This document shows positions 1 through 64,000 of a DNA stretch of 64,000 nt, one piece after another. The stretch is from Candidatus Melainabacteria bacterium (lineage in GTDB: Bacteria > Cyanobacteriota > Vampirovibrionia > Obscuribacterales > Obscuribacteraceae). Every line of letters begins with the position of its first letter. Within the stretch, counting starts at the first letter, position 1. Below the pieces are notes generated by a model, which was not told the origin of the DNA, did no database searches, and saw only the letters and a list, made by a program, of their open reading frames with translations. A program made the position numbers and the translations under genes. Where the stretch lies: contig RXJR01000032.1 of the NCBI GenBank assembly GCA_003963305.1, forward strand, positions 186,532 through 250,531, given 5' to 3'.

Positions 1-1170
1 GCATTTTTGGCCGCAAACGGCACCTTGCTCACTGCTAATCCAGCATCTGCAGCCCAAAAACATCTGACAGGCAGCAAAACCATTAACACAGTCGCAGAAG
101 CGGTGGAACTAGCCAAAGAATCCATGCCTGAAATCAAGTACGAACTGGGCAAACAGCCCATGAAAGCGTATGAAGGCGGTCGATCGAACGAAGCTACGGC
201 AGTCAACTTCCCGATATCAAAAGGTCTTGCAGGTGTGAACATGTACCTCAAGCCGGGTGGTCTGCGCGAATTGCACTGGCATGCCAACGCAGCCGAGTGG
301 TCCTACGTCATTAAAGGGCATTGCCGCATCACGGTTATCAACCCGCAAGGAGAATATGAAGTAAAAGATTTCGGACCAGGAGACGTCTGGTATTTCCCTC
401 GCGGGCATGGACACTCGATTCAGGGTATCGGTCCTGAGGAATGTCAATTCATTCTGGTGTTCGACAGCGGCTATTTTTCTGAATTTGCTACTTTCAGCTT
501 CAGCGACTGGCTCGCCCAGACCCCCAAGGAAGTGCTGGCAAAAGAGTTCGGCATGCCGGTTTCAGCATTCGACAAATTCCCCAAGAGCGAAGTCTACATA
601 GCGCAAGGTCCAGTGCCCACAGCGCTTCCGGCTGAGCCGCCGCCTGAAAGCCAGAACCCGCCTCCGCTGACTCACAGATTTCGTTTAGGTGCGAAAATTC
701 CTGATGTCGTACCTGGTGGCACGTTCAACATCGTGTCCCAGAAAGAGTTCCCGATCTCAACCACGATGTCTGGTGCGATTTTGCATCTCAAGCCGCTTGC
801 CATGCGTGAAATGCACTGGCATCCGAATGCTGATGAATGGCAATATTACCTGAAGGGTCGCGCGCGAATGACAGTATTCGGCTCACAGGGCAGAAAAATC
901 ACCAGGGAATTCGGTCCCGGAGACGTAGGCTACGTGCCTATGGGCTACGGGCACTACATCGAATCAATCGGCACAGATGACTGCGAAATGCTTGCTGTGT
1001 TCAACAGCGGTGACTACCAGGAAATCTCACTGTCGCAATGGCTGGCGAGCAATCCCAGCTATCTGTTGCAAACGAATCTAGGTGTTTCCGCCGATATCGT
1101 CAAAGGCTTGCAGAAGCCGGAAGGGCTCTTCAGCGATCCCAACGCACCTAAGAGCAAATTACCGCAGTAA
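1..1170 (+). CDS. Bicupin, oxalate decarboxylase-like, 5' partial
   Basis: Two cupin domains, each with the Mn-binding pattern HxHxxxxE followed later by a third His: HWHANAAEW near residue 90 and HWHPNADEW near 270. This double-cupin layout is that of oxalate decarboxylases, which turn oxalate into formate and CO2. The frame is open to the window edge, and the first residues (AFLAANGTLLTANPASA) read like the end of an export signal with an AxA cleavage site, so the true start lies upstream; a TTG at 7 is only the first possible in-window start. The N-domain lid that is SENST in Bacillus OxdC reads SEFAT here (about 475-492). It keeps the Glu thought to act in decarboxylation. Oxalate as substrate is inferred; another bicupin activity is possible. 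Confidence 0.85.
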   Translation, partial: AFLAANGTLLTANPASAAQKHLTGSKTINTVAEAVELAKESMPEIKYELGKQPMKAYEGGRSNEATAVNFPISKGLAGVNMYLKPGGLRELHWHANAAEWSYVIKGHCRITVINPQGEYEVKDFGPGDVWYFPRGHGHSIQGIGPEECQFILVFDSGYFSEFATFSFSDWLAQTPKEVLAKEFGMPVSAFDKFPKSEVYIAQGPVPTALPAEPPPESQNPPPLTHRFRLGAKIPDVVPGGTFNIVSQKEFPISTTMSGAILHLKPLAMREMHWHPNADEWQYYLKGRARMTVFGSQGRKITREFGPGDVGYVPMGYGHYIESIGTDDCEMLAVFNSGDYQEISLSQWLASNPSYLLQTNLGVSADIVKGLQKPEGLFSDPNAPKSKLPQ

Positions 1171-1194
1171 AACTGGAATCGACTCTGGTTTAAG

Positions 1195-1262
1195 GGGCAC
1201 CCGGGTACTCAGGTGCACTCAAATGCACCATACTCGGGTGCACTCAGGTGTCTCAGGTACCG
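1195..1262. repeat. Degenerate GGTGCACTC-type direct repeats
   Basis: Between the bicupin stop and the next gene lie imperfect copies of a short unit built on CACCCGGGTACTCAGGTGCAC and CTCGGGTGCACTCAGGTG. It shares the GGGTGC(A/G)CTC core with the 33-bp tandem repeat upstream of rpoB. The end of the repeat overlaps the 3' end of the minus-strand gene that follows. A dispersed intergenic repeat family is the likely explanation. Confidence 0.5.
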
Positions 1263-1915
1263 CGAATGTAACCGATTTCTTTAATCTCGTCAGACAACTG
1301 ATCGAGATTGCGTTCGCAATGCAGCCGTATCAGCAACTCTGCGTTGAGCGGTTTGAGCTGATAGACGTGTTTTACGTCTTCTTCGGCGATCTCCAGATCA
1401 AAATACTCGCGAGCATAATCAACATAAGTCTTCGGTTTGCCATCTAAGATTTTGAGCATGGTCCGCGACCCATCAGGGTCGGTGCCAACATTTGCGGGAA
1501 ATTTGATTTTGCCTGAATGCCACTCATTATCACAGTTCCGCCGCCAGTAGCAAAATGTGGTGTCGTCGATCATGAACGCAGCTTCCTTCAAAAAGTAAGA
1601 AAGCTCAGCGGGAAATTGAGCGAAGATTTCTGGAAACGGATGACCATCATTGTGCACAGGATTGAGAAGAGAGTCCTGTGCCAGACCTTTAATCGCCGCA
1701 CCCTGCCTGGTAAACCATATGAAGTAATGATCACCGGTACCATCTCGCATCGAAGCCATCATTTCACTCGCATCGTCTTTGTTCCAAAACGAATTGAAGG
1801 AGTAATAGCGAAGTGACCAGTCTGTACAAAGAATCGCATCAAGCATCGCGATCGCTTTGCAAACGCGCACCAGATTCGGAATATCCGGCAGCATTCTTGA
1901 TACTGTGTTCGGCAA
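1253..1915 (-). CDS. Conserved-looking hypothetical protein, 220 aa
   Basis: I do not recognise this protein. It is soluble, aromatic-rich (RYYSFNSFW, DHYFIWFT, FCYWRRN) and acidic, with no signal peptide or membrane segment. The start taken is TTG at 1915 because a GAGG lies about nine bases upstream of it; an internal ATG at 1894 is the alternative. It stands alone: the bicupin converges on it from one side and the PH-domain gene upstream is on the same strand but separated by a 127-bp gap holding a 24-bp tandem repeat. The pattern of short Trp/Tyr motifs resembles small SUKH/immunity-like or housekeeping domains, but I cannot place it. Confidence 0.6.
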   Translation of the reverse strand: MPNTVSRMLPDIPNLVRVCKAIAMLDAILCTDWSLRYYSFNSFWNKDDASEMMASMRDGTGDHYFIWFTRQGAAIKGLAQDSLLNPVHNDGHPFPEIFAQFPAELSYFLKEAAFMIDDTTFCYWRRNCDNEWHSGKIKFPANVGTDPDGSRTMLKILDGKPKTYVDYAREYFDLEIAEEDVKHVYQLKPLNAELLIRLHCERNLDQLSDEIKEIGYIRGT

Positions 1916-1930
1916 ACGTTATTTCCTCAG

Positions 1931-1989
1931 CAGACGCAGACTCAAACGTAGCTCCAGACGCAGACTCAAACGTAGCTCCAGACGCAGAC
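1931..1989. repeat. 24-bp tandem repeat, 2.5 copies
   Basis: Two perfect adjacent copies of a 24-bp unit (1931-1954 and 1955-1978; begins CAGACGCAGACTCAAACG) are followed by an 11-bp partial copy. It fills the leader of the minus-strand hypothetical gene, so copy number could change the distance between promoter and start codon. Confidence 0.85.
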
Positions 1990-2042
1990 ATATATGCGGG
2001 CGGAGCCGCATTGATGATAATGATGACTTATACAAGTGTACA

Positions 2043-2828
2043 TCAAGATTTTGCCACCTCCGCGATGGCCAACTCCAACGGCTTAACTTCGGGAATCGCC
2101 CGCATTCTTATACAGCCGGAAGACTTTGATATCACAAAAGCGTTGAAGGCATTTTCTCTGCCTTTGCGACAGACAAATTCTGCTATTTCCTCCAGCCGAA
2201 ATGACTCGAGAAACACGAACAGATCTCCGACAGAATAAAAAGTTCGAGGCGCGTCGCGATACTTTGGTATTGGCAGACGCAAATCCTGCAGGCAGGGCTG
2301 CAACCAGCCCAAAAGCGTCATCAAGAAACCGATGGCAATAAAAGTATCGAACGACCGCATCAAAGACGACACCACATCGAATGAAAGAATACAAAACATG
2401 ATTTGCGAAGGGAGATTGGAAAGATAGAAAAATGGAATCGAGCTCTTGCTGACTCGCAGCACTTCCTTTTCTCGATAACTGGCATCTGCTTGAGCGAAAA
2501 GTCTTCGCGACACGCAAAGCGAAAAGACGCGCCGATCGGTGAGAACATAAATAGTTCTGCCAGCCCGCCTGGGCACGAATATAAGCTCGAGAGAGCCGGC
2601 AATAGCAACAATCGCAAGTAAAACTATAAGTCCAACCAGAATGTGCGAATCATCAGACGACGTTCGCAGCACACCAGCACCGAGCATAAACAAACCAGAC
2701 AACCATAAAACAGAGAAAGAAAGCAGCGAGCCGCGTACTGCATCTACATTGGGCTTACCACGCCAGACCACCGACTCTGACGGTTCAAGCTCAGCACGTA
2801 TTGCTAAATCGAAATCCTGTTCGTTCAT
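2043..2828 (-). CDS. Membrane protein with bacterial PH-like domain
   Basis: The N-terminal part carries the pattern ESVVWRGKP followed by two hydrophobic helices (about residues 30-75) and then YVLTDRRV, an arrangement seen in bacterial PH-domain membrane proteins of unknown role. A further hydrophobic stretch lies near residues 140-185. The ATG at 2828 shares its first base with the TGA stop of cstA (TGATG), so translation is probably coupled to cstA; an upstream in-frame GTG at 2837 is less likely. No enzymatic motif is visible. A link to transport or membrane homeostasis is only suggested by the operon position. Confidence 0.7.
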   Translation of the reverse strand: MNEQDFDLAIRAELEPSESVVWRGKPNVDAVRGSLLSFSVLWLSGLFMLGAGVLRTSSDDSHILVGLIVLLAIVAIAGSLELIFVPRRAGRTIYVLTDRRVFSLCVSRRLFAQADASYREKEVLRVSKSSIPFFYLSNLPSQIMFCILSFDVVSSLMRSFDTFIAIGFLMTLLGWLQPCLQDLRLPIPKYRDAPRTFYSVGDLFVFLESFRLEEIAEFVCRKGRENAFNAFVISKSSGCIRMRAIPEVKPLELAIAEVAKS

Positions 2829-5005
2829 CAACAGCACTTCATCGGTCCATCCAGCCCACCGAATTCCCTGCTCGCACTCTTACCTTCGGTCGCAACCAGG
2901 TCCTCTTGTGGAACCTGGCGCGGTAAAACCGATTTAGGATCGATCCAAACACGAATCGATTCAATCAAAATAATCAAGACGAGGATGATGAAAACGGCAC
3001 CAAGAACAGCATCGAGATAATCATTGAAAATCAGCACCGGGGTCGTCTTCATTTCAGCGGCGGCAAGCAAACCGCTGCTCATCTTTTGCTCAAGCATGTG
3101 CGCATGAGCGAGAAAGCCGAGCTTTGGCAAAGGACTGAAGATCTTTAAATAACCAGCTGTCAAAGTGACGCTGAGCAACCAGGTTAGCGGTGCCACGGTG
3201 ACGAACATGAACTTCCTTTTGTTCATGCGCACAATCACGGTGGTGGCAATGCAAAGTGCCACCACAGCCAGTAATTGATTGGAAATCCCAAATAGAGGCC
3301 AGAGGCTATTGATGCCACCAAGCGGATCTATGACGCCCTGGTAGAGAAAGTATCCCCATCCACCCACGACCATAGCCGAACTCAGAATAATGGCAGGATA
3401 CCAGCTCGTTTCTCCGAGTCGTTTCCACGCCAATCCCAAAAAGTCCTGTAAAAGGAATCTGCCCACGCGTGTGCCGGCATCCAGACAGGTGAGGATGAAC
3501 AGGGCTTCGAACATAATGGCGAAGTGATACCAGAAAGAAAGATCGAGCGTACCCAGACCGGTCGACTGAACGGCATGAGCGAATATGTGTGCCATGCCGA
3601 CAGCCAGTGTGGGTCCGCCGCCTGTGCGCCCCATCAACGTCGTCTCCCCAACCGCGGTGGACAGTGACTGCATTTCGGCAACCGAAACTGGATACCCCCA
3701 ACTGCTAATGGCGGCAACAGCAGCAACCGGGTCAGCTCCGACAACTCCTTTTGGACTGTTGATGGCAAAGTAAATTCCGGGCGTGATCACACATGCAGAA
3801 ATGACAGCCATGATTGCAACCGTCGCTTCACACAACATGGCGGCGTATCCGATCGGTCGAGCATGTGTCTCATGCCAGATCATTTTAGGAGTCGTACCGG
3901 ACGACACAAGTGCATGGAAGCCGGATATGGCACCACAAGCGATGGTGATGAAACAGAATGGAAATATCGAGCCTGTGAAAAGCGGACCTTCACCGTTTGT
4001 GAAAATAGTCAGTGGCGGCATTTGCAAGTCTGGTCGCAAGAAAAGGATGCCGATTGCCAATAGTCCAATGATGCCGATCTTCAAAAATGCCGAGAGATAG
4101 TCACGAGGCGCAAGCAAAATCCAAACCGGCAGTACCGAAGCAACAAAACCGTAGAGCATAATAGCGATGGAAAGCTGCACACCATCGAGCGTGAAAATCG
4201 GAGCCAGAGTAGGGTCTGCTGCAACCCACTTACCGGCAACAACAGCCAGAATAGTTAGCGCTACTCCAATTAGCGATCCTTCCATAATGCGATGCGGGCG
4301 AATGAAGCGCATGTAGACGCCCACGAAGACCGCAATCGGCACAGTCATGAGCAGCGTGAAAGCACCCCACGGACTTGATTTTAGTGCATTCACAATAACC
4401 AGAGCCAGCACCGCCATCAGTATCATCATGATAAGCAGAATGGCTACAAGTGCAACAATTCCAGCCAGCGGGCTAATTTCCTCTTTCGCCATCTTGCCCA
4501 GCGACTGCCCGTTTCGGCGCATCGAACAGCAGAGGATGACAAAGTCTTGCACCGCTCCAGCCAGAACAACACCAACAATGATCCACAAAGTGCCGGGCAA
4601 GAAGCCGAACTGAGCAGCTAATATCGGTCCGACAAGCGGACCAGCCCCGGCAATTGCAGCGAAATGATGACCAAACAAGACCCACTTATGCGTAGGCACG
4701 AAATCTTTGCCATCATCGATTCTCTGAGAAGGAGTCGTCTGGTAATCGTTTAGTTCGAAAACCTTCTCAGCAATAAATTTGCTGTAGAAACGATAGCCAA
4801 TACAAAAAACGGAAACTGCCGCAGTAACGAGCCAGACGGCATTAACCGCTTCGCCGCGAGTAAACGCAATAATTCCCAGCGAGAACGCGGCCAGTAAACT
4901 GACGCAAAGCCAGACGATCTTGCCGACCACTCCGGGCAGCTTCGATTTCTTTTCTGGTCTGCTATAGCCGCTGGGCGCTGTTTCCTGAGCTTCCGACACC
5001 TTCAA
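2828..5005 (-). CDS. cstA: Carbon starvation protein A, pyruvate/peptide transporter
   Basis: A large polytopic inner-membrane protein (725 aa, about 16-18 hydrophobic segments) that matches CstA throughout, including the conserved stretches [20 protein letters not shown] and SSGTTPKMI. CstA proteins take up pyruvate and have been linked to peptide uptake during carbon limitation. The length is normal for the family. The first possible start is TTG at 5005, but GAGG sits only two bases before it; a GTG at 4999 has that GAGG at about eight bases and may be the real start. A CNT nucleoside transporter lies 40 bp upstream on the same strand and a PH-domain membrane protein overlaps the stop, suggesting a nutrient-uptake operon. 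Confidence 0.95.
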
Positions 5006-5045
5006 TTCCTCGTCACTTATCTCAATTCAGTTTCATCAAATCAAA

Positions 5046-6344
5046 CTAAACCAAAAGCCCCGCCAGAGTTGCAGACAGGTAGCTGGCCATGGTTCCACAG
5101 ATCAGCGCTTTAACACCCAGTCGCGCCAGATCACCACGCCGAGAGGGCGCGATTTCACCGATGCCGCCGACCTGAATGGCAATCGAGCTCAAATTGGCAA
5201 AACCACACAGGGCAAAGGTGGCAATTGTTTCAGCATGCGGCGAGATTTGGGTCTGAGTCAACCCTTTCAACATGGAAGACAATTCGGTATATGCGACAAA
5301 CTCGTTAATCACCATTTTCTCGCCCATCAATTTACCGACGACGTGAGCGTCACTCCACGGCACCCCCATAACAAATGCTACGGGCGAGAAGAGAACGCCA
5401 AACACATCCATCATCTTCAAATGTTCCAGACTCAACCCGAGAAAATCAGGAGCTCCGGCGTTGTGCAAGAAACCGCCAACCACACCAAACAAGCCATCGC
5501 CCATAGCGATGAGAGCCATAAATGCGATCAACATTGCCACCACGTTAAGACCGATGCGCATACCATCCGACGCGCCGTGTGCAGCAGCATCGATGATGTT
5601 GGCATTAGTGCGCTTAACTTCGATCTGCACCTTGCCTTTAGTCATCGATTCTTCCGTTTCAGGCCAGACGATTTTGGCAATCACGAGCCCACCGGGAGCA
5701 GCCATGATGCTGGCGGTGAGTAAGTAAGAAGCTTTGATACCAATGCCGATGTAGACGGCAAGCACACCTCCTGCCACACAAGCCATAGAACCGGTCATCG
5801 AAGCAAGCAACTCAGACATCGTCATTGTTGCAACGTAAGGGCGGATGAGGAGCTGCGCTTCCACTTGGCCGACGAATACGCTGGCAGCATTAGAGAGCGC
5901 TTCGGAGCCGCTGGCGCCCATCAAGAATGCCACCACTTTTGCTACCACTTGCACGACTCGCTGCATCAAGCCAAGATAATAGGAGATGCTGACGAGACTG
6001 GAAACGAAGATAATCGTCGGCACAACGCGAAAGGCAAAAATGAAAGCGGCTTTCGGTCCGAAGAGCTTCATCATTTCGTCGGGATTTTCGACCAGCGGTC
6101 CGAAAACAAACCCGGCTCCGGCATCGGAGTAATGAAGTAAGGCAGTAATTCCGTCGCCTATTTGCTTGAAAAGTTGCTGGCCGAATTCGACCTTTAAAAC
6201 GAAGATGGCCATGACGAGCTGAATTATCAAACCAGAGACAACCAGTCGATAATTTATCGCCTTGCGATTGTTCGACATCGCATAAGCGGTGCCGAGGATG
6301 CACACGATACCGAGTAACCCGACCCACTTTGATTCTACAGGCAA
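5046..6344 (-). CDS. Concentrative nucleoside transporter (CNT/NupC family)
   Basis: A 432-aa polytopic membrane protein with both CNT hallmark regions: SNAASVFVGQVEAQLLIRPY around residues 151-170 (hairpin HP1) and CGFANLSSIAIQVGGIGE near the C terminus (HP2 side). CNTs import nucleosides with H+ or Na+. The usual GQTEAPLL reads GQVEAQLL here, so two residues next to the nucleobase-contact Glu162 differ, which may change substrate choice. It starts with TTG at 6344, supported by GGGAG seven bases upstream. It lies upstream of cstA in the same direction. The exact substrate is unknown. Confidence 0.9.
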   Translation of the reverse strand: MPVESKWVGLLGIVCILGTAYAMSNNRKAINYRLVVSGLIIQLVMAIFVLKVEFGQQLFKQIGDGITALLHYSDAGAGFVFGPLVENPDEMMKLFGPKAAFIFAFRVVPTIIFVSSLVSISYYLGLMQRVVQVVAKVVAFLMGASGSEALSNAASVFVGQVEAQLLIRPYVATMTMSELLASMTGSMACVAGGVLAVYIGIGIKASYLLTASIMAAPGGLVIAKIVWPETEESMTKGKVQIEVKRTNANIIDAAAHGASDGMRIGLNVVAMLIAFMALIAMGDGLFGVVGGFLHNAGAPDFLGLSLEHLKMMDVFGVLFSPVAFVMGVPWSDAHVVGKLMGEKMVINEFVAYTELSSMLKGLTQTQISPHAETIATFALCGFANLSSIAIQVGGIGEIAPSRRGDLARLGVKALICGTMASYLSATLAGLLV

Positions 6345-6376
6345 AATAGCTCTCCCGTGATTCGCTCTGTAGAAGT

Positions 6377-6730
6377 TTAGTTGTTCAGGCGCTCCAAGTC
6401 CACGCCCAGGTATTGCTCCTGCTGCATGTCGATTTCTTTGCTGTAGGGCTTGAAGCCGTCCTTGCGCACTTCGACCCGATGTTTTCCACGCGGCAAGTAT
6501 CCAAGAAAGACGCCACCGCCCGGACCGTCGGCAGTGCTGGTTTCGATTGCGCCGACACGCTGGTTGTCAACGAGTACCTCCGCTCCAACATCATCGCCGT
6601 CGCTGTTGACGACAAAATTCAAGGTCCTGGTTTGTTTTCCTTGCGTTTCCAAGAAAAGCACAAACAGTACACCTATGAGAACGGCAATCCACAATCGCGC
6701 AGCTTTAGATTCTTTCGGTTGCACACTCAT
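6377..6730 (-). CDS. Membrane-anchored PEGA-domain protein
   Basis: A short protein (117 aa) with one N-terminal transmembrane helix (about residues 11-30) and a single PEGA-type beta domain: GAEVLVDNQRVG followed by GYLPRGKHRVEVRKDGF. PEGA domains sit on the outer face of the membrane, often in surface or S-layer proteins, with no enzymatic role known. It is followed 32 bp downstream by the CNT transporter and preceded by the penicillin-binding protein, all on the minus strand, so an envelope role fits. Confidence 0.8.
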   Translation of the reverse strand: MSVQPKESKAARLWIAVLIGVLFVLFLETQGKQTRTLNFVVNSDGDDVGAEVLVDNQRVGAIETSTADGPGGGVFLGYLPRGKHRVEVRKDGFKPYSKEIDMQQEQYLGVDLERLNN

Positions 6731-6812
6731 CGCGACAAGCCACCTGACAGGAGGGGAAGGTTAAGCGACTGTGGCGCAACCGGGGCGCCTTCAAGTTTCA
6801 CTGATTGTCCAA

Positions 6813-9065
6813 TCATTGAGACAGACCGCCGGCAGGAGTTGGAGCGGTTGTCGGCGTGGGCGAGCCTGGTGTTAAGGAAGGAGCAGGTGTTGGAGTCGGT
6901 GCTGGGCTGGTCGAACGCTCAGGAGCCGGAGAAGGTGCTGATGTCGACTTTTCTTCAGTAGATTTAGGCGTATCGGAAATTGATGGAGCAACGCCAGGCG
7001 CCGGAGCCATTTCGACCTTGTTCACCTCGACAGGAGTCTGAACTGCAGGAACAAGATCACCGCCAACCGTCACCGCATTTGATACCGGAGCGACTGCCGT
7101 GTCACTCTTCACCACTTTCTGATTGAGCTTTGCCGCGGCTTTCTGTTCACGCTTCTGTTCTTCTTCCGTCGGTGCCGACGGCGGAACAAAAGAGCCTGCC
7201 GGCGCCGGATGTGCTATGTAATATGCCTCGTTGTAATGCTTCCAGATTTTGGCCATAACATCACCACCAGTGACGTGGTTGCCTTTAATCGGTAAGTTTT
7301 CATCGTTTCCGCCCCAGAGCGCAGTCACCATATCTGGTGTGAAACCGACAAACCAAATATCTTTAGCAGCATCGGCAGTACCTGTTTTACCTGCTACGGG
7401 TCTGTCGTCTAATTTAGCTCCAGTGCCGGTTCCGAACTTGACTACATCTTGCATCATACTGACCAGACGAGCCACCGGCTCCACAGGAAAGACTTTGTCC
7501 ACACTGGCCTGGAACACTTCTATGACCTGACCGCGATTGTTCTCGATGCGCCGCAGCACTTGCGGTTTGATTGCCACACCCATGCGTGCGAATGTCGCGT
7601 AAGCACCGGCCATATCCAGAGGAGTAACCGCAGAACTTCCCAGTGCCAGAGAAAGATTTGGTTCGAGCTTAGTTGTAATTCCCGCTTCGCGAGCTGTTTC
7701 AACGACACTGTCGATGCCCACCAGCTGTGCAATTCGAACTGAGCAGACGTTACGCGATAACGCTAAAGCTTTTCTCAATGGAATGCGACCGAGGAATCTA
7801 TGATCGAAATTTTTCGGCGCATAATCAGGCAATCCATAAGGTTGATGAATGACCAGAGGCGTGTCTTCAATAATACTGTCCGGTGTCAAAACGCCCTTCA
7901 GAAGCGCTGTCAAATAAACGAACGGCTTGAACGAAGAACCTGCCGTATGCGGGTTAGTGGCGCGATTGAACTGATGTTTCCAAAAATCACCAACGCCGCC
8001 GACCATGGCGATAACGGCACCGTCTTGCACAGAAACTGACACAAGAGCAGCCTGAGTCACACCTTTTGGCGCTTTGGCGATATCAGCAGCGAGAGTTTTT
8101 TCGGCGATTTCCTGCGCTTGCGGATCGAGATTTGTATAAACGCGCAAGCCCTGACGGCGCATTTCGGCTTGACTGAAACGATCGCGCAAAGTCTCCAGGA
8201 CATGGCTTACATAATAAGGATACTTTTGCAGCGGATTGGCGCCCTTTTTGAAAACGAGTTGCTGCTTTTTAGCGGTGTTGGCTTGATTTGCCGTGATGTA
8301 GCCGTACTCGACCATTTTGTCGAGAATCTCATGCTGTCTGGAAATTGCAGCTTTTCTGTTTGCCTGGGTGCCAAGCTCGGAAGGCGCTTTAACGAGACCG
8401 GCAAGGAAACTGGCTTGCGCCACAGTCAATTCGGCAGCAGTCTTATTGAAATAGCGCGAAGCAGCGCGCTCGATGCCGTATGCATTGTTGCCGAAATAAA
8501 CCTGATTCAGGTACATCTCGAGAATTCTTTCCTTCGGATACCTGTGCTCGAGCTCATATGCAACGAACGCTTCCTTGACCTTGCGGTCCATTGTTCGCTG
8601 CGCTTCAGTAAAGAAGAGGTTCTTCACGAGCTGCTGCGTAATCGTCGAACCACCTTCGACCACGTGCCCGGCTTGCAAATTTGCCAGACTGGCACGGATG
8701 ATACTCATCACATTGACACCATGGTGCTCGTAGAAGTGATGGTCTTCAGCAGCCAGCATTGCTTGTTGCATCTGCAGAGAAATCTGATTGAGCGGCACGA
8801 CACGTCTGTCTTCATCACCCTCAACGGTGCAGATCATGTGGTCGTTACGGTCAAACAGCTGAATCGCTTCGATAGGCTCGTAGCGCTCGACCAGTGTGAT
8901 ATCAGGCAGGTCGTGCAGCTGTTTCCAGATTTTGGCGCCAACGTATCCAAAACCGACCGCGACTACGACGCAGACAACCACGAAAAAGCCTTTGAGGACC
9001 TTCCCGATCGCACTGACCGTGCTGTTGGGCTGTTTTCGCCTTACTGTAGGTCTGTGCGTCGCCAA
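6813..9065 (-). CDS. Class A penicillin-binding protein (PBP1A-type)
   Basis: A bifunctional peptidoglycan synthase of 750 aa. It has a cytoplasmic stub, a membrane anchor (about residues 24-46) and a GT51 glycosyltransferase with EDHHFYEHHG (catalytic Glu107), STITQQLVKN and the MYLNQVYFGNNAYGIE block. The transpeptidase has the active-site motif SSFK (Ser377), SRN (437-439) and KTGT (560-563). All catalytic motifs are intact. After about residue 640 a Pro/Thr/Ser-rich tail of about 100 residues follows; such tails occur in PBP1A proteins of several lineages and are not catalytic. The start is TTG at 9065 with a G-rich stretch five bases upstream. The minus-strand Xer gene lies upstream, beyond a hairpin. 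Confidence 0.95.
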   Translation of the reverse strand: MATHRPTVRRKQPNSTVSAIGKVLKGFFVVVCVVVAVGFGYVGAKIWKQLHDLPDITLVERYEPIEAIQLFDRNDHMICTVEGDEDRRVVPLNQISLQMQQAMLAAEDHHFYEHHGVNVMSIIRASLANLQAGHVVEGGSTITQQLVKNLFFTEAQRTMDRKVKEAFVAYELEHRYPKERILEMYLNQVYFGNNAYGIERAASRYFNKTAAELTVAQASFLAGLVKAPSELGTQANRKAAISRQHEILDKMVEYGYITANQANTAKKQQLVFKKGANPLQKYPYYVSHVLETLRDRFSQAEMRRQGLRVYTNLDPQAQEIAEKTLAADIAKAPKGVTQAALVSVSVQDGAVIAMVGGVGDFWKHQFNRATNPHTAGSSFKPFVYLTALLKGVLTPDSIIEDTPLVIHQPYGLPDYAPKNFDHRFLGRIPLRKALALSRNVCSVRIAQLVGIDSVVETAREAGITTKLEPNLSLALGSSAVTPLDMAGAYATFARMGVAIKPQVLRRIENNRGQVIEVFQASVDKVFPVEPVARLVSMMQDVVKFGTGTGAKLDDRPVAGKTGTADAAKDIWFVGFTPDMVTALWGGNDENLPIKGNHVTGGDVMAKIWKHYNEAYYIAHPAPAGSFVPPSAPTEEEQKREQKAAAKLNQKVVKSDTAVAPVSNAVTVGGDLVPAVQTPVEVNKVEMAPAPGVAPSISDTPKSTEEKSTSAPSPAPERSTSPAPTPTPAPSLTPGSPTPTTAPTPAGGLSQ

Positions 9066-9198
9066 ACTTGCCCCCGGGCGGTTCTCGATGAAAAATTCAG
9101 TTTAGACCTATCTGGCAAACGCAAAGAGACAAGATTGCTGTTTTCCACGAGGCACATTATATCAGCCACGCCATAACGCCGCACCGGGCACCAAATCA

Positions 9199-9226
9199 AA
9201 GCGTGCGCCCCGGAAGACGCACGCTT
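9199..9226 (-). terminator. Hairpin between xer and the PBP gene
   Basis: A perfect 9-bp stem (AAGCGTGCG with CGCACGCTT) around a 10-nt loop lies 26 bp past the Xer stop codon. On the minus strand it is followed by TTGATTTGG, a weak T-rich tract, so it may end xer transcription or act as a partial terminator before the PBP gene. Confidence 0.5.
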
Positions 9227-9251
9227 AGCAATTGTTCAGCTCCGAGCGCGA

Positions 9252-10253
9252 TCAGGCGCGAGGGTGACTCGTCATATAGACTCGACGCAGCCGATCGAGG
9301 CTGACGTGAGTGTAAATCTGAGTGGTGCTGATAGTCGTATGACCCAGCAGATCTTGCACGACACGCAAGTCGGCTCCGCCTTCGAGCAGGTGGGTAGCAA
9401 ACGTGTGTCGCAAAGTATGCGGGGTGATCGGCTTGGCGATTCCGGCGAGGCGAGCGTACTTGAGTACGATTCGGTGCACAGAACGCGATGACAATCTGGT
9501 TGCCTGCCTGCTCACGAAGAGTGGATTGTCAGGCTGAGGCTGTCTGCCACCAGCTAGCTTAGACCAGTGATCCGCCAGATAGCGCTCCAACCAAGCCTGC
9601 GCACTATCGTTGAGCAGCACAACGCGTTCGCGTGAGCCCTTACCGATTACACGCATCTCTTTAGCAGCAGCGTTGTAGTCTTGAATGCGCAGTCCGCACA
9701 GTTCACTTACGCGCATTCCCGACGCATACAGCACTTCCATCAAGGCGCGATCTCGCACACCAAGAGAGGAATCGTCTGGAGCGAGCAACAAGCGTGTCAC
9801 TTCTTCGCGATCTAAACAAGCCGGCAGGCGGCGTGACAGTTTAGGTCCACGCACCAATTTAGATGGATCGTCATCGATAAGCTGTTCGCGTTTCAGATAG
9901 CGATAGAAGCTGCGAATGGCAGAAATCTTTCTGGCAACGGTCGGACGACTGTAGCTTTCCTGAATCTGGCGAATGTAGCTGCGCAAACCATCTACTTCCA
10001 TCCAGGCAGAACTTTGCTTTTCTTCAGTTCCCTGTGCACTTTGATTCTCAGCTACCACAGAAGTCTGAGCTTCAGCTTTCTCTTCCGGCGTAAAGTCGAG
10101 AACTTCTTTAGTACCTTCCGCCCCTTCATTTGTAATCAGTTGCTTCAGGTCATTTACGTATGCACGAATCGTATTTGACGAATAATTGCGCTCCATTTCG
10201 AGGTAGCCAGCAAACTGATCTAGCCAAACCAGAGCGCCTCTCTGGGAATTCAC
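9252..10253 (-). CDS. XerC/XerD-type tyrosine recombinase with acidic insertion
   Basis: All six tyrosine-recombinase catalytic positions are present: Arg181 (GMRVSEL), Lys205 (GKGSRER), His279 and Arg282 (PHTLRHTF), His305 (LLGHTTI) and Tyr314 (QIYTHV). The N-terminal core-binding domain is also typical (YLEMERNYSSNTIRAYVNDL). Family proteins normally have about 300 residues; this one has 333 because an acidic, low-complexity stretch at about residues 43-83 is inserted within the N-terminal domain. The likely role is resolving chromosome dimers at dif. No integron, phage or dif-like site is seen next to it. The start is GTG at 10253; the shorter ATG at residue 20 would remove part of the domain. 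Confidence 0.92.
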   Translation of the reverse strand: MNSQRGALVWLDQFAGYLEMERNYSSNTIRAYVNDLKQLITNEGAEGTKEVLDFTPEEKAEAQTSVVAENQSAQGTEEKQSSAWMEVDGLRSYIRQIQESYSRPTVARKISAIRSFYRYLKREQLIDDDPSKLVRGPKLSRRLPACLDREEVTRLLLAPDDSSLGVRDRALMEVLYASGMRVSELCGLRIQDYNAAAKEMRVIGKGSRERVVLLNDSAQAWLERYLADHWSKLAGGRQPQPDNPLFVSRQATRLSSRSVHRIVLKYARLAGIAKPITPHTLRHTFATHLLEGGADLRVVQDLLGHTTISTTQIYTHVSLDRLRRVYMTSHPRA

Positions 10254-10360
10254 ATCGGACCGACTTTCTAGTTATTATCGACATTATGACTACCTCTATT
10301 ATGGAAACTTCATATGCCGAAAGCAATACCTAATTTGAAGATAGAAACAAAATTCGCCAC

Positions 10361-10389
10361 TTGACATTAGATAAATTGTGACATTCAAT
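10361..10389 (+). promoter_or_regulatory. Candidate sigma70-type promoter
   Basis: A perfect TTGACA (10361-10366) is followed after 17 bp by TTCAAT (10384-10389), a weak -10. It faces the small exported protein gene that starts at 10463. A second weak possibility is the TATAGG-like stretch about 30 bp before that start. Confidence 0.35.
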
Positions 10390-10462
10390 ACAACTCAAAA
10401 CAGCTAAAACCCGCGACCCGCGCTACTCTATAGGGATACCCTTCACTTGATTGAGGCAGATA

Positions 10463-10828
10463 ATGTTTGCGAATAAATATTTGGTCGTCGGAGCAGTTTT
10501 GGTGGCAGCCACCATCGGCGGGGCGATGTCAAACCCTCAATTCGCGTTGGCGAAGGGTAAGACCTGGACCGTAGAAATGCGTCAAGCCAAGCTGATGCAA
10601 GACATAAACGTGGCGCAGCAACACAAAGAGTTGACCGACAAAGAAGCCAAGAAATTGCGCAGTCGTTTATCAGACGTTGCCCGCAAGAAAAAGAAGTTCA
10701 AAAATGAGAACAAGAGCACAGGTGAAAAGCTAACTGCTGAAAACAATAAAGAGCTGGAAGAAGATCTGAACAAAATAAGTTCGGATATCAAAAAGTATCA
10801 GCTCGAAAAAAGAGTCGAACGCAAGTAG
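10463..10828 (+). CDS. Small exported lysine-rich helical protein
   Basis: The ATG at 10463 is chosen because GAGG lies six bases upstream; an upstream in-frame TTG at 10451 overlaps that site. The product has 121 aa: a signal peptide ending around AMSNPQFALA, then a highly charged, helix-forming mature part of about 90 residues rich in Lys, Glu and Asn. No Cys or catalytic motif is present. I do not recognise the family. It looks like a small periplasmic or surface-bound coiled-coil protein. Confidence 0.65.
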   Translation: MFANKYLVVGAVLVAATIGGAMSNPQFALAKGKTWTVEMRQAKLMQDINVAQQHKELTDKEAKKLRSRLSDVARKKKKFKNENKSTGEKLTAENNKELEEDLNKISSDIKKYQLEKRVERK

Positions 10829-10906
10829 TTTTGTGGTAAAAGCCGTTCACTGGAATCCCGGATCTATCCCCCATGTCACCACATGTGGCAGCCAGAGGAG
10901 AAGCGA

Positions 10907-11248
10907 ATGATTCGAAGAAGAAATCCTTCCAGGAGCGACGGAGTAGTTTTCGTCGTACTCGGTTTAGTGCTTTCAAAATTTTCCATACTGGACCCGATCA
11001 TGGCAGCACAAGCTCATGGTGAGGTCGTAATAGCAAAATGGTGGATTATGATGTCCTCCTATTTCGTCTACTACGGAATATTTCTGATGATCTGGGCACC
11101 CACAGCAGGTCACCTTATGAAGCTTCAACCTGACACAAATAAACTTGACCGCAAGGGACTAGCAATCATTTTGCTCTTGAGCGGTCTCGGACTGGGTTCA
11201 TCGCTCTTAGTCGAGAATTACCTGAACTCGCTGGGCTACAAGTTCTAA
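10907..11248 (+). CDS. Small membrane protein, three predicted helices
   Basis: The ATG at 10907 has AGAGGAG six bases upstream, so the upstream in-frame ATG at 10883 is unlikely. The product has 113 aa with a basic N terminus (MIRRRNPSRSD) and three hydrophobic segments, around residues 12-28, 46-65 and 85-105. I do not recognise the family. It lies 78 bp downstream of the small exported protein and may be co-transcribed with it. Confidence 0.6.
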   Translation: MIRRRNPSRSDGVVFVVLGLVLSKFSILDPIMAAQAHGEVVIAKWWIMMSSYFVYYGIFLMIWAPTAGHLMKLQPDTNKLDRKGLAIILLLSGLGLGSSLLVENYLNSLGYKF

Positions 11249-11385
11249 CATCAGACTCAGCCCACTGGCAACCCGGAGACATCATACCTGGGAAACGCAA
11301 ATACACCACTGATGGTGCGCCTGTGTAAACCATCTCTAGCGAGTGATGGCTTGGCCAACGGCGGTTTTCATATCGACTTCAGTGA

Positions 11386-12330
11386 CTAGCGCCTATGCTG
11401 CAACCAGGTAATGAGCAGGTCTGTAAGCTGTTCAGTGAGCTGATTCTCTTCCAACAACAGATGCTCGCCATCACCAACCACCATCAAAAGCTTGTCGTCG
11501 GTGCCGATCGAGTTGAACAATTCAACGGTACCCTCAGGCTTTACAAGCTGATCTTTGAAACCAGCCATGAGAAGAATCGGGGTCTTTTCAATCAGAGCAG
11601 CGGCATCATAGTTGCCTTTCATAAAATCGTTGAATTGCTTCAACTCTTTCGGAGTCAGCTTCATGCGATTCGTCGGCGTAGCTTCCATGTGCTTTTGCAA
11701 CGCTTTATTTTCAGTAGCACGTTCAACAACTTCAGGCGCAATATTCATTGGCTTGTCTTTGTTTGTCAGATATTTGGCGCCGACGACAATGGTCGAACTC
11801 ATTTTCGCGTAGCGATCGCTCGATGGAACAGAAGAGATGATTCCGTCCACTAAATCGGGATACCGGGATGCGGCTGCCAGCACTATGGCACCACCCATGG
11901 ATTCACCAACAAGATCGATCTTGCAACCGGGATAGAGCGTTCTCAGTGTCTTCAGCGCCGCCTGGATGTCATTCAAGCAACCTTCAAAGTCGACACGATT
12001 CTCGCGGCTGTTCATCCACTCGCCAAACCCTCGAACGTCTAGCGCATAAACGCCATAACCACGAGATGCCATGACATGACCGAATTCGGTGTAAGAGAGA
12101 CTGCTGAAGCCGAGACCGTGAACGCACAGAAGTATTTCTTTCGGTTTTGTGCGCGGCAACCATGAACGATACGGCACTTTGATGTTATTGCTCCAGATTG
12201 GAGCCTTGGCGCGACCCGCCGAAACAGGCGCCTTCGCTTGCACCGGAAGAACAGGCAACATTGAGCCCGTCAGCTGTATCAGGGCAAAAGCCGAAGCAAA
12301 TACAGACGCAACACTCTTTCTTATTCGCAT
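11386..12330 (-). CDS. Exported alpha/beta hydrolase (lysophospholipase-like)
   Basis: An alpha/beta-hydrolase fold of the serine aminopeptidase/monoacylglycerol lipase group. It shows the oxyanion loop HGLG (71-74), nucleophile elbow GESMGG (Ser144), an Asp in GFKDQLVKPEG and the catalytic His in GDGEHLL. The start is set at ATG 12330, which has GGAG nine bases upstream; extending the frame further would run into the tRNA-Sec gene. An N-terminal hydrophobic segment ending near VQAKA makes it exported or membrane-attached. The likely substrate is a lipid ester or a small ester/peptide. The gene stands just downstream of selC. Confidence 0.85.
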   Translation of the reverse strand: MRIRKSVASVFASAFALIQLTGSMLPVLPVQAKAPVSAGRAKAPIWSNNIKVPYRSWLPRTKPKEILLCVHGLGFSSLSYTEFGHVMASRGYGVYALDVRGFGEWMNSRENRVDFEGCLNDIQAALKTLRTLYPGCKIDLVGESMGGAIVLAAASRYPDLVDGIISSVPSSDRYAKMSSTIVVGAKYLTNKDKPMNIAPEVVERATENKALQKHMEATPTNRMKLTPKELKQFNDFMKGNYDAAALIEKTPILLMAGFKDQLVKPEGTVELFNSIGTDDKLLMVVGDGEHLLLEENQLTEQLTDLLITWLQHRR

Positions 12331-12431
12331 CAATAGCAACTCCACATGTAATTTCTGTGCGTGCATATAAGGTTGGGGAAGTGCCGCCCGGACACTCCGA
12401 ATCCTCTTACCACTTTGCCGACAATAAAACT

Positions 12432-12527
12432 CGGGGACGCGTGGGAATCGAACCCACCCAGGACAGCGCTTGTCTGCCCCGCAACGGTTTTGAAGACCGC
12501 ACACCACACCAGCGATGCTCCATCCCC
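12432..12527 (-). tRNA. selC: tRNA-Sec (anticodon TCA)
   Basis: Read on the minus strand, a 96-nt tRNA can be folded. The acceptor is GGGGATG with CGTCCCC (one G-T pair, and a G-G mismatch at position 8). The long D stem is CATCGC with GTGGTG around TGGT. The anticodon stem-loop is GCGGT-CTTCAAA-ACCGT, giving anticodon TCA. A long variable arm has stem GGGCAG with CTGTCC, and the T arm is GTGGG-TTCGATT-CCCAC. The TCA anticodon, extended D stem, long variable arm and length (E. coli selC is 95 nt) identify selenocysteine tRNA. CCA is not encoded. It implies that SelA, SelB and SelD exist elsewhere in the genome. Confidence 0.92.
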
Positions 12528-12589
12528 ACGAGGATGTTGTGGATTATAGCCGGGCGCGGGCGTGGTGCGCCACGGGGAAGATGGTAGAA

Positions 12590-12688
12590 GCACCCGGGAC
12601 GGGTGCGCTCCATGAGAGAGATGCACCCGGGACGGGTGCGCTCCATGAGAGAGATGCACCCGAGACGGGTGCGCTCCATGACCGATAG
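12590..12688. repeat. 33-bp tandem repeat with internal palindrome, 3 copies
   Basis: Three adjacent 33-bp units (12590-12622, 12623-12655, 12656-12688). The first two are identical and the third diverges slightly. Each contains GCACCCG-GGA-CGGGTGC, a 7-bp stem with a 3-nt loop, then GCTCCATGAGAGAGAT. There are no spacers, so it is not a CRISPR. It lies between selC and the rpoB promoter. Confidence 0.9.
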
Positions 12689-12914
12689 AGGCTTTCGGGC
12701 TCGTCAAGGTGTGGCATTCGAGTCGACATTTTCTGCTGACATCAGATTTGGAGCCAGTGTTACATACAAATAAGCAGCATTAAGAAATAACGAACTATTT
12801 TGAAAAGCTTTTAAGTTATTAGATAAGCTGGTATTTAGCCGTTTCTGCGCAAATGAGACAGAATTTATTGAAATTCTCGTCACGTACGCGCCGTCACGTC
12901 TCATCACATTTGCA
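12689..12914. other. AT-rich non-coding stretch upstream of rpoB promoter
   Basis: No credible gene is seen. The stretch is markedly AT-rich between about 12770 and 12870 with several A and T runs, which could act as an UP element or bent DNA for the rpoB promoter directly downstream. Short reading frames here lack ribosome-binding sites. Confidence 0.4.
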
Positions 12915-12944
12915 TTGACATTACAATGATAGGCTACGTATATT
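12915..12944 (+). promoter_or_regulatory. Probable rpoB operon promoter
   Basis: A consensus -35 TTGACA (12915-12920) and a -10 TATATT (12939-12944, five of six) are separated by 18 bp. The predicted start near 12951 leaves a leader of about 65 nt before rpoB. Confidence 0.6.
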
Positions 12945-13015
12945 TGCACACTTGTGCCTGCAGTTGCCCACACCGCATCTGCCGAAGTATCCAGCCAATC
13001 TACCAGAGGTAATCG

Positions 13016-16000
13016 ATGGCTTTAGAGTTATCTGAGCGCGTCCGAACCTTCGGGGTCGGTAGCCCTCGTATCGCCGATCTTCCGGACCTAGCCGAAATCC
13101 AAAAGAGTTCCTTCAAGTGGTTCATTGATGAGGGACTCGGAGAAGAATTAAGAGCCTTCAGTCCCATCAAGGACTACACAGGAAGGCTCGAATTACACTT
13201 CTTGCCGAACTACACGTTCGAAGATCATACAGAGCCAAATAAGCCGAAAACGCCTGAAGACGCTCGGTCTATGGACGCCAGCTTCACCAAGAAGTTGCGT
13301 ATTCAAATGCGTCTGGTCAACCGCGAAATCGGTGAAATCAAAGAGCAAGAGATTTACGTCGGCGACATCCCGATGATGACGGACCGCGGTACGTTCATCA
13401 TCAACGGCGCCGAGCGAGTCATCGTCAGCCAGATCGTCCGAAGCCCCGGCATCTACTACAAACGCGAAGTAGACACCAACGGTAAACGAACATTCAGCGC
13501 CACTTTGATTCCTAACAGAGGCGCCTGGCTCAAGTTCGAAACCGACGTCAATGACGTTATCTACGTCAAAATCGACAAGAACAGAAAACTGCCGGCAACA
13601 ACTCTGTTGCGCGCCCTTGGCTATTCCGACCAGGAAATGGAAGCTCTCTTCCGCCACCGCGACTTCCTCAAGAAGACGCTGGACAAAGACAGCACCAAGT
13701 CACGCGAAGATTCGCTCATCGAAGTTTACAGAAAGCTGCGTCCAGGTGACCCACCGTCAGTTGCTGGCGGACAGAGCATCATTGACAGCCGATTCTTTGA
13801 TGACAAGCGCTACGACCTTGGCAAGGTTGGTCGTTACAAACTCAACAAAAAGCTCAGCCTGAGCGTTTCTGAAGCACAACGCACGCTCACCCGTGAAGAC
13901 ATCGTTGCCGCAGTCGACTACTTAATCGGCTTGCACTACGACGAAGGTCACGTTGATGACATCGACCACCTCGGCAACAGACGTATCCGTTCAGTCGGCG
14001 AATTGTTGCAAAACCAGTTCAGAATTGGTTTGACCCGTTTGGAAAGAATCGTTCGCGAACGTATGACATTGCAAGATGCCGATACGCTCACGCCCGCCAA
14101 CCTGCTCAACACAAAACCGCTGGTCGCTGCAATCCGTGAATTCTTCGGTTCATCGCAGTTGTCACAGTTCATGGACCAGACCAACCCGCTTGCAGAACTG
14201 ACGCACAAACGCCGTCTGTCAGCCCTCGGTCCTGGTGGATTGTCGAGAGAAAGAGCCGGATTCGCGGTTCGCGACATTCACCCCAGCCACTACGGTCGCA
14301 TCTGCCCGGTAGAGACTCCTGAAGGTCCGAACGCAGGTTTGATCGGCTCGCTGGCAACCCACGCTCGTGTTAATGAGTACGGCTTCATTGAGACTCCTTA
14401 TAGACGAGTCGATAACGGCAAGTTGACTGAAGAAGTTCACTACCTTACAGCCGACGAAGAAGACAAATACAGAGTCGCTCCTGGCGACGTGCCTGTGCAC
14501 GACAACGGTGACTTCGTTCACCCGCTCGTACCGGTACGCTACAAAGCTGAGTTTATCGAAACTCCGCCTGAGCAAGTCGACTACGTAGGCGTCAGCCCGA
14601 TTCAGATCGTTTCAGTTGGAACGGCTCTCATTCCTTTCCTCGAGCACGACGACGCTAACCGAGCCCTGATGGGATCGAACATGCAACGTCAGTCAGTGCC
14701 TCTGGTAAGAACTGAAAGAGCGCTCGTCACAACCGGTATCGAAAAGCAGTCAGCTCGCGACTCGGGTATGGTGATCGTTTCTGACCTGGAAGGAAAAGTC
14801 GAGTACGTGACGGCAGCCGCCATTCACGTGCGCACCAAAGACAAGAGACTCGTTAAATACAAACTCTCGAAATTCCAGCGCTCTAACCAGGACACATGCC
14901 TGAATCAGAAGCCAATCGTTCAAGTTGGTGATCATGTCAAACCAGGACAGATCATCGCCGACGGTGCTGCCACCAACTCCGGTGAACTGGCAGTAGGTCG
15001 CAACCTGCTCGTGGCCTTCATGCCATGGGAAGGCTACAACTTCGAAGACGCGATTTTGATCAGTCAACGTCTCGTGTTCGACGAAGTAATGACTTCGATT
15101 CACATTGAAAAACTGGAGATCGACGCTCGTTCAACCAAGTTGGGACCAGAAGAAATCACCCGAGAAGTTCCAAACGTCTCGGAAGAATCACTGCGTCACC
15201 TCGACGAGAACGGCATCGTCAGAGTCGGTTCACGCGTTTATCCAGACGACATTCTGGTCGGTAAGATCACACCGAAAGGTGAATCTGAACATCCGCCAGA
15301 AGAAAAATTGCTCCGCGCCATCTTCGGTGAAAAGGCACGCGACGTCAGAGACAACTCTCTGCGCGTTCCACACGGTGAAGGCGGCCGCGTCGTAGACGTC
15401 AAAGTCTTCGACCGCGAAAAGGGCGATGAACTCCCGCCTGTAGCAAACAAAGTGGTGCGTGTCTACATCGCTCAAAAACGCAAAATCAGCGTTGGCGACA
15501 AAGTAGCAGGACGTCACGGAAACAAAGGTATCGTCGCTCGCATTCTGCCGACCGAAGATATGCCTTTCCTTCCAGACGGCACACCAGTCGACATCGTTCT
15601 CAACCCGCTTGGTGTACCAAGCCGTATGAACGTCGGTCAGACCTTCGAAACATTGCTCGGTTTGGCAGCCATGCTCACCCAGCAACGTTATGAAGTGCCA
15701 CCATTCGACGAAATGTACGCCAAAGAAGCGTCTTCGCATCTCGTTCATGGCGAGATCACCAAAGGCAAAGACATCTCTGGTTTCGATTGGGTCGGTGATA
15801 ACGGCAAAATCACACTCTTTGACGGCAGAAGCGGCGACGCTTTCGACAACCCTGTCACTGTCGGCAAGATCTACATGATGAAGCTGGTCCACCTTGTCGA
15901 CGACAAGATCCACGCCCGTTCGACTGGACCATACAGCTTGGTCACGCAGCAGCCACTGGGCGGAAAGGCTCAGTTCGGCGGTCAGCGTCTGGGAGAAATG

Positions 16001-16489
16001 GAATGCTGGGCGCTGGAAGCGTTCGGTGGAGCCTACTCTCTGCAAGAGATGTTGACTATCAAGTCAGACGACGTAAACGGACGTTCGAGAGCATACGAGT
16101 CGATCGTTAAGGGTGAAAACCTGAAGCGTCCTGGTATTCCGGAATCCTTCAAAGTGCTCGTTCGCGAACTTCAATCAATCGGTCTCGACGTATCCGTCGC
16201 CAAACGCACACGCGAAGGCGGCGAGCTCGAAGTCGACTTGATGACGGAAGTGGAAGAAGCAAGACCACGTGGAATGCGCCGCAGTCCATTTGGCGAAATC
16301 GGCATCGAGTCCGAGCTTGCTGAACTTTCACGTCAACCCGTCGTGCCATCAGCAGCGGTGGCAGTCAGCGAACCTGATGAAGATGTCTTCGCCGGTGGTG
16401 GTGGCGGTGCAGCCGCTGCCGAAGTCGATGACGTCGACCTCGGAGCCGACGAAGAAGATGACGGTGATGACGCAGGCGATGACGTCTAA
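13016..16489 (+). CDS. rpoB: RNA polymerase beta subunit
   Basis: Full-length beta subunit (1157 aa), collinear with the family from [20 protein letters not shown] to the C-terminal SI/clamp region [22 protein letters not shown]. The rifampicin-binding cluster is the sensitive type: Asp387, His397 and Ser402 match E. coli D516, H526 and S531 ([25 protein letters not shown]). After about residue 1105 there is a lineage-specific acidic, Gly-rich tail ending [13 protein letters not shown]. The gene opens the rpoB-rpoC1-rpoC2 operon. Unlike most bacteria, no rplJ/rplL lies upstream; selC and a repeat stand there instead. Confidence 0.99.
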
Positions 16490-16502
16490 ATTCGAGAAAT
16501 CA

Positions 16503-16528
16503 GTGGGCGGGCATAGTTGTCCGCCCAC
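16503..16528 (+). promoter_or_regulatory. Hairpin in the rpoB-rpoC1 gap
   Basis: An 8-bp GC-rich stem (GTGGGCGG with CCGCCCAC) and a 10-nt loop begin 14 bases past the rpoB stop. No T tract follows, so it is not a simple terminator. It may mark an mRNA processing or stability site between the two subunit genes. Confidence 0.5.
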
Positions 16529-16604
16529 CCGTTCGAAAGTACAACTCACAAGACAACTATGTCGTAGGGCTCTGTCCCTGAATTGCTGGAGGTCTGTCAG
16601 CTAA

Positions 16605-18404
<1,800 letters not shown>

Positions 18405-18411
18405 ACGAAGA

Positions 18412-18443
18412 GGATGGCGGGGTCGATGCCGCGCCATCCTTTT
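18412..18443 (+). terminator. Terminator-like hairpin between rpoC1 and rpoC2
   Basis: An 8-bp stem GGATGGCG with CGCCATCC is followed directly by TTTT. It starts seven bases past the rpoC1 stop. With a short T run and a 12-nt loop it is probably a partial terminator or attenuator that adjusts RpoC2 supply relative to RpoC1. Confidence 0.5.
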
Positions 18444-18481
18444 CATCCGCTAACAAACTGAACGACGAAGAAGAGGGACCT

Positions 18482-21400
18482 ATGGTCAGCACGACAGATA
18501 AGAAAAACACTTTAAAGTTCATCAACATGACGATGGACAAGAAGAAACTCGGAAATCTTCTATCAGACATTTACGAAACGTACGGCACAGCCCGCACCGC
18601 GGAATTGGCGAACTCGTTGAAAGACCTCGGATTTCAATATGCCACCAAAGCTGGTGTAACGATTTCGATTGACGACCTCGACGTTCCAGACGCCAAGAAA
18701 GGTTTGATCTCCGCAGCCGAGAAAGAAATCGAAGAAGCACAACGACGCTATGAACGCGGCGAAATTACAGAAGTAGAACGCTACAACAAAGTAATCGACA
18801 CCTGGTCTGCCACCACCGACCAATTGACGAAAGAAGTAGTCGACAACTTCGACAGATTGAACCCGGTATACATGATGGCGTTCTCCGGCGCTAGAGGTAA
18901 CATCTCCCAGGTTCGTCAGCTCGTCGGAATGCGAGGCTTGATGGCTGACTCTCAAGGTCAGATTATCGACTTGCCGATTAAAGCAAACTTCCGCGAAGGC
19001 TTGAACGTAACCGAGTACATCATCTCCAGCTACGGTGCAAGAAAAGGTCTGGTAGATACAGCGCTCAAGACAGCCGACTCAGGATACCTGACACGCCGTC
19101 TCGTCGACGTTGCCCAGGACGTTATCGTTCGCGACGTAGATTGCAAAACCAGCCGCGGTATCTACATGCAACCGATCATGGAAGGCGACAAAGCCATGGT
19201 CAAATTGTCTGAGCGTATCTTCGGTCGTTCAGTATCAGAAGATGTGATTCTCGAAGAAACCGGAGAAGTGCTCGCACGCGCCGGTGATTTGATTGACCGC
19301 GAATTGTCGGCATTGCTCGACCAGAAGAAACTGAAGAGCGTCAAAGTGCGTTCACCACTGACCTGCGACAGCCAATACGGCGTTTGCCAGAAGTGCTACG
19401 GCTGGTCGATGACCAACAACCACCTGGTTGATGTTGGTGAAGCGATCGGTATTATCGCAGCGCAGTCAATCGGTGAACCTGGAACACAGCTGACGATGAG
19501 AACATTCCACACAGGCGGCGCCGTCGCAGGTGGAAGCAGCCGTGCTCAGGTTAAAGCTCCAGCCGCCGGTGAAGTCAGCTACAAGATTCCGAGCCGTTCA
19601 GTAAGAACAGCTTACGGTGACGTTGTAGACCAGACCACCAAAGATGGTGCCATCGTTGTTACTGCCGGATCGAAAGAACACAAACTGCCGATTCCGACAG
19701 GCGCATTGATCCTGCTCAAGGCCGGTTCAACAGTAACTCCTGGTCAAGTTATCGCTGAGTACGACCCACCAGGTTCGAAGAAGAACTTGACTGAGCGCGC
19801 CAGCAAAGACATCACCGCCGACATCTCTGGACGTATCATGTTCAGTGGATTCCAGGCTGACGAAAAACGCGACCGTCAGGGCAACATCTCTCGCACAGCC
19901 AACCGCGCCGGTATCATCTGGGTACTGGAAGGTGACGTATACAACCTGCCTTCAGGCGCTCATGTAGTCGTCAAAGACGGTCAGGACGTAAATCCGAACG
20001 ATGTTCTCGCTGAAATTCAAATCAACACCGAACATGGTGGTGAAGTGCGTTTCGGTCCTGAAATCGAAACCGAAGTCGTTAAGAGCGGCAAGAAGACAGT
20101 CACCAGACTCGTCAAAGGTAAGGAAATCAACGTCATCATCTCGTCGGTCGGCGCCGGTAACGCCAAGCTGGAAACAGCCAAGAACGGCAACACCTGGAGA
20201 GTGGCGAAGAGCAAAGAAGCCTACACAATCAAAGTCGTTAACGACGAAATCGTTGAAAACGGCAAGATTATCGCTGAACTCGTCGACGACGGAACCAACG
20301 TGGTCAACTCCGGCGGAGAAATCATCTATGACGGCGTCGAAATCGACGATCGCCGCGTAGTCACCAAAGCCGGACGCATCCTCTTCGTTCCTGAAGAAGT
20401 TCACTTCATCTCCAAAGACATCAGCTTGAAGATGACTGAATCAGGCGACACTGTCACAGCTGGTCAAGAAATCGTCAAAGACGTTTTTGCCCACATGGAC
20501 GGTATCGTTGAAATCGTTGCCGACAACGACATCATTCACGAAGTAATCGTTCGCCCGGGCGAATTGATCAACATCGGTGATCCTTCAGACGTAAAAGTTC
20601 CGGAAGGTCAAATCGTTGAACCAGGCACCGAGATTCTCGAAGGTCAGAAGTTCAAAGACAGAAAGATCATCAACATTCTCGAAAGAGAAGATGGTACAGC
20701 TCAACTTCTGGTTCGCCCGATTGAAGAATATTGGATCGAGCCTAAAGAAACGAAGTTCAAACACCGCGCCACCGACGACAAGATCAGCTTGAGATCAGTA
20801 ACTCAGTTGCTCTTCAGAGATCGCGAAAAAGTACGTCACTTGCAGGGCGCCCAGCTCACCAGAACATCACTGGTTCTGCAGATGCAAGGTCAATTGCAAG
20901 GACTGAAGGGAACGGTGGAAATCGGCGAAGAAGACTTGAACATCGTTGTTCAAGAAAACATCCTCTTGCGTCGCGACACTGACCTCAACGTCACTCTGCT
21001 ATCCGTTCAGCACGGCGACATCGTCGAAAAGAAATCAGCGGTTGCCACCACGCAAGTGCTGACAAAGACACCTGCACGCGTTCAATTGTCGAAGACAGAC
21101 GAACGAAGAATTCTTCTTATTACAGAAGAACAGCAAGTGCACCACAAGGCCAAAGGCGCCGTCACCGTCAAGGAAGGCGACTTGTTGCGCAACGACGACC
21201 CGATTTCGAAGTCGACGACTGCGGTTCACTCCGGTCAGGTAGTGGCTGTTGATGGAACTGATGTGACTATCCGTAAGGGCAGACCATATCTCATCTCCGG
21301 TAACACACAACTGCAATCTGAAGACGGCGCTCTGGTACAACGCGGCGACCTGCTCGCAACGCTCGTATACGAACGTCAGAAAACCGGAGACATCGTTCAG

Positions 21401-22165
21401 GGTCTTCCGAGAGTTGAAGAACTTCTTGAAGCAAGAAAGCCGAAAGAATGCGCCATTCTCGCTGAAAAAGGCGGTAAAGCCCGCATCATGCGTGAAGATG
21501 ATACGACTCGTCTCTTCATCGTCTACGGTGAAGGCAACGAAGAAGAAATCGTCATTCCTCAAGGCTTGAACGTTATCGTTGAAGAAGGTGAGGCCATCAC
21601 ACCAGGAAAAGCGCTGACAGACGGACCGCCAAACCCACACGATATCGTGCGTTTGATGGGCATCGAAGCAGCTCAGAAATACCTGGTAGACGAAGTACAG
21701 TCGGTATACCGCTCACAAGGTGTAGAAATCGCCGACAAGCACATCGAAGTCATTGTCAGACAGATGACTCGCAAGGTGCGCGTAGACGAGCCAGGCGACA
21801 CGATCATGTTGCCTGGTGAGTTGCTCGAACGCTACTTCATGGATGCCGAAATCGAAAAATCCAGACAGGCAGGAATTAGAGAAGCCACATACACAGCAGT
21901 GTTGCTCGGTATCACTAAAGCCAGCTTGAACACGGAAAGCTTCATCTCTGCCGCATCGTTCCAGGAAACCACAAGAATCCTCACCGAAGCTGCAGTGGAA
22001 GGAAAGAAAGATTGGTTGCGCGGCTTGAAAGAGAACGTCATCATCGGACGTCTCATTCCAGCAGGAACCGGCTTCCAGGGACACACAATCCCAACGGAAG
22101 AAGAGGAAGAAGAAGAGGACATCTACCCGCCAATCGGCGAAGGTTCCTTCAACGTTCCAGCGTAA
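18482..22165 (+). CDS. rpoC2: RNA polymerase beta' C-terminal subunit
   Basis: This is the C-terminal part of beta' (1227 aa). It starts with the region after the split (GTARTAELANSLKDLGFQYA). It carries the second zinc site with Cys221, Cys295, Cys302 and Cys305, then the trigger-loop half MRTFHTGGAV (339-348). The other half, GLPRVEELLEARKPK, only resumes near residue 974. The roughly 600 residues between hold repeated beta-barrel modules, as in the cyanobacterial SI3 insertion; E. coli SI3 is only about 190. An in-frame ATG at residue 16 is an alternative start. The gene ends the operon and is followed by a strong terminator. Confidence 0.98.
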   Translation: MVSTTDKKNTLKFINMTMDKKKLGNLLSDIYETYGTARTAELANSLKDLGFQYATKAGVTISIDDLDVPDAKKGLISAAEKEIEEAQRRYERGEITEVERYNKVIDTWSATTDQLTKEVVDNFDRLNPVYMMAFSGARGNISQVRQLVGMRGLMADSQGQIIDLPIKANFREGLNVTEYIISSYGARKGLVDTALKTADSGYLTRRLVDVAQDVIVRDVDCKTSRGIYMQPIMEGDKAMVKLSERIFGRSVSEDVILEETGEVLARAGDLIDRELSALLDQKKLKSVKVRSPLTCDSQYGVCQKCYGWSMTNNHLVDVGEAIGIIAAQSIGEPGTQLTMRTFHTGGAVAGGSSRAQVKAPAAGEVSYKIPSRSVRTAYGDVVDQTTKDGAIVVTAGSKEHKLPIPTGALILLKAGSTVTPGQVIAEYDPPGSKKNLTERASKDITADISGRIMFSGFQADEKRDRQGNISRTANRAGIIWVLEGDVYNLPSGAHVVVKDGQDVNPNDVLAEIQINTEHGGEVRFGPEIETEVVKSGKKTVTRLVKGKEINVIISSVGAGNAKLETAKNGNTWRVAKSKEAYTIKVVNDEIVENGKIIAELVDDGTNVVNSGGEIIYDGVEIDDRRVVTKAGRILFVPEEVHFISKDISLKMTESGDTVTAGQEIVKDVFAHMDGIVEIVADNDIIHEVIVRPGELINIGDPSDVKVPEGQIVEPGTEILEGQKFKDRKIINILEREDGTAQLLVRPIEEYWIEPKETKFKHRATDDKISLRSVTQLLFRDREKVRHLQGAQLTRTSLVLQMQGQLQGLKGTVEIGEEDLNIVVQENILLRRDTDLNVTLLSVQHGDIVEKKSAVATTQVLTKTPARVQLSKTDERRILLITEEQQVHHKAKGAVTVKEGDLLRNDDPISKSTTAVHSGQVVAVDGTDVTIRKGRPYLISGNTQLQSEDGALVQRGDLLATLVYERQKTGDIVQGLPRVEELLEARKPKECAILAEKGGKARIMREDDTTRLFIVYGEGNEEEIVIPQGLNVIVEEGEAITPGKALTDGPPNPHDIVRLMGIEAAQKYLVDEVQSVYRSQGVEIADKHIEVIVRQMTRKVRVDEPGDTIMLPGELLERYFMDAEIEKSRQAGIREATYTAVLLGITKASLNTESFISAASFQETTRILTEAAVEGKKDWLRGLKENVIIGRLIPAGTGFQGHTIPTEEEEEEEDIYPPIGEGSFNVPA

Positions 22166-22188
22166 GCAAGGCAGTCTGAAAAATTCGA

Positions 22189-22216
22189 AAAGCGCGGCTT
22201 CAAAGCTGCGCTTTTT
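22189..22216 (+). terminator. Intrinsic terminator of the rpo operon
   Basis: An 11-bp stem (AAAGCGCGGCT with AGCTGCGCTTT, one G-T pair) around a TCAA loop runs into TTTTT. It lies 23 bases past the rpoC2 stop. Confidence 0.9.
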
Positions 22217-22349
22217 GCTATGTAATGGTCAGTTCACACGCTCTCTTGATTTCATTCAAAACTCACATGCACCTTGTATGCTCATCAGAATTCAAACCAC
22301 AATCGATGTCGCTTAAATCTGACAACGGGCGCATAAGGGGAGTATAAAG

Positions 22350-23417
22350 ATGCAAGTATCCGACTACATCACACTTGGGAAATCCGGACTGAAAGTCAGC
22401 CCTCTCTGCCTTGGCACCATGACCTTCGGCGAAGATTGGGGATGGGGCGCATCGGAAGACACCGCCCGCGAAATATTCAATGCTTACGCAAAAGAAGGCG
22501 GTAATTTCTTTGATACCGCAGATGGTTACACCAACGGCAAGAGCGAAGAGTTGCTCGGCAAATTCATCAAAGAAGGCAAGTTGCGTGACAGTGCCGTCAT
22601 TGCCAGCAAATTCACCTTCAACGCGCAACCAGGCAATCCCAACGCTGGGGGCAACGGTCGAAAAAACATTTACCGCGCTCTGGAAGGCTCGCTTAAGCGC
22701 CTCAACACTGACTATCTGGATCTGTACTGGCTGCATACCTGGGACACCGTCACGCCTGTCGAAGAAGTGTTGGCTACATTCAATGACCTGGTGAAAGAAG
22801 GGAAGATCAGATATTTTGGACTCTCCGATGTTCCCGCATGGTATCTGAGCCGCATGCAGACACTCGCTGAAACCGGAGGCAAGCACCGCATCTCAGCACT
22901 GCAACTGGAGTATTCTCTGCTTGAGAGAAACATTGAACGCGAGCATATTCCGGCAGCCATCGAGCTGGGAATGGGACTGACGCCCTGGAGTCCGCTGGCT
23001 AGCGGTATGTTGACCGGAAAATACAAACGCGATTTGAATAACGGCGCCGAAGGCAGACTGTCTGTCATGAAAGACAAAGGTCATCCAGGATTCGACAAGC
23101 TCTTCACCGCGCGCAATTGGGATATTGTGGATGTTTTGAATGACGTAGCGAAGTCAATTGGAAAAACTCCGGCCCAGGTCGCTCTGAATTGGGTGGCAAC
23201 CAGACCGGGAGTCACTTCAACCATCATCGGTGCAACGAAATTGCACCAGCTTCAAGACAACTTCAAAGCAATCGAATTCACAATTCCAGATGAAGCCCTG
23301 ACTAAACTCGATGAAGCAACAAAGTTGGATCCAACCCAGCACCCATATCTTTTCTTCACAGAAGGAATGCAAAGCATGGTGACAGGCGGCACGAAAGTGC
23401 GAGCCTGGTCAAGATAG
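22350..23417 (+). CDS. Aldo/keto reductase
   Basis: A complete TIM-barrel aldo/keto reductase (355 aa) with the catalytic tetrad Asp55, Tyr60, Lys87 and His129 (DTADGYTNGKSE, SKFTF, YWLHTWD) and the NADPH-binding C-terminal part IIGATKLHQLQDNFKAIEF. These enzymes reduce aldehydes or ketones with NADPH; the substrate cannot be told from sequence. The ATG has GGGAG upstream. It is a single-gene unit: the rpo terminator lies before it and its own hairpin overlaps its stop codon. Confidence 0.95.
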   Translation: MQVSDYITLGKSGLKVSPLCLGTMTFGEDWGWGASEDTAREIFNAYAKEGGNFFDTADGYTNGKSEELLGKFIKEGKLRDSAVIASKFTFNAQPGNPNAGGNGRKNIYRALEGSLKRLNTDYLDLYWLHTWDTVTPVEEVLATFNDLVKEGKIRYFGLSDVPAWYLSRMQTLAETGGKHRISALQLEYSLLERNIEREHIPAAIELGMGLTPWSPLASGMLTGKYKRDLNNGAEGRLSVMKDKGHPGFDKLFTARNWDIVDVLNDVAKSIGKTPAQVALNWVATRPGVTSTIIGATKLHQLQDNFKAIEFTIPDEALTKLDEATKLDPTQHPYLFFTEGMQSMVTGGTKVRAWSR

Positions 23418-23433
23418 GCTCGCACTAAATTTT
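23397..23433 (+). terminator. Terminator overlapping the reductase stop codon
   Basis: A 9-bp stem GTGCGAGCC with GGCTCGCAC spans the TAG at 23415 and is followed by TAAATTTT. The last codons of the gene form its 5' arm. Confidence 0.75.
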
Positions 23434-23520
23434 AATCAGATCAAGCAAGTTCAGATCAAATCAACATTCGAAAGTTTTCTCGGGTCGAATCAACATTCGC
23501 ATGATTCGAAAGTCCGTCGA

Positions 23521-24141
23521 TCAACAAAAGTTGCTAGTTGAAACTAACGGCATGATTTGAACATCGATTGCTCGGCGCGCACCAAAATCGTTCGCGAGAT
23601 TGAGCTCGAATCGCTGATGTACGCTGGCTACACCCCAGTCGTCATGCAACGTCTCTCCAACCTGCACAAATCCAAATCTGTCATAGAGCCGCCTGGCGTC
23701 TCGAAGAGCAGGAGTGGTCGTCAAGTAAATCTTAGGCATCTGCTTCTTCTTGCAGAAGTTGATCGCCTGCGCCATCAGCTTTGTGCCAATGCCTTGATTG
23801 CCCCAGTGCGGATCGACGATCAGAAAACGCAAGCGAGCGCCGGCGCCATCTCTATCGTGACCGTCGATGGCTATGCAGCCGACAACATTTTCAGCATCTC
23901 TATAGAGCCAAAATCCATCGCAAGTCGGATCAAAGTTTTCGATAAAGTCGCCGAGTTCTCTGGCGACAAAAGCTTCAAAGCGAGAATCGAAGCCGCAAAG
24001 CTCTTTATATACGTGAGCATGCAGCTGCACGAGCCGACCAATCGATCCTGTGCAATATCCGGAGATATATTGACCCGATCTTGAGGAAGTCTTCGGCTGG
24101 AGCGATATGTAGCTTGCTGGTCTGGTGTTTAAATGAATCAT
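23521..24141 (-). CDS. GNAT-family N-acetyltransferase
   Basis: A GNAT fold with the acetyl-CoA-binding region LRFLIVDPHWGNQGIGTKLM and the following helix and strand AINFCKKKQMPKIYLTTTP and ARRLYDRFGF. The protein resembles the catalytic half of MarR-GNAT fusion proteins (VYKELCGFDSRFEAFVARELGDF), but no HTH domain is present. The ATG at 24141 is preferred; reading could extend to a TTG at 24273, but that adds residues unlike the family. It converges with the aldo/keto reductase gene. The acetyl acceptor is unknown. Confidence 0.85.
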   Translation of the reverse strand: MIHLNTRPASYISLQPKTSSRSGQYISGYCTGSIGRLVQLHAHVYKELCGFDSRFEAFVARELGDFIENFDPTCDGFWLYRDAENVVGCIAIDGHDRDGAGARLRFLIVDPHWGNQGIGTKLMAQAINFCKKKQMPKIYLTTTPALRDARRLYDRFGFVQVGETLHDDWGVASVHQRFELNLANDFGARRAIDVQIMPLVSTSNFC

Positions 24142-24368
24142 CCGCAATCCCCGTGTCGAAGCAGTAGGCACCTGTTTCTGCAACATACCGGCGAGAACAT
24201 CAAACACATATAAAACGGGGACTTTGCGCAACTGGATGTTAAGTGGATTAAACATCTCAGGGGTTCTATCCAACTGAGAATAACTGATCGGGCTGGCTCA
24301 TGTGCTAAAGCAGCCTGGAGCTGTAAAATACACGGATACCCGATCCGTTCCAATCAGGAGAATTTTTC

Positions 24369-25019
24369 GTGAGACTCACAACTTTATGTCTGGCAGCCTT
24401 TATGTCGGTTTCACTGCACAGCTCAGCACTAGCTATTTCTCCAGAAGCACAGGACAAGACCAGTACCGCAGCAGCCGCCAGCGTAGAGAATCCAAATCTT
24501 TCGCCTGAAAAGAAAGCGTTGATTCTGGACCTGCTCAAAATTACCGAAGCGGACAAAACCGTCGATAAGGTGGTGGCGCAAATGATGGCTGCACACCAGA
24601 AACAGTATCCACTGATGATCGCTGCAATCGTAAACGCAGACACTAGCTTGACTGACGACCAGAAAAAAGATCTGATTGAAAAATCTCAAGCAAGATCGTT
24701 GCGCTCCTCGGAACGACTGCGAGAACTCTTCGTGCAGAAAATCAATCTCGGCGATGTTCTGAACAAAGTGGCTCTAGTTGTTTACGATAAGAATTTCACT
24801 GATGCCGAATTGAAAGACATCATCGCTTTCTATAAGACACCAACGGGACAAAAATCACTGAAGCAGATGCCGGAAGTAATGCGTGAGTCAATGGAAATGA
24901 CGACAACGCTGATTTCACCTCAAATGAACGACATCATTACGCAATTGATGACCGAAGAAAAAGCCCGTCTAAAGACAGCCGACAAGCCGGACGATGGTAA
25001 AACAACACAGACTAAATAA
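24369..25019 (+). CDS. Exported DUF2059 protein
   Basis: 216 aa with a signal peptide ending about SSALA, then an all-helical region with the DUF2059 pattern (LLKITEADKTVDKVVAQMM, AFYKTPTGQKSLKQMPEVM). Such proteins are periplasmic or surface-attached with no known activity. It starts with GTG at 24369, with AGGAG eight bases upstream. It converges with the DinB-like gene; only eight bases separate the two stops. Confidence 0.85.
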   Translation: MRLTTLCLAAFMSVSLHSSALAISPEAQDKTSTAAAASVENPNLSPEKKALILDLLKITEADKTVDKVVAQMMAAHQKQYPLMIAAIVNADTSLTDDQKKDLIEKSQARSLRSSERLRELFVQKINLGDVLNKVALVVYDKNFTDAELKDIIAFYKTPTGQKSLKQMPEVMRESMEMTTTLISPQMNDIITQLMTEEKARLKTADKPDDGKTTQTK

Positions 25020-25027
25020 GTCGCCGT

Positions 25028-25606
25028 CTACAAACGCTGAATGATAGCTTCGATCTGTTGCCGATGAATTTTCTGATGTGGTGCAGCGAAGACAAGCCAC
25101 TGCCTTGCTGTTAATGGACCAAACCACGGGTGAGGGTGGCCCGCCTCGGGATATTTGTCGAAATCGACTTTTTCAACGGAGCGAACGAAAGTATTCGTAA
25201 ACTCCTCGAACTTACCGACAATTTCAAGAGCATCTAACTCTGTTGAAGGTTTGACATCAGCCGTCCCACGCTTCGGCAGATCAGTGTGGTTGCGTGCAAG
25301 AGCGAGAATAATTCCTCTGGTGCCAGTTCCCACAATGATCAGATGTTCCATGGCCATTGCCACTGACCAATAGCGAGAGCTATCCTCTAACCCTCGCAGT
25401 CTGGGAATCAATCGACGCTCAGACAATTGTTGCGGCGTCAATCCACGCGCCAGTTTCAAAATCTTTTCCGATTCTTCTCGAAAATCGGCAATCGCTTTTT
25501 GATTGCTGGTAGTTTTGAAGCGCTTCGGGAAAATAAAATGCTTTGCTATGAGCAGCTCAAGCGCCGGTATGCCTGCACCTGGTGCCTGTAACTTTGGTTC
25601 ATTCAT
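25028..25606 (-). CDS. DinB-like metal-binding four-helix protein
   Basis: 192 aa with the DinB/YfiT-type metal triad: a His in VAMAMEHLI (about residue 88) and the C-terminal HQKIHRQQIEAII. These proteins bind Ni or Zn in a four-helix bundle; several are thiol-dependent transferases, most have no known function. Its ATG lies inside the end of the upstream GNAT gene (8-nt overlap), so the two are probably translated together and share the promoter that faces the HxlR regulator. Confidence 0.8.
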   Translation of the reverse strand: MNEPKLQAPGAGIPALELLIAKHFIFPKRFKTTSNQKAIADFREESEKILKLARGLTPQQLSERRLIPRLRGLEDSSRYWSVAMAMEHLIIVGTGTRGIILALARNHTDLPKRGTADVKPSTELDALEIVGKFEEFTNTFVRSVEKVDFDKYPEAGHPHPWFGPLTARQWLVFAAPHQKIHRQQIEAIIQRL

Positions 25607-26135
25607 TTGAGTCCAGTCCCTTTATATAACCCCAAACCAGAAAGCCCGGTGCCGGCTCGAAATCAATTTCTTCAAAGCGAACGTAGCCGCGGCGTTCATA
25701 CATATTTCGTGCCACCGTCATTAGTTGTGTCGTATGCAAGGTAATTGCGGAATAACCACTTTCACGTGCCAGTCGCTCGCAGGCATCAATCAATACCGTT
25801 CCCAAGCCTTCATTGCGATGAGATGGAGACACGGACAGCAAGCGCATCTCAGGGTATGCGTTAGAAACCACCCTGCCGCCCATCACCTTTTTAGCAGGAA
25901 AACAGTAAATTGCGGAAGCGAGGATCTCACCGTTTTTTACGGCTACCAGTCTCGAAATATCGGTGGACGAAAGAATGGTCGACTTGATATTAGCTTGATA
26001 CTGTTGCCAGAATTTCGAGTCGGCGGCCGCCTCGTACTGAGAATAAGCAGCGACGGTCAGGTCGACAATAGCCTGCCACTCGCCTTGCTCGGCTTCGCGA
26101 ACCTGTATATCCGAACTGCACGCAGAGCTTATCAT
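25599..26135 (-). CDS. GNAT-family N-acetyltransferase
   Basis: 178 aa with the GNAT core LLSVSPSHRNEGLGTVLIDACERLA and the following ITLHTTQLMTVARNMYERRGYVR. Such enzymes acetylate amines, amino groups of antibiotics or proteins. The ATG has a near-perfect GGAGGTG five bases upstream. The start lies 18 bp from the nearer of two identical palindromes, opposite the HxlR regulator, so the gene is probably controlled by that regulator. The DinB-like gene overlaps its end. Confidence 0.9.
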   Translation of the reverse strand: MISSACSSDIQVREAEQGEWQAIVDLTVAAYSQYEAAADSKFWQQYQANIKSTILSSTDISRLVAVKNGEILASAIYCFPAKKVMGGRVVSNAYPEMRLLSVSPSHRNEGLGTVLIDACERLARESGYSAITLHTTQLMTVARNMYERRGYVRFEEIDFEPAPGFLVWGYIKGLDSNE

Positions 26136-26153
26136 TCACACCTCCGGACTACC

Positions 26154-26208
26154 ACTTGCGATTTGCAAGTACTGAAAGCCTACCGCAACCACTTGCAAAA
26201 TGCAAGTG
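26154..26208. promoter_or_regulatory. Paired palindromic operators in the HxlR-GNAT divergon
   Basis: Two copies of one inverted repeat lie in the divergent gap: ACTTGC-GATTT-GCAAGT (26154-26170) and CACTTGC-AAAAT-GCAAGTG (26190-26208). Their centres are 37 bp apart. Matching half-sites with 5-bp spacing, next to an HxlR-type gene, fit operators bound by that regulator and controlling both directions. Confidence 0.8.
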
Positions 26209-26213
26209 TTCTG

Positions 26214-26219
26214 TATAAT
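26214..26219 (+). promoter_or_regulatory. -10 element TATAAT of the HxlR gene
   Basis: A perfect TATAAT sits six bases past the second operator. Its last bases overlap the possible ATG at 26218; if it is the -10, transcription would begin near 26226, right at the ATG at 26227. No strong -35 is present, as often in regulated promoters. Confidence 0.5.
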
Positions 26220-26226
26220 GGATGAC

Positions 26227-26664
26227 ATGACTGCAGTTGAAGCCAGATCTGAATGTGTAATATCCAACGTTCTCGAACTGTTCGGGGACAAGTGGACTTT
26301 TCTTGTCATTCGAGACATGTTCCTTTTCAACAAGCACGAGTTCAAAGAGTTTTTGAACTCACCCGAACGCATCGCCACTAATGTTTTGACAGACCGGCTA
26401 AAGAGGCTATTAGCAGCCGAAGTAATAGGCGAGCTTCCTCACCCCGATCACGGGTCAAGGAAACTCTATTACCTGACAGAAAAAGGAAAAGATCTCTTTC
26501 CTATTCTTGCTGAAATGGCTAAATGGGGCTCGAAGCACATGTCACATTTACCCTCGATGCAGTCTCTCTATGCACGAATGCGTGAGCAACCCGGCGCCAT
26601 GAAGAAAGAGATGTTCCAGCGCATCAGCGCCTGGGAACAGCAGTATCTTGACAACGAAACTTAG
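26227..26664 (+). CDS. HxlR-family winged-helix transcription regulator
   Basis: The HxlR pattern is present throughout: CVISNVLELFGDKWTFLVIRDMF, then the recognition region RIATNVLTDRLKRLLAAEVI and the wing PHPDHGSRKLYYLTEKG. The family binds palindromes as a dimer; several members respond to aldehydes or oxidants through a Cys, and here a Cys lies at the expected N-terminal place. The ATG at 26227 is favoured because of the TATAAT upstream; ATG at 26218 is the alternative. There is no ribosome-binding site at either, so the mRNA may be leaderless. It most likely represses itself and the divergent GNAT-DinB pair. Confidence 0.9.
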   Translation: MTAVEARSECVISNVLELFGDKWTFLVIRDMFLFNKHEFKEFLNSPERIATNVLTDRLKRLLAAEVIGELPHPDHGSRKLYYLTEKGKDLFPILAEMAKWGSKHMSHLPSMQSLYARMREQPGAMKKEMFQRISAWEQQYLDNET

Positions 26665-26777
26665 ATTTGTTCGTCGATAAACAACTGATCGGCGGATTGA
26701 TCACCAATCATTAAAATTGCAGAATTACCAACTGCGACCATTTCTGCCAAACTTCAGTTAAGACCACTGAAGACCAC

Positions 26778-29700
26778 ATGCACCATATTATCGATAGTTT
26801 TGTAAACGGCGCGCTCAAGGGCAGGTATTTGACCCTTGGTCTAACCATTTTGCTGATTTTCTTCGGGTTGGTGGCATGGAAACTTCTGCCCATCGAAGCA
26901 TATCCGGAGCTTGCCAACCCGCAAGTGCGCGTTATTACGCTCTTGCCAGGCAAAGGGGCAGAAGAAGTCGAGAGACTGATTACAGTTCCACTGGAAAAGG
27001 AGATGAATGGAATTCCGAATCAAACGGCGCTCCGTTCCCTGTCGCTATACGGACTTTCTGTAATCATCTCTACGTTTTCAGATGGAACCTCGACAAATGT
27101 CGCTCGACAGCAAGTGCTCGAACGGGTGCATGAAGCTGATATCCCAGCTGAGGCGCAACCGCATCTGGAACCCGACGTGGGCTCATTGCGCGAAATTTAC
27201 CGTTATTCGCTTCACAGCACGCACTATTCGCCGATGGGATTGAGAGCCATTGAGCAATGGGAACTGGAAAAACAGTTCAGACAGGTGCCCGGTGTCATTG
27301 GAGTTGTAAGCGAAGGTGGTCCCACCAAAACATTCCAGGTAACCGTAGACCCCTATAAACTGCGCTCCTACGACATTTCGCTGAAGGATTTGTATGAAGC
27401 TGTTGCAGAATCGAACGGCACCACAGGCGGTGGATTCATCGAGCACAACGGCAATGCCTTGATTGTTCGCGAGCTGGGTCTGCTCCACGATCAGCAAGAC
27501 TTGCTCAAGGTGCCGATCAAATCCAGCGCCAATGGAATTCCAGTCAGAATCAAAGACGTGGCGACGGTAGATCTGGCGCCAATGGTCAGGCGCGGGCAGG
27601 TCGGCAAAGACGAGGAAGATGACGTAGTCGAAGGTATTGTTTTACTGCGCAGGGGAGAAAATCCCTCCCGAGTTTTAGAGGAGCTGAATGCGCGCTTGCC
27701 CGAAATACTCAAACATCTGCCCGCAACCGTCGAGCTAACTCCGCTCTATGACCGGTCACAATTGACCAACCAGACGCTGAAGACTGTGGGCACAAACGTA
27801 GCGATCGGCATCACTCTGGTGATTGTTTTCCTGTCAATTTTCCTTGTTAACGTAGTATCAGCGCTGATCACGGCAGTGGCTATTCCACTTGCCATGCTGA
27901 CTGCGTTCATCTGTTTAGCAACACTGGGCGTACCAGCAAACCTGCTCAGTCTGGGCGCCATCGACTTCGGCATTCTGGTCGACAGCGCCGTCGTCATGAC
28001 CGAAAACATAGTGCGCAGGCTCTCAGAAGACGGACAGAAATTATCCCCGCAAGAGCGCTTGACCCTTCTTGGAGACGCGGCGCGCGAGGTCGGCACACCA
28101 GTAGTCTTTGGAATAATCGTCATCATCGCAACGTTCCTGCCGATTTTTACTTTCAACGGCGTGGAAGGAAAGCTGTTTCGACCGCTTGCCACCACGATGG
28201 TCTGCGCCCTCGTCGGGGGCGGGCTGGCGGCTCTGGCACTGGTGCCGGTACTCTGCTCGTTCTTCATGCTCAAATCAAAAACAGTCGAGCACGAATCACC
28301 ACTGGTTGTATTCGCCAGACGCCTCTACAAACCGACTTTGCAGTGGGCGCTCAAACACACAAACATCGTCATCGGGCTCGCGCTGGCAGCAGTGATAGCC
28401 TCTGGATTCCTCTTCACACAAGTAGGCAGCGAGTTTTTGCCCCACCTGGAAGAAGGCAACATCTGGCTGAGAGCGACAATCAAGCCCGGCAGTGTAACGC
28501 TTCCGGAATCAGTAAAAGTGTCGCGAGAGATTCGTCTGACGCTGCTGAAGTATCCCGAAGTCAAGCAAGTTTTATCGCAAGTCGGCGGTCCTGATGATGG
28601 AACAGATCCAGCCCGATTTGCCGATCAGGAACATTATGTAGATCTGAAGCCGGCCAGAGAATGGCGACCACAGTATCACGAGAATAAGGAATTGCTGATC
28701 AAGGACATGCGAGATGACCTGCAGCAGCTTCCTGGCGTTGAATATTACTTCACTCAATACATTCAAACGACCCTAGACGAAGCCCTGTCAGGAGTACAGG
28801 GATCGCTTGTGGCCAAGGTCGCCGGTCCTGATTTGCAAGAGCTGGAAAAACTTGGACACGAAGTCGGTCGCATCATGGCAGAAACGCCAGGCATCGTAGA
28901 CGTCATAGTTGATCCATTGCTCGGACAGCCGCAGCTCGCCATAGAAATCGATAGAGACAAAGCAGCGAGATACGGATTGAATGTAGGCGACTTACAAGAT
29001 CTCGTCGAGATAGCTGTGGGCGGTAAGGAATGTACAAAGGTGATTGATGGAGAGAAACGTTTTGCGGTTATTGTCCGCCTCTCACCAAATTATCGCTCAT
29101 CAGAAGAGTCACTGAGAACCATTCTGGTTGACACTCCTCATGGTGGCAAAATTCCTCTCATGGACGTAGCCACAATAAAAGAAATCGTCGGTGCGACTCA
29201 GATCTGGCGAGATGGTGGCTCACGCATGGCGACGATTCGCGCCAACGTTCGCGGTCGTGACCTGGCCGCCTCAGTCAACGAAGCGCAAGCTAAAGTCAAC
29301 GCGGAGCTGACTATTCCTGAGGGATATTCAGTTCAATGGAGCGGCGAATTTCAGCGACAGCGCGAAGCCATTCACCAGCTGTCAATCGTACTGCCAATAA
29401 CATTACTTGTGATCATCTCGATCTTGTATATTTCATGCGGCACGCTGCGAGGCGCCGTGATCATGTTCTCAGTTGTGCCTCTTGCCGCCATCGGCGCTGT
29501 CTGCGCCCTCCTTCTCACCAGGACATATTTCTCCATTGCGGCCGGGGTCGGACTGATCGCCCTGTTCGGATTAGCCGTTAAAAATGCCATTTTGCTGGTT
29601 TCATTCGTAAACGAATTACGACACGATGGACACTCTGTCTACGACAGCGTTTTCAACGGCTCGCTGACTCGCATGCGACCTGTGCTGATGACAGCTGTAA

Positions 29701-29957
29701 TCGCAGCAGTGGGTCTCTTGCCTGCAGCCCTCTCCAATGAAATCGGATCGCAGACACAGAAGCCATTTGCTATCGTTATTATTGGTGGACTCGTCTCATG
29801 TACACTACTTACATTGTACGTACTGCCTGCGCTCTATTTACGGTTTGCCCCGAATGTAGGACGATCGCGTAAGATGAAACCGAAAACAGAACCCGAGCAA
29901 GCATCAGAGCCAGCCTTGCTATCGCCAACAGCAAACGAACATAGCGAGGAGAGATAG
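26778..29957 (+). CDS. RND efflux pump, heavy-metal (CzcA/CusA) type
   Basis: A 1059-aa inner-membrane RND transporter with 12 expected helices and two large periplasmic loops. The fourth helix has the heavy-metal-type signature DFGILVDSAVVMTENI (from Asp396), with the Gly and Asp that separate HME pumps from drug pumps. In place of the usual VDGAV it reads VDSAV. The adaptor follows after two bases; no outer-membrane channel or metal sensor gene is in the window. The family exports Zn, Co, Cd, Ni, Cu or Ag; which ion cannot be decided. Confidence 0.93.
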   Translation: MHHIIDSFVNGALKGRYLTLGLTILLIFFGLVAWKLLPIEAYPELANPQVRVITLLPGKGAEEVERLITVPLEKEMNGIPNQTALRSLSLYGLSVIISTFSDGTSTNVARQQVLERVHEADIPAEAQPHLEPDVGSLREIYRYSLHSTHYSPMGLRAIEQWELEKQFRQVPGVIGVVSEGGPTKTFQVTVDPYKLRSYDISLKDLYEAVAESNGTTGGGFIEHNGNALIVRELGLLHDQQDLLKVPIKSSANGIPVRIKDVATVDLAPMVRRGQVGKDEEDDVVEGIVLLRRGENPSRVLEELNARLPEILKHLPATVELTPLYDRSQLTNQTLKTVGTNVAIGITLVIVFLSIFLVNVVSALITAVAIPLAMLTAFICLATLGVPANLLSLGAIDFGILVDSAVVMTENIVRRLSEDGQKLSPQERLTLLGDAAREVGTPVVFGIIVIIATFLPIFTFNGVEGKLFRPLATTMVCALVGGGLAALALVPVLCSFFMLKSKTVEHESPLVVFARRLYKPTLQWALKHTNIVIGLALAAVIASGFLFTQVGSEFLPHLEEGNIWLRATIKPGSVTLPESVKVSREIRLTLLKYPEVKQVLSQVGGPDDGTDPARFADQEHYVDLKPAREWRPQYHENKELLIKDMRDDLQQLPGVEYYFTQYIQTTLDEALSGVQGSLVAKVAGPDLQELEKLGHEVGRIMAETPGIVDVIVDPLLGQPQLAIEIDRDKAARYGLNVGDLQDLVEIAVGGKECTKVIDGEKRFAVIVRLSPNYRSSEESLRTILVDTPHGGKIPLMDVATIKEIVGATQIWRDGGSRMATIRANVRGRDLAASVNEAQAKVNAELTIPEGYSVQWSGEFQRQREAIHQLSIVLPITLLVIISILYISCGTLRGAVIMFSVVPLAAIGAVCALLLTRTYFSIAAGVGLIALFGLAVKNAILLVSFVNELRHDGHSVYDSVFNGSLTRMRPVLMTAVIAAVGLLPAALSNEIGSQTQKPFAIVIIGGLVSCTLLTLYVLPALYLRFAPNVGRSRKMKPKTEPEQASEPALLSPTANEHSEER

Positions 29958-29959
29958 AA

Positions 29960-31177
29960 GTGAACTTGCCAAACTGGAGCTTGCTAATAGCGGCTCTCAC
30001 GCTGCTTTCAGGATGCACCGAATCCGCTAAAACAGCTGCTCCTCCACACCTGAAAGTGAGAGCAGAAGATCCTATTCAACTGCCCGCAGACGAGATTCAG
30101 AGACTCGGAATCACAACCAACTCAGCCCAATTCAGGACAATTCCCGAATATTTGGAAACAGCTGGAGTCGTAAAAGGCGACACCACTATGACGATGCCTG
30201 TCTTGTCCCTGGTGCCCGGACGAGCCGAGGAAGTCGACGTTCAAATCGGCGATCAAGTAACAACAGGTCAGAAGCTAGCGACAGTGCGCAGCGACGAAGT
30301 AGCACAAATCGAATCGGAACTGTTGCAGAAATTGCTGGATCTCGAGTCCGAAGAAATGCAGCTGAAAGTGAAACTCACTCTTGCTCAAAAAACATACAAC
30401 CGCAAACAGTTGCTGCTTCAAGAAAAAATCGCCTCACAGGCAGACGTAGAGGGCGCAGAATCAGATCTGCAGGAAGCAGAGGCCGCGATCAGATCTTCCC
30501 AGATCAAAAGAAAAGGCTACATCGAGACCGCCAAACAACGTTTGAAGCTGTTCGGTGTACTGCCTGCGGCTGTAGACAAAATTGCCGCCACAAAGACTAT
30601 TGACCATCTCTTTCAAGTGCGTGCGCCGCGTTCAGGCATCATTACAGAGCGCGATATTGACCCGGGCGAAGCGGTGGAGAACAACAAATCGATGTTCACG
30701 ATCTCTGATTTGCACAAGGTCTGGGTGGTAGCACAAGTCTTCGAGCGCAACCTGGAACAAGTGAGCATAGGCACACCAGCTGAAGTTTCTATTCAGGGCG
30801 CTCCAACCACGAAATTTCTAGGACAGATAGATTTCATTGACAGCCATGTAGATCCAGAAACGAGAACGGTTTCAGTACGTGCAACGATCAACAATCCATC
30901 ATTGAAATTGAAACCTGATATGTTCGCCAAGCTGAATCTGACTATCGGAAAGATCTCGGGACTTTTCGTGCCGGAGCAGGCAGTGCAAAAGCTGGGCGAA
31001 TCAGACATCGTCTACATCAAAATTGCGCCCAATACATTTCGAGAGCAGAAAATCAGTATTGGCGCCAAGTTCAATAACAATGCACAAATTCTCGACGGCT
31101 TAAAACAAGGCGACGAAGTGGTGACGAATGGAAGCGTTCGTCTGCTCGGCAAAGTCGTGCAAAGAATCAGCAGCTGA
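29960..31177 (+). CDS. RND periplasmic adaptor lipoprotein (CzcB/CusB type)
   Basis: 405 aa with a lipoprotein signal (TLLSGC, Cys20), two lipoyl-like halves around a coiled-coil hairpin (about residues 105-200), and the beta-barrel region typical of membrane-fusion proteins (SPRSGIITERDI-type segment, then VWVVAQVFERNLEQV). It starts with GTG two bases after the pump gene, with GAGGAG upstream, so the two are one operon. No His-rich or Met-rich metal-binding extension is visible. The last 40 bp of the gene are duplicated just past the stop codon. Confidence 0.92.
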   Translation: MNLPNWSLLIAALTLLSGCTESAKTAAPPHLKVRAEDPIQLPADEIQRLGITTNSAQFRTIPEYLETAGVVKGDTTMTMPVLSLVPGRAEEVDVQIGDQVTTGQKLATVRSDEVAQIESELLQKLLDLESEEMQLKVKLTLAQKTYNRKQLLLQEKIASQADVEGAESDLQEAEAAIRSSQIKRKGYIETAKQRLKLFGVLPAAVDKIAATKTIDHLFQVRAPRSGIITERDIDPGEAVENNKSMFTISDLHKVWVVAQVFERNLEQVSIGTPAEVSIQGAPTTKFLGQIDFIDSHVDPETRTVSVRATINNPSLKLKPDMFAKLNLTIGKISGLFVPEQAVQKLGESDIVYIKIAPNTFREQKISIGAKFNNNAQILDGLKQGDEVVTNGSVRLLGKVVQRISS

Positions 31178-31221
31178 AGTTCACTTGCTCGGCAAACTCA
31201 TTCAAGAATCAGCAGCTGAAA
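31143..31221 (+). repeat. Tandem duplication of the adaptor gene's 3' end
   Basis: The segment TGCTCGGCAAAGTCG to ATCAGCAGCTGAA, which includes the stop codon, recurs 43 bp on as TGCTCGGCAAACTC to ATCAGCAGCTGAA with a few changes and a 1-nt deletion. It is an old local duplication without effect on the protein. Confidence 0.75.
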
Positions 31222-31262
31222 ATCAGAATCGAAGTTGACACCAAATATGGTGCAGCCTCGAA

Positions 31263-31703
31263 TTAGCAATTTGTGTGCACGTGCGGATGCAAAATTTCAG
31301 ACGCTCTGAAGCGCTTTTTGATGCGATGCGCTAGAAAATAAGTTAATGGTTTTCGGCTCGGATTGCAGCGCTGATCGAGCAGCAGATGGGTCAAAATTGA
31401 CGCTGTGATTCCGACTCGATATGGCTGTTTCTGCGGTCCACGGAAGAACAGGAAAAACAACGCCACGAGTTCATATGAATGCAGTGGCAAATATAGCTTT
31501 CCGCTATAGTGCTCGTGTTTAGCCTCGTTCACCTTCGACCAATTGAGCTTCCATCCGTGCGCGGAAACATAATCGAAGATATGATCGAGATCAATCAACC
31601 AGCCGACGAGAAAACTGGCTAAGGCGGCATTTCGGGAACGGTATCTGTAATAACTGGCTAAACTGACGCCTGCTGACGTGATTATGTGTCCGACTGTTCT
31701 CAT
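31263..31703 (-). CDS. Membrane protein with YdjM-like Asp/His motifs
   Basis: 146 aa with hydrophobic segments and ordered polar motifs: an early His (TVGHIITSAG), FLVGWLIDLDHIFDYV, PLHSYE and HLLLDQ. This set of buried Asp and His residues resembles the YdjM/DUF457 group of membrane proteins, predicted but not proven to be metal-dependent hydrolases. The family assignment is moderate. It converges with the RND operon and has GAGGAA about ten bases before its ATG. Confidence 0.65.
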   Translation of the reverse strand: MRTVGHIITSAGVSLASYYRYRSRNAALASFLVGWLIDLDHIFDYVSAHGWKLNWSKVNEAKHEHYSGKLYLPLHSYELVALFFLFFRGPQKQPYRVGITASILTHLLLDQRCNPSRKPLTYFLAHRIKKRFRASEILHPHVHTNC

Positions 31704-31861
31704 CTATTTCAGTTTCCTCGAGCCACCCTACTAAGTCTTAGCATAGTTTTATATACCCGAATGCAACAGTTTTTCCCAAAGATCCCCAAAACAAGTCCAA
31801 AACAGTCTCAAATTAACAGGTAGAAGGTTCGAACTTGACGCGCTATCAGGAGAGTACATTG

Positions 31862-33028
31862 ATGAACGAGCTGAGAAGAATAGCCATAGCCGCGGCTTTT
31901 GGAATCGCGGTGGGTTGTTCGACTGCATCGCTGCCAGTCGCAGCGCAGGTTCCTGCAGCCGGAGGGCAGAGCCCACATGCGATCAGTCTTTACAATCTCG
32001 GATTGACCGCCTACAAGCAGGGCAGCCCAGAGTCAGCGATTATCTTCTTCAAGCGGGCATGCGACATTGACCCGAACCTGGCCGATGCTCAGTACAACCT
32101 GGGTGTTCTCTATCAGAGCCAGAAACGCTGCAAGGAGGCGGTTCCGCGCTTTCAGGAAGTGCTTCGGGTTAAGCCAATGGACCCTGACGCGCACTACCAG
32201 CTTGGCGTTTGCCTGACAGACCTGGGTCAGACGGCTGAAGCTCGGCAGCACTTGACCGCCATCGCTCCCAACAACGCCCACTTTGCCGAAGCTCAAAGAC
32301 GCATTCAGATGATTGATTCAGGGCAGACGTCACAAATCGTCGCTGCCCCGCCTGTCCAGACTACTCAGGTCGACTCGAACGTCACAGGAAGAATGGTCCA
32401 GGGTGGCGGCACAGTCACGACTGCAGGAGGCGCCGGCGAGCAGGCAGCGCAACCAATGTCGTATCCGCCACCGGCTGCCACTCAGCAACAACAACCGGTC
32501 CAACAACAGCCTGTTCAGCAGATAGCCGTTCAGGCGCCGCAAGCCGCTGCTCCCCAGGTGCAAGAGCAGCCTGCGACCATGCCAAAGTTCAACACCCCAC
32601 CGAGCCCCACCGGCCCAGTGGCGGTCCTCCCGAATGCTGCCGTGAGAGTCATAGCCACGGGCTTCTCAGCCCCGGCCGGGCTCAGCTTCGGACCAGGCGG
32701 TAGCCTCTACATCGCGAACTTCCTGAACAACACAATCGACCGCATCACAGCCGATGGAAGCCGTTCTCAGTTCGCCAGCGGCGCCAACATCAAGGGACCA
32801 ATCGGGTTGATTGTGGATAATCCAGGCAATGTCTATGTCGCCAATTACGTCTCAGGAACGGTCGTGCGCATCAGCCCAGCCGGCATCTCCAGCGTCATCG
32901 CGACAGGATTCCGTAAGCCCTACTACCTGGCACTCGATAAAGAAGGCAACTTGTTCGTCAGCCAGCAAGAAGACAACTCAGTTGTGCGCATCACGCTCCC
33001 CCGCACAAATGTCGGCGTGAAGCCATAA
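31862..33028 (+). CDS. Exported TPR-NHL repeat protein
   Basis: The ATG at 31862 has AGGAGA eight bases upstream. The signal peptide is followed by three TPR units (residues about 40-140; SLYNLGLTAYKQGSPESAI, AQYNLGVLYQSQKRCKEAV, AHYQLGVCLTDLGQTAEA). A Gln/Pro/Ala-rich linker (about 150-255) follows, then an NHL-like beta-propeller part with repeats of the type GLSFGPGGSLYIANFLNN, GLIVDNPGNVYVANYVSG and YLALDKEGNLFVSQQEDN. The propeller has too few blades (about three) to close by itself, so it may oligomerise. A scaffold role outside the cytoplasm is inferred. PlsC follows after 15 bases. Confidence 0.8.
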   Translation: MNELRRIAIAAAFGIAVGCSTASLPVAAQVPAAGGQSPHAISLYNLGLTAYKQGSPESAIIFFKRACDIDPNLADAQYNLGVLYQSQKRCKEAVPRFQEVLRVKPMDPDAHYQLGVCLTDLGQTAEARQHLTAIAPNNAHFAEAQRRIQMIDSGQTSQIVAAPPVQTTQVDSNVTGRMVQGGGTVTTAGGAGEQAAQPMSYPPPAATQQQQPVQQQPVQQIAVQAPQAAAPQVQEQPATMPKFNTPPSPTGPVAVLPNAAVRVIATGFSAPAGLSFGPGGSLYIANFLNNTIDRITADGSRSQFASGANIKGPIGLIVDNPGNVYVANYVSGTVVRISPAGISSVIATGFRKPYYLALDKEGNLFVSQQEDNSVVRITLPRTNVGVKP

Positions 33029-33043
33029 GGCACGCAGGAATCA

Positions 33044-33682
33044 TTGCCCGCACTAGACTATAAAGACAAAAACTTCAGCCCGATTCGCAGATTAACGCAA
33101 ATCGGCACAGCCCGATACCTTCTCTATCCGATTTACTACTGGCGCAACCGCTTGAAAGTGACGGGAAGGGAGAATGTGCCTAAGAACCAGCCGGTTTTGA
33201 TTGTGGCGAATCACCTGTCTTACTGGGACCCTCCCATTCTGGTAATTGCCGTTGACCGACCCATGGGATTCATCGCTAAAGAAGAACTTTTCACAAACCC
33301 GAAAGTATCGGCCTTGATCGAGTTCTATTCAGCCATTTCAGTAAATCGAGATAAGCCGGAAAAACGCACAATCAAATCAGTGCGCAACATCTTCAAGGCT
33401 GGTTGGTGCGTGTCTATGTTCATTGAGGGTACGCGACCGAAAACACCCGGCTACCTCGGTCCACCGCATCTAGGCGCTGCCTATTTCGCAAAATCAAACA
33501 ACGTTCAGATTCTTCCGGTTGGACTAATTGGCACCGCCGAAAAGGGCGAGAAAGCGTTTGCGCATATCGGAAAGCTGATTCAACCGAGCGATGATTTTGA
33601 GAAGACAACGTGGGAAGTAATGGAATCGCTGTCACAACTGACGGGATTCAAAATACGCGAAGATCGAAAACTGGCCGAGTAA
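33044..33682 (+). CDS. plsC: 1-acyl-sn-glycerol-3-phosphate acyltransferase
   Basis: 212 aa with the acyltransferase motifs NHLSYWD (HxxxxD; His57, Asp62), FIEGTRP (126-132, the EGTR block) and a following PVGLIGT block. It probably makes phosphatidic acid from lysophosphatidic acid in membrane lipid synthesis; closely related enzymes acylate other lipids. It starts with TTG at 33044, with AGGAA just upstream. It is convergent with the SbcC-like gene. Confidence 0.9.
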   Translation: MPALDYKDKNFSPIRRLTQIGTARYLLYPIYYWRNRLKVTGRENVPKNQPVLIVANHLSYWDPPILVIAVDRPMGFIAKEELFTNPKVSALIEFYSAISVNRDKPEKRTIKSVRNIFKAGWCVSMFIEGTRPKTPGYLGPPHLGAAYFAKSNNVQILPVGLIGTAEKGEKAFAHIGKLIQPSDDFEKTTWEVMESLSQLTGFKIREDRKLAE

Positions 33683-33707
33683 TCCACAAGCACTATATTC
33701 AGTGAAA

Positions 33708-36470
33708 CTAGCCGCGCAAAGGTGTGCGGCGCGCGAAATCGATTTTTGCGGTCTGCTCAGGAGTGAGCTGGCTGATCAGCCAGTGGTGTCGCTGCTGGTG
33801 ACAGCTGAAAATAACCACCTGGTGATTCGCCACCAGCACATCGAGCAAAAACTGCATGACGCGCAAGAAGCGCTCATCGTCTGCTTCGCTGAAAGGTTCG
33901 TCAAGCACGATCGGCAGCGGATTACCCTTTGACAGAAAGCGAGACACGACCATACGTGCCAACCAGTGCAACTGCTCTTTGGTGCCAGTTGAAAGTTGAG
34001 TGCTTATGTTCGAGGCATTCACTTCCTGCCCGTCGCTTTTCTTGCGAGCGGTAATTCGCAAGTCAGAGTCAAAATGAAGATGATCGAAGTCGAGTCCGAT
34101 GTTGGTGATCATCTCTTTCGCAATCTCATTCAGCTTGACTGACCAATCTTCGTAGGTCTCGGCAGAAAGTCTCTGCAGCGTATCGCGCGCAAGTTCAATG
34201 GCAGTTTTGGCACGGCGAACATTGTTCAACTCCCGCGATACCTGCTCGAGTTCTTCCACCGCGGCCAGATAATTCTGATCGTGATTCATCGATGCAGTGC
34301 GCACCGCGAGAGTCAACTCATCCCGCTCACGGCGCAGGTCATCCAGATACATCTTGCTGGAATAGCCACCACTCAAGTTCATACGTCTTGGTGGTGTCAT
34401 GGGCGGCGCCATCTCAGCGATGTTCGGATACTGTTCAACCAATTCCTGCATGCGAGCAAAAATCTCCATGCGCATGGTCTCCAGACGCTCCACTTGCGGC
34501 GGCAGCTCATCTGGCGTGAAGCCAGACGACATATCTGTTTCCATCTTTCTCAGCTCAGTATGCATCACCTGCCAGCGATGGAATGAAGCAAGCTTGGAGA
34601 AAAACTGCTGATGAACATCTGCAATATTATCTGAATCTTCAAGGTGAGCGTTGACAAAAATCTCTCGCAGCTGATCGTCAATGTTTTGAATCTCGCTGGC
34701 GAGAAACTCGAGTTGCTGTTTACTCTGTTTGACTGCGCTGTATGTCGAACTGATATGGCGCTGCTCTTCGATGTACTTGCCGATTTGATCCGCAAGTTCA
34801 GTGGCGCTGTCTGAGTTGATTTCCCAGGCCTGACGTCCTGCTTTAACGAAGAAAGGTTCGAGGTCTGCTTTAACTTGAGCCAGCGTTGTTTCTCTATCAA
34901 TAATTAGATTGTCCAGACTGGCTCGCGCTTCCGCCTCTTTGTTCACCGGCATCGGTGCGCCTGTCAACTGTGCCACAAGATGCTTGCCGCTGGCCAAACC
35001 GATCTTCTGAGCGAGCGCGTCCAACCGGCCTTCCAGACCACGTATTTTGGTACTCAGCTCATCGACCTGCTTGCGGCATTTTTCTATTTCTGCTTCCGCT
35101 AGCTCGACTTCTTTCTTTTTAGAGGCGCCGGGAAGAACAAACATCACTTTCTTTGTTTTCTTTTGCTCTTCCACGTCGAAAATAAACATTCGATTCTTGT
35201 CGATTTTAGACTCGGCGTCTGCAATTGCTTCCTTGAAAGAATCGATTAAAGCCACATATGAACGAGCGTTTTCATGCTCCATCTCATCAAGAGATTGTTG
35301 AGCCGGAGCCCCAGGCTTAGCGCCAGATCCAACATCAGGATCCCGGTCACCGCGCCGCTGGCGCAGGTCGTGCAGTTCTGCCTGAAGGTTGTAGAAAGTC
35401 ACCGCAAGCACACCGATGCGCTTGCCTTCGTCGGCACTGAACTCACTCAGACCGTCGAATCTATCTTGAGCGTGTTTTTCGTGCGACTCATATTCGCGCA
35501 GCTGTGGTGCCATCTCTTCCAGATAGCGATCGTAATCTTCCTGACGAGATTGACGACGGGTCCACAATTCTTCCACTCGTTTTACGGAGTCAATCGGAAA
35601 CCCATCCATATTGCCGAGCGAACTCATTTCCTGACGCAACTCTGAAAGCTTCGCCAGAGTTGTTTGGGCCTGAATCAGCCTGTTATCAGTGTCCGCAGCC
35701 TCCAGACAGAGTTCGAAATACTCATTGGCGCCAGCCTGTTCGGTATCATCGACGATATCACCTTCAAGTTTGCCTATCTTGCTGATATTGACTCCGATCT
35801 GATCCTTGTCTGATTCCAGTTTTTTGATCTTGTCTGACAGCTCGTAATATTGCCCTTCCAGATCACGCATAACCACTTCCACTCGATTTCGCTTACCCTT
35901 GTGTGGGAAATGATGCAGGGCGTCTTCGAGTATTTCGATGGCGTGGCTGGCATTGCTGGCCGGCTGTGAACTGTCTGCGATTCCTTGAAACAGTGAAGTC
36001 AAATCGCTGTCGCCGCTAAAGGCGTGCTCATCGAGCTCTCTTTGCCCTACGAAGCAAGTGCTGCGAAACATTTCGCGTGTCATTCCGGTCAATTTGAGAC
36101 CGACTTGATCCTCGCCGTTCGGACCACGGAATCGCTTCGTCACATCTTTGTTTTTCTGATCGCGGTCGACAACCTGCACTGCGCCGTCGCTAAAATCTCG
36201 AATAACTTTCAACCGGGTGCCATTGGTGGTGATATCGATACTGGCGATATATGGCATTTTGGAAGCAGCACTCGGTCTTCGCGCTTCACGCTCTGAGGGT
36301 TGCTCGCCGCTCTCTGGAAAATCATAAAGAATCGCCCAGACGGCACTGGCTATGGTGGATTTACCGTACTCGTTGCTTTCCACAACGAGATTGAGTTTAT
36401 TGTCTTTAAATTCGATCTTTTCACCGGAAATATTTCCATATCCGGCAAAGTCAATCCTCTCAATCCACAT
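33708..36470 (-). CDS. SbcC/Rad50-like ATPase, YhaN type
   Basis: 920 aa with an SMC-like plan: N-terminal ATPase half, long coiled coils (about residues 190-780), C-terminal ATPase half. The C-terminal half has the signature LSTGTKEQLHWLARM (from 826), Walker B IVLDEPF (854-860), the D-loop SEADDERF and SCHQ. The P loop is ESNEYGKST: Lys37 is present, but the first Gly of GxxxxGKS/T is Glu31. No zinc-hook CxxC is found, as in YhaN proteins. It overlaps the phosphoesterase-like gene by 11 nt, so the two form a pair. DNA-end or DNA-structure binding is inferred. Confidence 0.88.
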   Translation of the reverse strand: MWIERIDFAGYGNISGEKIEFKDNKLNLVVESNEYGKSTIASAVWAILYDFPESGEQPSEREARRPSAASKMPYIASIDITTNGTRLKVIRDFSDGAVQVVDRDQKNKDVTKRFRGPNGEDQVGLKLTGMTREMFRSTCFVGQRELDEHAFSGDSDLTSLFQGIADSSQPASNASHAIEILEDALHHFPHKGKRNRVEVVMRDLEGQYYELSDKIKKLESDKDQIGVNISKIGKLEGDIVDDTEQAGANEYFELCLEAADTDNRLIQAQTTLAKLSELRQEMSSLGNMDGFPIDSVKRVEELWTRRQSRQEDYDRYLEEMAPQLREYESHEKHAQDRFDGLSEFSADEGKRIGVLAVTFYNLQAELHDLRQRRGDRDPDVGSGAKPGAPAQQSLDEMEHENARSYVALIDSFKEAIADAESKIDKNRMFIFDVEEQKKTKKVMFVLPGASKKKEVELAEAEIEKCRKQVDELSTKIRGLEGRLDALAQKIGLASGKHLVAQLTGAPMPVNKEAEARASLDNLIIDRETTLAQVKADLEPFFVKAGRQAWEINSDSATELADQIGKYIEEQRHISSTYSAVKQSKQQLEFLASEIQNIDDQLREIFVNAHLEDSDNIADVHQQFFSKLASFHRWQVMHTELRKMETDMSSGFTPDELPPQVERLETMRMEIFARMQELVEQYPNIAEMAPPMTPPRRMNLSGGYSSKMYLDDLRRERDELTLAVRTASMNHDQNYLAAVEELEQVSRELNNVRRAKTAIELARDTLQRLSAETYEDWSVKLNEIAKEMITNIGLDFDHLHFDSDLRITARKKSDGQEVNASNISTQLSTGTKEQLHWLARMVVSRFLSKGNPLPIVLDEPFSEADDERFLRVMQFLLDVLVANHQVVIFSCHQQRHHWLISQLTPEQTAKIDFARRTPLRG

Positions 36471-37713
36471 CGCGAACAGTCACCTTCTTTCGTCTGAGCG
36501 CATCCAAACCATAGTACAAAGCATCTTCAATCAAATTCGCATCATTTTGATTGGTATCATATTCGCCACCAACATCTTCAGCATTTTTCTTCATAGCCAA
36601 CAGAGCTTCAACAAATTTTGCCTCAGTAGTTCGCTCATCGAACGTTTCGGAAAGATAATCAGGTCTCGTATAGTCCATAACCGCTACGTTGTAATAACGA
36701 TACTGCAACTCGTCGATGATTTCAGCCGGATTAGTGTCAATTCTATAATTGCCTTCCAGTTGCAGAAAGACAAGATCGCTTTCGATGCGGCCGCCATGGT
36801 CGGCGATACTCATTGTGATCTCGTGCAGCATTTCCTCACCAGTCAGACCGGATATATCGGCAGTCACCATAACCATCCGGCGGCGATCCAGCTCTAACGG
36901 TTCAATGTTACATTGCCAGGCGCCAAATTCGTTCTTTTGTATCGTTCCAAGTAAGGCAAAACGCGGACCGAGCTCATCAAAGCCTCTGCCAGCTATCGAT
37001 CCCGAGTATGCGCCCAGAATATCCCCGGCCCCTGAAAGGACCTCGGTATAGTCTTGATAATGTCCGAGAGCAGCATAGGTAAACTGGTTCTCCTCCAGCT
37101 GCTCAGCCGTAAACGGGCTGTAAGGTGCTGCCTCGTTCGCCCTGTCGACTCCGGTGTAACCCTCGATAGAGCCGCATAACAAAAGAATATTTATCTCTGC
37201 GTCCAGGTCTCGGGGAATCAGGTTAGCCAAGGGGTTCTCGGCTTGAGGAGCGGAATCGAGCAGCGCTCGCCCGGTAAAGGCGACATTCGGATAAGACGGG
37301 TGCCTGACCGTGGAAAAGTCGCCGGTTTTGAAGATATGAACGTTATCAGGCCAGGTTGGCAAGCCGAAGAGATGCAAAATATCATTGTTGTAGAAAGACT
37401 CCGGTCCATAACAGTCTTTGTCGCCCGGGGTAATCAGGACCGGCACATTTTCTAATTCAGCACAGCCATTGATGATTCGAGACAATGTTGCGCCCCTGAT
37501 CGTCTCGTTGTGCCACAAATCACCGGGAATCAGAACCGCGTCAACGCGCTCAGCTCGCGCCACTTCAAGCGCCAGCATAAAAACTTCCAATATTTCACGC
37601 CTTCGCTGCCGTCGTTCGCTTAGTGAGAGCGGCAATTTGAGAAAACTCAAACGAGAATCCAAATGCACATCTGAGAATTGCAGAAATTTAAATTGTCCGC
37701 TCTCTTTGTCCAC
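36460..37713 (-). CDS. SbcD/Mre11-like protein with degenerate active site
   Basis: 417 aa with the calcineurin-like phosphoesterase plan of SbcD/YhaO. Of the five motifs only the first is intact: DVH (Asp15, His17). GDxxD is GDLWH (64-68), GNHD is GDKD (97-100), the lone His before the core end is Cys180 (LLCGS), and GHxH is GHYQ (217-220). The catalytic His and at least two metal ligands are therefore lost, so nuclease activity is doubtful; a structural or regulatory partner of the downstream ATPase is more likely. The start is GTG at 37713 with AGGAAG five bases upstream. It follows the thiolase gene by 48 bp. Confidence 0.85.
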   Translation of the reverse strand: MDKESGQFKFLQFSDVHLDSRLSFLKLPLSLSERRQRRREILEVFMLALEVARAERVDAVLIPGDLWHNETIRGATLSRIINGCAELENVPVLITPGDKDCYGPESFYNNDILHLFGLPTWPDNVHIFKTGDFSTVRHPSYPNVAFTGRALLDSAPQAENPLANLIPRDLDAEINILLLCGSIEGYTGVDRANEAAPYSPFTAEQLEENQFTYAALGHYQDYTEVLSGAGDILGAYSGSIAGRGFDELGPRFALLGTIQKNEFGAWQCNIEPLELDRRRMVMVTADISGLTGEEMLHEITMSIADHGGRIESDLVFLQLEGNYRIDTNPAEIIDELQYRYYNVAVMDYTRPDYLSETFDERTTEAKFVEALLAMKKNAEDVGGEYDTNQNDANLIEDALYYGLDALRRKKVTVRDVD

Positions 37714-37761
37714 TGCAGCTTCCTAAACGAACAGCCGGAGCCGTTCTCGACCGTAAGCAGT

Positions 37762-38970
37762 CTAATTTTCGAGAGCTACTACAGTGGCAATACCCTGTCC
37801 AACTCCCACACACATGGTAGCCAAGCCGTAACCTGCTCCCCGGCGTTTCATCTCATGGATGAGAGTGCCAAGAATGCGGGAACCGCTGCTCCCCAGTGGA
37901 TGCCCGAGGGCGATGGCGCCGCCGTTTACGTTCAACTTCTTCGTATCTATGTTCAGCTCACGCACGCAAGCCAGAACTTGCACGGCAAATGCTTCGTTCA
38001 ACTCGACCAGATCGATGTCCGACATCTTCAAACCGGCACGCTCTAAAGCCTTACGAGACGCGGGAATCGGTCCCGTACCCATGATCGATGGATCGACACC
38101 GGCCACGGCTGAACTGACAAATCGCGCGATAGGAATCAGCCCCAACTCGTTGCACATTTCTCTCGACATAACCAGGAGCGCACTGGCTCCGTCATTAATG
38201 CCCGATGAGTTCCCGGCAGTGACAGAGCCGTTTTCACGGAAAGCAGGTTTGATTTTTTTCAAATCTTCCAGCTTAGTTTCAGGGCGAGGCTGTTCGTCTA
38301 CGGAAAATACTTCAGGCTCCGTACTGCCTTTCTTTTTCGGCAAATGCACCGGTATTATTTCATCATCAAATTTGCCTGTTCTGGCTGCTTCAGCATATTT
38401 GTGCTGGCTCTCCAGGGCGAACTGATCTTGATCTTCACGCGAAATCTTATAGCGCTCCGCAACGTTTTCTGCAGTTTCCCCCATCGAATCAGGTGGATAC
38501 ATATCTGCCAGTTTTTTGTTTACGAAGCGCCATCCCAGTGTTGTATCGACCAGCTTCTGATTGCCTCGGGCAAATGCCGTAGTATTCTTCAGAACTACGT
38601 ACGGTGCGCGAGTCATTGACTCCACGCCACCGGCGATATAGATGTGACCATTGCCTGTCTGGATAGCCCGGCAGGCATCATTGACAGCCATCAATCCCGA
38701 ACCGCACAACCGATTAACCGTAGCCCCGGGCACCGCTGCCGGCAAGCCTGCCAGCAAGGCCGCCATGCGGGCCACGTTGCGGTTATCTTCACCAGACTGA
38801 TTGGCACAACCGAAGATCACATCTTCAATCTGTCCGGGATTGATGAAGCTGCGCTTCAACAATTCCTCAATTACTATCGCCGCCAGGTCATCGGGCCGAA
38901 TCTCCTTAAGCGCTCCGGCATAGCGGCCGATTGGCGTGCGTACTGCGTCTACGATAACAGCTTCTCTCAT
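37762..38970 (-). CDS. Thiolase (acetyl-CoA acyltransferase, PcaF/PaaJ-like)
   Basis: A complete 402-aa thiolase with nucleophile Cys89 (NRLCGSG), His357 ([11 protein letters not shown]) and Cys387 (MCVGVGQG). The wording [25 protein letters not shown] is close to 3-oxoadipyl-CoA thiolases of aromatic degradation, but no other gene of that pathway is near, so a general acetyl-CoA C-acyltransferase role is equally likely. GAGG lies five bases before its ATG. It sits 13 bp behind the LRV gene and 48 bp before the SbcD-like gene; the functional link to either is unclear. Confidence 0.93.
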
Positions 38971-38983
38971 GGGAACCTCAATT

Positions 38984-40951
38984 TCAATTAAATTGGCGCC
39001 AACCAGGCACCGCTATCCAAACTTCACTGTCGTCACTCAAAGCGGTCAGCACCGCCGCTGGTGCAGCTGGATTAGCCGCCACAGCTCGTCTGATGTCAGG
39101 GTTTTTATCCCTGGAGAACTGTTCCAGCAAATCTGCCGGCGCACTGGCGTTACCGGCGACTGCTGCTCTAACCAGCTCGTCATCGCCTGCCAGCTTCTTC
39201 AAAAGAGATGCCGGGGAATTCTTGTTAGCGGCGACGGCAGTTTTGACATCGAGACTGGCATCACCGCCAAGTGATTCCAGCACCGCGGCCGATGCTAAAG
39301 GATTGCTCGCTACAGCTACACGAACGTTGGGATCTCGGTCAGCAGAAAGAGCCTTCAAGGCGCTGGACGGCACGCGATTGGAGGCTGCCACCAGGAGTCT
39401 GAGTGCGGCATCTTTAGACTGCGCCAACTGATCGAAAACCGCATCACCAGGTCTCTGTACGCGATTGAGTAAACGCTGCAAGACCACCGAATCAGCATTT
39501 CCGGCAAGCGAGATCAAGGCAGCTTCAGGCGTTGCTGGGTTGGAAGCCAGAGCTCGCAACACCATAACAGAGGCATCGTTTACCAACCCGGAGAGCACAG
39601 CCGCATCAACATTCGGATTTGTGGCGACTGCCTGTCTCACATCTTCATTACCATCGCTCGATAGTTTTTTGAAGACCTCGTTACGCCAGGAATTGCCGGG
39701 GGCAGTACCCTTAAATGAGTTGGTCGCCAGCGCCAGCCGCACCATGAGCGAGCTGTCTGCCATCAATTTCTTTGCATCGGATTCGGGCAAGTAAGGATTC
39801 TGAGCCAGCGTGTGCCTGACTAGAGGCGACTCACTGCCCGAAAGAACGGCAAACATGTCAGAAGACAGGCTGGGTCTTGCGGCAATGATCTGGTCGATGG
39901 CAACCGAATTCACCTTATTGAGCCGCTTGATGATATCAGGGACGGTGCTAGGATTACGAGCTACAGCTTCACGCACCCGTTCACTGGAGTCGTTAGCCAA
40001 TTTTTCGACTACGGCAGCAGGCAGCGAATGATTGGTGGCCAGTGCCCAGCGGACACGCATCTGTTTGTCGGCAGCCAATTGGTCGATCAGTGTCGGATCT
40101 TCCTTTATAGATTTGGCATTCTGTGCCACTTCCAGACGAACTGCCCAACTGGTATCGCCAGCCAGTTTCTTCAATACCGCAATTGGTGTCGATGGATTGG
40201 CCGCAACGCCTTCTCGCACCACTTCGTTGTTGTCTTTGGAAAGCAGTTCAAGAGCTGAAGCCGGCGTATTGGCATTCTGCGCCACGAAGGAACGCACACC
40301 GAGATCGCCGTCTTGCGCCAGTACAGCTAGAGCCGCCGGTGACATAGTGCTCTGGCGCGCGAGAAATGTTCTCACCAGGCGATCACCGACGCGCGAGAGT
40401 CTGACAACTTGCTCGGGCGGCAAATGCGGATTGCGCGCTAAAGAAAGCAAAAGGTACTCAGTTTGAATGGGTCCCTGAGCCAGTTTCGACAACACATCAG
40501 GAGTTGTTTTCGGATTGGCAGCCAGCGTTTCGATAATTTTCGGCTGACGGGAATTAGCAAGGTAAGAAAGGGTAGCAGGACCAACAAAACTGGGATTAAG
40601 TAACACGGCCTCGCTGACAATATCGTTTGAATCTCTTGCCAGCCTGTCTTTATCGGCATCTGGAGTATTGGAATTAGCAGCAACGGCGCCACGAATTTCA
40701 TCAGATGGATCATTTGCCAACTTGCTCAATATCGCGGCGGGACAATGTGCATTCTGCGCCACGGAGAGACGAACCAACATGGCCGGACCGTAAAATTCAA
40801 TTGTCGGCGCAGCGGCGTCACGAGTCTGTTCAAGCCCGGAAGTGGCTGCTAACAAAGTGTTGGATGCCATCGCGGCCGGCGGCATCATCACAAGCGTAGA
40901 AGCCATCAAACTTTTCAAAAATTGCGCGTTAGCAGCTCGCAAAATTGACAT
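38984..40951 (-). CDS. Exported LRV-repeat protein, about 22 repeats
   Basis: 655 aa built almost wholly of about 22 copies of a 24-residue repeat with consensus VRxAVAxNPxTPxxVLxxLAxD, the leucine-rich-repeat-variant (LRV) pattern that folds as a right-handed helical solenoid. An N-terminal hydrophobic stretch ending near AAMAS indicates export, unusual for LRV proteins; the Cys cluster for an Fe-S centre known from Azotobacter LRV is missing. ATG 40951 is chosen since GGGAG is eight bases upstream. The last repeat breaks off after SEVWIAV. A protein-binding role in the envelope is inferred. Confidence 0.8.
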
Positions 40952-41061
40952 TACATTCACTCCCTTGAACAAAAAACCGTGGAGCTTGATATCTCAACGG
41001 ATCACATCATTTTAACGGGTCTAAGATTTCGATGCAGCAGAAAACTACAAAATTCCAATCG

Positions 41062-42924
41062 TCAAGAAGCCTGGTGAATCTCTCGAATCAATCCCAGTAG
41101 AACATCGCGATTCAATTCCTGACTTACGTATTCGATGTACTTAACTTGCCAGTTTTCAATGTCCTTGATAATTGTGGTCAGCGATGTTTGCGCCGAACGA
41201 GCTGCAGCCAGGTCAACGCCCACCTCGCCACCGGCGCCCATGGTGAATATTCTTGCCCGCCCGGAATAACCGATGCTGTCTCGTAAGGCGAGGCGCAGAA
41301 ACGCCAGGCTGCGCTCCGCTGTAATTTTGGCACTGACTCCTCCAACAAGCTGCTGGAACTTGTCGAGAGGTCCGTGCAGATCCACTTTCGGAATTTTCAC
41401 GAGTTCATGGTGCAAAAGCAAATTAATGGCTGTCGTCAATTGAGAAGTTGTGACGTCACCGAGATAGCGAATACTCGTCGCCAGCGAGGTGATGCCATCC
41501 ATGGCAGCCCAGACACGCTGAGCCCGCTCCATCTCTTCCGCCGATACGGGTCTCTTCTCTTGCGGATCTTCAAGCAACGTCTCAAGCAATCCGTTGTCAT
41601 CGGGTACCTTTTCGAGTACGGAGTTGATACCTTTAGGCAACTTTTTCAAAACAGTATCAGTATTATCTTTCGCCAGAGCAGCATCGAGCAAAAGCTTATC
41701 CAGCGGTTTCGAAACCTTACAGTTATCCCTGGCGAGGTCGGCTGGAGGAGTGCGTTGAATGAAGACGAAGATTCCATCTTTCCACGATGAAGCAAATTCG
41801 ATCACAGCAGAATTGCCTGCAACCTTGCCGACTTTAGCGTGAGTCAGGCGACCAACCTCGAACTGGGCGCGGAACTGCGAATCTTTGTATTCAACTGAAA
41901 GCACACCTGATTCACGGTTGGTGGCGATGTTTTGCAAAAGGTTGGAAGGGTCGGTCGTACCAAGGTGACCGACCAGCGATTGCACTTGAGTCTCCTCGCC
42001 GGATGTCTTCACGAGCTTGACTTTGTCTGAATCAGAAGTCTGTCCGTAAAACGCCTGGTCTTGCAGTGCGATCTCCAGCTGACGAGTGTTGATAAAACCC
42101 TTCTTCACAGCCAGTGGTCCGAGAGTAACCCGCTCTTTAATCGGCATACTGTGCAACTCGAAAAGCAATTCATCAACCTGATCTTGAGTGACTAATTTCG
42201 ATGCGAGCAGCAGATCTTTCAATGTGAAAGGAGTCTGGTTGCGGAAACAGTTGACGAGGAAAGGCACCTTATTGAAGATGGGATAAATGGCGCGGCTCTG
42301 TTCAAGCCCCTTCAGCTCTTCCAAAACGTCATCGGCGGTCATCCGCCCTTGCGAGGTGATGCGATGCGTGATTGTGCTGAGCGGCGTAAAATTGTCGACG
42401 GCAGCAATCACTGCATTTCGGCGACGCGGTTGGTCCATTCCAGCTTTCATTTTGATGCCCAGGTGCGTCAACACCGGCACGGTCGACATCAGGACCTGCT
42501 GCGCCAGGTCAGTGCTCTCTTCCGCCACTTCGCCGGAAGACCCTATTACAGACTGTACATGCCTTGCAAGAGGCGCGGAATAGTCGAAAAGCTCAGCATG
42601 GTTTTCAAATATATGAAAGCTCAAAGAGCCCATCAAAGTATCTCTGACAACGGCTACAGCTTTGTCCTTTTTGACGAAAACCAGGGCTCCCTGAACTTCA
42701 AGCAGAGTGCCGGCCAGCCCGCCAGCCTCAATCAAAAGTTCGGCCGGGAAGAGGTAACCGCATGTCGTGGCGTCAATCAAGACCGCGTCAAACAGATGCT
42801 TACCGGCTGAAAGACCGTTCAATTCAGCCAGCAGATCAGGACCATATTTGAGAACTACGACGTTCTCCTGAGACATCATGCGACTCAGACGCTCTGTAAT
42901 GATCTCATTTTGTTCAACGGCCAT
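41062..42924 (-). CDS. DUF4388-domain protein
   Basis: 620 aa, soluble. The middle part (about residues 310-400) has the DUF4388 pattern: LVGHLGTTDPSNLLQNIATNRESGVL-type strand and helix order followed by VGRLTHAKVGKVAGNSAVIEFASSW. Before it lies a segment like MshEN domains (LGPLAVKKGFINTRQLEIAL). DUF4388 proteins are often found in gliding or type IV-pilus regulation. There is no catalytic motif. Its ATG faces the TPR-metzincin gene divergently, 200 bp away. Confidence 0.75.
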   Translation of the reverse strand: MAVEQNEIITERLSRMMSQENVVVLKYGPDLLAELNGLSAGKHLFDAVLIDATTCGYLFPAELLIEAGGLAGTLLEVQGALVFVKKDKAVAVVRDTLMGSLSFHIFENHAELFDYSAPLARHVQSVIGSSGEVAEESTDLAQQVLMSTVPVLTHLGIKMKAGMDQPRRRNAVIAAVDNFTPLSTITHRITSQGRMTADDVLEELKGLEQSRAIYPIFNKVPFLVNCFRNQTPFTLKDLLLASKLVTQDQVDELLFELHSMPIKERVTLGPLAVKKGFINTRQLEIALQDQAFYGQTSDSDKVKLVKTSGEETQVQSLVGHLGTTDPSNLLQNIATNRESGVLSVEYKDSQFRAQFEVGRLTHAKVGKVAGNSAVIEFASSWKDGIFVFIQRTPPADLARDNCKVSKPLDKLLLDAALAKDNTDTVLKKLPKGINSVLEKVPDDNGLLETLLEDPQEKRPVSAEEMERAQRVWAAMDGITSLATSIRYLGDVTTSQLTTAINLLLHHELVKIPKVDLHGPLDKFQQLVGGVSAKITAERSLAFLRLALRDSIGYSGRARIFTMGAGGEVGVDLAAARSAQTSLTTIIKDIENWQVKYIEYVSQELNRDVLLGLIREIHQAS

Positions 42925-43124
42925 TCGTCAGCTCAACCGCCCTGTGCTCGGGTCTACCCGCCAGAGGTAGTATGCCCACTAATCTAAGATAACAAATCAT
43001 TGCGGTAAACTTCACCTGGGGCGTCAGAAGTTCGGGCTGCCGGTTGGAATTTCTTCGTCTTTCGTCAGAACTACGACGCTCGCCCACGCTTATCAGACAC
43101 TCGTACAGCGCGTACGCAGGACAT

Positions 43125-44408
43125 ATGAAGCCATCCGCCGGGACATTTTTGCTAGCTGTCAGTGCGTATGCTTGTGCCTGGGTCATGGGTCCTGCTTACG
43201 CCGACTCCCCGGCAGCGTTTCCAGCGACTGGCTCTGAATCGCCTGCTGCTCCAGTAGAAACGCCCCCTGCTCAGTCAGAATCAACAGCATCGCTTTCGAA
43301 AAGTCCTGACACTAATACTCAGGTTCAAAGCACACAAAGCGTCGGCACCAACATATCACCGGACATTCGCGACGATCATCCACGCGTCAAAGAACTATTT
43401 TCACAGGCGGTTCATCTGCTCAAAATCAATCACGCTTATCAGGCGCGAGATCTATTGGAACAAGCCGTCGCTCTCGCCCCCAAATCAGCCGGAATCCATT
43501 GCAATCTCGGACTGGCCTACCAAAATTCAGGCAACATTCCGCGTGCGCTGGAAGAGTTCAGAGCCGCTCTGGCACTCAACCCTCGCATGCCCGAAGCCAC
43601 TTTGAACCTGGCTGGTTGTTATCAGAGCATGGGAGCAAATACAGAGGCTATTTACTGGTACAGAAGCTATTTATCGGCAAAAGAAATCGCGGAACCGCAG
43701 CGCAAACAGATCAACGACATCATTGCGGCGCTGGAAAATGCCGTACAAAAACCTTACTCAGATCCAAAGGGAGAAGATTACCTGGCGAACGTTACAGCAG
43801 AAGGCACTTATCGGTGGGCGAAAGAGAAAATGCCGATTCGCGTCTTCGTTCAAAATGCTGATGCTTTGAACAGCAAAGCACCGGGAGGCTACAAGGAAGC
43901 GTTCAAAAGCGCATTGCTTGGAGCTTTCGATCGCTGGTGCCAGGCCACAGGCAATCGGGTCAAGTATCAAGTTGTTCCAGACAAAGAACATGCAGATATC
44001 TTCTGCACATGGACCTCTGATCCCATGGAAGTCACAGAGAATGGCACTCTTAGCGAGCGCGGCTCAGCCAAGATTATCGTCAAAGGCAGCCAGATCGAAC
44101 GTGCGACGCTGAAGATTTTGACGCGACCTATATTGGAAGACGGTGTGCTCAGCGAAGACGAAATGAAGAAAGCATGTCTTCACGAAGTCGGTCATGTACT
44201 GGGTCTGCAAGGGCATTCAACCAACAACCACGACGTGATGTTTTTCACTGTCGACACAGCAACAGTCTGGCCTGTTCTGTCACGAAGAGACAAGGCGACA
44301 ATTTTGCGACTCTATCAAAGCTATCCCGTAGTTAACGCCAAACCTATATCGACCGCAAATAGCACAAATTCAGCCACGCAACCAAAACCTAAACCCAGAG
44401 CAAAGTGA
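43125..44408 (+). CDS. Exported TPR-metzincin protease, copy 1
   Basis: A signal peptide (ends about GPAYA), then TPR units (LGLAYQNSGNIPRALEEF, LAGCYQSMGANTEAIYWY), then a matrixin-like zinc protease domain. The zinc site is complete: HEVGHVLGLQGH (His353, Glu354, His357, His363), with a following Met in DVMFF as the Met-turn. The ATG at 43125 starts a classic signal peptide. It resembles the gene at 54496-55614 in order and in detail (YLAEVT and RWxxxxxPIRVF type blocks), so the two are paralogues. The secreted enzyme should cut proteins; the TPR part may pick the substrate. Confidence 0.88.
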   Translation: MKPSAGTFLLAVSAYACAWVMGPAYADSPAAFPATGSESPAAPVETPPAQSESTASLSKSPDTNTQVQSTQSVGTNISPDIRDDHPRVKELFSQAVHLLKINHAYQARDLLEQAVALAPKSAGIHCNLGLAYQNSGNIPRALEEFRAALALNPRMPEATLNLAGCYQSMGANTEAIYWYRSYLSAKEIAEPQRKQINDIIAALENAVQKPYSDPKGEDYLANVTAEGTYRWAKEKMPIRVFVQNADALNSKAPGGYKEAFKSALLGAFDRWCQATGNRVKYQVVPDKEHADIFCTWTSDPMEVTENGTLSERGSAKIIVKGSQIERATLKILTRPILEDGVLSEDEMKKACLHEVGHVLGLQGHSTNNHDVMFFTVDTATVWPVLSRRDKATILRLYQSYPVVNAKPISTANSTNSATQPKPKPRAK

Positions 44409-44461
44409 CTTCATCATTTAACGTGCGCGAAAAACCCGGAGCGCTGGCGCATTCGAGAAAT

Positions 44462-44491
44462 TTGGCACTTGGATACTTAATTCGCTGTAAT
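44462..44491 (+). promoter_or_regulatory. Candidate promoter of the exported glycine-zipper protein
   Basis: TTGGCA (44462-44467) and TGTAAT (44486-44491) with an 18-bp spacer each match consensus in five of six positions. The start would leave about 73 nt before the ATG at 44571. Confidence 0.45.
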
Positions 44492-44570
44492 CCCCCGAAT
44501 CGATGCATCAAATAGACTACTACTGGCGCATTGGCGAACCGCACCGTCCAAATTCGAGCACCAAATTTAA

Positions 44571-45710
44571 ATGAAGTTATCGGAACAGAAAAGCTCCTTC
44601 AAATCGAAAGCGATTTTGCTATCGACGCTGCTTACTATGGCGTCGATGCAATCGGTTCCGCTCATGGCGCAAACAACGCAAGAGCCCGAAATTGGTGAAG
44701 CTCGACCGGCCCAGTCCAGACCACTGTTGAAAGGTTCAGCTGAATACGTTGTGCCGCAAGGCACAACCATCAAACTACAGATGGCTTCAGTACCAACCAC
44801 CGGGTTGCATTTGCTTGATCGCGACCTGGATGGAAATTTGTATCCTGCCAAACTGGGCGAAGAAATAACGGCTAAGACGACTGAAGACATGTATGTTGAC
44901 GATAACAAGGTCATTCCCGAAGGCACGGTCTTCCACGGAACTGTATCTAAGATCGTTGCTCCAAGGCGCTTGCACAGAGACGGCTCACTTTCTATAGCAT
45001 TCGATCATTTCACGACTCCGGACGGAAGAAAATTTGCTTTCAAGGCTGACGCAAATAATTTCGTCGCTTCCACAAACAAGTCGAAGATGCGCGAAGCCGG
45101 TCGTGTCGCAGCGCATGCTGCCGGCGGTGCCATCGTAGGCGCTCTCGTTGCATATCAACTTTTCGGCATGAAAGGCACGATTGCCACACACGGATACAAC
45201 ATCGCTGGTGGTGCTGCGGGTGGTGCATTGCTGGCGACAGGGTTCGCCTTGATGGACAAAGGCAAAAAAGCAGTGCTGGAGCCAGGTGACAATCTGAACA
45301 TGCAAATCGACACTGACCTGCTCATGCCTGCAGCGGTAGAGCCGACAGCCAAAGCAAGATCACCCTATCTGGAAGGACTGACTATAGAAATCGAGAAGTC
45401 CAAAGTGATCAAAGATGGACTGGATGGACATCTTGTTCGACTGGACGTAATCGTAAACAACGACAGCGACAAAGAACTCAAATCCATAGACTTATACATG
45501 GAAGATGGAAATGGTAACCGTACGCCATTGTGCAATGGCATAGAACTAGACCTGGAAAGCACTGAGTATTTGTTCACTCTCAAACCGCATACACGCAGAA
45601 AGATGCGCATGAACTTCCAGAGCGAATTTCCCAAACTGCAGCGGCAGTTGGTCTGGCTCGACCACAAGAGTCGCCAGGTTTGCTTCCGCCAGAAACTTCC
45701 TATCAACTAA
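44571..45710 (+). CDS. Exported protein with TrbI-like domain and glycine zipper
   Basis: 379 aa with a signal peptide (ends near SVPLMA). Residues about 95-160 (IPEGTVFHGTVSKIV, SIAFDHFTTPDGRKFAF) resemble the beta domain of VirB10/TrbI-type proteins. Gly/Ala-rich helices (HAAGGAIVGALVA, IAGGAAGGALLATG) that look like membrane glycine zippers follow, and then a C-terminal beta-rich part (VRLDVIVNNDSDKELKSIDL). No clear ribosome-binding site precedes the ATG. Exact function unknown; an outer envelope structural role fits. Confidence 0.7.
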   Translation: MKLSEQKSSFKSKAILLSTLLTMASMQSVPLMAQTTQEPEIGEARPAQSRPLLKGSAEYVVPQGTTIKLQMASVPTTGLHLLDRDLDGNLYPAKLGEEITAKTTEDMYVDDNKVIPEGTVFHGTVSKIVAPRRLHRDGSLSIAFDHFTTPDGRKFAFKADANNFVASTNKSKMREAGRVAAHAAGGAIVGALVAYQLFGMKGTIATHGYNIAGGAAGGALLATGFALMDKGKKAVLEPGDNLNMQIDTDLLMPAAVEPTAKARSPYLEGLTIEIEKSKVIKDGLDGHLVRLDVIVNNDSDKELKSIDLYMEDGNGNRTPLCNGIELDLESTEYLFTLKPHTRRKMRMNFQSEFPKLQRQLVWLDHKSRQVCFRQKLPIN

Positions 45711-46018
45711 ATCTGAATACCATCCATATGTAAAGCTGTAATCCGCAAACCCCCTGCGGACTGAATAAGTGGAACTACGTATTTTCCCGTATTGACGAAA
45801 GGTGAGGACGGTTTCATATTATAGACATCGATGAGGCGGCAAACCCATCGAACCAGGTTTCCGAAATTACTAGATGCACAGCGATGCACCACTAATGGTA
45901 TCGCGCATCCAGTCCCCCGATCTCCCTTCAATCTGCTTTTTGCAGATCAGATCGCCGTGGCATCTCACAAACGCAATGAGAATAAGCCCTCTTGCCAGCC
46001 ATCAGGAGTCGCGAAGCC
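45711..46018. other. Non-coding gap before the MshEN-like gene
   Basis: About 308 bp with no convincing gene. A possible promoter toward the next gene is TTGACG (45792-45797) with TATTAT (45817-45822), although the 19-bp spacer is long. Short reading frames on both strands lack ribosome-binding sites. Confidence 0.4.
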
Positions 46019-47212
46019 ATGCGACCGGAAATTACAATTAGTTCGATAGCGTCTGAATTGATTAGTTCATCAGGGCTGATACCGGGTGAAGTTCTGGTGC
46101 AGGCGCACTTACTTGCTAACAAGAACAATATCCCCTTCGGCAGAGCGCTGGTAATGAGCGGTCATCTGGGTGAAGGCGACTTGACCTCACTTTTGCAAGC
46201 AGCGCAAATGGTCAAGCAAGGCGAAATCACAAAAGAAATGGCCGTTCCGATTATTGTCAAAGCAATCTCGGAATGCCTGCCCTTCTTCAGCATTGTTCAG
46301 AAATACGACGAAACGCCACGCAGAAAGCTGGCAGAGCTTTTGCTGGCAGCGCGCATCATGACCGAATCTGACTTGAATAATCTCATCCACCAGAGCGAAG
46401 TGAACAAACTGACACTCGGTCGGTTGCTCACACTTTCAGATTGTTTGACGGCGAAGCAACTTAGGGCCGCACTAGAACTGCTCGTTCTGGTGAGAGGCAA
46501 GTGCATCTCGCAAGAAATTGCCGTTCGTGCATTCAAATACATCTTCGCTTCTCACGTGACAGTGCTGGAAGCATTGACGCAGTGCCGGGTAGAGATGCCG
46601 GCTGCTATGCCAAAAGTGGGAGAATTGCTGTGCGGCGCGGCGATAATCAGCGAAACAGAAGTGCTCAATGCTGCGGAAATCGGTCTGGAAACGAACAAAC
46701 CAATCGGCGAAGTTCTGTTCGAACGCGGACTGGTACCGCCCCTGGTGCTGAAGGCAGCGCTGCGTTTGCAGAGCATGGTACTGAGTGGCAAGCTCAACTT
46801 CAGCCAGGCAGAAGAGTTGCTGCGGCAGGCTCACGCGCATCAAGTTCCCGTCGAAAAAGTTTTAGAAGAACTGGGCGAATTCAAGAAAAATCTGGTTGAA
46901 TTCTTGAAACGCTCACGCAAAATCACTGATAAAGATTTGCGCCAGGCGCTCGAAACTTATCCGACCCTGACCGATGACCTGGCCAGAGCCCTTCTTGCAA
47001 ATAACGCCATAGATCTGAAATCACTGAAAACAGCAGTGCATTGCTTGAATCTGGTGCGCAACGGTACAGCCAATATGGATCAAGCAATAATGGTTTTCCA
47101 CTACTGCTTGCGAACCGGGACCTCAGTCAAAGAAGCGCGCAAAGAGCTCACATGGAACAGCTCTCTGGCAGAAACTCGCAAAGTTATCAATAAAATGTCT
47201 GAAGTAGCATAG
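46019..47212 (+). CDS. Repeat protein with MshEN-like units
   Basis: 397 aa, soluble and helical. A unit of the type LGxLLLxxGxLTxxxLxxAL recurs several times (GRALVMSGHLGEGDLTSLLQ, AELLLAARIMTESDLNNLI, GRLLTLSDCLTAKQLRAAL, GEVLFERGLVPPLVLKAAL). This is the pattern of MshEN domains, which bind c-di-GMP in type II secretion and pilus ATPases, but here there is no ATPase. ATG 46019 has AGGAG ten bases upstream. It may sense a nucleotide or bind partner proteins; the related unit in the DUF4388 protein of this window supports a shared regulatory context. Confidence 0.7.
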   Translation: MRPEITISSIASELISSSGLIPGEVLVQAHLLANKNNIPFGRALVMSGHLGEGDLTSLLQAAQMVKQGEITKEMAVPIIVKAISECLPFFSIVQKYDETPRRKLAELLLAARIMTESDLNNLIHQSEVNKLTLGRLLTLSDCLTAKQLRAALELLVLVRGKCISQEIAVRAFKYIFASHVTVLEALTQCRVEMPAAMPKVGELLCGAAIISETEVLNAAEIGLETNKPIGEVLFERGLVPPLVLKAALRLQSMVLSGKLNFSQAEELLRQAHAHQVPVEKVLEELGEFKKNLVEFLKRSRKITDKDLRQALETYPTLTDDLARALLANNAIDLKSLKTAVHCLNLVRNGTANMDQAIMVFHYCLRTGTSVKEARKELTWNSSLAETRKVINKMSEVA

Positions 47213-47224
47213 CGGCTGGAGCGC

Positions 47225-47623
47225 TCAAAAAACGCTGTCAAGCTTCTCTTTTTCAGAGCGACCCTTCTCAGTCCGCTTTTCGCGCTGCTTATCAATTCTG
47301 TATGCGTGCCATGAACCACGCATGGTCAGCTCGGACTCATAGATGACCCACTTACCGCTCATCGTTTTTCCATCGTCACTCATCGTTCCCTGATAGTCGA
47401 TGGACGCGACCTTGAGCGTCGTGTACTGCTTTGTAAAACGCACGGTTGGATAGTTGAAACTGCCAACGAGCACTGCCGCTCCAAGCCACTCATCATCTAC
47501 AATTTCGCCTGACAGAGCACCTTTACTGTCAGTGAAAGAAGCGTCAAAGGCACTGCCTCGATCGGGGTTATCTGAATAGGTGTAATGTCCCCGCCATTTG
47601 CCATCGATTTTGTGGGAAGTCAT
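47225..47623 (-). CDS. Hypothetical small beta-rich protein
   Basis: 132 aa with alternating strands (GKWRGHYTYSDN, GALSGEIVDD, MSGKWVIYESELTMRGSWHAY), like a small lipocalin-type or stress-protein barrel, and a basic C-terminal tail (KQREKRTEKGRSEKEK). No signal peptide. I do not recognise the family. It converges with the MshEN-like gene, 12 bases between stops. Confidence 0.65.
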   Translation of the reverse strand: MTSHKIDGKWRGHYTYSDNPDRGSAFDASFTDSKGALSGEIVDDEWLGAAVLVGSFNYPTVRFTKQYTTLKVASIDYQGTMSDDGKTMSGKWVIYESELTMRGSWHAYRIDKQREKRTEKGRSEKEKLDSVF

Positions 47624-47772
47624 GCGATTCGCCAGTCAAAATTGAACACCAGGACCTAAGATAACACAGCAGGCTTGGGCTTTCGGCATCTGAACCCGAT
47701 GCAGATATTTTCTGCTAATCTAATGGGAGTTTGGTGTTCCCCAAAGTCAGCAATGCCTCTGGCAGAGAAAGT

Positions 47773-48795
47773 ATGAGCGTTCCAACTGTTTGTCCGAAAT
47801 GTTCTGGAAACCTGGTGAACATTGGGGGCAAACCAGTTTGCGAAAAGTGCTTCCATACTGTTGAACCGGGCGCAGCAGCCGCCCCTTCACCAGCTCCAGC
47901 TCCGAATGCGCCAGCACCAGCACCTGCGCCATCTTCAGCGCCTGCGTGGAGCGGACCCACTGAGGCAAGACCGAATCCGGCACCGCAGCAATCGCAGCCG
48001 GCTCCTCAGCAGCCCCAATTTGCTCAGCAGCCCCAGCCTGCTCCGCAGCAGCCCCAGTATGCTCAGCAACCGCAGCAGGCTCCTCAGCAGCCCCAATTTG
48101 CTCAACAAGCGCAGCCAGCGCCACCCAGACCGGCCGGTCCGGTTTGTCCGAAGTGTTCAGGAAACCTGGTAGACATCGGAGGCAAACCGGTTTGCGAACA
48201 GTGCTTCCACACGGTAGAAACTGGTTCGACCGGTTCCAGCCCTGCGCCAACTCCGGCGCCGAGAGCTCCAATGCCGCAACAGTCGCAGTCAGGACCGGGA
48301 CCAGGCGGCGCCGCAGCCAGACCTCTGAACTACGCTCCACAACCGACGCCGAATTTAAGCCCTCCGGCTCAGCAGGGTGGTTCAGTCAGCGCGGGCGAAT
48401 GCCCAAAATGCTCCGGCACACTTATGGATATCGGCGGCAAACCCGTATGCGAACAATGCTTTTACGTTGTGGACACCCCCAGTTCACCGGCCCGGATCAG
48501 CAGTAGCAGCAGTCCTTTCGCAAGCCAAGCCGCACAAAAACTTGCGCCTCCGCCACCAACAAATTGTCCAAAATGCTCAGGCAAGCTGGTCGAAGCTGGA
48601 GGCAACCTCGTATGCGGAGATTGTTATCACGTCGTAGAGCAGCCAAGTGCGACCCCGGCACGACCGAGCAACAACTTCACGCCGAGACGCACAGGTACTG
48701 GCGAAGAAGAACCGATGTCACCGCAAATGATCGGTGGCATAGCGCTGATTCTTCTCCTGATTTTGATGATTATTGTTCTGGCAATAAAGCACTGA
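47773..48795 (+). CDS. Membrane protein with four zinc ribbons
   Basis: Four nearly identical short zinc ribbons of type CPKCSGNLVxIGGKPVCEKCF, each with two CxxC pairs, lie at about residues 7-30, 127-150, 207-230 and 255-280. Long linkers rich in Pro, Gln and Ala separate them; the first holds repeated QQPQFAQQPQPAPQ-like units. The C terminus is a single transmembrane helix (GGIALILLLILMIIVLAI), so the ribbons face the cytoplasm as a tail-anchored protein or dangle outside. The start at ATG 47773 is chosen because the first ribbon follows at once; TTG 47731 or GTG 47734 are possible. Function unknown; zinc binding and multivalent scaffolding are likely. Confidence 0.8.
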   Translation: MSVPTVCPKCSGNLVNIGGKPVCEKCFHTVEPGAAAAPSPAPAPNAPAPAPAPSSAPAWSGPTEARPNPAPQQSQPAPQQPQFAQQPQPAPQQPQYAQQPQQAPQQPQFAQQAQPAPPRPAGPVCPKCSGNLVDIGGKPVCEQCFHTVETGSTGSSPAPTPAPRAPMPQQSQSGPGPGGAAARPLNYAPQPTPNLSPPAQQGGSVSAGECPKCSGTLMDIGGKPVCEQCFYVVDTPSSPARISSSSSPFASQAAQKLAPPPPTNCPKCSGKLVEAGGNLVCGDCYHVVEQPSATPARPSNNFTPRRTGTGEEEPMSPQMIGGIALILLLILMIIVLAIKH

Positions 48796-48833
48796 TCGCA
48801 TCTCAATCACGCCCTTAGTTCAGAACGGGGCGA

Positions 48834-48855
48834 ACTGCGGCGAAATTACCGCAGT
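48834..48855. other. Perfect hairpin after the zinc-ribbon gene
   Basis: ACTGCGG with CCGCAGT, a 7-bp stem with an 8-nt loop, 38 bp past the stop. There is no T tract on either strand, so it may protect the mRNA end rather than terminate. Confidence 0.4.
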
Positions 48856-48967
48856 GTGCTAAACGCCACAAAACCGAGCGATCAGCGCAGCAAAACTTGC
48901 CACCGTATATAGAACTACTTATTCACGACTGGAAGGTGGAGAATCTGAGTGTCGAACTAACTATTCG

Positions 48968-49333
48968 CTATTCTTTAGATTGCTCTTTCGAGTCAGCAGC
49001 ATCGTCGCTGTCGTCATGCACTTCAGCACCGGTGCCCTTCAGCGCCGCTTTCGCTTGCACAATCAGCTCTTCCAGTTCAGCAATCTCGTCATCGAGTTGC
49101 TTGTAGGAAGCGAAATCTCCTTCGCAGGCTTTCAAAACTTCGTCGCCTTTGAATGTGGAATGTTCTTTGTACAAATCAAATACGCTCTGCCCGATCTGCT
49201 TCAAAAGGCGCTCTTTAGCTTGTTTCTTCTGTTGGATCTCGAGTTTGTACTTAGTGAAATGCGTAGCAAAATTAGCAGTCTTACCAATGACCTTCAAATC
49301 TGCCTTTGCTTTATCTAAAAAACTCTCTTTCAT
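48968..49333 (-). CDS. Hypothetical cytoplasmic coiled-coil protein
   Basis: 121 aa, strongly helical with heptad-like runs (YKLEIQQKKQAKERLLKQI, LDDEIAELEELIVQAKAAL) and an acidic, Ser-rich tail. No signal peptide or membrane segment. AAGGA lies six bases before the ATG. I do not recognise the family; it looks like a small scaffold protein. Confidence 0.65.
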   Translation of the reverse strand: MKESFLDKAKADLKVIGKTANFATHFTKYKLEIQQKKQAKERLLKQIGQSVFDLYKEHSTFKGDEVLKACEGDFASYKQLDDEIAELEELIVQAKAALKGTGAEVHDDSDDAADSKEQSKE

Positions 49334-49470
49334 GAATTGTCCTTTTTAGGCGCTGATGATACAAGCTTACAGCAAATTATGCCGGTGACGCCGTTATATC
49401 CACAAAAGCCCATCTAATTAGAAGGGCGATATACTATAGCCTTCCTTTCTATGGCTACTGCGGGTACAAA

Positions 49471-50112
49471 ATGCTTCTCAAGTGGATCATATGTCGCGTC
49501 TCCGAGCAACTGAAGGTGCCGTTTTCGACATCCCAGAGCAAGTGGAGCCAGTTGTCAAAAGTGCCGGGCTTCCTTGGGCAAGTAGGTGGCTGGAACTTAA
49601 AATCCAGCGAAGAAGCTTGCATCGTGGCGCTGTGGAAAGACGAAAACTACTACAAACAGTTCATGAATCTACAGCACGACAAGATTGTGCGGCATAACGA
49701 CCAGATGGGCACATATGAATCAATCGAGGTCTCACTTTTATCGCCGACCTACGATATGCCGGGCAGCCGCAAATCGATGATTGAAAGCCTGCAAGATGCT
49801 TGCGCTCTACGAATCGCAGATTGTTTCGTCAAGCCGAGCCGTGAAGAGCATTTCTTAGAGATGCAGCGCCAGGTCTGGATTCCCAACATGTGCAAGGCCG
49901 AAGGTATGCTGGCCGGAGTCTTTAGCAAAGTCGAACACGAGCCATCTCGCTACATGGTTACAACACTCTGGAACAGTCTTGAGTGTCACGACGAATACGC
50001 TGAAAAACTAGTGCCGTCTCTAAGGGAGTCTGCCAGCGTAAACGATGATATAGAGCAGCTCCACGGTGGGCTGGTCTCGCTGAATAGCGATTGGCTGGTT
50101 CTGCCGAATTAG
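49471..50112 (+). CDS. YdbC-type DUF4937 protein
   Basis: 213 aa made of two ferredoxin-like alpha/beta halves, as in dimeric heme-degrading or antibiotic-biosynthesis monooxygenase folds. The N-terminal half has the DUF4937 wording KWSQLSKVPGFLGQVGGWN and EACIVALWKDENYYKQFM; the second half repeats the fold (FLEMQRQVWIPNMCKAEGML). Function is not established for the family. No good ribosome-binding site is seen before the ATG at 49471. Confidence 0.8.
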   Translation: MLLKWIICRVSEQLKVPFSTSQSKWSQLSKVPGFLGQVGGWNLKSSEEACIVALWKDENYYKQFMNLQHDKIVRHNDQMGTYESIEVSLLSPTYDMPGSRKSMIESLQDACALRIADCFVKPSREEHFLEMQRQVWIPNMCKAEGMLAGVFSKVEHEPSRYMVTTLWNSLECHDEYAEKLVPSLRESASVNDDIEQLHGGLVSLNSDWLVLPN

Positions 50113-50359
50113 TAAAATCGTAGACAGCACAACAACTTCAGGCACCATATGCGATACCCAAGTAAAAAAATCGTCAGACTCGAAATTGAATCTGATCACC
50201 TGCCAGTTATCGTGAAGTTAGAAATTCCGCTTACGAAGTAACGCAGCAGTAGCACAAGTAATCGACATTTCTAAAGCAAAGTGTCTCACAGCAGAGCCAG
50301 CATTGATGTGCGTTTTAAGCATATGCACTATACTTACCGGCTCAGATCGCGGAGGAAAA

Positions 50360-50845
50360 ATGCAACAGTTATATCCATGCCTGTGGTTCGACGACCAGGC
50401 CGAGGAAGCAGTCAACTTTTACACTGGAATTTTCAAAAACTCGAGCATAACAGCCGTTACTCATTACGGCGCAAACAGCGCCAAAGCCTCAGGTCGAAAA
50501 GAAGGTTCTGTGATGACTATTGACTTCGAGCTGAACGGTCAACGATACCTGGCATTGAACGGCGGACCCATCTATAAATTCACACCTGCAGTGTCGCTTG
50601 TGCTGCACTGCGATACGCAAGAAGAGCTTGATTATTACTGGGAGAAGCTCTCCGAAGGCGGTGCGGAGGTAGCATGCGGCTGGTTGACGGATAAATACGG
50701 ACTATCCTGGCAAATCGTTCCATCGATGCTCGATGAAATCATGCGCGACAAAGATCCGGAAAAGCGAGACCGCTTCATGGGAGCCCTGGTTCAAATGACC
50801 AAACTCGAAATTGAGCCCCTTAGAAGAGCCTTTGAAGGTCGCTAA
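50360..50845 (+). CDS. PhnB-like VOC-superfamily protein
   Basis: 161 aa of the PhnB/3-demethylubiquinone-methyltransferase-like VOC group: LYPCLWFDDQAEEAVNFYTG, then the strand pair DFELNGQRYLALNGGP and CGWLTDKYGLSWQIVPSML. These small proteins are common and mostly uncharacterised. The ATG at 50360 has GGAGG four bases upstream; the in-frame ATG at 50303 gives 19 extra residues unlike the family. tRNA-Gln on the other strand begins 12 bp downstream. Confidence 0.88.
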   Translation: MQQLYPCLWFDDQAEEAVNFYTGIFKNSSITAVTHYGANSAKASGRKEGSVMTIDFELNGQRYLALNGGPIYKFTPAVSLVLHCDTQEELDYYWEKLSEGGAEVACGWLTDKYGLSWQIVPSMLDEIMRDKDPEKRDRFMGALVQMTKLEIEPLRRAFEGR

Positions 50846-50857
50846 ATAAGGAAGATA

Positions 50858-50929
50858 CTGGGGTGCAAGGATTTGAACCTCGGAATGGCTGGATCAGAAC
50901 CAGCTGCCTTACCACTTGGCGACACCCCA
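50858..50929 (-). tRNA. tRNA-Gln (anticodon CTG)
   Basis: A 72-nt cloverleaf on the minus strand: acceptor TGGGGTG with CACCCCA, D arm GCCAAGTGGTAAGGC, anticodon arm GCTGG-TTCTGAT-CCAGC with anticodon CTG, and T arm CGAGG-TTCAAAT-CCTTG. CCA is not encoded. The shape and starting TGGGGT are typical of tRNA-Gln. Confidence 0.95.
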
Positions 50930-50966
50930 AAATGTGTCTTCATGCAGCATATTGAATTTGATCGGC

Positions 50967-52094
50967 TTATGTCAAGCCGCTTGAATTGTCGAAAGTCAAA
51001 AGATTTGCGGAACCGTCAGCTACTGGTCTCAGCCACATTCGCATGTCGGCGATTTCGGCTTTGCGATTCGTAATTAACAACAAGTTCTCGTAACACTCCA
51101 AACTCTCCAGCGAATCTGGATGAAATGGAAAATCTCGGGCCACGGCATAGGCGATCTCAAGAAATCGCTCGGCTTTTTCGCTTTGCCCAAGAGCTATGTA
51201 CTCTTCAGCGATTGAGTTGAGCGTCTTCAATTCGAGCGAGGAAATTGCTCCCAGATGTTGAGCGGCAAGCAATAGGAACTTTGCACCAATGGTCTCTGCT
51301 GCGTCCAAATCTCCCTTGCGAAGCAACACCAGTGTCAAAGAACTCAAGCACGTCAATTCCGCCTGAATCTTTTGCACAGCAGGAAAAGCTTTCTGTAAGT
51401 CAGTTCGGTCCATAAGTTCTTTCGCCTTGAGCAAGCACTGCTCAGCGCCTGCCAGCTCATTCTGTTCAAGCTTCAAAGCAGCAATGGATAAATTTGCAAA
51501 CGATAAAAACGCTAACGTCTTTGCGTCACCGCTGTGCAAAAATTTCATGCCCATCTCATAACGATCGCTTGCTTCCTGGAAAAGCCCTTGCCGTCTGAGC
51601 GCCCCCGCGAGGTTGAAGTACAGAATCGCTTTGTTGATTCGAGGGCTGCGTTCATTCTTTGCTGTACTTGCAAGAGCCTCTAAAAAATATGACTCAGCAC
51701 TATCAAACTGACCTTGCAAAAGGCGCATTCTTCCAAGCTCTGCCAGCAAAAATGTGCGCACCCCACCGTGATTGAGATGCAGTCGCGTAATCAGATTAAG
51801 AGCACGCAAGTAAGCGCGATCCATCGCTTCATAGTCTTTTCCGACAATGTCCTTTTGCACGATGAACTGCACACAACTATGGATAAAAATCGGCAGCGAG
51901 AGATACGTCAGGAATGTGATGAAGGCAAAATACGGCAGAAGATAAACGGGGCTTGGGATAGTGAACAGCAGAGAGACAGCGCTGACCCACAAGCCGATAA
52001 AATACAGAGGAAACAAAACCCCGAATACCAGCGGTGCATAGACCTTGAAGCTCTGCGCCGGGGTTCTGGCTGGTAGATATCTTTGAGACCGCAT
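50967..52094 (-). CDS. Membrane protein with TPR-like helical repeats
   Basis: About 375 aa: two hydrophobic segments at the N terminus (YAPLVFGVLFPLYFIGLWV and a following stretch, about residues 20-75) and then a helical repeat region with TPR features (AELGRMRLLQGQFDSAESYF, LAGALRRQGLFQEASDRYE, AEEYIALGQSEKAERFLE). This plan suits a membrane-anchored interaction protein. The ATG at 52094 is used; a TTG at 52103 is possible. A TATACT lies just upstream of the start, so the transcript may be very short-led or leaderless. Confidence 0.7.
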   Translation of the reverse strand: MRSQRYLPARTPAQSFKVYAPLVFGVLFPLYFIGLWVSAVSLLFTIPSPVYLLPYFAFITFLTYLSLPIFIHSCVQFIVQKDIVGKDYEAMDRAYLRALNLITRLHLNHGGVRTFLLAELGRMRLLQGQFDSAESYFLEALASTAKNERSPRINKAILYFNLAGALRRQGLFQEASDRYEMGMKFLHSGDAKTLAFLSFANLSIAALKLEQNELAGAEQCLLKAKELMDRTDLQKAFPAVQKIQAELTCLSSLTLVLLRKGDLDAAETIGAKFLLLAAQHLGAISSLELKTLNSIAEEYIALGQSEKAERFLEIAYAVARDFPFHPDSLESLECYENLLLITNRKAEIADMRMWLRPVADGSANLLTFDNSSGLT

Positions 52095-52178
52095 ACATAA
52101 CAAGTATAGTCAAAACTATCAAAGAAAGGTCTCGAATAGCGCTTCTCCCTTGCAAATCAGAAGCTCGCCAATGCAAAC

Positions 52179-52207
52179 AAAAAGCGAGCACCGTAAATGG
52201 TGCTCGC
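52179..52207 (-). terminator. Intrinsic terminator of the micro-operon
   Basis: On the minus strand, a perfect 9-bp stem GCGAGCACC with GGTGCTCGC around a 6-nt loop is followed by TTTTT. It lies 23 bases past the stop of the 78-codon gene. Confidence 0.9.
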
Positions 52208-52229
52208 GGCGATGCTTGTGAAGACTGAT

Positions 52230-52466
52230 TTACGCTGCTTGCAGCTGCACGTCGTAAATCAAACGAACGAAGTCATACTCAACGCGAATCGAGACAGTGT
52301 TCTCGGTAGCAAACTCGAGTCTGACGCGACCCAGGGTGCTTGTGCTGTACTCGCTCCAGTGCTCGGGTACCGAAACAATAACGTTTTCCGGACCCCACTC
52401 TTCAACGTAGGCTTTCAACACCTGGCACAATTTGTCTTCGTCTTTAGGATCCTGAAACATGCTCAT
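52230..52466 (-). CDS. Small hypothetical protein, second gene of micro-operon
   Basis: 78 aa, starting MSMFQDPKDEDKLCQVLKAY, with an acidic first half and a beta-rich second half (NTVSIRVEYDFVRLIYDVQL). The ATG at 52466 shares its A with the stop of the 50-codon gene (TAATG), and AGGTGG stands five bases upstream. A GTG at 52475 is a less likely start. A strong terminator follows. I do not recognise the family. Confidence 0.75.
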   Translation of the reverse strand: MSMFQDPKDEDKLCQVLKAYVEEWGPENVIVSVPEHWSEYSTSTLGRVRLEFATENTVSIRVEYDFVRLIYDVQLQAA

Positions 52467-52618
52467 TAAGTCCACCTGCGTTCCGTATAGTCGCTGCTGC
52501 TTTGTGGATTAATAGTATGAAAACGTGCACCGGGGGACAATTGGTGAGATTCCCACGCACTTCGTAATCCTCCCATGCGCACATTAAATGCGACCTCATG
52601 AAATAGCGAATCAGACAT
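52466..52618 (-). CDS. Short hypothetical protein, 50 aa, coupled to next gene
   Basis: A short frame beginning MSDSLFHEVAFNVRMG and ending SSSDYTERRWT. Support: GGAGG five bases before the ATG at 52618; the stop TAA overlaps the ATG of the next gene by one base; and the two genes end in a shared terminator. No signal peptide, no known motif. The arrangement (short polar protein followed by a slightly larger one) resembles many two-gene modules, including toxin-antitoxin-like or coupled peptide units, but no feature proves any of these. Confidence 0.65.
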   Translation of the reverse strand: MSDSLFHEVAFNVRMGGLRSAWESHQLSPGARFHTINPQSSSDYTERRWT

Positions 52619-52948
52619 GCTTGCCTCCCGTACAGTGACTGAAGTTGCCTATTGAGCATGGTCCTTGCGAAAATTCATGGAGACTGAAGCAAGAACCTTC
52701 TGAATTCAGTTTGCCGCTCCTTTGTGAAAACGAGCGGTGCTATTCATTAGATGCTCGCCGAATGTTTGGTGCTGACTCGTTCATCTGAGATCGGAAACCT
52801 TCTTAGCTGCCGATTTGTCATATCTGCCGCGTTAGACGGTAATTGCTTAGATATGCGTTTGCTCCTATCCAGGAATTCTCTAATCTCGATCACCGGAATT
52901 TCCAAGTCACTCCGCATAAAAATGTAATGGTCAACCGAGGAGGAGATT
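52619..52948. other. Gap between micro-operon and Cys-rich protein gene
   Basis: About 330 bp with no convincing gene. A minus-strand frame of 56-69 codons near 52747-52956 lacks a ribosome-binding site and overlaps the start of the next gene. The gap must hold divergent promoters for both flanking units, but I see no strong consensus elements. Confidence 0.4.
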
Positions 52949-53509
52949 ATGAACACCCCGAGTTCGCTGGCTTCTGTTGCATGCTCTACATTTAGTCCCG
53001 ATTACTTTGAATCTCATTTACTAACCGTATGCATGCATTTGCAATCTATTGGAAGGCTCAATGGTCTACTCAATTTGCAATGCTTTGATACTCAAGTCAG
53101 GACTGCCGCTTACAACTTATTTAAAGAATCAAGCAAACGCGAGCTTGAAATAATGACAAAATGCTACATCGAGGCGATCGCGACAAAAATGTTTTTCGGG
53201 CGACTTCTAGTAAGTCGTGTATCGGGAACATGGACTATCTACTGCCGACACGATGCGTTTTTCAGTTCATACAAGTTCCGGAGCCCTGGTTCAAGCGAGG
53301 AGCTTGAATTTCTCCGTTGCCTTGGCGTCTCAGAAAACCTCTTTTGGCAACTGGAAGATTTCGAATTCATCTTGCTGCCCCAGACAGTCTTTCCGCTGAG
53401 CTTCCTGACGAACTCATGCAAAGACGTCATCTACAATAGCAATAAAGATCAATTCACCCAGCCTGCGAGCAAGAGTTTACAACTGACTGCTCTTCCAAAA
53501 GCCGTATAA
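52949..53509 (+). CDS. Hypothetical Cys-containing protein
   Basis: 186 aa with no signal peptide. GAGGAGGAG stands just before the ATG, a strong ribosome-binding site. Seven Cys residues are spread over the length (VACSTF, TVCMHL, LQCFDT, TKCYIE, IYCRHD, LRCLGV, NSCKDV). Base composition seems AT-richer than its neighbours, so it may have been gained. I do not recognise the family. Confidence 0.65.
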   Translation: MNTPSSLASVACSTFSPDYFESHLLTVCMHLQSIGRLNGLLNLQCFDTQVRTAAYNLFKESSKRELEIMTKCYIEAIATKMFFGRLLVSRVSGTWTIYCRHDAFFSSYKFRSPGSSEELEFLRCLGVSENLFWQLEDFEFILLPQTVFPLSFLTNSCKDVIYNSNKDQFTQPASKSLQLTALPKAV

Positions 53510-53549
53510 ACATCAGGAAATGAGCTCAGACAGTAAAGCCCCAAGCGAA

Positions 53550-54506
53550 TCAAGCGCTGCAGCTTTCCCCGGTACCCTTACAGGCAAGCTGTTCGACCTG
53601 AATGGTCGTGTGATGGAGGTCAAAGTCTTCATTGAGGATTTTTGTGACGTTGGTCAAAACTTCCTCAGCCGGCGCAGTACTATCGATGATGATGTGCCCT
53701 GACATCGCATCCAGCCCTGAAGTAATCGTCCAGACATGCATGTCGTGGATGCCCTGCACCCCCGGCACGGCTGTGATCGCCTCGCGCAGGCTCGACAGGT
53801 CGATATGGCCGGGCGTTCCTTCCATCAAAATGTTGATGCACTCAGAGAGCAAAAGCCAGGTGCGAGGAAGAATAGCCAGACCGATTATTCCGCTGATTAT
53901 CGGATCTGCCAGATACCACCTGGTAAAAATGATGATCAGACTGGAGATGATAACGCCGACAGAAGCGAGCGAATCGCCCAGGATCTCCAGATAGGCGGCA
54001 CGGGTATTAATAGATGCATCAGCGCTCTTCTTGAGCATTTTCAACGAGACAAGTTGCATAATCAGCCCAATTGCCGCTACAACGAGCACGGGAATACCAT
54101 GCACCTCGGGCGGGCTGCTGAGCCGGCGATAGGCTTCGTACAGAACCACCAGAGAGAGCACGACCAGAGCCAGTGCATTGAAGAACCCAGCGAGAATTTC
54201 ACTGCGATAATAGCCATAGGTTTTGCCAGGCGTTGCCGGTTTGCTCGCGAACCAGACGGCCAGCAAGCTGAGTACGAGAGCTGCGACGTCGCTTAACATA
54301 TGTCCGGCGTCGGCAAACATAGCCAGACTGCCTGTGAAATAGCCTGTCACGCATTCGATCACCATATAGGTACCGGTCAAAGCAAGCACAGTGAGCATTC
54401 CCTTTTTGCTCTCGTTGCGCAGGTCATGGTGACTGTGACCGACGCCGTGGCTGTGACCAGCCCCGTGACTATGTCCATGTCCGTGACCGCCATGACTATG
54501 GACCAT
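53550..54506 (-). CDS. Cation diffusion facilitator (CzcD/ZitB-type)
   Basis: 318 aa with six transmembrane helices and a His-rich N terminus (11 His in the first 27 residues). The transport site keeps ADAGHMLSD in helix II (His69, Asp73) and LEILGD in helix V (Glu174, Asp178); the position that is His in many Zn CDFs is Glu, as in some other CzcD-like members. It exports Zn, Cd or a similar ion by proton exchange. It follows and overlaps the TPR-metzincin copy 2 gene by 11 nt and is thus co-transcribed with it. Confidence 0.93.
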   Translation of the reverse strand: MVHSHGGHGHGHSHGAGHSHGVGHSHHDLRNESKKGMLTVLALTGTYMVIECVTGYFTGSLAMFADAGHMLSDVAALVLSLLAVWFASKPATPGKTYGYYRSEILAGFFNALALVVLSLVVLYEAYRRLSSPPEVHGIPVLVVAAIGLIMQLVSLKMLKKSADASINTRAAYLEILGDSLASVGVIISSLIIIFTRWYLADPIISGIIGLAILPRTWLLLSECINILMEGTPGHIDLSSLREAITAVPGVQGIHDMHVWTITSGLDAMSGHIIIDSTAPAEEVLTNVTKILNEDFDLHHTTIQVEQLACKGTGESCSA

Positions 54507-55614
54507 TGTTCACCGCTGCAGTTGTGGGGGAAGAGTACAGTCGCGCCATTGTGTTCGCATCCCGTGTCGTCAAATTTCGCCATTCGTCAGCGATTGTTGC
54601 AGAGTAAAACATCGCATCAGTGGGGTTAGCCGTGTGCCCAGTCAACCCTAGCACGTGTCCTATTTCGTGTAATGAGATTGTGCGAATTCTGTTGGGAGTG
54701 ACAGTCATACCGGGCATCATCGGCACCGTCAGAATCTGAATAACGCCGTGTACTATGCCAAACCTGCTGCTCGTCAAACGGGTTTCGCCAGCCTCGGCTT
54801 TGTTGGCAAGCTTTGAAGGGTCGCTGGTCCACGTAACTTCGATATCGGCATTTGCAGGCACAGACTGAAACTGAAACTTCAACGCGCCGCCGGAGGCTTT
54901 TGCCCAGTCATCGAACGATTGCCGCAAAACAGCGTCGTATCGAGGCAGATAACCAGCCACTCTAACGGGCGGTCGGATAAAAACTCGAAGCAGCGTGTGG
55001 TCTGCCGGCCAGCGCAATGTGCCGCGTTTCGTCACTTCGGCGAGATAATCATCGGGCGACGCACTGGCTGGTGCGGTCGTGCCCAGACCCAGCGCGTCTG
55101 GCTTAGTAGTGCCTGCCGACTCGTTTTGCAGTCCTCTGATCAGGTTCGAGACCTGTGCGGCCTGCGCGCCACGAGGGAAGAGAGCCAGATATTGACGATA
55201 ACATTTGATGGCATTGTCGACTTGACCGGAAGCTTGATATACACCACCCATACTAATCCAGCACTGATCCAGACTGGGTTTCAGCTTAATTGCAGCCTGG
55301 AATTGTTCGATAGACCCGGCTGGATTTCCTGACTTCGCCATGGCCAGACCGTAGTTATAGTGAGCCTCGGCGTAGTCAGGCGCCGTCTCAACGGCTTGCT
55401 TCAACTTGGCGCTCGCTTCCTGATATCGATTGGCGCGCAAAAGGTTGTTGCCATCTATAACGAGCAGTCCGGCTTCATAGAAGGCACGCGAAACGGGTTT
55501 GCCGTCCATCTCATATCGTTCACCGGTCTGCGATTTCGCTGCGCCTGCACCTGCCAGCAGCAGCGAAATCAGCAATAGTCCGGAAACGAATGGTTGGGCG
55601 GCGCGAGGGTTCAT
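54496..55614 (-). CDS. Exported TPR-metzincin protease, copy 2
   Basis: 372 aa with the same plan as the copy at 43125: signal peptide (ends near GAGAAKSQ), TPR units (ANRYQEASAKLKQAVETAP, YNYGLAMAKSGNPAGSIEQF, WISMGGVYQASGQVDNAIKC) and a matrixin-like domain with HEIGHVLGLTGH (His316, Glu317, His320, His326) and Met-turn DAMFY. AGGG lies five bases before the ATG. Its 3' end overlaps the CDF gene, so this zinc enzyme and an exporter of zinc-type ions are made together. Confidence 0.88.
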   Translation of the reverse strand: MNPRAAQPFVSGLLLISLLLAGAGAAKSQTGERYEMDGKPVSRAFYEAGLLVIDGNNLLRANRYQEASAKLKQAVETAPDYAEAHYNYGLAMAKSGNPAGSIEQFQAAIKLKPSLDQCWISMGGVYQASGQVDNAIKCYRQYLALFPRGAQAAQVSNLIRGLQNESAGTTKPDALGLGTTAPASASPDDYLAEVTKRGTLRWPADHTLLRVFIRPPVRVAGYLPRYDAVLRQSFDDWAKASGGALKFQFQSVPANADIEVTWTSDPSKLANKAEAGETRLTSSRFGIVHGVIQILTVPMMPGMTVTPNRIRTISLHEIGHVLGLTGHTANPTDAMFYSATIADEWRNLTTRDANTMARLYSSPTTAAVNNGP

Positions 55615-55638
55615 ATCTACCCTAACTTTACCAAACTA

Positions 55639-56862
55639 TCAGCGCGATGCTGTAGCCGGTGCAGCGGCATCAAGACACGCAACGCCGGGCAGTTCGAGCC
55701 CTTCGATGAATTCGAGCGAAGCTCCTCCGCCTGTGCTGACATGCGTCAACTTCTCGGGTTCTACGCCTTTAGCACCAAGGGCCGCTACGGAATCACCGCC
55801 GCCGACAATCGTCTTGACACCGCTGGCGGTGAGCTTAACGAGCGTATCGATGACGTGGTACGTCGCCTTCTCAAATCCTTTGGTTTCGAATACACCAAGT
55901 GGTCCGTTCCAGAGAATGGTTTTGCACTTAGAGAGTTCCTGGTCGATCAACTCGGAAGTTTTAGGACCGACATCAAGCCCCATCATATCGGCTGGAATAT
56001 GGTCCACATCGACAGTGATACTTTCTGCGCCTTCTTTGATCTCTCTGGCGCAGACTACGTCGACTGGAAGCACGATGGTGACGCCTTTGGCTTTGGCCTT
56101 CTCGAGCAATTCACGACAGAAATCGACTTTGTCTTCTTCGACGAGCGACTTGCCGGTTTGCTTGCCCTGCGCTTTCAAGAAAGTGAAAGCCATCGCTCCG
56201 CCAATCACGATTACATCAGCTTTGCCAAGCAGGTTTTCCAGAACACCGATTTTGGAAGAGACCTTGGCGCCACCGATGATAGTGGCGAATGGTCTGACCG
56301 GGTTATCCAGCGCCTGCGACAGGTGGTGAATTTCCTTCTCCATCAAAAAGCCTGCCAGAGCCGGTTTGACGATGTGTGAAACGCCTTCGGTGCTGGCGTG
56401 CGCTCTGTGAGCAGTACCGAATGCATCGTTGACGTAGACATCACCGAGCGCACCCAGTTTCTTGACAAATTCTTTTTCGTTCTTCTCTTCTTCGGCATGG
56501 AAGCGGAGGTTTTCCAGCAAGCAGACTTCACCGTTCTTCAGTTCGTTTACAACTTTCTCTGCTTCATGGGCGATGCAATCTTTGGCAAAAGCGACTTTGG
56601 TCTTCAGCAGTTCACCCAGCTTCTCAGCTACTGGCTTGAGGCTGAGCTTATCGGAAGCGCCTTTAGGTCGGCCCAGATGCGACATCAGCACAACTTTTGC
56701 GTTTGCTTTGCGCAAAAAATCGATAGTCGGAATAGCAGCCTTGATCCGAGAATCATCAGCTACAGTGCAATCTTCATTCAACGGAACATTGAAGTCTACT
56801 CGCACCAGAACCCGCTTACCATCAAAAGTTGATGCTCCTGCTTGCGCAATTGTCTTTTTCAT
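55639..56862 (-). CDS. pgk: Phosphoglycerate kinase
   Basis: Full-length PGK (about 407 aa): RVLVRVDFNVPL and LMSHLGRPKG for 3-phosphoglycerate binding, and the nucleotide-binding part with GPLGVFE and GGGDSVAALG near the end. It makes ATP and 3-phosphoglycerate in glycolysis. The ATG at 56862 has GGAG six bases upstream. gap lies directly upstream on the same strand, with a hairpin in between. Confidence 0.97.
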   Translation of the reverse strand: MKKTIAQAGASTFDGKRVLVRVDFNVPLNEDCTVADDSRIKAAIPTIDFLRKANAKVVLMSHLGRPKGASDKLSLKPVAEKLGELLKTKVAFAKDCIAHEAEKVVNELKNGEVCLLENLRFHAEEEKNEKEFVKKLGALGDVYVNDAFGTAHRAHASTEGVSHIVKPALAGFLMEKEIHHLSQALDNPVRPFATIIGGAKVSSKIGVLENLLGKADVIVIGGAMAFTFLKAQGKQTGKSLVEEDKVDFCRELLEKAKAKGVTIVLPVDVVCAREIKEGAESITVDVDHIPADMMGLDVGPKTSELIDQELSKCKTILWNGPLGVFETKGFEKATYHVIDTLVKLTASGVKTIVGGGDSVAALGAKGVEPEKLTHVSTGGGASLEFIEGLELPGVACLDAAAPATASR

Positions 56863-56903
56863 CACTTACTCCATCCAGAAAGTTGTATGAACGCTTCTGT
56901 TTA

Positions 56904-56935
56904 AAACACCTGCCTCTTGGTAGAAGCAGGTGTTT
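56904..56935 (-). terminator. Hairpin between gap and pgk
   Basis: A perfect 10-bp stem (AAACACCTGC with GCAGGTGTTT, 12-nt loop) is followed on the minus strand by TTAAAC, with T's also in the arm. It lies 17 bases past the gap stop and before pgk. Likely an attenuator or an mRNA end that gives more gap than pgk message. Confidence 0.6.
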
Positions 56936-56952
56936 CACAGAACTGTTGTGGA

Positions 56953-57975
56953 CTAGACTTTGACTGCCATCTTGTTGGCGACGATGCCGGCAAGTTCGAC
57001 CAGTCTGTTGCTGTAGCCCCATTCGTTGTCGTACCAGGCCAATACTTTGACCATGCGGTTTTCGACAATCATTGTCAATTCAGCATCAACAATTGATGAG
57101 TGCTTGTTGCCACCAAAGTCAGACGATACCAGAGGCACGTCGGTAACTTGCAGCAAGTTCTTGAGAGCGCCACCAGCAGCTTCTTTCAAAGCCTGGTTAA
57201 CAGCTTCGACTGTTACGTCTTTCTTGACGGTAACAACGAGGTCAACAATGCTTACGTTCGGGGTTGGAACGCGCATTGCAAAACCGTTCAGTTTGCCCTT
57301 CAGGTGAGGAAGAACAAGACCGATTGCTTTAGCTGCACCGGTGCTGGAAGGAATCATCGAGCAGGCAGCAGCACGAGCTCTGCGCATGTCAGAGTGAGCT
57401 GTGTCGAGCAGGCGCTGATCCAGCGTGTAGCTGTGGATTGTAGTCATCAAGCCATGATCGATGCCGAAAGCTTCGTCAATTACCTTTGCTACTGGAGCAA
57501 GGCAGTTGGTGGTGCATGATGCATTGGAGATGATGTTGTGCTTTTCAGGATCATAAAGTTTGTCGTTGACACCGATAACGATAGTGATGTCTTCGCCCTT
57601 TGCTGGAGCTGAAATCAACACTTTCTTGGCGCCGGCTGCGATGTGAGCTTTCGCTTTTTCAGCATCGGTAAATACGCCGCTGCATTCCAAAACGATGTCG
57701 ATATTGAGCTTGCTCCATGGGCAATTGCCTGGTTCACGCTCTTTCGAAACATGAATGGTCTTTCCGTTGATGATCAACGAATCTTCGTTGTGATCGACTG
57801 AATGCTTCAGTTCACCTAGAACTGTGTCGTACTTCAGCAAGTGAGCTGAAGTTTTGATGTCTTGGAGAGGATCGTTGATTGCAACGATTTCTACGCCTTT
57901 GACTGGGTTTTCCAGATAGGCGCGCAAGGCATTACGCCCGATGCGGCCGAATCCATTGATAGCTATTCTCGCCAT
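56953..57975 (-). CDS. gap: Glyceraldehyde-3-phosphate dehydrogenase
   Basis: 340 aa with the Rossmann start INGFGRIGRN, active-site NASCTTNC (Cys154) and His181. The wording LLKYDTVLGEL, RRARAAACSMIPSSTGAAKAIGLVLP and VPTPNVSIVDLVV is close to Gap2/GapB of cyanobacteria and plastids, which accept NAD and NADP. Cofactor use here is inferred. AGGAG lies 12 bases before the ATG. It heads a gap-pgk unit divergent from the NifU-domain gene. Confidence 0.97.
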   Translation of the reverse strand: MARIAINGFGRIGRNALRAYLENPVKGVEIVAINDPLQDIKTSAHLLKYDTVLGELKHSVDHNEDSLIINGKTIHVSKEREPGNCPWSKLNIDIVLECSGVFTDAEKAKAHIAAGAKKVLISAPAKGEDITIVIGVNDKLYDPEKHNIISNASCTTNCLAPVAKVIDEAFGIDHGLMTTIHSYTLDQRLLDTAHSDMRRARAAACSMIPSSTGAAKAIGLVLPHLKGKLNGFAMRVPTPNVSIVDLVVTVKKDVTVEAVNQALKEAAGGALKNLLQVTDVPLVSSDFGGNKHSSIVDAELTMIVENRMVKVLAWYDNEWGYSNRLVELAGIVANKMAVKV

Positions 57976-58346
57976 ATTTGCTTTGAACTCCTCACGTATC
58001 TAAGTCTCTGCCTAGTTCTTTGCGCATAATGAACAATCTTGGACTGCCTTGAACGGCGCAAACAGGCGCAGGGCTCAGGTTCTTTCTTTGCCAACATAGA
58101 GGATAGTACTAAAGGACGGGTTTCTGCATATGTTTTATAGGGACTTAAGACTGTTGCAGACAAATCTTTAATTTTGCTGAACCGGAAGGGCACAAGCCGG
58201 GCATCAAGATACGCTTATAAAGTAGGCGTGACAGAGGAAAGGTTGCTGAACACTGCAGTTTGAGACAAGTCAAGCAGCTTGCTGCGCAGGCAATCCTGGG
58301 ATAAGCTGGAATAAGGCACGCCACTTTAGAAGAAGAGGTTTTCACC
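57976..58346. other. Divergent promoter region of gap and the NifU-domain gene
   Basis: 371 bp without a gene. It must hold the promoters of the gap-pgk unit and of the NifU-domain gene. A TATAAA at 58216-58221 could be the -10 for the latter, but no good -35 stands at the right distance. No palindrome of note. Confidence 0.45.
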
Positions 58347-58565
58347 ATGCATGAACAAGTTGAAGCAGTCCTGGACAAGTTGCGTCCAATGCTGATGATG
58401 GACGGCGGCAACATTGAATTAGTGGATGTCAAAGACAATGAAGTCTATGTTCACCTTGTCGGCGCATGCGGCATGTGCCCGAGTTCCACGATGACCCTGA
58501 AAATGGGCGTCGAGCGCGCTTTGAAAGAAGCAATGCCGGAAATCATTCGCGTCGTAGCCGTCTGA
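58347..58565 (+). CDS. NifU C-terminal-domain iron-sulfur scaffold
   Basis: 72 aa, the single NifU C-terminal domain: [17 protein letters not shown] and GACGMCPSS with the cluster Cys pair (Cys41, Cys44). Such stand-alone Nfu/CnfU proteins carry Fe-S clusters to target proteins and are typical of cyanobacteria and relatives. A terminator follows the gene. Confidence 0.95.
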
Positions 58566-58593
58566 GCCAGCAACAAAGGTCCATAAATGTATG

Positions 58594-58627
58594 AAAAGCC
58601 GAAGTACTCAGGTGCTTTGGCTTTTTT
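58594..58627 (+). terminator. Intrinsic terminator after the NifU-domain gene
   Basis: AAAAGCC and GGCTTTT form the outer stem, followed by further T's to give TTTTTT. The inner loop can pair partly (AAG with CTT). Confidence 0.75.
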
Positions 58628-58714
58628 CATTCCCTCCACCGCTTGACTTCATGAGTTATCCACGAACTTCGGTCATTCTCGAGTCATAACCAGCCAGCAA
58701 GAGGCTCCCTTACT

Positions 58715-60343
58715 ATGAAAAAGATCAGCGCAGTTTTGCTTGCCGCAACGTTGGCTTGTTCGGGCGGAGTCGGGGCTTCAGCACACGGACATGGCGGTGG
58801 AGGTGGGGGCATGCATATGTCGTCTTTCCATGCGGCACCGTCATTCCACTCCGCACCGTCATTTCATTCATTTTCGTCATTCCATTCAGCGCCATCGTTC
58901 CACTCGACTCCGTCATTCCACTCCAGTTCTTCATTCCATTCCAGTCCATCCTTTCATGCGATGCCGTCCTTCCATTCCAACTCTTTTGCCAGCCCTTCAA
59001 GCAGCTCTGGCAGTTTCGGTTTCGGCTCACGCCATTCGCGCACGCCAAATCAGCAGAACCTTGATGCGAATTCATCCTTTCACAACGAGTCCGGCTCGGG
59101 TTTCAATTTCGGCCATCACCACCACTCCACTGATATCAATTCACAGACTGGTATCAATAACGATACCGCTTCACCGCATCATGGAGGCTTTCTATTCTGG
59201 GGTCATCACCACAACAGTACACCCGTGATCGCACTGCCCGGCAGCGACCCAGGCAATGCCGGAGGTTCTGGAAACAACTATCACCAGGGCGGAAACTTCT
59301 GGGGTCATCATCACAACACTTACAATCCTGATGCGTTTGGCGACGGTTCACCAAATGCGGTTGCGTATGCGCATCACCATCATCAAAATCTGTATGACGT
59401 GAATATGTATCCATTGTCGATGACGCCCCCACCATCGAACTTTATTATCAACATGGCTCCGCCTCCGATTACACAGCCACTGCCAATTCGCTCACTTTCA
59501 ATCACAAAATATTTCTACAGCCAGCCTCCACGACTCAATTACAACTACGGCTATTTTGGTGGCTATGGCTCCACATATGGTGGCTATGGATATCTGCCCA
59601 CAAGAGCAATTGCATCTCTACTTTTTCGCTTGCTTTCGCTGATCGGGTTTGGCGGTTCCAATCAATACAATACAGCCCTTAATCCCAATAATTTCCTGGG
59701 TACATGGGGTCCGCAGTCATCACTGATGACGGGTGCGTTCGACAACACCAATGCGACGAATTTCGTCGACAACTACAGCAACTTTAACTACACAGGCGGC
59801 AATGTACAGCCATTTGCAAATCTGTTACCTGATGGAACACCGTATGGCGACAATGACCCACAGAACCTGTTATTACAGCAATCCAGCCAGACGCCTCCAG
59901 ACCAACAAAACCTCGCCTCGCAAAATCAGAATCAGCAAAACTTCTCCCAGCAGAGTGGGAACTCGCAAGACTCTACTGAACAAAATCCCGACAGAATCAA
60001 CCGTAACCTGCTGAGCATGGTCCCGCAGGGTCAGTACCTTCCGCCCGGTCTTGCAGGACAGGTAACGGACAACGTCGCCGCAGATTCTGAGCAACAAGTC
60101 GAGCTAAAAGCCACAGCATTACCTCTGCTGCCTGTTCCACTATTCAAGCAACCTATTTTCGACTACCATCACATCGGTGTGCTGGGCAGCGCTTTCACAC
60201 ACAACATCAAACTGCCCGCCGGCACTTATCGAGCTCCTGAAATTTTAGGTCTGATTTTTACTCATCAGTTCTGGGACGCCCCGGAACAACAACAGACTAT
60301 CGACGAAGAGCAACAACCGCCAATTTTGACGCAGCAAAACTAA
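58715..60343 (+). CDS. Exported His-rich SFH-repeat protein
   Basis: 542 aa with a signal peptide (cleavage likely after GASA). Then HGHGGGGGGMHM and nine hexapeptides of the form SFHxxP or SFHxxS (residues about 37-90), further His clusters (HHHH, HHHHQN), Tyr/Gly-rich parts (YGGYGSTYGGYGYLP) and a Gln/Asn/Ser-rich segment (about 390-435). The C-terminal part is more regular (PVPLFKQPIFDYHHIGVLG). Its many His residues suggest metal binding or a pH-dependent surface material. No family recognised. Confidence 0.7.
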   Translation: MKKISAVLLAATLACSGGVGASAHGHGGGGGGMHMSSFHAAPSFHSAPSFHSFSSFHSAPSFHSTPSFHSSSSFHSSPSFHAMPSFHSNSFASPSSSSGSFGFGSRHSRTPNQQNLDANSSFHNESGSGFNFGHHHHSTDINSQTGINNDTASPHHGGFLFWGHHHNSTPVIALPGSDPGNAGGSGNNYHQGGNFWGHHHNTYNPDAFGDGSPNAVAYAHHHHQNLYDVNMYPLSMTPPPSNFIINMAPPPITQPLPIRSLSITKYFYSQPPRLNYNYGYFGGYGSTYGGYGYLPTRAIASLLFRLLSLIGFGGSNQYNTALNPNNFLGTWGPQSSLMTGAFDNTNATNFVDNYSNFNYTGGNVQPFANLLPDGTPYGDNDPQNLLLQQSSQTPPDQQNLASQNQNQQNFSQQSGNSQDSTEQNPDRINRNLLSMVPQGQYLPPGLAGQVTDNVAADSEQQVELKATALPLLPVPLFKQPIFDYHHIGVLGSAFTHNIKLPAGTYRAPEILGLIFTHQFWDAPEQQQTIDEEQQPPILTQQN

Positions 60344-60435
60344 TCCTGGGGCGGGTAGTCAAGACACGCGACCACAACTGAATCTAACGCTAAGTGGGTA
60401 CATAAATACTACTGGACCCTTCAGCGGAAACTCGC

Positions 60436-61734
60436 ATGACCTGGGAAGAGAGCATCAATCGTGGCACTCTGGCATTAGCTAGAGCTGATTATGCAACAGC
60501 AGAATGTGCTTTTAAAAGCGCACTGGCAACGGCTCAAGCCGAGTTCAGCCCGCACGACGAACGATTGCAGCAAACGTTCAGCTTTCTGGGGCAGACCTAT
60601 TACAAACTTGGCGATCACGAGAAAGCCAAAAACTTTCTTGAACTGTCTACAAATGCCGACAGGGCGGAAGAAAACGATACTCTCAGACTAGCCGTCGATC
60701 ATCTTTCACTGGCACAGATGGATTCAGCCAACGGTGAATCGTCTAATGCTCGAGACCACTTCCACAAAGCCATTGCAGTTTTGCAAACCGCCAAAACAAC
60801 AAATTTCGAATACTCCTTTGATGCAACAAATGAACTCGAGCAACTCTTTAATGCAGCTTCGAAAAGAGAAAACGCTCAAACCAATGAGAGTTTCCGCGAC
60901 TTGCTGCTAAAAGCCCAGGAAAATCATCGAGCCAGACCAAGAACGCAACAATACTTCGGCACTGAACCAAACTCCATTGTCGACGCATGGCAAAATCTTA
61001 TGGAAAGCGGTCTTACGCTTGCACTGAATAAAGATTCAGAGTCGATAATCACTGCATTTCAAAATTTAAACAGCGCCCTTCGCATAGCCACAGCCATGTT
61101 TCCTGCTGACCATCAGTACATTGCAGACAGTCTCAGCTCGCTGGCGCTTGTGGCTGCGCAAATGGGTCTGGAAGAAGAAGCGGATGACTTATTCAGAGAA
61201 GCGTCGAGAATTTTCGAAAAAAACAAAGTCGATCCACTGAAAGTGGCGATGTTCAAAATGAATATGGCCAACTTTTACACAGACCAGTTCGATCATCAAG
61301 CCGCGATTCAGGCACTCTCGGAGGCTGCGGAACTTGTAGAGCAATTGGATGCACAGGAAAACGAAAACAGCAGCTTTGTCGATGGTATGTCCAGTTCATT
61401 CTTCGTACTGATGCAGAAAGCTGATATTCATCGCAACGCCAGGGATATGATACGGCGCGGCATCGAGCTGGAAGAAAACGACAGACTCGAACAGGCCGAC
61501 TACTATTACCGAAACAGCATCGAACTGCTTCAAAAGATTTTCGGCGATATGCACCTGGAAGTTTCAAGCATTTTGCGCTTCAGAGCTCACATTTTGAAGA
61601 AGCTTGGAGACAAAAAAGAAGCAGCCATCGCTGATGCTCGGGCACAGGAAATCGAAGATGAAATCGGCAAGAGAGCAGAGCAATTGGAACAACTGAAGGC
61701 GAATTTGCCCGCCATTCGCTACAGTCACTTTTAG
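60436..61734 (+). CDS. Cytoplasmic TPR-repeat protein
   Basis: 432 aa of helical repeats: RADYATAECAFKSALATAQ, LGQTYYKLGDHEKAKNFLE, LALVAAQMGLEEEADDLFRE, DQFDHQAAIQALSEAAELVE. No signal peptide, so it probably acts in the cytoplasm as a binding scaffold. The organisation is of kinesin-light-chain-like TPRs. The exported SFH protein lies upstream. Function not known. Confidence 0.75.
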   Translation: MTWEESINRGTLALARADYATAECAFKSALATAQAEFSPHDERLQQTFSFLGQTYYKLGDHEKAKNFLELSTNADRAEENDTLRLAVDHLSLAQMDSANGESSNARDHFHKAIAVLQTAKTTNFEYSFDATNELEQLFNAASKRENAQTNESFRDLLLKAQENHRARPRTQQYFGTEPNSIVDAWQNLMESGLTLALNKDSESIITAFQNLNSALRIATAMFPADHQYIADSLSSLALVAAQMGLEEEADDLFREASRIFEKNKVDPLKVAMFKMNMANFYTDQFDHQAAIQALSEAAELVEQLDAQENENSSFVDGMSSSFFVLMQKADIHRNARDMIRRGIELEENDRLEQADYYYRNSIELLQKIFGDMHLEVSSILRFRAHILKKLGDKKEAAIADARAQEIEDEIGKRAEQLEQLKANLPAIRYSHF

Positions 61735-61831
61735 CAACAACAGCAACCTATTTTCAGCCAAATTCTTACTAATTGATTAGCTATAAGCGATCGTTCGTCC
61801 GGCTGATCTATAGTCGCATCATAGGGATGCC

Positions 61832-61854
61832 AAGAAGAAGAAGAAGAAAAAAAA
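61832..61854 (+). repeat. AAG triplet run and A tract in a leader
   Basis: Five AAG/GAA triplets run into eight A's just before the GGAG of the SAF-domain gene. Such tracts are prone to slippage and could alter its translation. Confidence 0.6.
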
Positions 61855-61870
61855 TTGGAGAATAGAAGTT

Positions 61871-62242
61871 ATGAATCCGCTTAGAGCTTTGTTTCTGAGC
61901 CTAGCAAAAATGCCACCAACACTAATGCTGCTAATCATCATCGGTTTGGCTGTGATAATAACCATGAGCGTAACAAACACGATCGGCAACGAAGAATCGA
62001 CCCGACGCGAAATCACACCAGGATCTGTCGACCCCAGTCAAAAACAGAAGAATGTCGTGTATACGCTCACCTACATTCCAGCCGGTGCAAAGATCGAACA
62101 GAAGCAAGTGGCTATGCGTTCGATGAATGAATTAGATGCCTATGACGATGCGGAAGTTTCGCTTGCAAGCGTACTGGGAGCAACGCCCTCGAAACCGATA
62201 CCAGCGCACGTTCAACTCAGAAAAAGCGACTTCGCTCCGTAA
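61871..62242 (+). CDS. Membrane-anchored SAF-domain protein (CpaB/FlgA-like)
   Basis: 123 aa: an N-terminal transmembrane helix (about residues 15-35) and an extracytoplasmic SAF-like domain (YTLTYIPAGAKIEQKQVAM, then LGATPSKPIPAHVQLRKSDF). SAF domains of this type occur in CpaB and FlgA, which help pilus or flagellum assembly. GGAG lies nine bases before the ATG. It converges with the next gene; only four bases separate them. Confidence 0.75.
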   Translation: MNPLRALFLSLAKMPPTLMLLIIIGLAVIITMSVTNTIGNEESTRREITPGSVDPSQKQKNVVYTLTYIPAGAKIEQKQVAMRSMNELDAYDDAEVSLASVLGATPSKPIPAHVQLRKSDFAP

Positions 62243-62246
62243 TCAA

Positions 62247-63923
62247 CTAAAGCCCCGCCTCGGGCTGCAGTCCGTCTCGAGCTTTATTTAGAACCGCCAT
62301 CTGTTCTTGTAAAACACTTCGTAGCCGTTTATGTTTTGGAAGCTTATGCCATCTAACTTCCGAGATAACCTCCCGACGCAAGGTTTCTTCCGCCGCGATA
62401 GTCATACCAACACCATATGCGATACCACCACCGCCGAAAGTTTCGAACCGCTTCTCGACTTTCTTAGGATACTGATAAGCGCCAACCAGAGTTTCAATTC
62501 CGTTTGCACATTTAGTGATACCACCGGCAAAAGCGCCAAAATCACCGACAACGCGACCGACAGTACCTTTGGGAACCTGAGGACGCATGGAAAAGTGTTG
62601 AGCCAGAACCTTTCCCTGAACTTCGTAGGTTGAAACGTGATGAGCGATTTCGAGATTTTTCTGACACGCAGGCAAATTGCAAAAGTTCTGCAGATCCGAA
62701 TCAAACTTATTGACGATAGCATCTCTTGCATCAAAAGAAATTTCGGAAGTAAGTGGATGCCCCGCTTTCCGCGCGGCATGCAGACCAGCGCGGCGAATCA
62801 ACTCAGGAGCGACCGCATTCATTGGTCCGGTTACGCTGTCACCCACACCGCCCGGCCAGAGGTATTTTGGAATTTTATCTTGTATAGTCACGATTGTGTT
62901 CGATAGAGTACCAGCACCGCCGAGGATATTGCTGGCGCCCACGTACTCGTACTGAAAGAAGCGAGCTGCACGGACCGAACGAGCGCGAATGTAAGCTTCC
63001 TCCAGATCGTCAGCACAACAATTGCGAATCTGCTGCAAAATCTGCGTCTCTTTCATAAGAGCTTGCTTCACTTCCGGATCCGGCTCAGCCTCTACCAGTT
63101 TGGCTCGCTGTCGAATCAATTCATCAATCGCTGCCAGACTCTCCCGAGCATGACTCAAATATGACTTCACATCGAGTCCGATTTTCTTTTCGTGCCATTG
63201 AATGCGCAAGTCATTCGCGGCTTCCCCCGCACAACCCGCCAGGATAATTGCATAAGCGATAACCCGGAGCCACGATGAGTTAACGAAGAGATTTTTTGGA
63301 GCTTTGGCAGTGTTATTGCGGTACTGAAGACGTGTGCAACCATTGATATAAGATCCAATCGCGGTCAAAACTTGATTTGAAAAAGCATACGAAAACCAGC
63401 GCCGTTCCCGCCATTGGTTAAGAGGAGCAGTCTGCAGTTTGAGGTTGGTCGACATTTGCAGGAGTTCCAACTGTTTATCAACCGCTCGTGCAGTTATGCG
63501 ATTAATTTCGCTGGCTTGTGTGATTGGCGGTACAGCAGCGATAGCAACGACACTTTCAGTGGTGCCAGAGCCGGCAAAGGCACTTCTATCGGCACTGCTA
63601 CCGGCCCTTTCACCGGCAGCGCTATCAGCACTGACACCGAACTTTTCACCTGCACTGCTATCAGAACTGCCACCAGACTTTTCACCGACACTGCTACCAG
63701 TGCTGCCATCAGACTTTTCACCGACACTGCTACCAGTGCTGCCACCGGACTTTTCGCCGACACTACCAGCGCTGCTACCAGACTGTAACCGGGCGCCTGC
63801 ATAGAAATCCGTACTAACTGGTATTTCAGAATTCTCAGCCCACACGGGCACCTGCAGCAAAACCACCAGAATGGCAGTGATCGCGGCACAAGCGCGTTTA
63901 AGATTAGGGCGTGTCGAATCCAT
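62247..63923 (-). CDS. Exported protein with 12-residue GEKS repeats
   Basis: 558 aa: a signal peptide (ends near VPVWA), a Ser/Gly/Glu repeat block (about residues 48-106, units like GSSVGEKSDGST), a helical part, one hydrophobic segment (VIAYAIILAGCAGEAAN), and a large C-terminal region with helical and Gly-rich stretches (FETFGGGGIAYGVGMTIAAEE). Cys residues come in pairs (RNCCADD, FCNLPACQ), fitting an extracytoplasmic protein. No family recognised. It overlaps the preceding gene by 20 nt. Confidence 0.7.
   Translation of the reverse strand: MDSTRPNLKRACAAITAILVVLLQVPVWAENSEIPVSTDFYAGARLQSGSSAGSVGEKSGGSTGSSVGEKSDGSTGSSVGEKSGGSSDSSAGEKFGVSADSAAGERAGSSADRSAFAGSGTTESVVAIAAVPPITQASEINRITARAVDKQLELLQMSTNLKLQTAPLNQWRERRWFSYAFSNQVLTAIGSYINGCTRLQYRNNTAKAPKNLFVNSSWLRVIAYAIILAGCAGEAANDLRIQWHEKKIGLDVKSYLSHARESLAAIDELIRQRAKLVEAEPDPEVKQALMKETQILQQIRNCCADDLEEAYIRARSVRAARFFQYEYVGASNILGGAGTLSNTIVTIQDKIPKYLWPGGVGDSVTGPMNAVAPELIRRAGLHAARKAGHPLTSEISFDARDAIVNKFDSDLQNFCNLPACQKNLEIAHHVSTYEVQGKVLAQHFSMRPQVPKGTVGRVVGDFGAFAGGITKCANGIETLVGAYQYPKKVEKRFETFGGGGIAYGVGMTIAAEETLRREVISEVRWHKLPKHKRLRSVLQEQMAVLNKARDGLQPEAGL
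63606..63782 (-). repeat. 36-bp tandem repeat within a coding gene, 5 units
   Basis: Five in-frame units: 63606-63641, 63642-63677, 63678-63713, 63714-63749 and 63750-63782 (the last 33 bp, one codon shorter). Neighbouring units are up to 95% alike. They code for the GEKS block. Confidence 0.9.
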
Positions 63924-64000
63924 TCTTTTTGACGAAATCCTGCAGGGCGGTCAGTTGCTTACTTTTGAGATTCACTGAATAAGTGTTGCTATGCATCCGA
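63904..64000 (-). CDS. C-terminal end of an unknown gene, partial
   Basis: A frame open from the window edge ends in TAA at 63906-63904 after 31 codons, reading in part LKSKQLTALQDFVKKNGFDTP. It has protein-like composition and overlaps the start of the next gene by 20 nt, the usual sign of an operon neighbour. Too little is visible to name it. Confidence 0.5.
   Translation of the reverse strand, partial: RMHSNTYSVNLKSKQLTALQDFVKKNGFDTP

What the first reader, a model, noticed from the sequence alone, without database searches (positions are those of the whole stretch)
33708..37713. SbcC/Rad50-like ATPase paired with a catalytically degenerate Mre11-like protein
The SbcD-like partner keeps only the first of five phosphoesterase motifs; GDxxD, GNHD, the lone His and GHxH read GDLWH, GDKD, Cys180 and GHYQ. 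The overlapping ATPase keeps signature and Walker B motifs but has Glu31 in place of the first P-loop Gly. An ATP-driven clamp without a nuclease would be an unusual member of the YhaN/YhaO group, perhaps for DNA holding, signalling or defence.
Basis: partly seen in the sequence, partly recalled or inferred. Interest (0 to 1): 0.72.

Follow-up and report, generated by a model that had tools for sequence, protein, structure and literature searches.

The report
Mre11–Rad50-like pair that lost its nuclease
In one order of non-photosynthetic relatives of cyanobacteria, a two-protein machine related to the DNA-break enzyme Mre11–Rad50 has kept both genes in place but lost its DNA-cutting residues (and in some lineages its ATP-burning ones too) while natural selection still guards the proteins, so it probably now works without cutting DNA.

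Summary
Window 36460-37713(-) encodes a Mre11-fold protein and 33708-36470(-) an overlapping Rad50/YhaN-like ATPase. The Mre11-like protein has lost the catalytic His (K99) and several metal ligands. GDLWH is not a lost motif: solved Mre11/SbcD read GDLFH/GDLLH there. D15, H17, D65 and H218 remain.

Homologous pairs lie at the same locus across Obscuribacterales. Four genera keep the complete nuclease site. Eleven, including this one, have degenerate sites but full ATPase motifs. Five have lost both sets yet keep two full-length ORFs. Three genomes keep only a degenerate Rad50-like ORF; two lost both genes. The outgroup is intact, so this is loss.

Glu31 is ancestral to the order's pairs: it also occurs beside intact nucleases. 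It is not decay of this copy.

Selection persists (omega 0.07-0.14 in this genus). One doubly dead Rad50-like pair is 85% identical with silent sites randomised. In nuclease-dead genera the old site is no more conserved than average, while the C-terminal helices and ATPase head stay conserved. A separate intact SbcD exists.

Best reading: a maintained pseudonuclease that serves as structural partner of an ATPase clamp. There is no sign of defence. Biochemical function is untested.

The parts
36460..37713 (-). Mre11-like (YhaO/SbcD-type) pseudonuclease, 417 aa, GTG start
   Evidence: Pfam Metallophos; AF2 model pLDDT 86.9, best PDB matches all Mre11
33708..36470 (-). Rad50/YhaN-like ATPase, 920 aa, long coiled coil, no apex transmembrane pair and no CxxC zinc hook
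   Evidence: Pfam AAA_27
36460..36470 (-). 11-nt overlap of the two genes, kept in most relatives
37663..37671 (-). Motif I D15-x-H17, intact
37510..37524 (-). Motif II GDLWH (D65, H68): same form as GDLFH/GDLLH of solved Mre11/SbcD, not lost
   Evidence: alignments
37414..37425 (-). Motif III GDKD: N84->D98, catalytic H85->K99
37174..37176 (-). C180 in place of ligand H173
37054..37065 (-). Motif V GHYQ: H218 kept, H208->Q220
36496..36528 (-). EDALYYGLDAL, C-terminal helix conserved in live and dead members; sits where Mre11 has its Rad50-binding helices (role inferred)
36354..36380 (-). Walker A ESNEYGKST with E31 for the first Gly; Lys and Ser/Thr kept
33972..33995 (-). ABC signature LSTGTKEQ
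33897..33917 (-). Walker B LPIVLDE
33798..33800 (-). H-loop His891
35121..35150 (-). Approximate coiled-coil apex (KVMFVLPGAS), where relatives carry two hydrophobic transmembrane-like segments that are absent here
37762..38970 (-). Thiolase, conserved upstream neighbour
38984..40972 (-). LRV/HEAT-repeat protein, conserved upstream neighbour
41062..42924 (-). DUF4388 protein, conserved upstream neighbour
33044..33682 (+). Acyltransferase (PlsC-type), convergent conserved neighbour

Best explanation
This is a vertically inherited YhaO/YhaN-type Mre11-Rad50-like complex of Obscuribacterales in which the Mre11-like subunit has become a pseudonuclease. It is kept as the structural partner of the Rad50-like ATPase, probably binding it through its two C-terminal helices. 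SHOWN from sequence: loss of the catalytic His and of a metal ligand; persistence of the fold, the gene pairing and the locus; purifying selection; an ATPase with its Lys, Q-loop, signature, Walker B and H-loop; a separate SbcD with intact motifs; loss of the apex transmembrane hairpin in this genus. INFERRED: the ATPase still binds and hydrolyses ATP despite Glu31; two subunits of each protein form an ATP-gated clamp around or on DNA, as in Mre11-Rad50; the complex holds, senses or tethers rather than cuts, cutting being left to canonical SbcCD.
For: Motif table: 4 genera intact, 11 nuclease-degenerate with full ATPase motifs, 5 degenerate in both, no case of a dead ATPase beside an intact nuclease. 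Outgroup f9 intact in both, so the direction is loss. omega 0.07-0.14 for the Mre11-like gene within the genus; dozens of stops expected without selection, none observed. The eight site residues are 100% conserved in intact members but 0.34 in nuclease-dead ones (mean column 0.43), while the C-terminal helix (0.74) and residues 347-368 (0.68) match intact members (0.74, 0.67); ATPase head segments stay at 0.6-0.68. AF2 model of P0001: best PDB matches all Mre11. Synteny DUF4388-LRV-thiolase-pair across two families. SbcD in 50 of 53 genomes; own SbcD has intact motifs.
Against: No biochemistry; clamp formation and DNA binding are inferred from relatives. Glu at the first Walker A position could impair nucleotide binding. 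Three related genomes lost the Mre11-like gene and two lost both, so the pair is dispensable on long time scales. Several of the window's metal ligands survive or are replaced by residues that can ligate (D98, C180).
Confidence: 0.68

Rival explanations
1. Slow decay: the pair is a relic being eroded step by step (nuclease, then ATPase, then the genes), with only residual function in this lineage.
For: The order shows every stage, ending with solo dead ATPase (G023, G027, G032) and loss of both genes (G013, G014).
Against: Strong purifying selection in live and dead members; doubly dead Rad50-like proteins of G025 and G028 are 85% identical with four-fold sites at 28% identity; intact ORFs and pairing nearly everywhere.
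Confidence: 0.15
2. The site has been remodelled, not lost: D15, H17, D65, D98, C180 and H218 form a different metal site (e.g. Zn or Fe) with another phosphoesterase activity.
For: These six residues are identical in all three genomes of the genus; Asp and Cys can ligate metals.
Against: The position of H208 already varies within the genus (Q/Q/H), H85 is K/R, and across nuclease-dead genera the site columns drift at about background rate, with no shared alternative set.
Confidence: 0.11
3. A Lamassu-like anti-phage system: the Rad50-like ATPase is an LmuB sensor.
For: PADLOC LmuB profile hits P0002 at 1e-18.
Against: LmuB scores are weak and generic across relatives and an ordinary YhaN; no LmuA or other effector among ten neighbours; the locus is a fixed, vertically inherited core region, unlike a defence island; the partner is Mre11-like, absent from Lamassu.
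Confidence: 0.03
4. Assembly or sequencing artefact in a metagenome-assembled genome.
For: All genomes of the order examined by name are MAGs.
Against: Independent genomes of the genus share the same residues; conserved synteny and codon-level purifying selection.
Confidence: 0.02

Closest known systems
YhaO/YhaN pair (Bacillus type; Pfam AAA_27 ATPase plus Metallophos)
   Same: Adjacent Mre11-like and Rad50-like genes; AAA_27 N-terminal domain; coiled coil whose apex carries two hydrophobic segments in most members, as in the ordinary YhaN-like pair of another family of the class
   Different: In the window the nuclease site is degenerate, Walker A starts with Glu, and the apex transmembrane-like pair is gone. 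YhaN/YhaO itself is barely characterised in the held literature.
SbcCD / Mre11-Rad50
   Same: Mre11 fold, Rad50-type head motifs, gene pairing
   Different: Catalytic residues lost; no CxxC zinc hook; far below the SbcD model cut-off (14 of 78 bits); the genome has a separate SbcD
Lamassu (LmuA-LmuC-LmuB)
   Same: Rad50-like ATPase acting without an Mre11 nuclease; distant LmuB similarity. LmuB commonly carries Walker B Glu->Gln (PMC10586767)
   Different: No effector, core locus, Mre11-like partner kept, Walker B Glu intact here

Membership tests
Mre11/SbcD nuclease | Mre11 fold | tested here: met
   AF2 models of P0001 and of intact homologue G051; best PDB matches are Mre11
Mre11/SbcD nuclease | Complete two-metal site and catalytic His (D8, H10, D49, N84, H85, H173, H206, H208) | tested here: not met
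   Window: D,H,D,D,K,C,H,Q; intact relatives G005, G021, G022, G050-52 and outgroup f9 meet it
Mre11/SbcD nuclease | SbcD family model TIGR00619 over its cut-off | tested here: not met
   14.2 bits against 77.65
Mre11/SbcD nuclease | Nuclease activity | not testable with these tools
   needs purified protein
YhaN/YhaO-type pair | AAA_27 domain over gathering score | tested here: met
   36.9 bits against 22
YhaN/YhaO-type pair | Adjacent Mre11-like gene | tested here: met
YhaN/YhaO-type pair | Hydrophobic (transmembrane-like) pair at the coiled-coil apex, as in relatives and an ordinary YhaN-like protein | tested here: not met
   maximum hydropathy 0.57 in the window against 2-3 in most relatives
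Rad50/ABC-type ATPase | Walker A Lys, Q-loop, signature, Walker B, H-loop | tested here: met
Rad50/ABC-type ATPase | First Walker A Gly (or Ala) | tested here: not met
   E31 here; E, A or Q in relatives with otherwise intact ATPase; G in outgroup f9
Rad50/ABC-type ATPase | Zinc hook CxxC | tested here: not met
   no CxxC in P0002
Lamassu | LmuA effector next to LmuB | tested here: not met
   ten neighbours scanned, no match

The most novel reading that the evidence does not exclude
In at least five Obscuribacterales genera (e.g. L038/L040, L043-45, L033/L035) both partners are pseudoenzymes, a dead Mre11 with a dead Rad50, yet they are kept as a pair by purifying selection. The most conserved part has moved from the ATPase head to the coiled coil. 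A Mre11-Rad50-like complex would then work as a purely structural, mostly membrane-anchored scaffold with neither nuclease nor ATPase, and the window's pair is an earlier stage of that conversion.
Probability: 0.45. Interest if true: 0.77.

Novelty: new variant of a known kind. Interest (0 to 1): 0.62.

Why it matters
Mre11-Rad50 has nuclease-independent roles (tethering, signalling) that are hard to separate from cutting. Here nature offers a graded series in one order of bacteria, with the locus held constant: intact pair, nuclease-dead pair, doubly dead pair, solo dead Rad50-like protein, no pair. It lets one ask directly what the complex is selected for when it can no longer cut, and then when it can no longer burn ATP. 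I found no paper describing it in the library held.

Tried and rejected
IQ-TREE on the concatenated pair timed out; FastTree and a PMSF RpoB tree were used instead. I tried to show several independent nuclease losses: the RpoB tree does not reject one clade of all nuclease-dead lineages (p-AU 0.40) and only leans against one clade of ATPase-dead lineages (p 0.08). So the number of first-loss events is not claimed, although later residue-by-residue losses clearly differ between lineages. Lamassu membership rejected. The first AF2 job used an alignment headed by an intact relative (G051), not P0001; it served as a control. Literature searches for YhaN/YhaO function gave only passing mentions.

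Full report
WHAT IS THERE. On the minus strand, 36460-37713 (417 aa, GTG start) and 33708-36470 (920 aa) overlap by 11 nt. The first matches Metallophos and weakly Mre11 models; the second matches AAA_27 and weakly SbcC_Walker_B. An AlphaFold2 model of the first (pLDDT 86.9, pTM 0.81, 24-sequence alignment) has Mre11 structures as its best PDB matches, led by P. furiosus Mre11.

CORRECTION OF THE MOTIF COUNT. Solved Mre11/SbcD proteins read GDLFH (P. furiosus) or GDLLH (T. maritima) at motif II, as the alignments show, so GDLWH is a normal Mre11 motif II. In P. furiosus numbering (my knowledge of the family), the window has D8, H10, D49 and H206 intact, N84->D, H173->C, H208->Q and the catalytic H85->K. 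The site is therefore partly, not almost wholly, lost; loss of H85 and H208 still makes normal Mre11 catalysis unlikely.

DISTRIBUTION. The organism belongs to Obscuribacterales (named relatives; G037 corresponds to SZAS-4, G033 to Obscuribacter phosphatis). 46 of 53 genomes of the order encode the Mre11-like protein, always next to the Rad50-like gene, almost always overlapping, with open frames (G040's Mre11-like gene is split into two frames). DUF4388 - LRV repeat - thiolase - Mre11-like - Rad50-like, with convergent acyltransferase and TPR genes, is conserved through family f1; f2 keeps the thiolase and LRV neighbours. The canonical rpoB lies some 12-45 kb away in about twenty genomes. The locus is ancestral and vertically inherited, not a mobile or defence island.

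A SERIES OF LOSSES. One table of eight nuclease positions plus H52, and eleven ATPase positions, sorts the genera. Intact nuclease and ATPase motifs: g3, g11, g12, g24. Nuclease degenerate, ATPase motifs full: g1 (the window), g2, g5, g8, g9, g10, g16, g19, g21, g22, g23. Both degenerate: g4, g15, g17, g20, g25 (G031 in g17 only partly, with Walker A Lys->Arg). g21 has lost only the catalytic His (H85->R). G036, in the window's genus, still has the H208 ligand that the window lacks. Outgroup family f9 has every nuclease residue and a normal Gly in Walker A, so the changes are losses within this order. No genome has a dead ATPase beside an intact nuclease. At the syntenic site G027, G032 and G023 have a Rad50-like ORF without any Mre11-like gene, and that ORF has lost its ATPase motifs; G013 and G014 have neither gene.

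GLU31. All ATPase-competent pairs of the order have Glu, Ala or Gln at the first Walker A Gly, including those with an intact nuclease. It is an ancestral feature of this family in the order, not decay of the window copy. Whether it slows ATP binding is unknown.

SELECTION. For the Mre11-like gene omega is 0.07-0.08 (G000-G037) and 0.11-0.14 (G000-G036); for the doubly dead G002-G003 it is 0.15-0.19 for both genes. Where dS is saturated, I compared four-fold sites with protein identity: in doubly dead G025-G028 the Rad50-like proteins are 85% identical while four-fold sites are 28% identical, and a no-selection simulation gives about 43 in-frame stops where none is seen. These genes are maintained.

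WHAT SELECTION GUARDS. In intact members the eight site residues are 100% conserved. In nuclease-dead, ATPase-live members they fall to 0.34, no better than the mean column (0.43), while the C-terminal helix with EDALYYGLDAL stays at 0.74 and residues 347-368 at 0.68, as in intact members; ATPase head segments stay at 0.6-0.68. In doubly dead members the head segments fall below the coiled coil: in G025/G028 coiled-coil residues 161-200 are identical while the former P-loop region is 75%; against G026 the figures are 0.82 and 0.17. In the model the conserved C-terminal motif lies in the last helix pair, where Mre11 has its Rad50-binding helices; that role is inferred by position.

ARCHITECTURE. 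In most of the order, in f9 and in an ordinary YhaN-like pair, the coiled-coil apex has two strongly hydrophobic segments (mean hydropathy mostly 2-3), which suggests a membrane-anchored hairpin. The window's genus and g4/g20 have lost it. There is no CxxC zinc hook. The window's ATPase is therefore predicted to be soluble with an unusual apex.

CANONICAL NUCLEASE ELSEWHERE. The genome has a separate SbcD (C24) with intact motifs and an SbcC-type ATPase (C32:97110); SbcD is found in 50 of 53 genomes. End processing need not depend on the window pair.

MECHANISM. Most likely the pair is an ATP-driven clamp or sensor in which the Mre11-like subunit provides dimerisation, DNA contact and coupling but does not cut. 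Shown: degenerate site, maintained fold, pairing, selection, ATPase motifs. Inferred: complex formation, DNA binding, ATP hydrolysis. Rivals (slow decay, remodelled metal site, Lamassu-like defence, artefact) are weighed in their field.

LIMITS. Trees agree on which lineages are intact, but deep nodes are weak, and one single origin of nuclease loss is not rejected (p-AU 0.40), so I do not claim several independent first losses. All named genomes are metagenome-assembled. No function has been measured. Open-access literature searches found nothing on this pair.

Noticed in passing
window 13016-16489 (canonical rpoB, followed by split rpoC1 16605-18404 and rpoC2 18482-22165) and L187:4507-8457 (G000:C4): Nearly every genome of family f1 has a second, divergent full-length RpoB-type protein (about 1300 aa, Rpb2 domains 2, 3, 45, 6 and 7). 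In the window's genome it is an orphan, as only one rpoC2 is found; outgroup f9 has one rpoB only.
   Followed up: partly
L216, L220, L221 (G032, G027, G023): Solo Rad50-like ORFs at the syntenic site (two of 964-970 aa, one of 764 aa), ATPase motifs lost; the two long ones have no Pfam match.
   Followed up: partly
L046-L050: Separate canonical YhaO-like proteins with complete motifs in G021, G025, G027, G028 and G048, coexisting with the degenerate pair in some genomes.
   Followed up: no
window approx. 35541-35723 (P0002 residues about 250-310): A coiled-coil segment (EYFELCLEAADTDNRL...FPIDSVKRVEELWTRR) recognisable even in doubly dead relatives; possible binding site of an unknown partner.
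   Followed up: no
window 12432-12527 (-): ARAGORN calls a selenocysteine tRNA (anticodon tca).
   Followed up: no
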